This document shows, piece after piece, positions 1-64,000 of a stretch of DNA of 64,000 nucleotides. The stretch's first letter is position 1. Every line of letters starts with the position of its first letter. The notes under the pieces are model-generated. The model saw nothing but the letters and a program-made list of their open reading frames with translations, made no database searches and was not told the origin of the DNA. The DNA is from Capitulum mitella (taxonomy: Eukaryota; Arthropoda; Thecostraca; Pollicipedomorpha; Pollicipedidae). The stretch spans positions 4,879,822-4,943,821 of the forward strand of contig CP099842.1 in the NCBI GenBank assembly GCA_030062745.1, written 5' to 3'. Both the position numbers and the translations under genes were made by a program.

Positions 1-191
1 TCCATCGGACAGGGATGCCGTTTTGTCTAAAGGATTGGGATCCATCGGGGTCATCCCGCAACGTAAGTTTTACCCAAATGTGAATTCCATGACGGATTCA
101 AGCTACATTATTTTGACTGCGTGATTTTCTATTTTTTTCCAGTTTTGTTACTTTGGACTGGTACTTCAAACAGGACACACACACATACATG

Positions 192-234
<43 letters not shown>

Positions 235-236
235 TG

Positions 237-270
<34 letters not shown>

Positions 271-1020
271 GATACATATCATTTGTTTTAGGACAAGGTG
301 CAGGAAAACCCTGGGAGGGCTGACATGAATACTGAATGTGCTCAAACGAACAATGGAGACATTCACGTCCCTCCAGAAGCATAAAAAACGACATGCGTGC
401 TTTCGGGCGGTATTGCAACAAACTCGCATGGGCATTTTCCGAGACCTGAAAGAGGAGGTAGGGGAGGGGGGTGAGGAATAAGGTCTCTTTTAAGACTTGG
501 AGCTAAAAAGCCTTGGGATACTGTTAATGTAATACATCTGAAAACTTAAAGTTATGAGAAAAATATGATTTCGCATACGCTGTTGTGTGAAAAAAGACGG
601 CAACAAAGAGGGAATCCACAACAACTTCAGAAAAGCACCGATACAGAACTCTTAATAAAGTCAAAAATGGTCTTTACAGGCTCGCAGGCTTTGGGCATGA
701 TTATGAAAAAGGCAGTCTTCTTTCATACCGACCGTTATAGTTTCTTCCGGCACCCTCAGGTGCTTGTTACCGCTCAAGACAACAAAGTAGTTTACCTTTT
801 TGTGAAGTCTCAGACGGTACCTATACGCACAACAACGAATTGCAAAAATTAGCGTTGTTCTACTGGTTTAGTATACTGGCGGAATATCATTGCCACTTTA
901 TTAATTTCTAAGCTGTAATATTCCCCAGAAACAACCAAAACATTTTCCATCTAGAACTTTAGCGCCCCAACGTCGGACCGAATAAGATCATTAAGCTGTT
1001 GATCTCTATTTTCCGTGCCG
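1..1020. other. AT-rich spacer or VGLUT intron; no gene seen
   Basis: No supported exon on either strand. The only structure is the TA/TG microsatellite at about 190-275. If the VGLUT 3' exons lie left of the window, this stretch is intronic. Confidence 0.4.
190..275. repeat. TA dinucleotide microsatellite with a TG core
   Basis: Two long alternating TA runs are separated by a short TGCGTGTGTGTGCA segment. The array is nearly self-complementary. Small open frames across it (YIYIYI) are low complexity and not genes. Confidence 0.95.
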
Positions 1021-1990
1021 TAATTACCCACTTCAAGCAGGGCCGGCTATCTGTCGATGATCGGCCCGATAAAAACTCTCCCATTCTGGCCAGCTGAGAT
1101 TATATGAATTGGTTCAGGAGACTCGTGCCGGTAATCTGCGACGCTACCTCCGCCGCCACGGACGGATTTATTATTGAGCGACAAAAGCAATCGCATCGGC
1201 GCCCGATAAAGCAGCGGAAATGAGCGCCGGCTGGAAAGGTGGCCGCGCGGACGGCACGCGGACTGCGTCGAGCCGCTGTCTCCGCGTTTATGGGGCAGCC
1301 GATCAATAAATGCGGCCGTCGGAGGCGACGCGGCCGGCCGCGGGACCGCCGAGCACCAGCCGCGGCGATCGGAGCGCGGGCTGCGGCCACCCTCGACCCT
1401 CCAGAGTGCTCATGAAAGCGGACACCGTCGCTGCGCCGGTTCAGCCAGTTCACGGCCGGCCGGAGGTTCGACGGTCGGCGGTGGTAAAACAAACGGCGCG
1501 TGCCCTGCGCCGTCCGGCAGCCTGCGTTACGCCCGCGCATTAGGCACGACCCGCGAATCGCGACCGCATTAGCCGGCCGCAGTCGGTCCGTCGCGTAATG
1601 GCCGGCCGCATTACGGGGCGCGGCCGCCTCTCTTCACGGCTTATCGCGCCCGGCCGCTTGAATAATGAGGCCGAGACCGGAGAGCCGGCGACGGGCGGCC
1701 GTAATTGAATCGGCGTCGCGGCGGCTCTATCAAATCACTCGTTCTTACTGTCGTGTTTATCTGGCGCGACGGTCCCGCGGGAGCGCATTAGGACCGGTCT
1801 CGAACCGATCGGCGCCGCCGCGTGAGCCGACTGCTGAGAGACCGCCGGAAACGGAACCGCCGGCGCCGGCAGAAGCGGTGACAGGTCGGCCGTCGACGGA
1901 ATCGCGCGGTCGTCGGGGCGGGCGAACGGCAAGGGTGAGAAAGCGCAGATCGTCGCCTTGGAAACCGGCGGACAGTGCTGGGTCAGAAAC
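1020..1990. other. CpG-dense, GC-rich island
   Basis: Abrupt GC- and CpG-rich block full of CGGCCG and GGCCGG words. Several overlapping open frames on both strands come from the base composition; none has a recognisable domain or splice-consistent border. It lies downstream of the last VGLUT exon seen, inside the expected next intron. Confidence 0.6.
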
Positions 1991-2654
1991 TGCAGACGCT
2001 ATACTAATGGGCCCTTAGAAACGCACAGTACGAATGGGAAACCGTTTCATGTTAAAGGCTTGATGGCTGAGTTTCCGGTAGCGCCCGACCGTTTGGGAAC
2101 TATTATATGGACAGAGCCCAACAACTGGACTCTCCATATTGCTCAATAAAGTTATGATGCAGTTGGTATATGTGTCTTGATGTTGGTGGGAGCTCACGCT
2201 AAATTAAAAACGGCTAAGGCTTTTTGGTGTACCATAATGACGACCTCCTTTTTGTACCTTCACACGTTTAATCGTGAACTTCAAATTTTCGCCCTACGCT
2301 TATGGACAATCAGCGACGGAATTTATCTGATAAATGTATAGGCAAATGTCACAGCAGCATCCGTATGCTGGTTAAAGAGCCCTGTTCAATGGCGCAACAA
2401 CCGCTCATGAAAAACTGTACGACCATGCACTATTAAGTTTTGATGGCGGGGCGATCAGTTCGTCGCTGATGACTTTTGGGAGAGTTTCAAAGTTCCCACG
2501 TCAGTTTTGTTCGCTTCATGAAGCGGGCAAGTTTTGCGCAAGGACACTGCCACGTAACCGACTGGTGGTCAACTCTTTGTGTTGCAATCGCGCAACGACA
2601 CTTTGGCAATGTTTTCGTGTCCTGATCACAAAACTTCCCGATACTCTGGAAAAC

Positions 2655-3070
2655 GTTGACTTTTCTCATGCTCCATGAGCACCAGCGCCGAGCGCCCGCT
2701 CAGTCTCAGCCTCGGAGCTGGCCGGACCGTGCCGATGCGCGACATCCTCCACGTGGAGCTTTGCATCGCACCGCCGACTTTTACCGCGCCTAAGCGATGT
2801 TCTATATGCACGAGCACGTGCGGGCATCAGAGGGCGGCCGCCTGTCCTGATCCGGCGTATTTGACGGCGTCGAGCGCCCATTACCCCTCCCCGAAGCTCT
2901 CGGCGCTCGCCTGGCGAGCCTCGCCCGGCCTGCCGACGCGGCCGCCCGCCGCCGCGGGAGAGGGGGAGGGGGGGGGGTGGCGCTGGAGACGCTCCAGGCG
3001 GGTGCCGGTCGATACTTTTCGGTGGCGGGCCGGCCCGCCCAGCCCGGCGCCCGCCCGCCTGTATCTGGGT
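2655..3070. other. CpG-dense, GC-rich block
   Basis: GC-rich block with proline/arginine-rich open frames on both strands, which I take as composition effects. It is the second CpG island in the expected VGLUT 3' intron. Confidence 0.45.
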
Positions 3071-3458
3071 CAGTGAGATTATTGATCCCAAGAGGTAGCT
3101 GGCGCCGGAATAAGACGGCAAATTGTTGATGATGCCCGCACAGAGTAAGCCAATCAGCCCGACGACAGAGTAATGGCGTTTCGGATTGTTTTAACATCAG
3201 CGACGACGCAGTCGGCCTAACTGAACAAGATTCGCCGTCGGCTCGACGTTAATTGCCCGAGCGTCGGGGATCTGGAGAAAGAGAAGCATCTTCGTGCGGC
3301 GCCTACCTACGCAGGGCGTCGTGGTTCCGACCACCCGTGGCAGGGCAGATGAATCGAAGCATCGTCATCGAGCGACGTGTGAGCAGGGCAGTAGAGTTCC
3401 AGTGCCTCCGGCAGAGACCCGCCTCCGGGGAACCTCGTCCGCATCGACGGCGTCTCAC

Positions 3459-3702
3459 CTGAGATGGCGAATCCGGAAAAGCCGACAGCCAACATGAGGC
3501 CGACGATCGCGCTGACTTTCGACCTCGAGTAAGCCACCACCAGCAGGAAGGTGGCCTCCATGCCGAAGCCGCCGCAGTTGAACAACTTGCGCACGTTGGT
3601 GGTGGAGAGCAGGTTGTTGCGTCGCAGGTAGTCGGCTAGCTGGCCTCCCACCGGCACCACGAGCGTCATCAACAGGTGGGGCAGAGCCGACAGCGTGCCC
3701 GA
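3459..3702 (-). CDS. VGLUT: VGLUT exon encoding TM8-TM9/10
   Basis: Reads [57 protein letters not shown] and ends [11 protein letters not shown]. The acceptor is CTCCGCCAG and the donor TCAG|GTGAGA (phase 1). The next expected exon (the family's NVNHLDIAPRYA region) was not found between 1 and 3458. Confidence 0.94.
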
Positions 3703-4829
3703 CTGGCGGAGAAGAGCCGCAGCAAAGTCAGCGCGATGGACAGGGTCCGTAACAGGGTCAGCGCGCGTGCACAGGGTCTGGAGCATGGTCAGGGCTGACA
3801 GACCTGGGAGTTACAACCATCATTTTACCGCGGCAGGAAGGCGTCGACCGATTTCCGTATCATATCGACATAACAAGGGACGAGAAATGGCAAGACTATG
3901 TCCACTATTTCGTATCTACGGATCCCACTAACGACGGCACGTCAAGTTGTGCCGAAATATCTAAGTTTTTTTTTATCACATCATGCTCACGTATGCTCAG
4001 AACAATTTACTCAATTAATCTATGGTTCAGGAAAAATGCCCCTGGGAAATCATCAGGAAAAGTCCTTTCGCAGCTCCCGAGCAGTAACTGCGATATGCTT
4101 ACCTTACTGGTGTCATAGTTGAACTCCTCCTCGAAATAGCGGACCTGCAGCAGAATCAGCAGATAGAAGGTCCATGAGCGGGCGATGTTGGCCACCAGGA
4201 TCGCCCACAGCGGCATGGAGGTGAAGAAGGCGCGCCACGGCGTCGACTGCAGCGTCGGGATACTTTGGCCCTTCTGGCCGGCCAGGCTGTCCTCGATGAA
4301 GGTGAGTTCGCGCTCGCTGATGTTCGGGTGCACGGCCGGCTTCTCGAACGACAGCCACATCCAGAAAGCGTACCAGACGAGCGCCACGCAACCTGCGACG
4401 GCGGCGGGTTGGGCAACGTTAGGGCTGTACGGCGGAGGTGGTCAGGCGGAGCTGCACAAGTTAATGGGAGTAGTGTGGGAGTGTGACACCGGACATGCCC
4501 ACAGACGAAGCTTCAAGGGAAAGGTGTAACCTTCAAGAGGTTCAAACTCTTGCACACGAAGTTAATAGCGAGACTGGCTGAGTGGCAAGGTGAGTTTTTT
4601 ACAGCAATGGCAGGCGCGTCGGAAAAATATGCCGTTCACTTACGGAATGCAAATGTATATGCACTGTCACTAAATACATATTCTGGTTAATGCCAAAAGA
4701 TAGGTAAAAGCAAATGAAAAAAACGTTCAGTCCTACAAAGTGCCTAGCAGAAGAAGACATCATGAACTGACAAAAGGAGGTTTCCGGTTAGAAAGGAGAG
4801 CATAAATACCAGAGGGGTAAAAAAATACG

Positions 4830-4886
<57 letters not shown>

Positions 4887-7800
4887 AGAAAATGGGTTGA
4901 AAATGACCGGGCAATTTTCCCCGCAGATCAAATCTCCAGTTCCAGTTAAATCCAATCGGAGGGTGGCGGGTGGTGATTCTGAGCCGTCGGCGGACTGGTC
5001 CGCCATGCCGCCGGTCCGGCCGTCCGACTCCGGCGGCTCAGCAGCGCGCCATATTCGCGCCAGAGCGCGCCACGTCTCGCCGTTTAATAACGGCGCTCCG
5101 GACGGTCGGGGGCGGCCGGGCCTCATGTTGACTCGTCGCCGACACGGAAGGGGCCGGCAGCGGTCGGCCGCGCGGCCGGCGGACCGCGTCTCTGACGACC
5201 GCCGCGGGGGAGGGCGGAAGGGGTGGGGAGGGGGAGCTTACTGGAGATGCCGCCGACGGGCCGGCGCCTCGCCGGCGAAGTCAATGGGGCTCCATCGCGG
5301 AGCCGTGCCCACTGTGACTGTTCGATAAACGCTGCAGGAGGCCGCGAGGGAGGGATACGGCGGGCGCGAGCGAATCTCCAGTCCAGCGCCGAGGTGGTAC
5401 GGAGTGCCAGGAACGAAGACGTATGAGACAGATGAATTGGTATGAACTAACTAGGTATTCCTTCCAAACACAGGCAGAACATTTTAAGGGATTACGCACA
5501 GTAGATAGTAGGATTTCTTGCAGAAGTTTCTCTGCGCACTGCTCGCGTACCAAGACTTCCGAGGACGTAACTGACGGCAGATTTTGACAAGCTCACCGGA
5601 CGATGCGGTGCGCTGTCGGCAGCAGGCCGCCAGCTCGCCCGCGCCGCCGACTCACCGTAGAAGTAGAAGGGTGCCGGCCAGCCGATGCCCTCGGTAAGCC
5701 AGGCCGAGATGGGCATGCCGAACACGGCGCCGGCGTACGAGCCGCAGAAGGCGAGGGTGGCCAGCCGGGAGCGTTCCAGCGGCGGCGCCCAGTTGCGCCA
5801 CATGCCGTGGCAGGCTGGGTAGGTCACGCCCTGGGGGCCGGCCGGGCAGGGTCAGGTCAGCCGGGCCGGCCGGCGGAAATGGTAAGACGGATCGCGCTTG
5901 CGTCTCCACGAAATCGGTCGATTGCAGATGACTGGTGACAGCCCTGTGACGTCAGAAATAAGAACAGTGCCAAGGTTATTATTATTTTTGTCAGTTCTTT
6001 CAACATTGTAAGTATTGTCATTTGCGGTTGTTGTGTTAAGTTTAGTCCGAGCGTGTTAAAGTGAGCAGGTTTGGAATGGCCTTCGAGTCTAAGCCGGGCT
6101 TGTTCTCAGACCCTGACCGTGCTACCCCAGTGCCTCCACGTACGGAATAGTTTTTTTCCAAACACCCAAGCAGATGGCATCGGAGGATCGTTATCATGTC
6201 CGGAAACTCCACAAAGCGGCTATCAACAGCCAAAAAACTTTGTATTTACCTCTGCATGTCAGACAGTGAAATAATGGTAACAGACACACCATCCGTGAGC
6301 TTCGTGAGTTGTGCTGACATAAGACACGGCGGCCTTAATGTCCTCCCCGCACATGTACTCAGTACAGGCCTCCGGCACGCGCACAGCCGTGTATCACCGT
6401 CATCTCTGAGAACGTATTCAAGCCGAGGACATCCCGGCTGCCGGGCCGCGGACGGGGAGCAGACGCGGCCCCGTCGGCCGCACGCGCCGCCGTAAACTGA
6501 TCCGGGGCGACGGCCGGCCGGCTGACGGATTGGACTGGCGGCCGCCCGCCTAATGCGACTCCGGCCGATCCGGCGGCGGCAATTAGGCGGCGGCCGGCGG
6601 CTGTCCGGAGCTCCGCGTCTGCCGGCTGTCACCGGCCGACGGCCCGCCGGGCGTCCGTTGGCTGCGCTCGGCCGCCGCCGCCGGGTCCGCTGGCTGCGCT
6701 CGCGACAGAGAACGCTGTCGGCCGCCGCTGGGCGCGGTGAGGGAAGACCTGTTGTCTGGCGCTGCTGGTCTTTTCAGACCATGCGCTGCCCGCCTACCGC
6801 AGCCGCAGCCGCTCCTAGTCCAGCTGTACGGCCTTTGATTCTTGGTCTGGGCCAGGTCTATTCTTGCTAATCGTCAGAGAACTAATCAGGAGATGGCAAT
6901 GTTTTTCTTTGTTTCAACGTGTGTCATAGCTGTAAGCATATACGTTTGGTACACACATGGCTATCGCCGTATTTTTTTCGATCCTCTAAATCTGATCATT
7001 TCAGCATCCACCGCATAAGTTGTGACGCAAAGCCGACGCACACAGACATCCTCCAGATCGTATCACCCATTCAGGGCTCTCATCTTATCGCCGAGAGGGA
7101 CTTCAAAAGGAAACCACACACCGCTACAGGAGCGCTGTGAAGGGCGCAGGCCAGAACAGATTCGCATCGCGGACTGATAACTCCGCGAAAGCCGTTCTCG
7201 ACGCTGGGATTACCAACAGTCGCTTCTTTCGGCCAAACGTGCGCTCATCAGAGCGTTCCCATCATCCGGATCCCCAGACAATCCCGGCCCAAATGACTGC
7301 AAGATATGATCCGTGGTGGGAGGGGAGGGCCCGGCGAGCCCGTAATGAAGCCATCGAGATAATTTCACGGCCCCGTCGCCTCCCCGCCGTCATCGCTCTG
7401 GCTCGGCAGTTAGGGGCTGAACCTAGGCTGGTAGCTGGAGACGGGAGTTGCAGATGGAGATAGGTGGAGATGGAAACGAGAGGTGGAGACTGAGATGGGG
7501 AGCCGGAGATGGAGACAGGAACTGGAGATGGAGACGACCATCACCTTCACTGTTTTGTTTTGCTTTTTGCTTTTGTTTTTTGTGTTTAGGATATCGAGTT
7601 GCATAACTTGAAATGAAGTGGTGATACGGACTGCGTCACAGCCTGTTGCGTGGGCATGTTAGGGACATCATCTTCTGAATGTGTTTTGATTTTCGCTAAA
7701 ACCGATTGGCCGTAAGCGCAAAAAGCTGTTTTTAAACCGTGTTGAAGACTGGTGTTGCTTTCCAGTGGCATTTTATTATTTGTTCTGCAGAGCCATATCG

Positions 7801-10800
7801 GATCTTCATCGACTCGAAGACCGAAATGACAAGATTTTCCATTGGCAATAGTGAATGAGAATTGATTGTAAATTGAACCGAACGACGGCATTTTTAATCT
7901 TCAGTTTGCTCGAATAAACGACATCACAGAGTGAATGTGTGGGAGATTTTCGTGGTCCATTTCCTAGTGTGGTAAAGTTGTGAGATTTTCCGAAAAATAA
8001 CATCTAACAACAGTAGGTGACTGCTTAGAAATGTCAGGTATGCATTACAAATTTCCGGAAAACCTTAGATACATGTCTCGTGTTTGCCAGACACGACTTT
8101 ATGATGGCGCAAAAACGTAAAATGTATTAGCTGCGAATACTTTGTCCAATCGCCCAGGCGCCTTCTACTACAGAATTGCTTTGCGTGAGCGCAAAGTCGG
8201 GCGACAGCAGGATCCACTCACTGATGAAAGGCTTGAGTCTATCGCTGTTTGGCACATGCAAGACTTGGAGTGCACATGACCGCTGTCGGTCAAAACTCCC
8301 AATGATGAAAGTCCCTTCCATAGGAGGGAGGGGGGGATATTGCCTGTAATGCATTCTCAGATTTCGTAGTCCCGACAGTGATCGGGATTCCATAAACGAT
8401 ACGGCGCTAGACTTTATAATAGGACACGACTGTGAGAAAATGGGAGACCTTGCCACCTATAAGTGCCTAGTTATTCTGAGAGTGCGGGAGCATAAATAAA
8501 TGCGCCTTGCCAGTTAAACCATGGCATACAGAACGCAGGAATATGTAAGTAATGGTTCTTTAAACGGCCACGCTGCTTTCGCTGGGTCTTAACAGAGGCC
8601 TCTTGGAGCCAAAGGTATTGTGTGAAGGCGCCGGCGTAAGGTCCCCGTGGCATTGTTGCGCCCCCGCACCCCCATCGCGGCCAGTCGGCTGCCGAACAGA
8701 ACAGGGTCGATCTATAGGCCGTTTGCGGTCGTAAGTCAGCCGAGTTTGTTTCGCCGGTGACAAATGTTGGCCTGCTTACACGGCCGCGCGCTGTGTCAAC
8801 CCCATGCAAACGACGCGTAATGAAATGCACCGACCGCTGGCCGCGCCGTCGATGCCCGGTGGCGGGGGGACGCGGTGTGCGTCCGCCGTTCGTCGAACTG
8901 ACGGCACGTACGTCCACTGTGGCAGCCTTGTCGGCGGCGGACGACGTCAGAAAAGGATACGTTTGCTGAGAGCTGAACAGGCTGCCGTTCTGATTTCTTC
9001 CTTCAGTGTGGGTGGGGGGGGGGGCAGAAATATGAATTGGGGGAGGAAGTAGGTCGGGTTACTGATTCTTCGTAAGCTTAGTGCCATGCTGGGTTGGATG
9101 ACGTATACCCACACTGCAGCAAGCTGGCCTGTTATGGGTTTGTGCAGAATAAAGACATCTTTGTTGAGCCCAGGAGTCAGGGGTGTCGATTTCCGTAAAT
9201 GAATGACGGGGCCGCGCCTAGGGCCCGACAGCCTAACCTCCTCTTAATATGGGTTTCTGAACGGATTTAGCCCACTTTATTCTGACCAATGGAAATTTAT
9301 AAATTTTTCTGTTACTACTTACCAAATAAAAAATTGCATTCATCCCAATGTATATAGGTGTATATATAAAGACACAAGATCGCAAGATAAATACATCACT
9401 TTAGACGCCATTCTTTACTTTTTGCCTATCTCTTATCTATTGCGGCCGTTCTTTTCGTTCTTACTGCTCATTTTCCTTTAAAAGCGGCAGAAAATATTGG
9501 GGGCCGAAACCAACATTGTTGGGGGGGGGGGGGCAAACCAATATTCTGTTGGCCAGGGCCTTCCCAAAAGAATACAGATCAGGTAAATACAAATACAAAA
9601 AATGCCTACGCAAGAAACAAAACAAAAGCCCCTGCTGGAAACATTAATCCTGCTCATCAGACATAGCCAGATTTAAATGATGGTGACTGAGAGGAACAAG
9701 CTTATAGCTTTTAAAAATCCAACAGGTCAGAAAAGCCTTAACATGCGCCCGACTGACAGTTAGCCATGTTAAGGCGCATGTGAACACGCAGTCGCGCCCG
9801 ACTGGGGGTTGACCCATAGCCGGCTGTATGAAACCGAGAAACGGCCTGGATCCAGGGGTGCAGCCGGAATTTTCTTAAGGCGAGGGGGGTCCGGAGCCCA
9901 GTGTGAACTGAAGTCATATGAAAACCGCCTGCTTGGGAGACGATACGAAATGGTTTCCACAAAAATACGGGCCTAAAGAGAGCCCAGGTCCCCCGGCCTC
10001 CCACCCCTCCCCCTTGGCTGCGCCGGTGTCTGGATCTTAACTCGGCACCGCCTGGCGTGTTTTTACATCCGCGACCGCCTGAGGGTGTCAAAAAGGGCAC
10101 CCCCTGTTATCTTACGATCTTACCGTTGGATCTGAACCGGTCTACCACCAATCGATAACCCTGAGTCTTGCAATTCAGAAAATACTATGGAAGTCCTGGT
10201 CACATGAGTGGTTACGTCACAGATCACGTAAAACGCATAATACGACATCGGAAAAACTGATACTGGTTCGTACATCATATCATCGGCAATGCTGCTTTTA
10301 GAGCCCTCCATTAGATATTAAACGGAAGGTCAGGATCTTCTACATCAGAAGCACACCAAAATGCAACAAAAGTTTCGGGTCAGTGTCTACATAGGTCATA
10401 TGAAATACTGGCCCTATTTTAAATCCCAAAGATCGGTATTAATTCGCAGCCGTTTTGATCCACGTCACAAAAAGGACAGAAGTGAAACTTCCTGATGATT
10501 AGTTTTGCATTACCTGCTTTTCGTCCAGTCAAGATCATTAAAGGTCAGGTCAGATAAGGTTGCACTACTTTTCCCGACAAAGAGCAATACCTACTCGATA
10601 GGATTCTTCACAGCGTAAGTGCAGAACTGAAATGAAGTTTCGTGATGGTTAAATTTGCTCTGTCTGCTGTTTGTAGGGCCAAGGTCAAGCCAGGTCATGA
10701 CAGAAAGTGATTTTTCTTTTTCTGAATAGAAACAGTAATTGCTCTCTGCTGCTACTGAACGATCTTCCACAGACAGTGTCGTATTTCATTCGTTTTGACA

Positions 10801-13800
10801 TCAACTTATCACGTGACCTGACTTGACCTCACGTTTCATTCGGCGAACCTTCCTAGGAGGCGCATATAGATTTGCTTGTCTGGTTTCGACGACGTTGAGG
10901 GTCAGCGGCAACCATTTCTATCACCCACAATGCAAACCAGTCCAAATGTCATCATGCATGCGACCTAACATGACCTCTAATGTTGACGTGTCACGGTTGT
11001 ATATCCTTCTGGGGACACATATCAGGCGGTGCCGGGTTAAGGGGTGTGATTAATTAAGCCTAGGTTAAAGGCACCAACGAACAGGTATAAGTCCGCAGAT
11101 GCCGATACGTGTCTAATTTCTCTGATTCGTTCAATTTATACGCTGAAACATTGAGTTAAACATGGCGATTTTCGTGCCGCTGCAAGGCGGGTCCGTAGCG
11201 GAACACGGTATGAAATTGGCAAGAACTAAATTAAGCGTTTCCTTGTTTTTGCGACATTAGCCTTTCAAAGCAATATTTATTGATTCTAATGATTCCTGTG
11301 ATGGTTTCTCACGCTTAAATTCCGAAAAAATCAGTAGTTATCAATCTACCCAGTTGGCGAAACTTTATTCGCGAACGCCTGTTTATTTCTAAAATATGCA
11401 TTTTTTGGAACTTTTAAACTTCTTGGTATCACTCGCAGCTGTGTGAGTCAGTTTTGCCATTTTCTACCCGTTCTGAGTCATTCATCACCGATTTTGACGG
11501 CGGTGGTGCATTTCGGCTCATGACAGTTATTTGCGACCTGGCCTCAGGTCGACGGCTGGAGGTCACTGATATTTTGCCAATGACGGTAACTGGACGTCTG
11601 CATCACCCCACACTAAAAATGTTACAAGGAAAATGTCATCATTTTCCAAAAAACGATAAGTTTAAAAAATGGGGTTGATTTTAGGTAAATGACCCGGAAA
11701 ATTTCCGGAAAATCTGAGATAGAAAATTTATTGCATCTATCACATCTTTAATTCGGTAAAGTTTTTTATGACATCATGTTTTTCGAGAAAGTTATGGGAC
11801 GGTAAACGTTTCTGAACATAGGTCGACCTGACTAGGTCAGACAGCTGACCTAACCTGAGGTCAGAACCTAGACACAAGATGTAAAAATGATCGCGCAAAA
11901 GGCACACAAAGTTTCGTAGCGTTGCGTTCCTTCTTTCTCTCGCAATCTTGGAAAAACCTCGGGGGCGGTCAACGGCCCCCCAGTCGGAGGGAGTTAAAGA
12001 TTCCGCGCTTACCCATATAGCAGAAAATTTGATGGCATTTATGGAAGCTAAATGGTCTGGCATGAGACTGAGATCTTGCTGGGAAACACATATTTATGTT
12101 TCACTCTTAATTCTACTAGGTTCCGGATATGCAATTACGCGGTGCACATTTCATATAAGCCTCTGTATACGCAGTGATGGCCAGTTTGCTCCTCACTACC
12201 AATTTGAAAGTGTGTTTGGTTATTTACAGTAAGGCTGTCGTCAATGCAGACCTTACATAATGCATCACGCAGGTTGAAGTCAAATCATCCCAAACGCAGA
12301 CCTAATTACGAAAAAAGAAGAAAACGGTGATTTTGTTCATTGCCTCCTTTTTGTGTTTCATTATTAATTCTGCTAAGTTCGGGATACTTGCGATACCAAA
12401 CACGATATGTGAGTACATATCTCTCGTATACCTCTGCGTATGCAGTGATTGCCAGTTCGCACCTTACTGCCAGTGTGAAAGCGCGATTGGTTATCTGCAG
12501 TTAGTAAGATTGTTATTGATTCATATCTTGCATAATGCATCAGACATCAGACAGACAGCTTAAAGACATGTCATTCCAAACGTAGACCTCATTGCGAAGA
12601 AAAAGAACTTGTGTTTTTTTGTTTAGTTAGTTTTCTTGTTTTCTTGTTTGTTTAGTTTGTCCCTTTCTTTTCCGGACTACCTCTGCTTGAAACGGCTGGT
12701 TGTCTGACAACGCAAAACAGTCCTCTGATAAAACGAGGCGTGACCATGCCGGACACTAACATATTGTCTCCGTCACGCGTCCAACCCGCACGTGTGGCCC
12801 GGCAGCAGGGCGGAGGGGGCTAAAATTTGCACCCAGTCCGCGTTCAGCGCCGGGCCCTCTTGCGGCGCGACCCCTCACCTCCACCAGGCCCTGCATGATG
12901 CGCAGGATGATGAAGAGGCCCGAGCTGGTCTTGGCCGCCGTCGGCAGCAGGAAGTTCAGCATGCCCGACGTGGCGATAGCCGTGCCGAACACCCTGCGAC
13001 GCAGAGGAAGTAGCTCAGCTGACACAAGGCACAAGTCAGATGGACAGGCTGCGTCCGCCCCCACTGTTAAAACGCATGACAAACAAGGCAAAATTTGTGA
13101 AAAAATATGCGTCAACATCACACTTAACATCAAATAGCTTACAGAAAAAGACGATAAGGCCTGTAGCCTTGATCTGGTAACTGTTGCGTTGGTTGCTTTC
13201 GCGTGTTTGTTTGATTTCAAAGAAACCAAGGTGGTAATGTCACTATCAAATGTGTGATAAAAATACTTGCCTGTTGGGTGGAAACTTTGACGCCAGGAAT
13301 CCCCCAGGAATCTGAGTTACCAGATATCCCCAGAAGAAAGCACTGTCCATCACTCCTTGTTTTCCAGTACCCCAGTCCACATCTGGGATCTGGAAGAGGG
13401 GAAAACAAGTGCCTTGAAGTACACTTTTCCTGACTCATCACTCTGTGGATATGGGCTGATTCGACATTTTGCTGTCACTTTCTCCGGCTATTGCTTGTGT
13501 TTCTATCCTCTATCTCTCCCTCCCTCTCTCTCCCCTCCCTCTCTCTCTCTCTATCATGCGATTCCCCTCGCCGGTGTCCCACTCGCTTCCTCCCATTCTC
13601 TCTCCATCCAGCCCTCAATGAGATAAATCCAATAAGTTTCGCATTACGTGCGCCACGTTGACTTCTGTTTGTCAAGCCGCAGAGAACTTCTTTAATCGCC
13701 TGGTAATGAAGTTCTCACTTTGATCCAGAAACGCAATTTTCCTTCGGTAAAGCAGCTACACCCAAATGAAATTCTAACAAAAATAATGAACAGCTTTCCA

Positions 13801-14838
13801 TTGCAAGCGCTAGTGGAACATTTCTCATACGGCTAGGTAACTGAAAGACTGGCGTCTCCTGGCAATGATGCAAAACAAAGCGAATTATTTTTGTCACTAT
13901 AACAGTACTTTAAAGTTATTTTCTGTCATCTATTGGTTCCATTTGTCTTAAAAACACATCCTTCATTACTGTCAACAGAGAACAGCAACAACATGACAAA
14001 AAACACCATGACAAAAAACAACATGTAAGTAGCACAAAAACTTATACAGGACATAGATAAAAATAGGTGTGAAGATGAATAAGGCGCATATATGTATATT
14101 ACTTATGATAAATGTCCCTCTCATATATATGCATAAACATATAAAACCAATGTTATAACGCAAATACATATGTATATGTACATATGCACATATATGTGTA
14201 TATATATATGTATGTATGTATATGTATATACCGCAGTTTCCTCTCACGACGCTTCACCACTCATCCCAGAGATGGAACTCCACAGCAACATATGCTCCAG
14301 GAGCACAGGACACGCATCACCAGAAACTACCTCGCATCGAACACCGTCATCTTAAAATCACCAGCGAATCGTCGGACGCTCATGATATATGAAGCTCTCT
14401 TCATTCAACGTCACAATTCAAAACTGAAACGACAGATCAACTCCTGGAATTGTTCGGTAATACGTGTACATGCGTAATGTTTACCTTCATGAAAAATGGT
14501 GTGCCTCTCTTTGTATTCTTCTTTTTTATATTCTTGTACTTTCTGAGCTCTTTTGTAACCCATAATTTAATTGTCTGATCTCCATTTCAATTGCATGCTC
14601 ATGATGTCAAAGCGCACTTCACGTAATTGCTCGAGTTTGAACCATGTATAATGTTAAATATTTCCCATCAGCGTTCAACCTATGGTACATGCTCTGAAGA
14701 TGGTGAATGCAACCAAAAGGCCAGTGAAAATATCATTCAACTATGACAAGAATAATGGCGACTTAATTTACAACTTGCCAACAATTGCGAAAACTTAAGA
14801 CAAAACATCGAAGAAGCACCAATACACACCCACACACA

Positions 14839-14920
<82 letters not shown>

Positions 14921-17900
14921 AGTTTGATTAAATATGACAGCAACGTTAGTTGTTATCATCTTCCTCCGTAAGCTTTCTGTTCTTTGTACAAATTTCCGCT
15001 CCTTCTCCTCCAGGCCAAAAAGCAGTTCTCCAACATCATGCAACGTTTCGTTCATTTCCTATGAACATCGCCAGGCAAATACTCAACACATTACACATAC
15101 GTATGACATATCTGGCTAAGAACGTGATTAAAATATCATAAATACGAGGTATTACTGGGTAAATGTCGTTTCTTATCGAGATCGTTGGTTTCTAATGAAA
15201 TGACACGAAATTAACTGAACGGTGTTTTGGCAAACTATTTGAAAACGTATGTTTCCTAAAATTTCGGACACTTCCGGTTGACTACATAGAAAAACATAAC
15301 GTTACAAATCTGAACAGCCTCAGACCCTAGCTCCAAGCGGGGGTCCATCAGAGAGAGAGAGTACCCTGGGCGTTGACTTGCCTATTGATAAGAGGATCAC
15401 AATTTCTGATGTACACAGCTTCCAGTATTTGCAGTTTATGTTTTTTTTTTTTTTTTAACGGTGAGTGAGTATGGCCGTCTGGTTCAGGAGTGTTTCCCTG
15501 GTGATGGTGACATGGTGGGCGTCTCTGAGATGTCTCTTAGGTCCGCCGTCTTGTAGGTGCATTATCATCCTCCTCCCTAAGGTCGTTGTAGTATAGCCAA
15601 TGCAGGTACTGTTTGGCCGATGCGCACAGTCACCGGTTGTGCATTTAAATTGGTACACTACATTGGTTTCCTTCACTGAGTGAATCCTGACGTTCAAGAA
15701 CTTCTGCAAGCGGAGAGCACAAAATGCCGATCTGCTGTAAGAAGTAGCCTTATCACGCCAAAACTGCGAAAAGCGGCCCGAGAACTGAGAGGCAAGAAAG
15801 ACATAATGATCCGTCGCGCTGATAAGTCGTCCATCTTCGTCATCCTTAACAAGGGAGACTACATATCTAAGATGACAGACGTGCTTCAGGACACTTCAAA
15901 GTTTGAGGGAATCGCAGAAATCCAATAGATGAGCAGAAAAAGCACCTCAACTTGCTTTTTGATTCAGCCAACGCCCAGATAACAGGGTTGAAATTTCCAC
16001 GAATCACGGGTGACTTTAACCAAGGATACCTCTATGGTAACATCAAAACGCACAAGGCCGGAAATCCAGTAAGACCTATTATACCCCAGATACCGACACC
16101 ATCATACGCCTTGGCCAAGTATCTAATACACTAATTTATATGTAATATCTAATATCTAATACTAATGCTATAATGTAATAATACTATATCTAATGTCTGA
16201 TATTAAATACACTGATTGCGCCGTACATACCGAAAACGTATTCACTGAAGTCGCCGGATCAGTTCATTCAGATTTCAAAAGTAACGGAGAGGCGTGGACT
16301 GATAGCATCCTTGGACGTCCAAAGCCTTTTCACGAACATTCCCGTCAACCAGACGATCGACATCATCCTGGATTATGTCTATCAGCATCCAACCCTACCT
16401 CGACCCAGAGTTTCAAGAGGGCTGCTTGCTGACATGCTCTGGACGTGCACCAAGAAGGCTCCCTTCCGATGCCCTGAAGGCAACCTTTATTATCAGGTTG
16501 ATGGAGTTGCGATGGGCTCACCACATGGCGTGCTGTTTGCAGAAAGCTGCATGACCTATGCTGAGCAAAAGGCCTTAAATGACATGAAAACTAAACCCTT
16601 CACCTATTGTCGCTGCAATGATGATGTCTTTGTCGACATCAAAGATGAAGAAACGCTTCAGACATTAAAAATAAAATTGGAACAAATGTCATGTCTTACT
16701 TTCACTGTTGAAAACAGCAACAACAACAAACTCCCATTCCTGGACATAGACATCGACGCCTCTGAAAGAGCATTCACCACCAAGGTCCACAGAAAAGCCA
16801 TCAACATCTGGCATTGTTTGAAATGTTTGTTTGTTTGAATTGTTTGAATGGACGCAACGAGTGCCCTGACCGCGACAAGAGAAGCGTTATCAGAACTTAT
16901 GTTCATCGCGCTTTCAAATATTGCTCTTCTTGGCAACTCGTTCACCAAGAGATGCAAAGAGTCCGGAAAGTACTGCTGAACAACAACTTTGCCCTCACAG
17001 ACATCGACAACGAAATCAGACCGAAGCTGAACGAACTTTACTCCGAAGAGAACATCACCAGTAATGAACAGAACCCCAACGGCCAAGCCTTCAGTCTCTA
17101 CTACGAAAACCAGATGTCACAATCGTACAAGAAAAATGAGAAGGCCATCCGCACCATCATCACGAAACATTGTCAACCCGTCCACTCAGCGAACAAAATT
17201 CAACTGACCATCTTTTACAGAAGCCCCAAGGTGTCTGCTCTAGTCATGCAAAACAACCTCTCCAAGGATAAGTCATTTGAGAAGGAAACCAACTTAGTGT
17301 ACCAATTTAAATGCACAACCGGTGACTGTGCGCATCGGCCAAACAGTACCTGCATTGACTATACTACAACGACCCTAGGGAGGAGGATGACAATACACCT
17401 ACAAGACGGCGGACCTGAGAGACATCTCAGAGATGCCCACCATGTCACCATCACCGGGGAAACACTCCTGAACCAGACTGTCCATACTCAGTCACTGTTA
17501 AAAAAAACATAAACTGCAAATACTGGAAGCTGTGTACATCAGAGATTGTGATCCTCTTATAAACAGGCAGGTGAACGCCCAGGGTACTCTCTCTCCCTGT
17601 TTGACGGACCCCCGATTGGAGTCAGGATTTGAGAGGCTGTTCAGATTTGTTACGTTATGTTTTCTACGTAGTCAACCGGAAGTGTCCGAAATTTTAGGAA
17701 ACATACGTTTTCAAATAGTTTGCCGGAACACTGTTCAGTTAATTTCGGGTGCGTTCGCTGTTTCATTTCATTTGTGTCATTTCATTAGAAACCAACGATC
17801 GCGATAAGAAACGACATTTACCCAGTAATTCCTCGTATTTCTGATATCCTAATCACGTTGTTAGACAGATATGTCATATGCATGTGCAATGTGTTGAATG

Positions 17901-18426
17901 TTTGCCTGACGATGTTCAAGGGAAATGAAAGAAATGTTGCATGATTTTCGAGAACTGCTTCTTGGTCTGGATGAGAAAGAGCGGAAACTTGTACAAAGAA
18001 CAGAAAACTTACGGAAGAAGATGAAACAACTAACTTCACTGTCATATCTAATCAAACTTGCATTAATGAGAATCTGCTCCCGAAGCATACAAATGTATAT
18101 ATATATGTATATATGTGTATATATACATATATATACATACATATATATATACATATATATATACACATATATATACATATTTTCGAGTATTTCGAGAAGA
18201 GGTTTTCTCGCATGCAAATATCAAACACGACAGCGTTTTCGAACTGCATCTTTTTGTTTTCCTTAAAAAACTGAAACTGAAACTTTTTCTGGGCTAAACA
18301 GCGAACAGTTGTAAGAAAACTAAAAAATATCAAAGAGATAAAGTCAAATATCAAAAGACAAAGAGATTAAATTTCGAAAACGCCATCGTACTTAATGGCA
18401 AAAAAGAGAAAGAAAGAGAGAGAGAG

Positions 18427-18486
<60 letters not shown>

Positions 18487-20160
18487 AGTCCCGGCGCCCG
18501 CCAAGACTTTCACAAGCTAACATGAATAGGGTAAACGTCTTCTAGGAATAATTAAGATAGGGTTGAATCGCATTGCTCACTGCCAGCAAATGGCGATTTT
18601 GATGCGGGAACTGGACATTTGTCTTTCAACACTTACAAAAAGTGTTACGTGGCTACATTTCGCAAGCATAGCTTCACTTGGCGCGCCGACTGTCAGTGAC
18701 GTGTAAAGGGCGAATATTATCACATGTGACAAAATCGCGATCAGAAACACAAATGGGAAACCAAGAAAAACAAAAAGTGTTCAGAGGAATGAGGCAAAAC
18801 AAATCGCGAAATATTTTAACTCCGGCTTGGAGCCCAGGTCTGCTAATGTCAGCTGATGTGAAGTGATGGCGGTGGAAAGACGTCTGAACTTAAACGCATT
18901 TTTCGGTGATCGGGGGAATGCTATTTCCGCGACCGTAGTCACAGGGGCGCGGCCAGGATTTCCTAAAGTGGGAGAGGGCGAAGCTCAGTGAGAACTGGAA
19001 TCATGCGAAAACCGCCTTCTGGGAATATTAAACAAGAGAAAATGCGAGCCTGAGGGGGGCGTCCCTCTCTGGCTGCGCCAGCGCACAGTGATCATTTTTA
19101 CTTACCCCAGTTATTGTATTGTTGGAGGTCATTTCTCCCATAGCAACTCCCAGGTTGCATCGAATTCCGAATGATATTAGAAAGCCTGAAACCATCGAGT
19201 GATATCAGACTCCCACAACTATTGAGCACACGCACACAAGCTGAACGTCCATTAACATCATTAATTCCGCCTCGCCACAATCAAAGTCTCCAGTGTCGCC
19301 CATTCGGGCTCTCCAATCAAGAATATAACGCATTTAGCCGCACAATAAAACGCCTCATTGCGGTAAAGACCCGCTTTGGATGCTGGAGAGATTAAGCGAA
19401 TTGCTCCTGTTCATGCTGAAGTAATATCATAGGATGATTGGCGCTTCAAGTTCTCAAAGGTCTGCAGGAGAATTTTCGCCAGTATTATTAGATGTGTCGA
19501 TCCCGATCATGTTCTGACAAATTGAACAGAAAATTTTGAAGTTTCTGTATCATCATTAGTGCAAGTCAAAAGTCAGTTTCATGGTAACCATATTTGCTTT
19601 ACAATACAGTAAGCAGGCAGGAAAATTTTATCGAATATGTGCTCTGCCATGTTTTCAGACACATGACAAACGTAATGAAAAGTCATTAAGAAATAAATGC
19701 CCATTTGGCGAGACTGAAGAAATAGGTAGGTTTCAGACAAAATGCCTGCAAAACCTGTGTGTTCGGAATACAAATCATGACCTGGAACGACGGACGTGAT
19801 GCCAAAAGCAACCCAGACTAATACCAGATCCCTGGGGCAGGAGAGCATTATGGCCTACCCCTGGGGCATCCAAACATCCCAGGGACGGGATATTCTGAGC
19901 GTCGGGGCGCGAACGCGCTAGTAAATCAGACCACGTGCAGCCCAGCATGCCGCCCGTCCGCTCACCTATGGAAGCCAGCCAGGCGAGCGTGTACCGTTTT
20001 GACATGTTCGGGCGGCAGGGGCAGTTGGGCTCGATGAACTGGTCGATCTTGCGCTGCTTGGGCTTGTCGATGTGCACCGGGATACGTTCTCCGTTGGGCC
20101 TGTGGACGAGGTAACTCCTGTTTTCCGGACGGAAGTTGCGGGCGAGACGAGATGTCGATG
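3459..20160 (-). CDS. VGLUT: Vesicular glutamate transporter (VGLUT, SLC17 family), 7 exons, partial
   Basis: Seven minus-strand exons (19966-20160, 19106-19185, 13271-13389, 12879-12993, 5656-5830, 4103-4392, 3459-3702) join in frame with matching phases to about 406 residues; the family is usually near 560-600. The family loads glutamate into synaptic vesicles using the vesicular proton/voltage gradient. Signatures seen in order are [26 protein letters not shown] (TM1 with its Arg), [19 protein letters not shown] (TM2), [17 protein letters not shown] (TM4, Arg and Glu present), [18 protein letters not shown] (TM5), [12 protein letters not shown] (TM7, Arg present) and [15 protein letters not shown] (TM9). 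A luminal N-glycosylation sequon (NNT) follows TM1. The vertebrate TM2 His is Asp here (MDSAFFWGY). Not found are the first coding exon and the exons after FSGFAISG (TM10-12 and tail), which probably lie left of the window. Assignment to VGLUT rather than sialin or a phosphate carrier rests on the very high motif match. Confidence 0.93.
4103..4392 (-). CDS. VGLUT: VGLUT exon encoding TM6, the large cytosolic loop and TM7
   Basis: Reads [67 protein letters not shown] and ends FNYDTSK. The acceptor is CGTCGCAG and the donor AAG|GTAAGC (phase 0). The TM7 Arg of the RSWTFYLL motif is present. Confidence 0.95.
4832..4882. repeat. GA dinucleotide microsatellite
   Basis: Continuous GA repeat of about 50 bases in the VGLUT intron between the 5656-5830 and 4103-4392 exons. 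Confidence 0.95.
4960..5420. other. CpG-dense block within a VGLUT intron
   Basis: GC-rich with many CG dinucleotides, directly 3' (in gene orientation) of the exon at 5656-5830. No exon supported. Confidence 0.45.
5656..5830 (-). CDS. VGLUT: VGLUT exon encoding TM4-TM6
   Basis: Reads [19 protein letters not shown], then [19 protein letters not shown], then ending [10 protein letters not shown]. The acceptor is GGCCCCCAG and the donor TACG|GTGAGT (phase 1). This is the most conserved stretch of the family. Confidence 0.95.
6410..6770. other. CpG-dense block within the 7-kb VGLUT intron
   Basis: Rich in CGGCCG words. Arginine/proline-rich open frames on both strands have no domain. It may be an intronic CpG island or internal promoter; nothing else is seen. 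Confidence 0.4.
6770..9700. other. Intron sequence of VGLUT; no exon seen
   Basis: Mostly moderate-AT DNA with one GA-rich minisatellite (7430-7540), a GC-rich patch (8600-8960) and G-homopolymer runs near 9010 and 9523. No reading frame has recognisable protein similarity. Confidence 0.4.
7430..7540 (+). repeat. Purine-rich GGAGAT hexamer array
   Basis: Imperfect tandem array of GGAGAT/GGAGAC units on the plus strand, purine-only over long runs. It is a candidate triplex-forming sequence on composition alone. Confidence 0.8.
9835..10030. repeat. Dispersed repeat C, copy 1
   Basis: Shares a diverged backbone with 18945-19085: a GC-rich left end with GGGG and CAGTG(T/A)GAACTG, then CATATGAAAACCGCC or CATGCGAAAACCGCC, then GGCTGCGCC at the right end. 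This suggests a short non-autonomous repeat. No coding capacity. Confidence 0.6.
10480..10790 (+). repeat. Two tandem units of about 150 bp carrying AGGTCA half-sites
   Basis: Unit 1 (about 10480-10625) and unit 2 (about 10628-10790) share GAA(G/A)TGAA, GATGRTTA, a CTGCT/CTGTT segment, AGGTCA or CAAGGTCA motifs, then CAATACC or CAGTAATTGC and GATCTTC or GATTCTTC. They are diverged but collinear. They lie in the largest VGLUT intron. Confidence 0.6.
12090..12605 (+). repeat. Tandem duplication, period about 258 bp, diverged
   Basis: Positions 12090-12320 and 12350-12605 align end to end. Shared blocks include TTAATTCTRCTARGTTC, GCCAGTT(T/C)GC, TTACCAG-like and TGAAAG, GGTTATYTRCAGT and CATAATGCATCA, ending with GCAGACCT or GTAGACCT before an A-rich stretch. 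Not coding. Confidence 0.75.
12879..12993 (-). CDS. VGLUT: VGLUT exon encoding TM3-TM4
   Basis: Starts [15 protein letters not shown] and ends [10 protein letters not shown], with acceptor GTCGCAG and donor GAG|GTGAGG (phase 0). The TM4 Arg and the terminal Glu, both conserved in VGLUTs, are present. The following intron is about 7 kb. Confidence 0.93.
13271..13389 (-). CDS. VGLUT: VGLUT exon encoding TM2, with a GC splice donor
   Basis: Reads [19 protein letters not shown] and continues into [20 protein letters not shown]. The acceptor is CCCTCTTCCAG at 13390. The exon ends AACAG and the intron begins GCAAGT, a GC-AG intron. Joining to the next exon completes AAC AGG GTG TTC (NRVF), exactly the family sequence, so the GC donor is well supported. 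Confidence 0.9.
14823..14917. repeat. Compound CA/TA microsatellite
   Basis: (CA)n passes into (TA)n and ends exactly at the left edge of the Penelope-like element. A TA/TATG array also follows the right edge (18075-18180), so both ends of the element abut TA microsatellite DNA. Confidence 0.95.
14918..15675 (-). repeat. Left inverted arm of the Penelope-like element
   Basis: Minus-strand copy of the GIY-YIG end and 3' tail, collinear with 17283-18063 on the plus strand. Shared landmarks are the CTTCCAGTATTTGCAG region, ATGACATATCTG and the end ATGCAAGTTTGATTA. Confidence 0.85.
17283..18063 (+). repeat. Right inverted arm of the Penelope-like element
   Basis: Plus-strand endonuclease end and 3' tail, mirrored by 14918-15675. 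The two arms are about 1.6 kb apart, and a transcript across the locus could fold them together. Confidence 0.85.
18075..18180. repeat. TA/TATG microsatellite
   Basis: Alternating TATATG and TATATA units just right of the Penelope-like element. Confidence 0.9.
18409..18484. repeat. GA dinucleotide microsatellite
   Basis: Long uninterrupted GA repeat in the same VGLUT intron. Confidence 0.95.
18945..19085. repeat. Dispersed repeat C, copy 2
   Basis: Diverged copy of 9835-10030. Its right edge lies about 20 bases from the donor of the TM1 exon. Confidence 0.55.
19106..19185 (-). CDS. VGLUT: VGLUT exon encoding TM1 and the start of luminal loop 1
   Basis: This short 80-base exon reads [16 protein letters not shown] and then [11 protein letters not shown]. 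The acceptor is TTTCAG|GC and the donor GGG|GTAAGT; entry phase 1 and exit phase 0 match both neighbours. It holds the TM1 arginine important for transport in VGLUTs and an NNT glycosylation sequon. It overlaps a longer unrelated reading frame in another phase and is easy to miss. Confidence 0.88.
19966..20160 (-). CDS. VGLUT: VGLUT N-terminal exon (cytosolic tail and start of TM1)
   Basis: Encodes [18 protein letters not shown], then [11 protein letters not shown], then [12 protein letters not shown], the cytosolic region before TM1. The donor is ATAG|GTGAGC (phase 1), which fits the next exon. I place the acceptor after CTACAAAG at 20161. A second possible acceptor lies about 50 bases further in (GGAAAACAG), so the 5' border is uncertain. 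No in-frame start ATG is evident, so at least one upstream exon is expected. Confidence 0.8.
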   Translation of the reverse strand, partial: HRHLVSPATSVRKTGVTSSTGPTENVSRCTSTSPSSARSTSSSSPTAPAARTCQNGTRSPGWLP

Positions 20161-20299
20161 CTTTGTAGCGAGGAGGTTAAATTTATTCAAACGCTCACTC
20201 AAGAAGAGAAAAATGTCAATGACAGAAAAAATCAAGCATTTGTGAACTTCCCAAGAATACCGCTGTTTATCGTTTGATTGCAAAAGTGGGAACATTTAG

Positions 20300-22560
20300 G
20301 TCACGGGTTAAACATTAGACATAGACCAGAAGAGAACGAATTCAAGGTGGCTTACCCGAGTTCAAATTCTTCATAATTTCCTCGTCTGCGAGGGAACAAA
20401 ACAATATCATCAAAATGTTTGACAGTTTAGCATCCGCATACAATTACAATATCACAATATGTCAGCCTTGCTAAATAGGTAGCGCATCTGCTGATGTCAT
20501 CAGAGTGAACGTAGCATATCTCCATCGCTTAATTTTGTCCCGTAATTACACGGTAGATGTAATATGCTTGAGATGGCGTGATGGTTGCAAGCGCCGCCGT
20601 CACAACCGCCGGGGAAATCCTCGACCGGTTAACCATCATAACGTTCTAATGGGTTGTTAAAGTGGAACCGAGTCCCAACGATTACTCAGTCCTTGCAGTC
20701 ATTCAGGCCATTTTTTTGGAGACGTGCATGAGTGTATGTACAATTTTTCCCGTCATTCAAAACGCAGAACAATGTCCCTACATTTTGAAAGGCTGCTCGC
20801 ATTTATCTGGAAGTCACACTATTCCCTTGCTCTCATTATCTTCAAGCGTACTTCTAGGACTTTCTTTTCGTGTCCCGGCTGTACACATGCATATTACGAA
20901 CGGGTGGTACTACTTTTTCATCGAAAAATGGTTTTAGACATGCTGTATACGTGATAACATGTCTGTTATTTTAGGTTTACAATGCTATTAGGTAGGGTTT
21001 TTGCCAAATCGTTTTATCCAAGTTCAGAAATGTATTTTTTTTAATGGATAGAGTGCCCGCTCATGCATTATCTCACTGTGGGTTTACACCCGATATGATC
21101 TCATGTTAAACTGATAAATCTTTGGAGCTCCCAACCAATACTGGGAGTATCCACTGGAGTGTAAACACAGCACCCATGTTCCAGCTTCGTGTTGCCGAAG
21201 TAACTTCAGTTCAGTTTTGCAGATGGTGTCCCACAATCAGGCTTGCATTTCTCCACAAAGTCAATCTGTCCGCGGACGACAGAAAATGACGTCACTAGTC
21301 CGCCTGCGTCCGTCACCGGACGTTCGGCTCTGACGTCGGACGAGGCTGATATGATGCGGCAGCGGTTCGGCTGGCAATTTCTATTGTCGGCCCGATTAGC
21401 GCAGTCGAGTGTGCGCTGATGCCGCGCCGACGTCACCGGCGCAGATTTCACGCGTGTCAGCAGAGACTCCGAGCCCGTAACAGATCAATGCAATATTCGA
21501 CTGAACTGGCAATGCCAGCAGAAGCTGAGATTGGCAGCTCGCGCAGTGCTGACAAAAGAGTTGAGGTTGCAGGTTGTTCGGGACCGCGCTACGACTCAGG
21601 GAACCTACACGGGCAACAGAAAATACTAGTTTTGCATAACCATTCCAAGTCGATCACGAACCTCCCACGAAGTTGTTCACAGACTGTCAGGTACTGTGGG
21701 TGCGTAGTGATGTGGTTCTGTGTATGATCTTAATTGCCATCAGAATACAATACAATACAGTACAATACAAGAAAGCATACGCTGCTTGGCAGTAATTGCT
21801 CGCGCGCTTTCAAGCCTCATCCTATTCAAGAACAGTGGGGTCGTCATTCTGCTTCCGTCCATTTCTACGGCAGACGTCGCGCCAACTCATTGGTGCGGTA
21901 CTACTAATTGCTTCTAACGTGGCCTGGAGAGTGGCCGACTGTTTTCATACTTCTCTCATTGGTGCACGGTCGAAACAGTGTAACACAAGGTGGGATTTAT
22001 TGGACATGCCTTAATCCTTCAGCCAGACAATGAACAAACTGAAGTCTGAAAGGTTCGGGTTACCGGCGTCTGGCGACATAATTTTGCGATCAGACAGTCA
22101 GCTTTTGCTGATGGAGCATCAAAACGTTATAGTATTTCCCTTAAGCATTTGTCATCTTTATTTGGTTAATGTACTCGTCGTCAACCATTTGCAGAAAGCC
22201 ATCAGCGAACGGTAATGGAGACTTTCTCGCGGAAACGGATCCGTGACAGATTAATGGGGCCCATCAGCGTCTAATCTGATCTTAACAAAGACCACCAAAT
22301 CAATCACATTCCCGAAACCTCACCAGTTCGGAAAATCCACCGGCGGCGGACGCAGTCGGCGCCGCCATCGACGTAATGAACAGTCTCGTCGCCCTTCAAC
22401 ACCACAGTCCAATTCCAATTTAACCTATAATTGCGTCCGCCAGTCGACTCAATAGACAAAGTTGAAAAAGAAGTGCTGGGCAATATTCTCGCTGGGCAAA
22501 CAATGCGGGCGCCGGGGCGCAGCGACATTACCATGACAACAGTCGGCTGTCAACAGGGCT
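20300..22560. other. Spacer upstream of VGLUT; one SINE-like head, no gene seen
   Basis: No reading frame with recognisable similarity. An ACAAT-type microsatellite lies near 21745. The missing first VGLUT exon or its promoter could be here, but I cannot point to it. Confidence 0.35.
21035..21185 (+). mobile_element. Possible tRNA-derived SINE
   Basis: ATGGATAGAGTGCCCGCTC resembles a tRNA D-arm/A box, and GTGGGTTTACACCCG resembles a T-arm/B box about 36 bases later, the spacing of a polymerase III promoter. A T-rich stretch precedes it and unrelated sequence follows. No second copy was recognised, so the call is tentative. Confidence 0.4.
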
Positions 22561-22760
22561 CCGCAGTCGACGCGTGATCGCTGCCTTTTTGTGTGGCTCC
22601 CTGTTCCGGCTGGTCGTGTCGAGACGGCGAGCCGGCGCGCGGCTGAGGGGACCTACGCTGCCGTGTCCGCTGTCGTGCTGCACCAGCAGATCTCTCAGCG
22701 AGGGGAACGGGTGAAGGGAGGGAACGCGGTCCGGAGCGAGGGATGATGGCTGCGAAAGTG
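22560..22760. other. GC-rich, CpG-containing patch
   Basis: Short GC-rich block about 2.4 kb upstream of the first VGLUT exon seen. It could belong to the promoter region, but no core promoter motif was identified. Confidence 0.3.
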
Positions 22761-23189
22761 CGTGGAGTCGTTTTTGAAGGAAATAACGACTGAGTGGGAT
22801 CCTTAAATGATCGCGTCTTTTTAAGCGTAATTATATTTTCACTAAAAAATATACTTTCCTAATGACCTATCTTCCGCCTGCCGAACACCCGATCGTGAGC
22901 TATGTTGTTTGAGGGTTTGGCCTTGAAGCTAAACGAATTTTAGAATGGTAAAATATAGCACGTGATCACTGCACCAGTTTAACAACAACGCTACAAATAT
23001 CAAACCTATCCAGCTGCAAACCAACGCCAACTTGCCACCTTCAGAAACAACACATCCCGCAGCGGGCGCAGACTTCTTGTTCCCTCCAGCCGACGGCGCT
23101 GACGCTTCGTCGGCTGTCCAGGCCGCTGCTAGCTATCATCAAAGAGTGGTAAACCTTTAACCCCCTTTCATTTTTCGTCGCTAAAAAAT

Positions 23190-23520
23190 CTATCGATCAC
23201 GGCGGGGCGCAGTCCGCACGGGCTTATAATAGCGGCAAAAACGACCCGCCGCTTCGATTACGGAAGATTTATCGCCACGGCTTGTCGCGGCGCGCCGCGG
23301 AGCGCCTGCGGTCCCGGCGCACGTGAAAGCCACGCCGCCGGCGCCTGTATGAAGACGCATGACAGAGCCGGCGTGACCCGACCCCCCCCCCTCTGCCCGC
23401 CTCCCGGCGCAGCTTTTGTACGGCCGGCGTCGGTTCGGCCGACTCGCGAACACGCGCGGTCCGGCAGCGTGACGCCAGCTATTGGGAGCAGTTATGCTCA
23501 GCGCCGCTGTCACGCTCAGC
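23190..23520. other. CpG-dense patch
   Basis: GC-rich block with CG-containing words and a C homopolymer. Open frames on both strands lack domains. It is a candidate promoter island for VGLUT or an unseen transcript. Confidence 0.35.
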
Positions 23521-24524
23521 GAGACGTTATTAATCCACCCAGGTGGAGTCAGCTTGAAAAAAAACAGCGTGTGACACGACTGTGTGCTTTGGTGAACCTT
23601 GTTCGTCTCGGCTCGATTGCTGTTAAGTAGCGTTTGGACTTGAGCTCAGCAAACCACAGTGATTTACATCGCAATGCAGGACATAAGAGCAGCCTCGTAA
23701 CGCACAGTCGGGACCGCTGATCACACTGGCTCAACAGTCCCGTGACAGCGGCGCGTGGCTGCGGCACCGCCCCTGCGTCTGGGGGCGTGACAAGTAAATT
23801 GAGACGCACCCCTCCCTCGAATTCCGGCGGCTTCATTGTTATTCACGGCCGGCTATTTTCCCGGCGACTAACAGGCATGCCAATACCAGGCTGCTGCCCG
23901 CAAGACGTATTGAGAGGTGTATCCGAGACGTTATGAAAGGGCCGCAGTTTATGGCTCGTACGGTTGTTGGCAGAGAACCATTCACGAGGACAATCGCAGG
24001 TGGTATGAAACGCGTTGTCGCCCGTGCTAGTCGACAAATTAAAAAAAAGATAGACGGTGAGAGGGTAGATAACTGGAACATGCAGTTTCATGCCATGTAT
24101 GAAATTTTGCCTGTGTTGTCAATTATATGAAGTCATTGTAATTCCATGAAGTAGGACCTTCATTGGGAATGGAATGCACTGACAACAAAATAAAACGTGT
24201 ATTCAGCACAAGCAATCATCCTGTGGGGAGCACTTTTGGCTCTGAGAGCATTTGTTTCGATGCCCTTTCCAAACAGAACATTTTCAAACCTTGGTAGTAT
24301 GCCCCGGAAGCCGCTGCCTTCCACGGAGACACACCGACCCAAGCGCACTACTTCACCAGCATTCGGCCTCCTCAGCACGACACTTGGATGACGTCAGCCT
24401 GTGCTGACAACAGCAGACGGCTCAGACAAAGGGTTCCCCGTGAGGGTATGGGGGAATTCGGCTAATGAGCCAGCATTTTCACTTCATTTAGCACGGACCA
24501 GTTTTATCAACCACTTCCCATCCC

Positions 24525-24558
24525 AGTAAAGTTTGTCGAATATACGACAAACTTTACT
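24525..24558. other. Perfect 14-bp hairpin
   Basis: AGTAAAGTTTGTCG and its exact reverse complement flank a six-base loop (AATATA). No U-run terminator follows. It is an isolated inverted repeat of unknown role. Confidence 0.9.
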
Positions 24559-25633
24559 CCGTTTGTTTCAGTATTTACAATGGTCAAAGTGAAGTCATTG
24601 AATATTTCATGTTAGTATGGAACATTATGGATTGCTTTTCAGTTTGGTGGCCTTCTTTCTTCATTACAGCTACGTCTCTATGTCAGTTCACGACTCCGCT
24701 GTCATAAAAATCACTGCCACAGCACACTGTCATCCACATTTATGTATGTCATCATGTAAAGAAAACAAAGGTGCGCAAGAAAGCTTAATTTAAACCTCAT
24801 CAAACAAACTTCTTTGAAACGATGTCCAGTAGACCTTTCCTGGCAAGAACCGAGCGGTGGCCCTCCCTCCGGGTCTCACTGCATGAAGAGGTTGATCCCT
24901 AGTCTTGTTCGTCAGATTAAATCTGCATAAAACCGTAATAAAGATTTCCTGACTTGGATAGTGATTAAGTCCTACGAGTGTTCCGCTAAGCTTTTAGAGA
25001 TGTATGGGCATAGGGCTGGAAACTTTGCCGCCTTTTAGTAGCAACGAAGAAGTTTGTAAGGATAATGGCCTAGCAAAATCTCATATCTTTTAAGCCCAGC
25101 AAAAAAGCCATTTGACTGAATGCCTTATCTGGACCCGGTCCGGTCGGCAAACTCTGCTGAAAGAGCCACCAACTAAAACGGACAAGGTTTTCATGACCAC
25201 TACACGCAAACGTGTTTTTCCATTTCACTGGAAAATTTGTAAAACCACCCAGAAACCTGCACTAAAATACGGCTATTGACTTTTCGGAAAATTAACTGTC
25301 CAACAGAAATGTTGTCCTGAAAATGCCACTCAGTGAATCCAAGCTTAGCTTAACCGTCGCCAAAGGGGGAAGGATTGCCACCGGCCTTGATTGAATCGAA
25401 TGGATTCCTTTCTGCTTCTCGTTTCAGAGCCTCTGTCCTTTCCCGCCTCAGGTCCAAGGTCACCCGACCTTCGCTTTACTCTGCACCTGATGATGCAAAT
25501 CCCTGTCTTTGATTCGGGGGACTTAACAGCCACATGTGTTTTTTTTTTAATTTGGGCGTCCCAGCGATGTGCAGTACAATACAATACAATACATGAAGTT
25601 TTTCTGAGACTGCCGGCGAGCGACCGGCGTTAA

Positions 25634-26845
25634 CCCCATTCCCGGCAGGGGGGCGGAATCCGCCCCCCCCTCGGGTTTTTTGCTTGCCAATTCCAGGCTT
25701 TTTAACGCAGCTTCACGAAACTTGGTCACTTTTCCTATCTATTCTTTCTACGTGCTGTGACAAAATTTCAAAATTCTACTTTGCTCAGGGGCGGAGTCAG
25801 GCAACGTTTTTGGGAGGCACCTCATGCCATTTTTGGCCATGTTAAGGGTAAAAGGAAAATGTCTGCCAAAAACAGAGTTTTTAAGATAGAACTTAAAACT
25901 TTACATGGATGTATAGCTAAATAGTGGGGCCATGTGCAGATGTAATTTTGTTTACCTGAGGTCATTTTAAAAGGTCAGGTCAAGGTCAAAAGTCAAAATT
26001 TGTTTCTTTGCAATAATTTCGGCGCCGTTTTTTCAAATGCCAAATTCGGAATACATATCACGTAGAAGGGTGCCTTCCACTTGTGTACCAAGTTTCAGCT
26101 TGATATCAGGTCGGGTCACGGAGCTATGACCTAAAATGTCAGTACGCGTGCCCTATATCGCAATAGCCATAAAATCAAATTTTTGAAATAGAGTGAATTC
26201 AAATGGTTGAAAACGTTTAAAGATAATATTAAATGTATATGAGATCATTCCAAGTGACCCCAAGGTCACTGGAGGTCATTTAAGGTCAAAGGTCACAAGT
26301 TGATCTGAGAAACGTGTGACCGTGACAGTTCCCCCTTTTTCATGTCCCTGGCACCGCCTATGCTAACATTATACAAACATTGTAATGCGATTTCTACTTC
26401 TTTAGTATAACATGACTAGCAGAAGCCAAAAAAGGGTGTTTGCCTCTTTTGTTCATCCAGTTGTTAGAAAACTAATCCTCCTGTTTTTGAAACCCTGTGA
26501 ACGCCCATGAATTTTCTCAAAATTTCAGATTTGGGGACCCATGGTAAAAGCCCTATCCATAATCTCTCGATTGATGCCAATTTCATCGAAATCGGTCCAT
26601 AAACAACGGAGTTATAAGAAGTCCAAAAGTACCCCCAATTTTGACATTTTTGCCCCCCTGTATCCACAAATTTCAAAATTTTGAAAATTTCGTTTTTATA
26701 AAAATGTAGTTCACGTCACGGCAAATCGATTGCCGTTTGTTGCGATAAAATCGGACAAGTAGTTCTCGAGATCTCAGGGGGGGGGGCCGAATCCGCCCCC
26801 CCCTGCCGGGAATCGGCCATACCGTCTAGCCCTCCGGGAATAGGG
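25634..26845. mobile_element. Non-autonomous piggyBac-type DNA element with TTAA target duplication
   Basis: The 1212-bp element is flanked on both sides by TTAA (25630-25633 and 26846-26849). The left end reads CCCCATTCCCGGCAGGGGGG and the right end, reverse-complemented, CCCTATTCCCGGAGGG, with a second inverted CCCGGCAGGGGGG block just inside. TTAA duplication with termini starting CCC is typical of piggyBac. There is no transposase frame. The interior holds many AGGTCA motifs. A diverged copy is at about 38102-39287. Confidence 0.8.
26283..26295 (+). promoter_or_regulatory. Perfect DR1 nuclear-receptor-type site
   Basis: AGGTCA-A-AGGTCA, a direct repeat with one-base spacing, is the consensus bound by HNF4 or RXR/USP-type receptors. 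Another AGGTCA lies 8 bases upstream and a denser cluster at 25962-25995. The site is internal to the TTAA element; function is not shown. Confidence 0.5.
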
Positions 26846-27559
26846 TTAAGAGCCTTCGATTTGGAGTAGCTGACGTTACAACCTTTCCGCACCTTTTCAA
26901 AAGAAAGATATTACCGGGCCATGGCAGGTCACTGAGTGATGACCTCAAGTCGATTTTCTAAACTTTAGTTTTGTTTTGCTTTTACAGGAGTCTGACGAGA
27001 TAAAAGGTTAGTTTTTATGCAGGGCTGTCTCGCCGTATGCTTCGCACGGCATTTGCACAATATTAAAGTTTCGAAAGGCCAGTGGTCTTTCCGAGACCAG
27101 TTGAGGCCACTGACCTTAGTTGACCTTAAAATGAATTTGAAACGGTTTTAAGGCAATCTTTAGCGCTGATTGAAGTACTGACAGCTATTTGCCCATCCCA
27201 GCGTTAAAAACACTGTTGCGTGACAACAAAACATAGTTTTGGCACTAGCCGCGTCATAAGATGATAAAAATATTTGATCTCTCGTCGACCTGACATTGAC
27301 ATGAAGGAACAAAAGCAATCACTAAATGCTTGGTCAATTTCAAAGCCAAATCGCTACAAAAACATGACTTGCAGGCCCTTCTGCTACGAAACTGCTGCGA
27401 TGACGGCGAAGATGGCCAACAAATAATATTTCGTTCCCCAGCGATCTGTGAGGCCACCAGGTAGCCTGAATGGGTTAAACTGGATGTCCTTAGAAGCACA
27501 AAATGATGAGCTACGCTCTCGTTTTTGTTTCATTGCTCCATGTTAACTAGGAGCGGAAG

Positions 27560-28160
27560 GTGGAGGGCAGGGGAGGCGGCAACCACACCCGTGCTCGTCG
27601 GCCGCGTAAATGAAAATCCTCACGTCTGGCGAGCGATGCCGTGCAGTCACATGACAAGAAACTGACGGAAACAATTTGGATGACAGAATCTTGCTAAGAT
27701 CGTGCCGTTACTCGGGATGGTTCTCGGCGTTCTTTCCAATCCAGCCTTCTTCCTCAGGAGGGTCTTAGCGCCTGTAGGTTTCGGTCTGCATCCCTCCACC
27801 AGTCTGATCTGCTCCGTATCCTCCCACAAATCAGATCCAGTCTGAGTCCCTCCTCCGATCAGGCGCGATGCCGCCCTTTCCGCCCTCTCCTCGACCATCT
27901 CCGTCGGTCTGCTCCAGTCCTCCCCTGCCGACCGGGCAGCCTCCTCCCTCCCCGGCTGCCGCCTCCGCGCCGCCGCCGCCGGCCGGCCGTTCCGCTCCCC
28001 ACCCAAATCTGGCGGGCCCGGTCGATACGGGGCCTGTGACGTCACCGGACGCCCGGCGGAAGTTTGGACACGCGGCCAGAGCAATTGACTAATGCAACCG
28101 GGGAGCGCGCCGCCGCCGGCGACGACCCGCTAATGAATTTTATGTGGTTTCAGGGCGACT
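27560..28160. other. GC-rich, CpG-dense block
   Basis: Open frames on both strands are proline/serine/arginine-rich with no domain. A short interval near 28080-28130 is especially CpG-dense. It may be an orphan CpG island. Confidence 0.35.
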
Positions 28161-28729
28161 GTCGCGCCAGCCCGGGTCCGTAAGTGCCGTCGAAATGAAT
28201 AGAACTGGCCCCCTGCGAAGGGAATGGAAATAACAGTCATGGTCAGAAGTCGGCGCCGTAGGTGGCACACGGTATACCACTCGAGGCCGCTTTAACACCT
28301 GAATAAAATTCACCAGATGCGAAATTATGCGTGCAGCTATCTACGTCGCTTTTTACCCGTGCTGCGTACGCGTTGTTCAGCATCGACACCCATCACCTCG
28401 TTTCATTCAAAATTCAACCACACACCCGCCTTGTTAACCGCATAAACAGCGCAGGTGACGTGCAACAAGTGAGGCGGCACGCAATGTTCGCCCCGGTCGC
28501 GGTTTGCAGCGCCGCTGTTAGCCGTGCTCGGCGCCGCCCGCCCTGGAAGCCGGCGGCCGGTCACAGTGGATGCCCGGGGGCGAGCGGGCGCGTGTCGCCC
28601 CTATTGGCCCATCGCTGCCGGTGGCGCGGCGGCGGCAATCACTCTGTGCAAACAGAGCAGGACACGGCCCCGCACTCGGCCGGCGGCGAAAATAAACACA
28701 CCGCAGATCGCCGATCGCAGGGCGGTCAG

Positions 28730-29110
28730 ATCCAGCGGCGGCGGGTGGTCAGCGCCGCACGGACCAGATCCAGCGCCGCACGGACCAGATCCGGCGGCAG
28801 ACGGACCAGCGACGTGGCGGCGGCGGGCGGTCAGCGCCACACGGACCCGGTCCGGACTCAGGCGGACCAGGTCCAGTGCCAGAGGTCGGCAGCGTCACAC
28901 GGACTAGATCCAGCGCCGCACGGACCAGATCCGGCGGCAGACAGACCAGCGACGTGGCGGCGGCGGGCGGTCAACGCCACACGGACCCGGTCCGGACTCA
29001 GGCGGACCAGGTCCAGCGCCAGAGGTCGGTCAGCGTCAGCGTCACACGGACCAGATCCAGCGCCGCACGGACCAGATCCAGCGCCAGTGGACGGCCATCA
29101 CTGCAGGACG
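28730..29110 (+). repeat. GC-rich minisatellite, period about 140 bp with inner repeats
   Basis: CGGACCAGATCCGGCGGCAG recurs at 28781 and 28921, with a third partial unit from about 29067. Inside each unit CGGACCAGATCCAGCGCCG is itself repeated. A 285-codon open frame spanning it (28331-29188) is probably produced by the repeat. Confidence 0.85.
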
Positions 29111-29952
29111 AGATCCAGCGCCATCGAACTGTCGGCACCAATAGCGGTGAAACTGCAATTGCTGCAACTGCAAAGCACAACTGCATGAAAAGCAGCGAGA
29201 AGCTGCGGTCGCCCGTGTTACCTACTCCTGATTTAACCCGGTATTGTACAGCTCTCTGGCATGACGTTTGAGCCCCGACAGCGGAGCATTCTCGGCATTC
29301 CCATCAGGCCGGGTTCCAGTCAGGGACACCCCGGCGCTAGGGACGCCCCCGGCGTCAGGGACACCCCGCATCAGGGACAAACCCGGGCCGTGGACGTCGT
29401 TCCTGCCGACCGGGCAGCGGCGACGCCAGGTCGCCGGGCGGCGCCGGCGGGGGGCTGCTTTATTGGGACGTGCCGCAGACAGGAATGCCGCCCGCGCAAA
29501 ATCGATCCCTTATGAGCGCCGTTCTGTACACGCGGCGGGCGCCGCCGCCGTCGGCCGCGCGGACACACCGGCGCGCGCGCCTAATGGATTGTCGAGGGGC
29601 GCGGCCGCTGCCGGGAGCTGGGATCATCGGATGGAGCAGCTGGCCTTCAGGACTGCCTGGGAGATCATCGAATCTTCAGGGAGACTGGCGGCTCACCGGC
29701 CGCTTGCGGGCTCATCGCTGGGGGGCTGCCGTAACCTTGAAAGTACGAAGCCAGGACCATTCGTGCGTAAGACTGCTCCAGAAGTACCTTCGGATCTTCC
29801 GACTTCATCTCCTCGAAGTTTGACCATTTTAGCTACCGTTAGAGGTGCGAAATGAGATCCTATTTTAAGGTTTCTTGTGGCTTCAGTTTCGTCGCAGATA
29901 GCCCGGGTGGGACTGCTAAGCGATCAAGCTTTTGTTGTCATGATTCCTCGGT

Positions 29953-30185
29953 GACCAGACGGTGGTGATCTCTGAAGACCGGTCGGTGGCGATCGCCAGT
30001 GCGGTCAGCGACGATCTCTGGTGAACGGCTAGTGGTGACTTTGGTGACCGGCCGGTGGTGATCTCCAGTGACCAGTCGGCGGTGGTCTCTGATGACCGGT
30101 CGATGGTGACCTCTGACGACAGGTCGGTGGCGTTCTCCGGTGCCCGGTCGGCAGCGGCCTCCGTCGGCCGGTCGGCTCCGGGTCC
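29953..30185 (+). repeat. 24-bp minisatellite, about ten copies
   Basis: Units of the type GACCGGTCGGTGGTGATCTC plus four bases repeat with period 24, with a few 22- to 23-base units. The length is a multiple of three, so both strands stay open and show an 8-residue peptide repeat (DDRSMVTS-like). No start, splice sites or domain. Confidence 0.88.
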
Positions 30186-30199
30186 GCTCCGGGCGTCCG

Positions 30200-30500
30200 T
30201 TCGCCGCTCCGGCCGACGAGCCGGGGCTCCGGCGGCGGCGCCGGCCAGTCGGCCTGCATAATGTCGTCAGGTGATGGAGGGGAGCGCCGGCGGCGGCCCA
30301 TCTGGCTCGAGTGGCCTCGAGTGGTTAATATCACGGCTGGGAGCCGGGGCCAGAGCCGCGGCCGCCGACTGGAGCTGCCGATGGCGGGAGGAGGAACGGC
30401 GGAGACCGAGAGGTCCAGTCTGGTCCGGCCGATGTCGAGAAGAGCGAGAAGTCAGCAGTGAGACGGAGGAGAGAGAGGAATGAAAGACAGACAGGGAGTA
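30200..30500. other. GC-rich block next to the minisatellite
   Basis: CpG-rich with open frames on both strands. No protein similarity recognised. Confidence 0.3.
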
Positions 30501-30692
30501 CCCGAGCCCCGCGGGGAACATCGAAAGAAAAAAGAACCACGGATCCCTCTAAGCGCGTTCGTATAGTTAACTGGCGTAGTGTCTTTCAGATGAATGGTGA
30601 AATTTCCTATTTATAGTCAAACCTGGCTCCATGAATATGCACATACGACATCTTCGGCCCGGGAGATGTTCACGTGAGATTCTTATGCTGAC

Positions 30693-30845
30693 GGCATGGC
30701 TGAAAATCCCGGGGGGTTGGGGGGCCCAGACCCCCAGTATTCAGGAATCTTAACATTAGGCTTATAGCAATGACTGGAAAGAAACGGTCTGAAACCCTAT
30801 GTGAACCCCCCAAGAATTTCCGGAAATCTCCAGCCATGGCTGGCG
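30693..30845. mobile_element. Short MITE-like element with imperfect terminal inverted repeats
   Basis: The left end GGCATGGCTGAAAATCCCGG followed by GGGGTTGGGGGG mirrors the right end, whose reverse complement begins GCCATGGCTGGAGATTTCC and continues CTTGGGGGGTT. The element is about 150 bp with no coding capacity. Target duplication is not clear. Confidence 0.55.
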
Positions 30846-30849
30846 GCCG

Positions 30850-31730
30850 AACGCTTTTGCCATTTGTCTGTCGGGATTTGAACTGATCTTTTTAGATGAC
30901 AGTTAGCTCACATTACTGTTTTTCTCCTTAAATGACGTTTACTTTATCCGATAACCGTTTGTTTTTATCTGTCCGCTTGCTTTGTCGGATACTGATGGGA
31001 AGCATTAATTGTATTAAGCAATGGCCTCTTGAGATAAATACACAACATTAGCAAAACCACTAAATAGCATAAAGGTTAATGGGTTTTGTCATCACACCTG
31101 GGAAATTTCAAGCAAAGGTTTCGCCATCCTATATGGCAATCAACGACATCCCCGTCTCATTTCCTCAGACAAGACTTCTTCCCAGAAGAAAGTTCTTGCC
31201 CTCCGGCATCGCGTTATTCACCAACCCATTAGTTCCCTCCCCAGCATCAGTTCACTGCTGAATCTCCTCCACTAGCTCACAAAGTTTTTCTCGCGGCAGC
31301 CCGGCACGCCGAGTCTCCACTCTCTTCGCTCCCGCGAAATTCTCCTGATGACCTCCAGGCAGCACAGAATCTCCTCCCGGAGAGATAATTCCGGCAAATC
31401 GCAGCGCTCCAAACGCGATTGGCGGCAGGACTCGAGAGGGCGGCCCGCACCGGGGATTTAACTTATGGCGCTAAGAGGATCGGCAGCGATGGATTTTGAG
31501 TCACATTTATCAGCACAATGCCAGCCCGGATGAGGACGAGGCAGTCGTGTCCTCATCCGGCTCTGCGGAATTATGGTGACAATTTGTCGGCTTTTGTCGG
31601 CCGGGTGGAGGCCAGTTTGAGCCGCCGCCGAGGAGGCGCCGAGCGATGGAGCAGGGCCGGCCTGGCAGGCGGAGATACAACGTCACATCCACCGGCCACG
31701 GGTACGAAGACCATACAACAAGCACAGAGA
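30850..31730. other. Spacer; no gene seen
   Basis: Mixed-composition DNA without recognisable exons or repeats. Confidence 0.35.
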
Positions 31731-31732
31731 GA

Positions 31733-31807
31733 AACTCTCCGAGAGAAACGGAGAGAGAGGGAGAGGGAGACGGCGGGGGAGGGAGAAACAGAGAGCTGTA
31801 GAGCTTA

Positions 31808-31855
<48 letters not shown>
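31733..31855. repeat. GA-rich microsatellite
   Basis: Two GA-dominated runs separated by a few other bases. The serine/leucine frames on the other strand are low complexity. Confidence 0.9.
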
Positions 31856-32579
31856 AAGATAAAAGGTACAATGCAAAACACGCAGCATATGCGTTATTTT
31901 TCCTTTGTTCTTTCCCGAATTGTTTTGCTCCATTCCCGAAGAGCTCGTCCGTCGGAGGAGCCACGTTACGGCCTCCCGATTGATATGCCCTGCGGTGGCC
32001 ACAAGAAAGCAGAAAATCCTATCTGCGGCGACGATGGGGTAACGAGGCACGGCAGACGCACAGCCCGAATATTAATGGCGTCACCGTATCATATGGAAGC
32101 TCATCACCCCGTCGACGAACCGTCGAGCCCATCGGTGCGGAGTGAATAGGGTGGATCGGCACTCATATTTGAATCTTTGGAATCCTTGGAGCCGGATGGA
32201 GAGCGGCGGTGACAATCAAAGATAGCAGGTTGGCCATTTCGTTCTGGAACTGATAAGTTCGCCAAAACGTCTGAGATGTCGATGTTCCTGACGTTACTGC
32301 AGGAGTCCAGTAACCTTACAATTTCGTCTTCTGACCCGCGCCCCGCCCTGTATCGCAGAGTTGTGGATGAGCATATTCATTCAGCTCGAGAAGAGGTCCG
32401 GGTCGCCCTCCCTGTTTTCCTGACGCAGACCGGCAAGGAGCGAAGCATACAGATCATTCAGCCTGGCAGGGTCATTCAGTATGGCTTTCCCGGCGGCGAT
32501 AATTAAGCTCCGACACCGAAACCGCATTTGCTGGGGTAGCGTGCGCGTTTTTCGTTGCGTGTTATTGCTGGTTGTGCGT

Positions 32580-32591
32580 GGTCTCTCTCTC

Positions 32592-32625
<34 letters not shown>

Positions 32626-32630
32626 CCGCT
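32580..32630. repeat. TC microsatellite
   Basis: CTCTCT run of about 45 bases. Confidence 0.92.
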
Positions 32631-32717
32631 ATCGAACAACCACCACAATGTAGTCATTTAGACTCCCGATAAGTAGTGTGCGACGTCTCTAGCTCATCGA
32701 CCCCGACTACCAATCGG

Positions 32718-32890
32718 GAGGACTGGTTGTCAGCTAAAGATCGACCGGGAGGACTTCCGTCCGGCAAAGACCGAATGTGAGGACTACCGTCCGACAAAGG
32801 CCGGCCGGGAGGACCACCGCCGGCTACAGAATGACTGGGAGGACTACCTCCAGCTGTAGATCGGTTGCGAGGACTACGGTAGCCGGAGAC
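32718..32890. repeat. 30-bp minisatellite, six copies
   Basis: GAGGACTACCGTCCGGCAAA-type units begin at 32718, 32749 and about every 30 bases after. On the minus strand they give a 10-residue repeat rich in Ser, Pro and Gly (GSPPGRSL-like). I see no gene context and treat it as non-coding. Confidence 0.85.
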
Positions 32891-33749
32891 CGGTGGGGGG
32901 ACTCGCCGGCACCTAGATTGGATTGACGCCAATTTTGTTAGCCGTGCCGCGGCGGATATGGAATCAGGACAGTGCGTGCTCGGCCAGTGTTGGACACTGC
33001 TGCGTGCCCAGGACACAGCCCGACGTCCAAACCAAGACTCTCCAGCGACGACGGGGCGTGTGTTGCGACTACTACGGGGTAGTTTTTTGCGAAGATCTGA
33101 CGTGAAAATTACAGTCCTCTGGTACTTTCCTGAAAGGCAGGTTTTTATGCTGTTTTTTCTGATCACGATGAGCACAGATACTCGTCATCCAGCGAAATGA
33201 AAAAGAAAATGAATGTAAATGTATGAACAAGAAAATGCAGGAGACGTTTTCTAACCCAAGAAGGCTGAGAAAAGGGAAACAATCGAGAAGTCATATCAGA
33301 ACTTCAAAACAAGAGCAAGATCCCAGAATGAAAACGTCGTTTGTATTTTCGGTACCAAAACTACCACACAGGTACGCATATATGTACTGACGTTATGAGG
33401 TTATTCATTGTTTTAGTGGCTATTAATACCCGAGTCACAAGCAAAGGAATAACACATGCAGACATCCACACGCATGCTACAGACCGTCACACCAGCACGC
33501 GCGCATTTCCGGCAACGACGTAGTCTGGCGGCTGGTCTAACAAACCCCACCTTGCGGTCCAGCGGTCTCAGTCCCGTGAGTTCGGGTGGGAGCCGGTTTA
33601 TAGTAGGCCGGACCTGGTTTAGACTTTTGTTCCGGGAACATTCCCCTACGCACCACTGGACCTTTAAACAACGGAAAACGTCCAAATGAAATTCCCAAAA
33701 ATATTCTTGGGGTGTCAGCTTTCTGTTCAAAAGATCATGTTATGTCTTC

Positions 33750-35435
33750 CCGAGACGTTAAAATCTCTATTGACATAACCATTCAAAACAAGAATGCAAT
33801 ACCTGACGTTTTTATCGTTTGTGTCATGCGGGAACTTGAAGTTTCAGAATGATAGGACATTGTTAAGCGCATTGTAGCATCTGGTATGCTTCACGAAAAA
33901 TTTAAATGATGTACTTGCTACTTGATGAGAGGCAATGTATTACAGTGAAGACGGACGAATCATTGCCGGGCTGCCATGTTCCCTTTGACGCAATGATGAT
34001 TTCCAGAAAAAGTTCAGTCGCCTTTGCTACTGTGTTTATGACAGAAATTCTCCGTTTCTCACAAGCTCTGGCACTGGGCGGGTACATCTCGAGAAGACGG
34101 AACGGTCTCGGGTATTCGATCGCAAACGCTGTCTCGTCGCTGCTCTCGGACCGCGTGACACATACGGCTTGCCATGGGGAAGTAGGTGGAAAGAACAGCC
34201 GCACATTAGTAGTTACCAGGGCGTACCGTCATAACACTCTACATTAATCCGTTTCCGTGACGCTCCACCCAGGGCGGTAACGTTGCTGGTGTCTGGTGCC
34301 GGCAGCTGCGCAGATGCGAGGAACGGCAAGTGAATATAGCGCCGGCTGTACAGCGCAGATATTTCTGTGTTTTATTGCCTTATGTGGTATGCTTGATCGA
34401 TGTGTTCAATCTCTAGCTCTCTGTGCAGTTGGAGGTCTGGGAGGCCCGTTGGATGGTGGCGTGCGGCATTATCGTATTGTATGGTCCAGCGGAGATGGCA
34501 GCTCTGGAAAGAGCCGAGTATTTTGGTGTCATTTCGGCTGTGGAACTTCTTCGGTGCGTCAGGACGTCCAGTTGCGGCGGCTGTTAAGAGTAGATCGTAG
34601 ATACAGTCCGGACTGTGGCTACGTGGCTGTGGCTACGGTCCGCTCTCGGCAGCCGCCGCGTCTGGACGTCCTGACGCACCGAAGAAGGTCCACGGCCGAA
34701 ACGACAGCAAAATACTCAGTTCTTTCCAGGTGTACCAACTTGATTGCGCCAAACAATACGATAATGCCGAACGTCACCATCCAGCGGGCTTTCCGAGAAA
34801 TCCAGCTGCATAGATAACTTAAAATGGAACACATCAATCGAGCATGCTAGCATAAAAAACAGAGACATCTGCGTTGTGCGGACGGCGCTGCATTCACTTG
34901 CAGCTCCTCACATGCTGCGCAGCTGCCGACACCAGGCACCAGTGACGCCAACACCCTGCACTGAACGTCTCGGAAATGGACTTTTGTCAAACGTTATGAC
35001 GGTATCCCCATGGTAACTGCGATGTGCGGCTGTTCTTTCTGCCTACTCTCCCAAGGCCAACCGTAAGCGTCACGCGATCTCGACACGTGCCTGACAGTGC
35101 CTGTCAGAAACGGTGAATTCTCGTCATAACACGACTTTAAAGGCGACTGGACTTTTTCTGGGAATCACTATGGCATCAATATGCCACTAGGTGGTTTTCA
35201 ATCCGGCAATCACCCATCCGCTTTCACTGTAATGCATTGTCATGCATCAAGTTGCACATACACTATTTACATCCTTCGTGAAAGATACCAAATGCTACCA
35301 AAGCACTTAACAAGCAATGCCCTGTCATCCAGACACTTCAAGTTTCTGCGTGACGTAAACGATGACAATGCCCGGTGTTATCTTCCTGTTTTACATGCTT
35401 ATGCCAATAAAGACCGTAATGCCTCGGTGGCGCAA
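33750..35435. repeat. Giant palindrome: two arms of about 800 bp in inverted orientation
   Basis: Left arm 33750 to about 34600 and right arm about 34625-35435 are reverse complements along their whole length with scattered substitutions and small indels. Paired landmarks are GGTGCGTCAGGACGTCCAG (34550) with its complement near 34660, CGGCATTATCGTATTGT (34468) with ACAATACGATAATGCCG (34755), GCCGGCAGCTGCGCAG with CTGCGCAGCTGCCGAC, and AGAACAGCCGCAC with GTGCGGCTGTTCT. The centre lies near 34610 with almost no spacer. No transposase recognised. Confidence 0.9.
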
Positions 35436-35459
35436 AACGTGACCTCTTCAACGTCTGTC

Positions 35460-36455
35460 TGCTCCGCGCTCGCACACAACTGATCGTCCGGAAGATGGTC
35501 GCGAGAGAGTCCGGTTCATCGCAGGCCATAATCTCGTGCGTCAGGCTCAGTGTGCTGGTGTCAGCCAGTTGTGCGGCTAGCCAGCCCAGGCTCTCTCGCA
35601 GCTCGGATACATGGTCAAATTTACGGCGTCCAAAGGTGACCCGAGCACCGAAGTTCAAGGCTTTTCAATTTCGTCCACGTTCTTTTTAGTGCCATTACCA
35701 TAAACCGAAATGCAGTATCTGACGTGCCAAAGGACAAGAGCCAGGACCGGACAGACCATGCACAGCATGGCGAAAATGACATCTGGTATGAGATGGCAGG
35801 CATGGGAGAGGCCGGCCAAGGTGCCTGCGCAGCAGCGGCTGACGTGGGACACGTGAGCATCCACGACAGGGTCTGGTCGAAGGTGATGCCCAGATTTTTT
35901 ACCTCGCTGCAAGGTGCGAGGGCTGTGTCACGGAAGGCGACTTGGAAATTAAGCATATTGCGCAGGTTTCAGCGGTTTCCGAAAACAATGAGTTGCGGTT
36001 TTGTTGCGTTAACCTCGAGGGCGTCCGCGCGGAGCCATACAGCCAGAGAGCCGAGGACATTCTCCGTGATGGAGATGAGCTCTAGGAGATCGCTCTTTTT
36101 CCGGTAATAAGCACCTGCGTATCACCCGCATACTCCACGCCGTCGCCCTCCGGGCAAAACGTCGCCATGCCGTTCGTGAAGATTCTGAGCAACAAAGGCC
36201 CCAAGGCCGACCCCTGGAAAACGTCCATCGTGTTCGCCAGCGGTTGTGGAGCCCCTGCGCCTGGTAGTGTGACGTTCTGCGTGTGTCCACGAATGTAAGA
36301 GGCGAACCGAGTGGTGTCGACTGCGTGCAGTTGGAGTTTTCGCAGCAAGAGGTCGTGGTCGATGACGTCGAAGCAGAAGCTCAGATCGATCAGGCACAGT
36401 AGTGATATGTCCCCGTTATCGGTAGCGGAGAGGGTGCGCTCGGTGAATCACGTGT
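35460..36455 (-). mobile_element. CR1/L2-like LINE fragment (reverse transcriptase and C-terminal region)
   Basis: The minus strand reads LLCLIDLSFCFDVIDHDLLL, then SYIRGHTQNV, VFQGSALGPLLL (the usual PQGSVLGPLL block), a decayed YADDTQ motif (YAGDTQ), NLGITFDQTLSW, then LNFGARVTFGRRKFDHVSEL, typical of the C-terminus of CR1/L2-type LINEs. The frame changes more than once and the 5' part (endonuclease) is missing, so it is a dead 5'-truncated copy. Its 3' side meets the palindrome's right arm. Confidence 0.85.
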
Positions 36456-36469
36456 TAAATCACCACTGT

Positions 36470-38090
36470 CCTAAGCAGACGAAATATGCGAAGAAATCGA
36501 AATGACTCATGATGACATCAAATGCACGTCATTCGCTGCGGCATTTGTTTTTATTTTCAAAATCATAGACTGAGACCCGGATGTGTTTGCGTTGCTCGTT
36601 GAAAGAACACTAGTTTCTAAAACGCGATTCAAGAACTCCTTAAACTAACACAGCGTGACAAATAAAGTCGTTATCGTTTACAGGTTGAAATGTTTTAGAG
36701 ATAAAATGTATACAAAGAATGCATCGTATAAGCAGGTATCATAAATAACCCAACAGCAGGGAAGGTGATGCGGTTGACAGTGGTCGAAAAAATTGCCACA
36801 AATGTTAGGTTTTGCGCTGTACAGAAGCACTCAAATGAAGATCGAACCAGATAAGCATCGAAATATAGAACATGTCGGAAAAATCGTCGCAAAAGATAGA
36901 GACTAGCAGAGAAATTCGTCGAAAACAGACATGTGCTTTCACGAAAGGAAGGGCTTCCTCTGCTCCGCTAGTTGATTTAGAAAAAAAAATCACCAATGTG
37001 TAATGCAACGTTTCGATGACAGGCCATCTTGAAGAGACAGTCCAGAACCGTAACGTTGAGCCCCATCTTAACGCATGTTTTGGCACATAAAAGGCCGGCA
37101 TGTCCTGGAATACAGAAAGCTGCTTTGTTTCATAGTTGTGCCAAAAACCTGGGAAACTATGAGACTATCTTCGCATAATGAAAAGTGGAAGATACCGAGT
37201 TTTTAGTTTCCCTGCCCTTAAATCGACACGCAAGAGTCCCCTTCCAAGCTAAATTGCATGTCTCATGTCGAGTTGATAGTGTTCGGACGGCAACCGGCGA
37301 GCAGGGACCTTGAAATGAAGACCTAGGGCAGGGAAAACGCAACTGATGTCGGTGGGAAAGTTTAACATTTAGCCGGGATGTCTGTAAATTAAGTAAATTA
37401 CCGTCATTGCCCACCTACGCTCAACAATGAAAGGTTCGCGCCTCATTAAATTGTCAATATTAAATTAAACGTATGCGGATTGCCGAAACGCGCAAAACCA
37501 GTTCCTCTTGTGTCACCGACCTTATGACATATCTCCATTTAGTGTGATCTAGTACAGGTCCAATCCCATATAGCAAAGCAAAACAGCTTGACCTTACTTA
37601 GCGAAAAAAGCAAAACAAAGAACCGTTGCAGTACGGCGGGCCGTGATTGATTTCGTAAAGATTCCTTACGAACGCTGAACAGCTTTGCAGACCAGGCCGT
37701 TGGGCTGAAAATCTTTAGACTTGCCTAGGAGCGGCAGCTGAATATGCTGATCCCTTTTCAGGCGAACGGGATTGTGGGTTATGGATTGTGCCGGATGTGA
37801 GGCTTCGCACAGTGTGTTCATTCTCATGTCAGGCTTTACACGCGATGCATTTGTTTTCGGATCATTGAGACACTCAGCAATCTTTGCGTTCTGGATGCTT
37901 TGGAGATTTTATTTAGCAAAGCACATTCGAGTCGATGCACTGCTTGAATGGGCGCGTTAATTTGATTGCTCTATCTGACGATATCCCACTCAATAATTTT
38001 TCCCCGTTACCACTCCCTAGTTCCTCAGTCAGCCCACGTGATTAAACATTTGTAACGCACCAAAAAAACTCGCCAATTGAGTTCTGATTA
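36470..38090. other. AT-rich spacer; nothing recognised
   Basis: No supported exon, RNA gene or repeat on either strand. Confidence 0.4.
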
Positions 38091-38101
38091 CAATCAGTTA
38101 G

Positions 38102-39287
38102 CTCTATTCCTATATGGCGGAGGTGGGGGGGGGGGGGGGCGCTTCGGAAGCCCCTACCATCCGTTGTTTTCCTTGTCCTGCCCGGGATTCTTAAAGAGGC
38201 TTCGGAAAACTTGGCCACTTTTCCTACTTCTTCTTCCCACGTATTATACCAGATTTTCATAACTTTGTTTTCCGAGAGGCGGAGCCAGGCCACGTCTTTG
38301 AGGGCACCTCAAGCCAATTTAGCATTGCTGAAGGTAAAAGACAATGGCTGTCAAAAATAGAATTTTAAGATAAAACTTAACGTCGTATGTGAGTGTAAAG
38401 ACGAAGAACTGGGCAAAACACGACAAAATCTGGGGTTAATTCATTACGTCAGGTCAAGGCCAGAACTCAGGGTTTAATTTTATGTAATTGTTTTTAGCGT
38501 TGATTAAGGAAAACGAAACGCATGTCACTTGGCAGAGTGCCCTGCATTTTTGTTTCCCGTTTCAGACTGATATCAGATCAAGTCACGAAGTTACGGCCTA
38601 GAGTATCTGAGCGTTCTGGATCTGCGCACTTACCCTATACCGCGACGCCGTTAAACAGGACCGTTAGAAATAGAGTAAATTTAAATGACTGAAAACCATT
38701 TCAAACACTTCGAGATTAACTCAAGTTCATTCCATGCGATTCTAAGGTCATTTGAGGTCATTTAACGTCAAAGATCGTAAGCTGACTCAATGAGCATGCG
38801 TTAATGACTGTTCCCGTTTTCCATGTCCTGACACCGCCTGTGCCAGCATATAAACAATATATTAAAACTTGTAATTCTTAAGCTTAGCATGACTAGAAAT
38901 TGAAAACGACTGGATCATATTTTTAGCTTTTATTTCAATTTGGTTTTTAAAATGCTCCATCCATTTTCCAAGCCTTGAGAACGCCTGTGACGTTTCTCAA
39001 AATTCTTTGCAAGTGGGCCGAAGAAAAAAGTCTGTCGAATACCTCTCGCTTCACACCAGCTGCATCGTTGCTGGTCCATAGCCGTCGGAGAAATACGGCG
39101 AAATACCCACCCCCCTTTCCGACTTTTGCGCGCCTATATCCACTCCTTTTAAGATTTTCAAAACGAATTTTTAAAGCGATGATTTCTGCATCAGAGGCGT
39201 CGATTGCCGTTTGGTGCAATGCAAGCGAACGGGTAGTTCTCGAGATCTCGGAGGGGGGGCCTAATAATCCCCCTATACGGGAATGCC
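38102..39287. mobile_element. Second copy of the TTAA-type DNA element, more degraded
   Basis: Aligns with 25634-26845 along its length. Shared blocks include CTTGGTCACTTTTCCTA-like, GGCGGAG(T/C)CAGGC, GGCACCTCA(T/A)GCCA, TTTGAGGTCATTTAA-like, CCATGTCCTGRCACCGCC and GTAGTTCTCGAGATCTC. The terminal G tract and CTATTCC remain on the left, but the flanking TTAA is no longer intact (TTAG) and the right end is blurred. Confidence 0.75.
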
Positions 39288-39289
39288 CC

Positions 39290-41390
39290 GTTGCGCTGAA
39301 GGTACCGAAATGGTTTATCAATATAACGTAATGAACATCCATAGAAATCAAATTATTACCATGTGTCTTCCAAGTACTTACTGTGTTGCTAAAGCTTTTG
39401 CGCAAACCTGACAAAAAGCGCACCGTGAGTGCAGATAGGACAATATATGAAACTCTTTATAGTAAAGGGCATGAAAACTGCCCGGGATCTGCAACCCAAA
39501 GCGATTAATATCTGGACACAAATTCAGTTTTTAACTTACATTAATCTGTTTGTAGTGTATGAAACCCGAGGAGAAACGGGACGCGGACATATAGTTCAGA
39601 ATAACTGTAGACATTCAAACTGTTTAAACGTAAGAATTGATCAATTTGAGCGGTTTGAAGGCTTACAGCTATTCCGAGTTATTTGTCCACGCCCCCTTTT
39701 CTCTTAGACTGGACATTGTCCTGACCACATCACGAACAATTAAGTCTTCATTGAACTGTTACATTACGAACCTTACTACAAACTTTTTACTTCGAATTGT
39801 TTAACTTAAGGAAATATGTCAATATTTTTTTGTAGCGGACTTTGCCAAGCTAATGCCAAAGATTACATGAAATGGGAGTAATATGTTCTGCGACCAGGTG
39901 TGTTTATAATCTGGTAGCGTTCCACAGTTTTTTAATACTATTATCATACTGTTTTCGCGACGACATAGACCATAGGCCACAGTCCATAGGCGCCCCAAAA
40001 CAGAGCGTCCACGCAGTTTTGCTTTTTTTAGTAATCCAGTTTCATATCTGTTCTCTCAGTACTGAGTGGGCCCAACGCAATTATATTTCAGCAGACAGTC
40101 AGATTCTCGGTTTGGGCCTCGTCTGATCGTGTACCTCACATGACGCAGTCAATGACTTACTGTTTCCAGACTGATTGAAGCCATAGAAATGCTGTGATTT
40201 GTTGTGCAGTGAGCTTCCAGCAACAAAATGCTTCAGCATGTGCGAATAGTAACGCATTATGAACTCCCTACGAAAATACAGTTTTGCTTACGGAACCCCC
40301 AACCCCCAGTTTCCGTGACATCCAGAGGCGTCGTATTCACACGGAGGTTCGAATCCAGCATTAAGTCGGGCAGCGGTAATTACATTTGTTCTGTGGGCGG
40401 CATGTTTTCGGAACCTAGTAATCTTAATTTCTTGCGGTGTGCGGTACATGAAACTACGCATGATAGCACCTTAAGCACTATGTTCTATGGCCTTCTCCAA
40501 AGCGGCTAAACATTTCCAGCCGGTGGAGAAATGTTTCTGTTGGAAAAAGTACGGGGTATCCAGCGCGCAGGCCGCGTGGTCATTCATTCCAGATTGATAT
40601 GGATTCCAAATTAATGTCCATATGCGAAATGGATCATATAAACGACGGGCCAAATGTCCATGCCCTCGGCATGACGCATTTTTTAATGCATCAGCGCCAG
40701 CAGTAACTTACCTTGCATTTTCACTTCATCAGTTCCGGTAATTTACGGCATGATGAGTAACATGAAATGTTACTAAGCGAAATTCGCCCCGAACTGTCTG
40801 CAGAATGTGTGAACTTGGCGCTCTAGTTTTGAGGCTACCATTGAACGTTTTAATAAGAACACATTGCTGGAAGGTTTTGCGACATCGTTTCAAGACGTTC
40901 AGATAGTTCCCAGTATAGAAAAGGGGAGCACGTTCCAAACAGACTGTGAAATGCACCCTGGAGCAATCCGAAGATGCAAGACGGTTTGAGGAAACAGGCC
41001 GATAGGACAAATATGCTATGGTTTTAAGTGGCTGCGAAAGACAAGATGGAACACTAATCCCTTCAATTTGTAGATTGTAAACATGTTCTTATCAAGTTTT
41101 GCCTGCACCCATCCGCAAAAATTACACATTGTGCAAAAGTCCTCAACTAGCTTTGACCTATTAATCATTCTAACTGGAAACAGTCCGAAACAAATGTTCA
41201 CACACTCCTGATAAAAGGGAAATTCTGAACCTCCTTTTCACGAAGAGCGTTCAAAGAGATGCCAATTTCAAGAAGCTTAAGATCACTCTGACACCCTCAG
41301 AACCATGCAAACAATGTCCCAGTCTCCACAGGGCTCGGAAACACGAAGCTATGGTCCTAGACGTCCCGCAAGGCAACCTGAACATCTGTC
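39290..41390. other. Spacer; no gene seen
   Basis: AT-rich DNA without a recognisable exon. A lone GGTTCGAATCC word at about 40347 lacks a partner A box. If 41406-41518 is an exon, this may be its downstream intron. Confidence 0.35.
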
Positions 41391-41405
41391 ACCAACTCCA
41401 CTCAC

Positions 41406-41518
41406 GGTTTGACGGCCTCGTCGTATTTGAACTTGAGACTCTGGTAGAGGTTGGCTACCGCGTCGAACTGGGCCCGAAACATGTCTGGCGCGCTGCGGCC
41501 GCCGCCGGCGCCGCTGTC
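41406..41518 (-). CDS. Unidentified host exon next to a CpG island
   Basis: The minus strand reads DSGAGGGRSAPD, then MFRAQFDAVANLYQSL, then KFKYDEAVKP. The donor is AAACC|GTGAGT (phase 2), a consensus site, and a possible acceptor (AGCACAG) lies at 41519. The peptide after Met looks like an amphipathic helix. The CpG-dense block from 41480 to 42130 lies on its 5' side, so it could instead be a first exon starting at ATG 41482-41480. I do not recognise the family and found no partner exon. Confidence 0.5.
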
Positions 41519-42130
41519 CTGTGCTGGCTGTGTCGGCGGTGGCGCGCGCGTCAGGCGCGTGCCGGCATCACCCCAGGGAGCTCAGACGGCTGCGCCGGCC
41601 GCCTGCCGTCTGCTCCCGCAGCCCGCGGCCGGCGGCGATGCCGACCAACCAGCGCCGCCGCCGCCGGCCGGCCGGCCAATCGGCCGCCGCCGGGGGCGGG
41701 GCCCGCTGGCGCCGGGCTGGCGGCAAGAGCTGCAGCTCTTGGAAGCTGCGGCGCGGCCTCGCGGCCGTCCGGCCGGGCCAGCCAATGGCTGCGGAAGGCG
41801 GCTGGAGGCGCGGCAGGCCGGCTGGCCGGGCGGCACTGTGATCCGTGACGTCAGATGGGGCTGCGGATCGACCCTGCCGCCGGGCCGCCGCTCCTGGAAG
41901 CCTATCTGGGCGGAGCTGCACGGAGATACGGGGCGCGCCGTCCGGCGGCCGCGCTGATTCATGGCCGGAGCCGGCCGGCTTTTCGCCGCGGGGTATTGAC
42001 GGAGACGGCCGGGCCGGGGCGGAGGCGGCAGGCCAGACGGCCGGCTTCGGCCACCGAACTCATCGGGTTGGATCGCCAGTCACTGTCAGCCACGCCGCCC
42101 GCGGCTTGCAGGCGGGCAACACCCAAGATC
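41480..42130. promoter_or_regulatory. CpG island, probable promoter of a minus-strand gene
   Basis: One of the strongest CpG-dense blocks of the window, with many GGCCGG and GCCGCC words, directly 5' of the exon at 41406-41518. The long arginine/proline/alanine-rich frames on both strands come from composition. No TATA box or initiator identified. Confidence 0.45.
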
Positions 42131-42249
42131 AATGGTCATTTTGATGCGGAGATTGGTGCGCTTACACGCAATCAGGCTGCCACGCTGAGAAAATTCAGCC
42201 GCGGATGTCGAAGACCGCAGAGACAACTGGGCGTAGCTTCTATCTAAGA

Positions 42250-43595
42250 TGAGAGCTAACGTTTGCATGCAATACTGGAGGTTCACATACCGACCTATTT
42301 ATGATTCTGACTTCTGCCACATATTTTGTCTTTGAACTTTCTTTTTATTCCTTCTGTCCCTCAGAAATGGCAGCAATGTGTTCTTGACTTCCGTGGACAG
42401 CATCCATGTGCAGGCCATACTGTCCTGTCGTAACTCATTAGCATCACACATAACCCATGTCGTAACACAGTCGAATACTCTCGACACAGCATACTACTGG
42501 TGATTATAAGCAAGCACCGCAAGTGCTTGCAAGGGCCAGACAAGAAGGTTAAAAACGCGAAGAGTTTTTTGGTAAGCTTTCAGGCCCAGTACATCCGCCT
42601 CCACGGCAAGGCATTCTTGGGACAGATCAATGCAGCCAGCATCAAGCGACGGGCCATTGCTCGCCTCGTCATGCACCAGGACGGAATGCGCTACTGTATT
42701 AGAAGTGAAACAGAGATGCCGCTGGCTGGCGTCATCAAGACGTCGCCGATTCGCCAGAGATCGCGGCCGAAGGACATCTGATGACGTCACCGGGGGAGTA
42801 TTGATCCGCGGTGGAGATGATGAAGCCGGAATCTCGGCTACCGACACAGGATGACAGAAGAACAGCAGCAGTGTGACGGTACTCGGGGTACTTCCCGAGC
42901 TGTCAGTACGTTGGGACCGGCGCGGAAAATACGACGCAGTAAGGTGGTGGTCCAAGCAGGGCTCCAGAGCCTAAAAAAGGTTCAGGGACAGCTCAGACCT
43001 CTGCATAGCCCACAGGTTTCCGGGAATCTGATAGAAATCTAGGTGAGGCAGATCTGGGTTTAAGAAAGCCAGATACCAGGAGAAGTGGAGAGTGTCCGCG
43101 TAAACGCAGGAGAGCTTTTTACACATATGGAGTGTTCGTTAAATCTTAAAAAGCGCGAATTTTATGCCCATCGTATGCTTACTTCCGTATGTAAATATTC
43201 CTGACAGACTTCGTGAAAACGTTTTCCTCCCGTTGTCACCACAAGAAAAATCCGAGGGATCCAACGATCATCTTGTTTTTCATAGTTCCTGGGTTCTACG
43301 CCAAACAAGGTACATTCAGTTTCTGAGGATATTCTAGGGTCTTTACGCAGTCTTTCAAAGCTATTTGCTATGCCCCATGTTTTGATAGAGGTCCTCCAAC
43401 CTCAGGAGATCGAGAAAAGTATTCTTTGCAGGCCTGACGTGGCAAATGGCCTTGAACAGTTTATTTCCATATCAAGTGCTGGACTTCGGAGAGACTTTTA
43501 GACCCGGGATGTGTGCATGAGCTGAAACGGTAGCCAGCTAGACTAACGAAAATCTTCCCTGTATTTCATTAAATCCACTTCCAATAAATTCAAAA
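42250..43595. other. Spacer; no gene seen
   Basis: Opposed open frames at about 42494-42955 have no recognisable domain. Nothing else is seen. Confidence 0.35.
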
Positions 43596-43596
43596 T

Positions 43597-43600
43597 TCAA

Positions 43601-43631
<31 letters not shown>
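43597..43631. repeat. AATA tetranucleotide microsatellite
   Basis: About nine AATA units. Confidence 0.92.
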
Positions 43632-44079
43632 GTAGTGCATTTCAATAAATCCACAGCGCTTTTCGTATGAATCTTAGCCGAGTCCCTGGGTCCAATAACA
43701 GGTTTCCATGCTTGACAACGACTTCATGGAATTTGTAAACTATAACTTACCAAGCTCGGAAGTTCCATCAGCGATAGGACAATAGGAATTAAAAGCAAGT
43801 TCGCATTCGGACTCGGAAATGGTTCAAGGACCATCGAAGCAACTTGAGAAAGAGAATCGAGATGCCCGGATTTAAAATGAGGCACATAAGATCCGAGAAA
43901 CACTTGTGGTCAGCTGATCGGCAGTCAGGATCTCATGAGGGATGAATGGGTTTTATGTCTTCTCTGACTGACATCATTCAGTCAAAACTGAGTGGACGAT
44001 AACGCTTTCGGAAGACCCTCTATCGTGGGAAGGAAGCACCTGGTTGGGTGAAAACCTTGGTAAACGTTTCTTTTGCCTT

Positions 44080-44370
44080 GGTGACATCAACATCGATCTC
44101 CCGCGATACGACGGCCCCGGCGCACGCCGGTACAGACGGGTTCTGGGTGACCTGAGCCTTCTCAAGCCGAACGCCCTCCCACTCGACGGCATCCTCGTCG
44201 TACGCAAAGCTTCTTGATCACGCCAGCACAAACTTACGCGGTCTGGAGTCCGCTCTGCTGGCATCGCCCGCACCGGTCGCTGACGGTCTGGCCGTCATCA
44301 CGCGTGCAACGTTCCGAAGGCAGCGCCGCCGTCCACCTTTCACCGTTCGACCCTGGCAAGAAGTAAATTG
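44080..44370 (+). mobile_element. LINE endonuclease fragment (CR1/L2-like)
   Basis: The plus strand reads LGDINIDLPRYDGPGARRY, then RRVLGDLSLLKP, and in a shifted frame LLDHASTNL, SPAPVADGLAVITRATFRRQ and RRRPPFTVRPWQEV. This is the C-terminal part of the apurinic-type endonuclease and its linker in CR1/L2-type LINEs (the GDFNIDL and SDH motifs, the latter decayed). It is a dead fragment and may be the upstream part of the LINE at 45490-47165. Confidence 0.75.
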
Positions 44371-45489
44371 AGATGCTATGTGTGTGCAGTTGTTACTGGC
44401 CGATTGGTCCGGTATGTGCTGCGCCACTGGCATTAGACATTGACGTAAAGATGACGGATTTCATGAGTATACGGCATAGCGCTGTGGACGTGTAGTCTAC
44501 CACTAAAACCGTGACCCCTCGTCGCCCTCGCTGTCCATGAGTGGAAGACAACCCTGAACTGCCACATCTCATACGCGAACGCGAAAAAGGTTTCCAGTGC
44601 CTGCGCGCTTTTCACCTGGGCACTGTACTGGCGGTTGCGAAATCACCCCAAGTCTACTCTAGTCACATCCAAGCGCGATTATTTTTGTCCTCAGACTGTT
44701 CTGTCTATCCATCTGCTACCTATTAACAGGTAAGCAGGAGTCCTTCCACCCTAATTCACCACGATATAAAGAACCTTACTTTAACTCACAAAGAAATGGG
44801 CTATAAACAAGTGAAAATATAAAGTCTGGCCGGAGGCACTCCCTGGTAGAGAAAGGAAGAAACATGATAAATTCCTATTCTATTACAAAATCATCATTTA
44901 TTAATTAACAATACGTAAAGCAGTCTCAGCCAAAAAGTGTGGGACTGTCTGCCTTACCGACCCCGAGGCCTATATGTTAGGGGTTAGTGTTAGCCAAGAA
45001 AACCTAGCGGTGATGCGCTGGCGCACTGTGGGGTCAAATAAATGTTAGGTCGGCTTGTGAGGCAGGCTCACCAGGACTAAACATAGCCTGTTGTCCGGTG
45101 AGCCATGCTAACCGACAACACGAACTTCTGAAGAGGTATCTGCGACTTTTCATTTCGCTCTGCAAGATGGGGAGAGGACGCTGCTGTAGGTTTGGTTGCG
45201 GTCGCCATTTCGCCTCTGTCAACCCGCCTGCCACCTCTGCCTGCCATCTGGCACCGCCTTTGTGCGCTAATGCATGCTGCCTCGAGCTGTGTTCACTTGC
45301 TTTTGTGTTCCCCGAGCTTTCGAATGTCCATGCGAGGCATGTCGTCATCGTGAGAGGTGGGTGTTGAGGCGTACCACTCAACGCACTTCGGAGGTGTTTT
45401 CCCGTTCTCGGACAGCATTGCTTCACCTCAGTGACACCCAGTCGTCTCCTATGTCTCTCCCCCTGCCTGGAAATCGCTTGCACCGTTTC

Positions 45490-47165
45490 ACGGCACAAAT
45501 TTGACTCTCCTAACACCGCAGATAATTTCCGTCCCATCTTGATGCTGTCTGCACTCACCAAGCTACGTGAAAATATATCTAAGCAGCTATCTTTGTATCG
45601 TGTCACAGATAATCCGCTCTTTTCTTCTCAACGCAGACCTTGTTATTCCACTGTTCGAAGGAGGATGCCCTTATGGACGCTGTCGAGCGAATCAGGCGTC
45701 GAATCGACGCATAACACATAACTGCTGTCAGTTTTCATCGAGCACAGAAGAATTTTTGACAATGTTGACCACGGTGTTCTGACAGAGCCATAGGGATACG
45801 ACATCGAACCGAGACGGCTTGAAAGCTACCTCAGTAGCCCGGCGGCCGTTAGTGAAGGGCGGCTCCTTTTTCCCTTCCTTTATCCCATGGTGTCACTTAG
45901 GGTTCCCTTGTTGGTCCCCTTACTGTTCAGCATCTTCACGAAGGACCTCCCTTCGTATTCATCGCACGGATGTCTATTGTTATACGCCGACGACACCCAG
46001 GTGCTGGTCTCTGTGCTTCCTGATCACCCGTCTTCAAATTTCGGAAGAGGAATACTATCCTCGTCGTGCAGTCATATTTGCCATCCATTTCCCTGCTGAT
46101 GAGTCCAGCTGAAACCACCCTTCTCCTTGCCGAAACTCGCCAGCCCTCAGGGAAACTTCTTCCCATTTAACATTGAAAACCACACACCAACGCCCTCGTC
46201 GTTGTAAAGATGCTGGGCGTGACCATCGACCGTACCCTCTCCTAGAAGAAGCAAACGTCAATTGCCACCACAAAGTGCAACTCCGTCCTGTTTTGCCTTA
46301 CACAAAATCAGTCAATTTCTGACGCCGGAAGCCCGTTAAACTCCTGATGCAGAGTCGTGTTCTCCCACGCATCCCATAGTTCCTCTCTGTTCGTGGCGGG
46401 GCTGCGATGGGCGGCGTGAAAACGACGCAGAGGGCAATTCACTACGGGGCCAGGATCGCGCCTGCGACTTGGGGCCGTGATCCTCTCAGACTGTGGCAGC
46501 TCTTAGCTGGTGTAGTGTGCGGGACTTGCCACCTACCGAGACATCCTGGCTGTCTTCAGGGCTCTTAACCCTCTTCCCGAACCCATGACGCTAGGAAGCA
46601 TTGCTGTTTAAGGGGACTTATTTGTCCCCCCTAAGATCTCGGTAATTACCGGTCCGCTTTGATCAAAACAAACGGCGGGCGATTCGCCATGACGTTAAGT
46701 ACATTTTGATAACGAGAAATACTGAAAATCGTTTTAAGGGGTGTGGCAGGGGGCATGAAAATTCCGGAAATGGTGAGCAAAACAACGGAGAGATGGGGGC
46801 TCCTGAAGTGTCCCCTTTTACCAGAGGTGTTAACAACCCGCGGGCCCCGGTGGCGGTCCGGTCCTTGTTTACCCGGCGTGCTGATATTTTGGGCTGTCTC
46901 ACCCGTCCTTTGGTCGTGGGCGCCCCAGAGCCACCACCGTTTCGCCTCCTCCTCACGCAGGGTATTCTCCTACCGAGCAGCTTCGTCCTGGAACCGCCTG
47001 CCGCCAGCCATCGCCGCGTCTTCCTCCCAGTATGATTTTATTTCACGTTTTGACCGCCGTTTGTTGCAACCGCGATTTTCTCCTTCCTTTTGGCATTGCT
47101 TGTCACCGTTTTCATTATTGTTGCTCCTTGCTATCGTCTTACCAGTCTTTCACTGAGCTCGGTGC
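45490..47165 (+). mobile_element. CR1/L2-like LINE fragment (reverse transcriptase to C-terminus)
   Basis: The plus strand reads NFRPILMLSALTKLRENI (RT block 1), MDAVERIRRRID, a decayed PQGS..GPLLFSIFTKDL block near 45905, LLLYADDTQVLVS (catalytic YADD intact) near 45975, MLGVTIDRTLSW near 46210 and FSYRAASSWNRLPPAIAA near 46970. There are several frame changes and stops. It has the same orientation as 44080-44370. Confidence 0.82.
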
Positions 47166-47689
47166 TTGCTTGTGTTTGTTTTATCCATGTGTTCGATTCA
47201 AAGCAACCGTTAATCCATTATTTGGAATGATTCCTAAAATACACTGACTAGTCGATGGAGAACGTCCCCGGGATATCAGAAGAGTGACGTTGGAAAAGGG
47301 AACTGTTCTCAGCCAAATAAAGTTCAGAGGCTTCAGACCCAGGACCTGTGAAAGATAAAAACTAAAGAAGATCTGTCGGCAATACAGCTAAAAGCTTCAG
47401 CTCAATTCCGTTGCTACCGTCTTTCTGAAAGATGTCCGTCTGTCTGCCATTCTGTCTGCTTATCTGTCCTGTTATATCTGTTCCTGACCATGCTGCCTTT
47501 ACTCTGCCATTCTGAATGATACGAGCAGAAAACAGTACCCTACTGAGAAAATTATCACTTCTTAGACCAATGCTTTCCTGTTTGTCTTTAAATCAAGCAC
47601 AGGTGTGTTAGCCGCAGCTCCAACTATCCCAGAGACGCATCACCCAGACCGAGCCCGGCCCACATTTCATGTGCTGTATCTCATTCACG

Positions 47690-48010
47690 ACCCGTCCGGG
47701 TACGACCCTCTCTCTGACCAGGCCTTGGGGCCCCACTGAGGCTGGCCCCTGACAAAACGACTGTCAGCTCCTCTCCCGGCCGTCTGAGGTCATCCGTTCC
47801 GCCATCCGCCGGTCGATGCTCGTCTCTGCATCTCCGGGCCGCCGGCGACTGACGGTGGCGGCACGGCAGGGGACCGGCCTCGGGGCGAGACAGAGGGGCA
47901 GCGGTCGGAGGTTGACTGGGGGTGGTTTTCGCCCGCCTGGTCAGCCGGGGAATTGTCGCCGCTGTCAGAATCCGGGTCCCAATCGCTGCCAACGACCCCG
48001 GCTGGTAAAT
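47690..48010. other. GC-rich patch, no gene recognised
   Basis: Moderately CpG-rich block with arginine/proline-rich open frames on both strands and no domain. Confidence 0.3.
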
Positions 48011-48579
48011 ATCGTCGGTGCTGACGGCATCAGCTTTTCGATTGGTTTGCTTTTAGACCGGCCTGATGAACTTCAGTCGAGACAAGTTGCTGTTTTCGGT
48101 ACCGTCTGCAGCACTCTCATCTCTTATAATTTCGCAATGACTTTACATTAACCTAGCACATTTGCATTCAGATGTTTTCATAACTCTTTCATTCGGGCAA
48201 CAAATGCTATTTACAAGCAGCACGTTAGTTCAAATGAACTCCGTGAATCGTTTAACGAAAACCGGTTTGTGCTTGAGAAATTCCCGTTGCTGAGCATTTT
48301 TCACAACCACTTTCGAGTGTAAAACCAGGATAGTGTTCGACGATACACAATAAGTGTTGCTTAACAAGGAAGGGACGTTACCCCTTCAGCTTTCAGTCCG
48401 AGGAGAAGGTCCTTTGAAATCGGAAGAAATTGTCCGAACACTATGCCATATTGCTATTTTACTTTTATTATATTCGGATGAAAAAAAAATCGAAAAATTG
48501 ACCAGCATCTGACGAAAAACCCTGAAAAATCATCTCGAAGGAATGTGAGGTGAAGGCAAGCTTGAAACTCTCCGCCATC

Positions 48580-48800
48580 AGCTGAAAACCTGTGGCGAGG
48601 TCCGTGACTCAGCCCCCTGCGCCGGCGGAGAGTGCGTCCGGCCGGGCGGCCGCGGCCCTCCCCGGGGCCCGTTTAACCGGCGCAGAACGCCGGGACTCAC
48701 TTCATCACCGAAGACCAGCCACCGTGAAATCAGCCGGCCCGGTGACTTAGCGAAGGCGGCGGCGGCGGCCACGGCGAGAGGAAAGCTCAGAGAGCGGGAC
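48580..48800. other. GC-rich patch, no gene recognised
   Basis: CpG-containing block with GCCGCC repeats. The minus-strand frame is alanine/proline-rich and unsupported. Confidence 0.3.
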
Positions 48801-49680
48801 GCTGCCCCAGCTGTAGGATACAGCGTTTGGCGCACATTCGGCGGTAGGTAGCCTGTGCAATGGCGGTAACCTCAGTCAGTGAAATGGAAGAGAGCTACAT
48901 GCACCCTCGGTGTTCCCCTGGTGGCGGTGGTTGAGAGAATGTTCCTCTCGTGCAGGTTGGGTACCATTTCCTTCAGACGATAATCGTGGGCAAAATGCAA
49001 AGAATAGACCGATGGTGAGTGTGACGCTCAGACTTCCATCATTTGCTTCCAGGCAGCATCCGTTGGCGTGATGGTGGATGCCGTGAAGGTCTGGGGGCAT
49101 AGCCATGCCTAGAAACGCGTTAGCTAGTCTTGCTAGCTGGTCGCCCACGTGACTCACGACCCTCCCAGGCCGAATGCGGACGGGCGCCGCCCGAACAATC
49201 ACCGTTTGGTGAGACTGTAGACTTTCCGCATGCCTATCGTTAACGAGAACGATCCGTCTTGATCGACTCTGTGAAACTTTGTTACGACTTTGTTAGCAAT
49301 CATGGTCGCAGAGTCTTCACTTGATATAACTGGAAGGATTGCTGTCAAATAAAGGAATGCTCCACATCAGTCGACTTTTCCGGAAAGGTTAGCCCTAAAA
49401 ATTGGTGATGACATGATTTCAGCATACGTTTTTGCGCGACATGCCTAGGAACACCAAATAATTCAGCTAAACAAAAACCATATCCTGATATTACCATCAA
49501 TGGTAACGCAGTACAAGACTTGGAAAGCGGTAGTATGGGATAATTCTATTATTCCATATATTATTATTTCTCGCTATTGTCGCCCTTTCTCTTCTTGTAG
49601 CAGCTGAATTTCGTGCACGAATACTGATCGCTGCTAATTATAGTATTATTAATCTCCGCCGGGCGTGGCCCTGGTCCCCC

Positions 49681-50490
49681 ATGAAGTTTTCTAAGACTGC
49701 CGGCGCGCTTCAAGAACGTGAAATTTGCAACAGCTTACCTCACATCATTTCCGCATAAAAACACATTGGCAGGTCACGACAGGTCACCGAGTTATGACAT
49801 CATTTTCCAAGCCTTGCAAGACGATTTTCTAGATCTGGGCTACCCATCTGCTTCTTGCTCATGAGTCTGATGAGATTTGGGGACACTTTTTGACGCGGGA
49901 CTGTTTAAGTGCATGCTTGATAACGTTTTGAGTTTTGAAAGGTCAATGACCTTTTCGAAGCCAAGTGAGGTTACTGACTTTATATAAGCTCAAGATGTAT
50001 TTAAACCGGTCCAAGAACAATTCTTGGGAATGATTTCAGTAACGGTCGCTATTTCTATCGTTCTCGATAATGAGAACTTCATTCTGTAGCTAAGAAACAT
50101 GGCTTTTAGTACTAGTCGCGTTTCTAAAGATGCTAATGATATTTGACCTCTCGTTGACCTGACCGTAACGTGAAGAAAGAAAATCGAGCACTGAATGCAA
50201 GGTTTAGTCAGTTTTAAAACCATTTTGCCACAAAAGCATGACGTTCAGGCACTTCCGCTATACGACTACTACGATGACGATAGAGACGGAAAACGACAAA
50301 ATGCTCTCTTCGTCAGTGACCTGAGAGGTCGCCGGAGACATGAATGAGTCGAATTGGGTGGAACTCGAATCAGAAAGAAACAAGCTACACGCTTTTTTTA
50401 TTTCACTGCACTATCTCAATTACAAGCAAAATGGACACTGGGGTTGCAAACCCTTCGTTGGGTGCACGTAGATGAAAATCCTTACTTCCG
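49681..50490. repeat. Dispersed repeat B, copy 2, lacking the TTAA element
   Basis: Begins ATGAAGTTTTCTAAGACTGC and runs directly on through CGCTTCAAGAACGTG into sequence matching 26850-27560. This is the arrangement expected before the 1.2-kb element inserted in copy 1. Confidence 0.72.
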
Positions 50491-52087
50491 ACGAGGGTTA
50501 AGATGACAGGGAATGTTTCATTGACATTTGCCAATAACTTCATATTCCCAGTGATCGTTAGACTAGAAAAGAATCAGCGGGTCACAAAAGAATTAGGGGT
50601 TTCAATAATTCATGCTAAATGCCGTTTTTCCCAAACTCATTTATTTTTCACCGCTCTCACATCGTTGTTTAATCTGAGCTTTTGATCACGGAAGCTGCTT
50701 GTTGTGCAGTTGCACTTGGCTGATGTCGCAGTCGCAAGACGGAGTCGCACATTGGTCATGACAAAGTTATTTTATTTGTATTCACCACAACTGCTGGCAC
50801 AAATGAAAAGTCGCGGCAGGACCACGCGGCCTCGCGGGTTTCGCCGACTCTAATAGGCTGCCATACCGCTCTCCGGCGTGTCATTGTCGCCGAATGTTAT
50901 CCAGCGCTTAGCAGACGCACAAGTGGTCGAACTGCCAAAGGATGGAACCAAAGGCGAATGGATGGCATTACATGTGTGCAAATGTATATCTGGCCCTAAA
51001 CGTCCGCTACGATCTAAAAATAATGATCCCGTGCAGTGAAATATCTGAGCGCGCGTTGTAATGCAAGGCATTACAACGAATTCATCAGTAATGCGCATTA
51101 GGCGTATCCAGTTGGATTCTGGATCGCGTAGGCGTGATATCCCAGAATTGCAGTCCATCTTGACCAAGGAAATCAGGTTTTGCGTGCGCAGAATCCCAAT
51201 CATTACGACTACATCCAGTCACCTGAAGCGTGCAGATTCAGCAACGACAGGGGAAAACTAATACACAATGGCTCAAGGGTCAAAATGAATACCTTAGGCG
51301 AGCGATCTGAGGATTGGATCCCGGCGATTTGAAGACTAACATCCTGAAACGGGTGCAGAAAAAAGCTGGTAGTTCAACTTCGTGGGATGAATAGTACTCA
51401 TGTTATGACGGAGAGCACAGTGGACTTTTGGCAGTATGTCAAAGAATGGACTTTAAAGGGGAACGTTTTCTTGATTTCGAATATGCTACCTTTTCCAAGT
51501 TATATTCTGCCTGGAAAAGAAACACCGCCTTTGGCAAATCCAAAAGTGGCGCCACATTTACATGTACATACCTGAACGAAAAAGCTCATTTTGTTCTTTA
51601 AAGTAGTTGTGTACACAAATGGCGACCAGTTGCAGCTGTGAAGGTGATGACATGATTTAAAAATGGTTGTCTCTAAAGTGACCATTCGATGGATGTAGCA
51701 AAAATCCAAAAAAAAAAAAATACAAATGAGTGGAAGAGTGCGCAGGTTTTCCTGGCAGAGATCGAGCAGTAAAAGTACAAACGGTGGATAATCGGCTGCT
51801 CGGTAGAACTGCAGCCATTATGATGTGACTCTATTTGGAGAAAATTAATGGCATGTGTGCAAAGATCGGCTTGGACTGCAATGATGGCGCGGTGGACTAC
51901 CACCAATGGCTTACAAGAACTGGTGGTACCATGTAAACAGAAGTGTGATAGTCTTCTTGGGTTACACGGATATCAAAGCAGTGGAGATGAACCCAAAGCC
52001 GTACTTGCCGTCAAAATCGCTGAACCCAGCATTACGTTTTTTAATGTCTAACAAGAATATCTACATTTGCGTTCGCTTTACCAACGA

Positions 52088-52090
<3 letters not shown>
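50490..52090. other. AT-rich spacer; no gene seen
   Basis: Contains a perfect 11-bp hairpin (51054-51078) and nothing else recognisable. Confidence 0.35.
51054..51078. other. Perfect 11-bp hairpin
   Basis: CGTTGTAATGC and its exact complement flank a three-base loop. Function unknown. Confidence 0.85.

Positions 52091-52133
<43 letters not shown>
52090..52133. repeat. TA dinucleotide microsatellite
   Basis: Uninterrupted TA run. Confidence 0.95.
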
Positions 52134-52137
<4 letters not shown>

Positions 52138-52139
52138 AA

Positions 52140-55100
52140 AGAGGTTTATCGAAAACTTGTAGTGTCATAATTTCCAACAAAACTATTTTCACGCCAGAAA
52201 TCCATTGGGAATAAAAGGTCATTTGGAAGCAGATACGGATGGAGGAGACAAACTGTCAGATTATGCAAAACGCCTGGACTGGATTTTCAGTAAAACCGGC
52301 GGCAATCTAGCACAATTTAACCCATTCGCAATCTATATACCATGAATGTGGAAACAGTGTCATCTTACTTTCTCGGGGCCCTTGCAGTGGCAGCGTGAAG
52401 TGCACCTACTTTGAGATGATAAGTCAGCCGATTTGTGCACAACGCCATGACCATTCTCAACACGTTTGTGAATGTCACATGATAAGACGGAGTCACTCAT
52501 TGATCATGCGAGCAGCATGCCGTTCCAGTCACATGAACGAACACTGAACGGACGGGCAGGAAGTACTATGACAGAGAATTGATTTCCATGATTTCTCAGC
52601 TCATAAACATATTTTTGAAGAGCCTATTAACAACGCCTCAGATTCGAGTGGAACAAAGGATGGTACAGCCGAACTGACAAAAGGCAGACATATGCGTCAA
52701 AGAAATACATTGGATGCTGACGGACCTTGAGTGCTCGAGAACCAAAAAAAAAACAGGCAGCATGTTCGGAGTTCTCAGCATTTTCCCATGCGTACTCGCT
52801 ACAGCCATAAGCCGGCGGCCAGGCTGCAGCTGGTGGCAAAAGAAACTGTCCATCTCGCAAATGTAGTAGCGTTCTATCATACACTCCCCTCTCCGTTCTC
52901 TCGCCATACCCGACGTCTGCTCTTCGGCGATTGCGCAATGCAGCTATGCAAACTTTGCACCTATGCGAACCGGATGTTGAAAGATGTGACGGTGAAAGAT
53001 CTGGCCCATGATTAATGCGATCACGTTTATTATGATGTCATGTAAGCCATGAACTAAAACCCATGACACTGACCCATGCTCAGGTACAGGAACGTTTTGA
53101 TGTTGATAAACTTAAATCTATTTTGAAAGTGTCTCCAAAGAGTGCCGTAGAACATATACTAGAGTCATTTTTCAAAGCTGGTAGGTCTTCTGTCCTTCCG
53201 GGCTGATACACCCATGTCATAAACTCAGTCATGGATGCGAGTTTCAGGCACCTTGCAAGAGTCTGATCACCAATATCACGGCGTAGAATGGGCACGCAAT
53301 CAGCATCTGACAGGACGCGTGGTCAGCGACGGTCGTTTCTTGGTTACTTTCGTGTGGATATAATTTTTGTTCACCGAAGGCCGTCGGCTACACAGAATGA
53401 TATCGGCACGGAGAGAAGCAGCAAATGACCGTTGTTGACCTTCATTGGTGTCAAGATCCGAGCTGTGTGCCATTCGACATCGTGGCATATCGGATAAGCA
53501 TGGTGTGAAATGGTGCGTGATGCATGATGAGCATGGTGTTACCTAGACCAGAGGAAGCTGAAACAAATGGCTTTTTCGAGCGCCTGATAGCGTGTCTGTG
53601 GCGAGACAAACATGACAAATGAAAGACTAGGTGATGACCTCATTTGAACTCATGACAGAAACGTTCGATGACGAAATGATGAAGCGAAGATGACAACAGC
53701 TCAGCACAAACACTAGAGCTACAAGAAATTCCTGCTGAAAAAATACCAACGAACTGCCGAGGTGGGCAGGCACTTACTGTAGGCTGGATATCTTTACCTA
53801 TAATAATCAAATCTTGCAGACAGAAACGTCGGTAAATATACGCTTTGTCACGAAATGCAACAACAGGAAGTAAGTTTACCCAGCAATATTCAAAAATAGG
53901 TTTCCAAATGAGAAGTGCAGGAGGCCGCCCACTTGCCGCGTCTCACAAAACGTCTTTCTGGTATGATGGGTTCTCAATCCCGACGTCGTCCCACCCATTA
54001 AAGTGCCCTCCAACGGGAATTAATTCTCTTCCTGTTCGGATAACTTTTTTATTATTGTTCTTCTTTAGTTATCCGTTGACGAAGGCATCGATAACTAAAG
54101 CTGTATAATAACTAAAGTTGCAATAATAAAACGTTGCACTATATGTATGACCTGTTGTCCATTGGTTAGCATGTCAGGGCCGTAACAACTGTGTTCTCCT
54201 GAATAGATAAATATGGCAGAACTCCATCAACCTCGTCTGCCCCGCGACCGAGTTCGCATTCGGAGTAAGCTGTAAGCTGAATGCAAATTTTTTAGTTTTC
54301 AAAGGAATGTCGATACGGTTGAACGAGGTCTGCGTGGGTACCGTCTATTTCCACAAAAGATATGCCTGCGCTAAATTGGCGGAGCATGGCTACTGCATGC
54401 GCACGGTTTTCATTCCACAACGTCCACTGACCACCAGGTCCATCTACCTAGTCTCTTAAGCGACGCAGACGTTTGTGACGAATAACGGCTGATACGACAT
54501 TAAATTGTATGAAAGCAGGGACATCTATAGCCCACGTGAAGAACTATAAGTGAACAGGCCTATATAGAGGCGCTAGTGCCCTGCTGTAGTTCCGCGATGA
54601 GTTTGATCGATAGCGTCAAAACGTTAACTGTTGGTGAAGAGGGAGGTCTGCGATGACCACATACGAGCGGTAAGTCCCATTAACTTACCTCGTCAAACAT
54701 GAGCCGCGACTAGCAGCTAAATTTGCAGAACACTGATCTCCCCGTCGTGGCAAGTCGAGTTCGAGTCGCCTCGGCACTAGTAGATATTTGGCTTGAGGGT
54801 CAGTTGACAACTGACCAACAAAGGGTCAAGCTTACTACCACGTGGTCGTGTTGCATCTTTGGTGGCAAAAGTTTTCTCCACAAAGCCATCCGTTGCTGGG
54901 CGTTGCTTGGGAGGACGGTAAAGGCCGGAGTGTATGCAACAACCTACGATTAACGGGTTACGATCTCGAACATCATCCCTAAAAACCTCTCAGATCAAAT
55001 TCATACAAGTCATTAAAACCTTTCCGTGTCCAGCCTAACTACCCATACTCAAAGCTTACTTTATATTATACTCTCTCCATGCGTGGTAACAGACTGCATG

Positions 55101-58100
55101 CTAACAAACATTACCCTCAGTGCGGCGCAAAGCTAACTAGAGACCCAAAAAGCAAACATATTCGAAACACAGCAGCGTTTGACGTTGTCAAATATGTGCA
55201 GGCCTTTTATTGCGCACGGTAGTGGCCTCCTCTGAACTGCAGACACAGGGTGACGCATAATCGCCCTCCCTCCCCTCTACATACTGAATACCGATCTATT
55301 TAACCGATGGTAACGAAATTTTATAGGGAGATGACTTGCGCTATGATGTTACATATCACGTAATCCAAATCACTCAGGTAAGGTCAGTCAAGTTTAATCG
55401 AGACCAAACGTCCAGTAGCCATCCGTGTCCTCTCTCCAGATCTACAGAACCGACCGCGACCAAATTTTATGCAAACTTTGTCCGTGATGTGTATTGGTGA
55501 TTAAAACACAGTTATACAGAGTACTTGACCGCAGCCGACCGCAGCGACCGACAACTGTCTGGCGGCCTGGTCCGCAACGACTGTCGGCCGGCCGCCGCCC
55601 GCGGCTGCGGCCGGCGAGCCCGTGCCCGCCGGCTCTGCCCGGCGGCACAGTATACATCCCGGGCACAGGCCGGGAACCGGATCCTTACAGGTAGCCATAG
55701 TCCATATGGTGAATTTAAACGGAGATGACCTAGGTGAAGTCAATCAGGGTCAACCCAGATCAGTATATGAAAATGTTTTTGCATGGTGAACAAGACTGGA
55801 GACTTCCGAACATCATTGGGGGCATCTTCATTCGATTTCAGACCGTTTCTATTCAGTCACTGTCATAGACCTTGCGATAAAGTCTTTGGAAAGTGGAGAA
55901 ACCGCCCCAGCCAAACCCCTCCTAGTATCGTAAGCCGTGATGAAGAAATATGGCCAGCTGTTATTTGTCAGGATAAATTTCCATATTAGTAACTCAAGTA
56001 ACTTCTTAGTTTACATGAGTCCTGCCGAGGTTGATCGAATTCAGCGCAATTTATCCACACAAAATTTCACTGAAGTAGATTAGAGCTTATTTAGGGAAAA
56101 GTGTCAAAACACTGTGCCTACACTCATTAGCTTGCATGACCTCAGCTGCCCCCATCTAGTTTATTTGTATTCTAGGACATCTGCATTTGTCGTGCAGAGT
56201 CTCATCATATTCCACGTTCTCCATTTACAGAACAATGCATTTTTAATACCTGACCTTGGTTGACCTCAGTTAATCCGAACTACATAACCTGTGACTAGGG
56301 ATACGTTCTTACTTTCACCATGTACGCCACATGCATAAATATGTAGTGACATAAACAGAAATGTACTAAAGAAGAACAAAAGAGAAAAAAGTTGTGTCTT
56401 TGGAATTTTATCAGCGCGAAAGAAAACCATCTTAGATAAACAGGAAAACTATTTAAGGTAGCAATTTTGATCCTATTACTGTACATGTCAAACACCATAC
56501 GTCATTTTTCAACAAAAAGTCCAGACGGAATTCATCCAAGTCACATAGCTGAGGACCCAACGATTCTTAGTGTTTCCGAATGCACATGATAGGAATAGTG
56601 ATTTTAAGGTGCTTTTAAGTAGTCACAGTCGATCCTCCTTATCTTCTTATTTTATCTTCCATAGACTTCAAATGCCCATGGTATGTGAGGCCAAAGACGA
56701 GACTGGCGGAAGTGTTGGTTAGTTAACGTTTACTGATCTAGGAAAGCACCTTCATTCTGCAATCATACTCACACTTTTGAAACACAGCGTTCTGTTTCTA
56801 AATTTGTGATTGTTTGATGTGAGTTATCGTTTCTCCATTTATCAAGAAATCTGCGTGTCCAAACACAAATAATTCCCGGAGAGGCCAAAATGTGTCATGC
56901 CGCATTCAGTTAGCTGAGATCAGTCTCACCTGTCAAGATTTTCTCTAACAGCAAAAAGTAGGGGCAAAATTGCGTTAATACGCAATGTTGGAAATGCGTT
57001 ACGCTCCCAGCTAAATCTATGCACTTATCATGGGACACTAGATGAAGGTCCGGTACAAGCCGGCTCATCGCTTGTAAACTGGGCGCGTTTCTACGGATGC
57101 GCTCTGCACTGGTAAGCTGTGACATGAAAAGTCGGCTTCCATTCGACTTTTCCCGCCGACAAAAAGCTGCACAAACGAGCCGAATGTTTTTGTCCTTTTA
57201 TCCGTTTGTTGGTCCTTATGTGAGATGTTTGGCGAAGGCGGAATATCGCCCTCCTGAAATATATTACTGAAGTGCTAAACATGCCTGATCCGGTCGTGAC
57301 CCCTGGACGCGTCGTAGGTTCAATGGACGTCCGGAACCTAGTGGTCTGATGGTCGAGCGCTTGCCCAAAATGTACAACATCATGTCGACTCTTGGAGAGG
57401 GAATCCAATACGAGCTATGAAATAAATAAGGACCCTATCGATACTCGCGAACGGAAACTCGCCGAAGCCTCAGCAACAAATGGGGTCATATTGCACTATA
57501 TTTCTTTTCTACACCGTACACCTCCACTACATGGAGTAAAAAAGATAAAAGCCCGTTTACTGATTGATCCCCATTCCTCAGTCTAATCTCCTTTTAATGT
57601 GCTTAAAACAGTCAGGTTCAGTCCTTTGTCCATAAATGACCTTTTATCAACTACACCAATGTTTCCTGTATCATGTGTTAGGCGCATTTATTTGTGTTAG
57701 ACGCACGGCCAATTGGGCTCAGACATTGAGGCACAAATGTAGCACAGTTAGGCATCAGTCCGCGAAATGTTTCCCTGGGGTCAAATTAGCACAACTTGTC
57801 CCATGTTCGTTACAAATGCATTCTTTACACCCGACAGGTGGTCACAAAAATAAGGACTTCTGAAAGTTCCGTTTTACGCGTTTTATGGCCCTGAAACAGG
57901 CATCTAGTGCGGTGGGTACCGGGCCTTCAGCAGCACCACTGACTTTTTGAGGAACTGAATAGAAATTAACTACGTGATGGATTTTATTTTCGGATATTAA
58001 ATGCAAGTATAACACAGTGTTGAGACCACCACAGATCACAGGCTTCGTAGGTTATCAGAACTACTCGATACGCTAATGGATAGTCTCACGTTACTGATCG

Positions 58101-59085
58101 TTGGTTATTCTACAGATTGCTTCTCCAGCGCTTCACGTTTGCAGCTGAGTTATCATATCGTTGGGAAACGGTCACCGTAATCACATTTTTTGAGCAACAC
58201 ATTTGTGAGACGTCATCAGAGAAGCCAATCGAACAGCAGCAGTATCTCATTTATTTTCCATTGGCAACAGCAAAAACTCATTACTGCCATTCCTTGCCAC
58301 AGTTTTATTGGGGTATGTGCAGACACAATCCTTTTATTGTCTCTGGCGCTACGTAATTTATGCGAAGATAAACCTCGACAAAAGACAAACGTTTTTATTT
58401 GACATTGGAATGATCGAGGTCTTGATCATCTGTCATAAAAACAGGCATAATGATATTGACCGGAACATGATAATCTCGACGTCGACGCGTTAAGGCAACC
58501 GGCGATGGGGTTCAGCAATGTCCAGCCGATTTCTTCTTGCAAACTATGATCTGGCAGTCGTAGTAAATTCAGCCTACTTCTGCGATGCGTGTTGTTCCGC
58601 CTTGATTCCACATTTCGGTTAACATAGCTATGGGGGCCACCGCTATTGTTATCCACGGTATAAGCCACGCACCGGGTTCACACGACATCCTTGTATCACA
58701 GACCAGCAGCGACGGCGAACGTATACTTACCTATGTTAGATGTAAGTGAAATGTGCTGATACTCTGAGAAAGTCCCTAGAAATAACATTTTGCAAACATC
58801 ATCTGTGGGACTTGCCCGCATCTTCCTCTTCTTGGCCAGTCGCGGCCCCGTCATTTCGGAGGTAACATCTTTCTTCCGGTCGGTGCATTACAGAACTACA
58901 GCGAACCTTCGTCCCACCTTAACCCTCCCTCGTGACTCCAATCAACATCAAAGAGCTCCAGGCGTGCTTACTTGCCTTTTGAATCGCAGCAAACCCCTCG
59001 TAGTTAATCTGGATCGGTGATGGGTCCGTTCCTTTCAAGATCAGCTTTTCCTCTTCGCTTTCATACACTCTGATGCGGCCGTGTT
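52140..59085. other. Long spacer; no gene recognised
   Basis: Mostly AT-rich sequence with short unconvincing open frames. Visible items are an 11-bp inverted repeat (54063-54100), a tRNA-like D-arm word near 54164, a small CpG patch (55530-55680) and scattered AGGTCA words near 55380. No exon supported. Confidence 0.35.
54063..54100. other. 11-bp inverted repeat with 16-base loop
   Basis: CTTTAGTTATC and GATAACTAAAG; a second partial copy (ATAACTAAAG) follows at once. It may be the end of a small element. Role unknown. Confidence 0.75.
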
Positions 59086-59089
59086 GGAG

Positions 59090-59415
59090 GCGAATTGGTT
59101 AGCGCCTAAGCCTTTTTGCCCTCCTCTTTAACAGTTTTTGCCCTCTGTCATTGTCGTCGCCCCTCTGGGTTGTATTACCGAAACCTTTTGCCACTTGTTT
59201 TGTTCGTGACGGATAACGATTCCGTATTTGTTTGCGCCGGTAAAGTCGGTTGAATCGAACATGTATCACAAGCGGACGGTGGAGCCACGGCACGACAGTT
59301 CTACCGAGCAGCCTCGCTTGGTCTGAGGACGCATCACCATAGAATATCTCCGGAAGCAAGGGCGACATTATGATCTGCGCTTAAGGGCGCAACTCCGGTT
59401 CGATTCTGGTACGCC
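59090..59415 (+). other. Two separated tRNA-like half-motifs
   Basis: GGCGAATTGGTTAGCGCC (near 59090) forms an exact tRNA-type D-arm (GGCG/CGCC stem with GG in the loop). CCGGTTCGATTCTGG (near 59397) resembles a T-arm/B box. They lie about 300 bases apart, and CGCCTAAG and CTTAAGGGCG beside them are complementary. This could be an interrupted tRNA-like or SINE relic, or chance. No intact tRNA is present. Confidence 0.25.
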
Positions 59416-59741
59416 AGGCCACCGTAATTTGCCGCCTACCAGGCTTTCAGAAGCGCTTCGATTATTAATCGGCCAACGACTGCGCTCTGAATTACCTTCG
59501 ATGGAGAAATTATACAATGAACTTACTGGCGCCGCAGCATTCGGCTACTCCGTTTTGAATCTGAACATCTCCATCCGAAAAGGCTCGACTTCGAAAAGAA
59601 ATTCACCTGTTGACTACCGCGACGCTACAGCATGAAATGAAAACGCAAGCAGCTCAATAAAACCGGTTTAGAATGCAAAGCTTCACCGTATCAGTCCGTG
59701 TTCGATTCGAAGCTTGATGGGACTGCCTAAAGGGCTGCTAC

Positions 59742-60690
59742 TTAGTCTTTTACCTGGGAATGGTGTATATGTGCAATGTGGACCAATCTTTGTCCATCAG
59801 AGGGTCCACCAGGCCTATGGTGAGGCGCCAGCGGTCGAGGCGTGCTGGTGCCGATGTCCATGATTTTGGAGGAGAACTTTTCGGGATCAGTCCAGTCGCT
59901 GTAAGCGTCGACGATTAGTCTGCTGAAGATGATCCACCCACTGCGCCAGTGCCCGCTGAGCCTGCGGTAATTTCCGGCGTCCAGCATGGCTTCCTCGTGG
60001 CTGAAGACGCGATCGGCGGATCCACTGTCTTGGATGCGCTGTCTGTTGTTTCTGATGTTGACGTCATACCCAAAGCGGAAGACGTGGCAGTCCGAGAAGA
60101 GACTGCTAGACTCCACCAGCGCGACGCGGAGGTTGTCGCCGGCCTGCGCGTCGAACTCCATCGAGCAGAGATCGTGCTCGGGGCGCTTTCAGACAGTTTT
60201 TTTTTGTCGGCGGCAACGCCGAAGGCTCTCGCAGAGCGTGGTGCTGTACTCGCAGCAGGACGAGGCACAGACGCTCTTGTTGCCGGAGCAGGCCGTGTTG
60301 TCGGTGACGTGGTGGCTGCATTGGCTGTTTTCCCCTCACGGCTCGTTCAGCCGCCTCAGGCCGAGGTCGTCTCGGCATCGGCCGCCGTCGTCGCAGACGG
60401 AGTCGGCCCACTGTCGGCCGCTCGTCTCCAGCGAGCACGACATCATGCCAGGTCCAGCCGTTGGCGCCAGTGACGTGGTATCTGTGGTGGTCACAGACGG
60501 TGGCGGTGAGGGTCTCGCACACGGCGTACCGCCGATGGTGGTTGAAGCTGCGACAGCCGCCCCGCTGCGGGCAGATGAACTGGTAATGGGTGACCGAGAC
60601 GAAGCGAACGGTCACGGCGACGGTGGCGCCCTCCAGTCGGCGGTTCTGGCTGCTGTGTGACGACACCGAGTGGTCCTGACCTGAGGTCAT
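59742..60690 (-). CDS. Cysteine-rich, secreted-looking host gene; reading frame interrupted
   Basis: The first part (60690 to about 60440) reads TVRFVSVTHYQFICPQRGG, then CRSFNHHRRYAVCETLTATV, then CDHHRYHVTGANGW. The reading then continues one base later as SCSLETSGRQWADSVCDDGG, ENSQCSHHVTDNTACSGNKS, VCASSCCEYSTTLCE, LCSMEFDAQAGDNLRVAL, SSLFSDCHVFRFGYDV and GHWRSGWIIFSRLIVDAYSD. The even cysteines (a middle resembling EB-type modules) suggest a disulfide-rich extracellular protein. The second frame has two stops, both TGA: one between NEP and GENSQC, one between KTV and KRPEHDLC. The end is a TAA stop at 59742 or a donor CAG|GTAAAA. An acceptor (CCTCAG) lies near 60690. It may be a recent pseudogene, a sequence error, or use recoding. 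Family not recognised. Confidence 0.5.
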
Positions 60691-61994
60691 GGCGGCCAGG
60701 ACTGGCACCGCAAGACGGCCGGGTCACGTTGTGTCTGTTCCTCCGTGGCCCGGCTGAAACTGCGCACTAGGCCCAAAGCATCTTCATAAGTTGATTAATG
60801 TTTCATAAATTATCGTGGGAAAACGACCAATGGTGGGCGGTTTGCGACGTTACTCTGGACAGTTGCGCGACCGAATTTCTATGGAAACGTTTTGTTGTAC
60901 CTCATTTGGGCGCATTAGGAGCATATTTGGGACGGAAAAATGATGGTTGTGAGAATACTTCTGATGTCCTCTCTTTACCATGTTGCTTTCCTTTAGTTGT
61001 GAGTAGTAATGCACGAAAGCAATGTCCTCATGGTTAACTTCTTCCGCCCTGTTACCAAACAAACCAGTGAGCTCGATAGGTGAACGCATTTATGTCCAAT
61101 CCATCCAAAGCCAGACCTTTTAAACATCTTATATTGCTACAGCATAGCACAAACGAGTCAATGGAACATAATCTGCAATCTGACTGCCTAAAATGAAGAA
61201 GTGTCAATGGTGGTGACAGAAAGCGCATAAAGCACATTTGTTGGTGGCGTTCGTAATGGATATTATGGTTGGAAAGCTGTCGGGGAGAATCGTAATTGTA
61301 TGAGGGCCTGAAACGAGAAAACGAAAAAGAAACATTGTGACTTTTTCTACATTTTTTGAAAATGAAAAACGCTACCCTGCCGGATCACGGATTCAAGGAG
61401 GGCGGGTGCGCCCACTTCCTCATCCCTCGGCATCTTGGTGCCCTTAGCCGCCGAAGACGGGAAAGGGCGCCAGAATCCAAAACCCTTGACCGTCGAAGAC
61501 GGTTGAGAGCATGAAAGCCACTCACGGGCGATTTTTTTTCGTGGATACAAAGGCACCCGGTCCTCAAAGAACGCACGTGTAGCATCGTGCATCCTTGTAA
61601 GAGGACAGGGGTGCCCATATTAAAAAGCAGCTCCTGTATCATAGAGGACAAAGCCATAATATAGCTCGTGTGCGTCCCTTTTAAAAAGGCACCGTTGCAC
61701 AGGGTTATGTAATACAGACAGGATGCAGAGGACAAAGAGGCGCCCTCGCGATGGTGCATGGGCGCCGTGGTGTTGAAAAGGCGTCGATCGAATTGGGCGC
61801 CCTTGCAGTGCAACTTTGGAACTCCATAATATTACTTAAGCGCCTCTAAAAACTCCCTCCCCCTTCCGGAAAAATCCTGGGTCCATCCCTGTCCCTGCCT
61901 ACTTCGCCGTGCCGTCGTGTTCGCGCACGTCGCCCTGCTGTACCGCCGTGTCCGCGCCCGCTGCCCCTGAGTGGCCTCCTGTGCCGGCGCGCAG

Positions 61995-62270
61995 GTTCCG
62001 CCGCCGGCTGGGATCGGCGCGCCGTCGGGACGCTGGCGGCGTGTCGGCCGTGTTCCACCGCCGGATGTGGCTGTTCGTGCCGGCCCGGCTGGACCAGCAG
62101 AGCTGGGCGCGACTGGCGCCGCCGCGCGGCCCCGAGGCGGTCCGGCAGGCCGAGCGGCGGGCGCGCCAGCTCCTGGACGAGCGGGAGAGGCGCGACTTCC
62201 TGCGGGAGTGGGTCCTCCAGGAGGTCGCTGCCGAGGAGCAGGGGCGGCGGACTGCCGGGAAGGATGGCCG
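61995..62270 (+). CDS. Unidentified plus-strand gene, exon A
   Basis: Reads FRRRLGSARRRDAGGVSAVF, then MWLFVPARLDQQSWARL, PEAVRQAERRARQLLDERER and RDFLREWVLQEVAAEEQGRR. The second half is a charged, probably helical or coiled-coil segment. The donor is GGCCG|GTGAGT (phase 2). The 5' border is uncertain: either an acceptor CGCGCAG before 61995 or a start at ATG 62065. The exon is GC-rich and CpG-dense, as at a gene start. Exons A, B and C join in phase. Not recognised. Confidence 0.65.
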
Positions 62271-62279
62271 GTGAGTGTA

Positions 62280-62837
62280 TCACCCCGCGGATTGTGAAAG
62301 AAAGACTGCGGGTCCCCCTTTCATCCAGGCAAACTGAAGGATTCACAAGGTTCGTGTGTTTTATTGCGCACTCCAGGGATGCTGGTGCAATTCATTTATT
62401 CAACGCTGGAATTGTAACAGTCACCCTAGGATGATCAGCGCCTCATAGCATTTATCATTATTCACTGGGCCACATGCTTATGCACCATAAGCGTGGTATC
62501 AGTACTGGAACTAAAACAATAGTTTAGGCTAACAAGCACTTGAGCTGAGAAACATACCTTATTGTATGTTTCACGAGCTTTTGCGTGTGCCAGTGCTTGG
62601 GCCTTCGGCAGCCATAGACGTCAACCGAAAACGACATTGGTAAACCTCGGGATTGTCTTTTGTGCATGCAGATGGACGTGAGACATCCGGTTCAGACAGG
62701 ATATTAACCCAGGCGGTTAAGCAGCCATAGCATGCTTAAGAAACCAAAACAAAAATGCCTAATTTCGTGCTTCGAGTTGTCCGTCAAACTTCCTGCCCCT
62801 ACAGATGTTACAAAGGCTGACACTGCCGCGGTTACAG
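62280..62837 (+). other. Intron between exons A and B
   Basis: AT-richer sequence between consensus borders; nothing else recognised. Confidence 0.6.
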
Positions 62838-62981
62838 GACGCCGAGCTCTGCAGGCGACCAGAGGGACGAGCAGTCCAGTCAGACCCGATCGACCGAGGC
62901 GACGGCTGACAGCGCCTCGGACCACCGCCGGGCCCGCGTCATGCGACGGGCCACGCCCAAGGGCAGGGTCGCCAAGGCCAG
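62838..62981 (+). CDS. Unidentified plus-strand gene, exon B
   Basis: The acceptor is CGCGGTTACAG and the donor AAGGCCAG|GTGCGT. Joining with exon A completes CGG (Arg), then TPSSAGDQRDEQSSQTRS, TEATADSASDHRRARVMR and RATPKGRVAKA. The region is polar, Ser/Thr/Arg-rich and probably disordered. The frame is not the longest open one here, but it is the one both splice phases demand. Confidence 0.65.
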
Positions 62982-63632
62982 GTGCGTTCACTGCGATCGG
63001 CGGCATTATTACAGGGAAATGGAGATGTGTGGCTCCTGACGCAGCATGTCGTTCAGGAAATGTGTTTCCTTTTCTGTTGCATTCTGTGGTTTCTCGCAAG
63101 AAAAGGATTGTGGTATGCCCAAGTACTATGGTTTCACGGCCACAAAAATGGAAGTGTTTTCCACGACAATAAGCGAGAAAATTCCTTCATAAACCGAGGC
63201 AGTTTTGATGAACTTTGTTTTCAGTCTCTTTTAATCTGTTTTAAGACGTTTGTGTAAGGGAATTGTCCCTGCTTCGAGTTTGTTTCTTTCTGTTTGTTCG
63301 AGCATTTTGATGTAGTACATTTGGACTGATTATTTGCCCAATTGGCGCAGAAGGAACTGCAGGGAATGAGGGTGCATTGCTTGTTGGAAGTCTGGAAACA
63401 AATGCTTGCATCCACACTTTATATATGTATATGCTGTCTTCATTCATTTCATGTGGTATGAAACATCTAAAATTATTTGATTATACCATATTTTCAAAAC
63501 CACCAATTCTAAAGCTTTTGTCTTAACCGCGTCTCGGGCACCGAATCTTCGTGATGTATATTCAGTATAAAAATCAGTTCATGAAGCAGTAGGAATGAAA
63601 GTGTCGCCAGGGTAGAAAAGAACTCCTTCCAG

Positions 63633-64000
63633 TGCCCCGAAAGCCTCTGCAATGAACGACGAGCCTTTACCAGAAGCTCCACCGGAAGGGGCGCCCATTA
63701 GGCCGACGCCGGACGGTGGGCCGGGAGAAGACGACGCACGTAATATGGCTGCTGCCGAGCCGGTGCCGATTGGTGATGCGCCAAAAGCTGAACCACCTGA
63801 CGAAGGGACCGTGAAAGCAGAACCAGGAGGCGCCCATTCACAGGATGCAGCGGCCCCAGGCAAGGCCGTTCCTGACGGCGGCCAGGCGCAGACGACACTC
63901 CCGGAGGCAGTCTCGTCTAGTACGAACAAGTCAGCAGTACAAGAGAATGCTGAACCCTGTGAGGCGACCTCGGCAGGCAGTGAGACATCGGAGGGGGACG
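63633..64000 (+). CDS. Unidentified plus-strand gene, exon C, runs off the window
   Basis: The acceptor is CTCCTTCCAG. Joining completes AGT (Ser), then APKASAMNDEPLPEAPPEG, APIRPTPDGGPGEDDA, AAAEPVPIGDAPKAEPPDEG, TVKAEPGGAHSQDAA and so on, open to the end of the window. It is an acidic, proline/alanine-rich, low-complexity tail typical of disordered regulatory segments. The sequence is biased at third positions like a coding region. An ATG at 63652 is in frame, so an alternative first exon is possible. Confidence 0.7.

Follow-up and report, generated by a model that had tools for sequence, protein, structure and literature searches.

The 64,000-base stretch of DNA analysed here, referred to below as the window, contains a giant palindrome with a total length of ~1.7 kb, whose two arms are ~23% diverged and separated by 20 nt. 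The best-fitting reading, one of the origins put forward in an earlier note on this DNA, is that ~850 bp of noncoding animal DNA was duplicated once, long ago, in inverted orientation; the copies would have been joined by fold-back with no or almost no spacer and would since have decayed neutrally as a sequence with no function. We adopt it tentatively, at slightly under an even chance, with a dead transposon of the long-TIR or foldback type close behind.

Results

The inverted repeat was confirmed in a gapped arm-to-arm alignment (Table 1), and relaxed blastn reproduced the outer limits of its arms. Its self-palindrome score of 723 bits is far beyond chance: when the window was shuffled 40 times in 400-base blocks with dinucleotides preserved, no score exceeded 56.1. 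The arm-to-arm local score was 362, and 100 mononucleotide shuffles reached at most 18.5. A giant, near-perfect palindrome with almost no spacer had been reported at 33750-35435. Its size and the near absence of a spacer were borne out, but the arms are not close to perfect, with 622 identical positions in 810 ungapped columns (76.8%), and the limits given were too narrow by 25 and 17 bp. At the centre, a TCCGGA dyad with a perfect half-length of 7 is followed by CTGTGGCTACGTGG, which closely matches the beginning of the right arm and represents a 14-nt tandem duplication; if this duplication is discounted, the spacer closes to zero at the dyad. The dyad itself proves little, since dyads of equal length are common in the window (101 centres in 64,000 bases).

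Table 1. Features of the window, with positions counted from its first base
Feature	Positions	Strand	Remarks
Vesicular glutamate transporter exon (part)	3310-3786	-	PDB 8sbe, E 1.1e-31
Possible further exon	12756-13229	-	Judged by eye; no Pfam match
Decayed retroelement, presumably Penelope-like	14862-18124		Inverted repeats on either side (14862-15742 and 17213-18124) share 82% identity at full length and 92% in an ungapped, trimmed comparison
RT-like ORF of this retroelement	16311-16838		RVT_1 E 0.0059, below cut-off
Direct dispersed repeat, ~1.1 kb	25693-26800 and 38182-39273		70.5% identical ungapped; a part recurs, inverted, at 46626-46729
Perhaps another old repeat	27038-27422 and 49902-50296		Likeness at the translated level (tblastx)
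Minisatellite	28748-29087		140-bp unit, 2.4 copies, inner 21-bp period
Left arm of palindrome	33725-34606	+	882 nt; gapped alignment against reverse complement of 34627-35452
Longest exact run common to both arms	34546-34571	.	26 nt; permutation p 0.16, not above expectation
Centre	34607-34626	.	Dyad TCC-GGA at 34609/34610, then CTGTGGCTACGTGG
Right arm of palindrome	34627-35452	-	826 nt; gapped alignment, relaxed blastn
ORF, presumably C-terminal part of LINE	35338-35664		Assigned by motifs; without Pfam match
Decayed LINE (non-LTR retrotransposon) fragment	35453-36447	-	Adjoins outer end of right arm
Part of this LINE fragment with RT match	36085-36447		RVT_1 E 2.8e-6, 27.6 bits, slightly below the 29.6 cut-off
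Small, old, spacer-free palindrome	39567-39707		141 bp, arms ~71% alike; 4 kb from the large palindrome
Second decayed LINE-like fragment	~45.9-47.07 kb	+	Distantly similar to LINE beside palindrome (blastn E 5e-4); best tblastx piece, at ~45.9-46.3 kb, E 5.4e-6
C-terminal piece of second fragment	46935-47066		Taken to be LINE-like by motif

Spacer-free inverted repeats are a typical product of faulty assembly or cloning, which speaks for a fold-back artefact. The arms are, however, separated by 188 substitutions and 14 gaps, and their similarity stops at both outer limits, so that the flanks differ. The earlier exclusion of a fresh fold-back is thus upheld, and an artefact is hardly credible. 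The substitutions comprise 125 transitions and 63 transversions (K2P 0.286), and the gaps occupy 88 columns, the longest being 56 nt. By comparison, the inverted repeats around the putative Penelope-like element elsewhere in the window have diverged far less (K2P 0.084, from the trimmed ungapped count).

The differences had been described as evenly spread, which holds roughly, apart from a slight clustering of mismatches (269 runs, compared with a mean of 289 on permutation; 2.5% of permutations were as low) and a weak rise in identity toward the centre. Identity is 70.4% in the outermost sixth and reaches 79.3% in the innermost two; the trend is not significant (Spearman p 0.065; outer versus inner half p 0.16), and gene conversion at the centre was rejected as its cause. 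Differences are more frequent at sites in CpG context than elsewhere (42 of 135 versus 146 of 674), and CpG is not depleted, with observed/expected ratios of 1.03 in the window and 1.05 to 1.10 in the arms. On the evidence of one copy, the divergence may either have followed or have preceded the duplication.

No coding signal was detected in the arms. Mismatches fall almost equally on the three codon phases (68, 58, and 62, each of 270), 12 of the 14 gaps have lengths that are not a multiple of three, and 0 of 23 stop-to-stop frames of at least 50 aa overlapping the palindrome reached the Pfam cut-off, the sub-cut-off matches being DUF4812 (the best, E 0.041), BPTI_nem (0.11), hemP (0.14), and TIMP (0.2). 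On these grounds, a coding origin of the arms was rejected. Across the whole window, no Rfam family was found at gathering thresholds and a tRNA scan returned no hits; the whole palindrome had no match among phage records, and the 26-mer shared by the arms had none among viral and prokaryote contigs, as expected for animal sequence. These searches agree with the earlier remark that no known family was recognized in the palindrome; they covered Pfam, Rfam, phage, viral, and prokaryote collections, none of which is an animal-repeat library.

Most of the palindrome lies inside a predicted long RNA hairpin, as the RNA of 33925-35250 is predicted to fold into a single hairpin of -832 kcal/mol over 1,326 nt, a value without a shuffle control at that length. 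Such a fold, which the earlier note proposed as a natural source of siRNA, is what a functional hairpin-RNA locus would produce if a transcript through both arms were diced into siRNAs that silence an arm-like gene, and inverted-repeat hpRNA loci do exist in Drosophila, according to PMC10317233. The predicted fold is also the one positive point that would speak for a functional gene of this kind. If selection had kept a hairpin on the plus strand, G:U-type differences should outnumber A:C-type differences; the two kinds of transition number 64 and 61, giving no wobble bias. The longest perfect run, of 26 nt, is not unusual either, so that selection on RNA pairing was rejected as having left no signal in these two measures. 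Furthermore, nothing else arm-like is present within 64 kb, and the hpRNAs described in PMC10317233 are young and short-lived, in contrast to arms as diverged as these. We therefore regard a functional hairpin-RNA locus as unlikely, and its narrower form, in which the predicted siRNAs would target a gene at another locus with which the hairpin would have co-diverged, as somewhat less likely still.

The window is animal DNA, judging from the vesicular glutamate transporter exon within it. Next to the palindrome, the coding part of the LINE fragment appears to stop at the right arm, a placement that we base on presumed LINE motifs. No continuation of this LINE was seen past the palindrome: when the second LINE's C-terminal piece was compared with the left flank, no tile rose above background (best tile rank 79 of 5,106 tile-frames), although the two LINEs may be too diverged for this negative result to be firm. 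One left-flank frame that by eye looked faintly like a LINE C terminus was unconvincing and was rejected as the remainder of the element. Two LINE reading frames had no relatives among viral contigs.

This setting bears on the possibility that the palindrome is a dead non-autonomous DNA transposon, made up almost entirely of long TIRs (foldback-type, TIR-only Galileo-like, or a palindromic MITE), that inserted in or beside the LINE and then decayed. We consider this a serious contender. Mobile elements account for many of the long palindromes in animal genomes, which counts against a duplication; the outer limits are sharp and common to both arms, and the LINE fragment adjoins the right end, as an insertion could give. 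Long-TIR elements such as Galileo also have foldback-like arms, as stated in PMC4168063. Against this, nhmmer searches with E values up to 10 found no second copy of a palindrome arm in the 64-kb window, and the terminal direct repeats that scored best, TCTGT and, inside the arm ends, TTCAA, are just 5 bp long and were equalled or exceeded by 60 of 300 random pairs, with the proviso that an old element may have lost its target-site duplication. The ends of a working transposon should be its best-kept part. Here, conservation is lowest in the outermost sixth, and no conserved terminal motif was found at both ends, a pattern that in a single copy could also result from decay after the death of the element. 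In addition, the LINE was not seen to reappear on the far side, within the limits of the comparison described above. The foldback-type element suggested in the earlier note is a possible origin, though one for which no convincing target-site duplication, conserved termini, or second copy in the window was seen.

Two independent insertions of one repeat family, brought tail to tail by chance, would explain the high divergence without invoking a long-lived perfect palindrome. Both copies would, however, need identical full limits and almost zero bases between them, and no third copy is present in 64 kb; this coincidence is improbable.

Four further palindromes of at least 46 bits were found in the window (68.3, 66.6, 53.5, and 46.8 bits), where the 40 shuffles gave six matches of at least 46 bits with a maximum of 56.1. 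Two of the four have a G+C content of 76 to 78%, and one overlaps a tandem repeat. A local pattern of palindromes was rejected, and only that at 39567-39707 resembles a true small old palindrome.

Discussion

The data presented here favor an inverted duplication. The arms match in their inner and outer limits and the centre closes to zero spacer; there is no codon phase, no wobble bias, and no frame at the Pfam cut-off; and no other copy in 64 kb and no convincing target-site duplication were found. The slight, not fully random clustering of mismatches is a point against a neutrally decaying duplication. The likeliest route is that a strand that had broken or stalled folded back at the short TCCGGA dyad at the centre and was then copied back along itself, producing the inverted duplication. 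Later substitutions, the 56-nt indel, and the small central tandem duplication would have broken the symmetry, and this would also have stabilized the palindrome enough for it to persist. The fold-back step and the absence of function are the parts of this reading that we infer.

Large palindromes that lack a spacer are generally regarded as unstable. In yeast, engineered palindromes are cleaved, as reported in PMC7467729. In light of this, an old spacer-free palindrome would illustrate how such a structure can survive once its symmetry has decayed. If the palindrome instead belonged to a repeat family, it would add a long-TIR element to the genome. Unless further copies across the genome or small RNAs come to light, the palindrome appears to be an unremarkable old relic and not a working element.

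Among known systems, the foldback and long-TIR elements FB, Galileo, and Tetris resemble the palindrome in having very long inverted arms with little or no middle. It differs from them in that its ends are not conserved, the window contains just one copy, and no believable target-site duplication was found; Galileo has target-site duplications of 7 to 8 bp according to PMC4168063, compared with a best direct repeat of 5 bp here. Drosophila hairpin-RNA loci are likewise long inverted repeats whose RNA would fold back on itself, but the palindrome carries no sign of constraint on pairing.

The fold-back inverted duplications of yeast and humans may share with the palindrome an inverted copy whose join lies close to a short dyad, for which transposon hallmarks are unnecessary. 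In yeast, fold-back synthesis starts from short hairpins, and PMC7467729 gives median loops of 4 and 3 nt with mre11 or sae2 defects and of 36 nt where MRE11 and SAE2 are working. Human fold-back inverted duplications have, according to PMC3907307, spacers of 766 to 70,466 bp and far larger arms, whereas the palindrome described here is 1.7 kb long, essentially spacer-free, and old. Measured against these human spacers and the 36-nt yeast loop, a spacer-free join is not what fold-back usually yields, which counts against the preferred reading.
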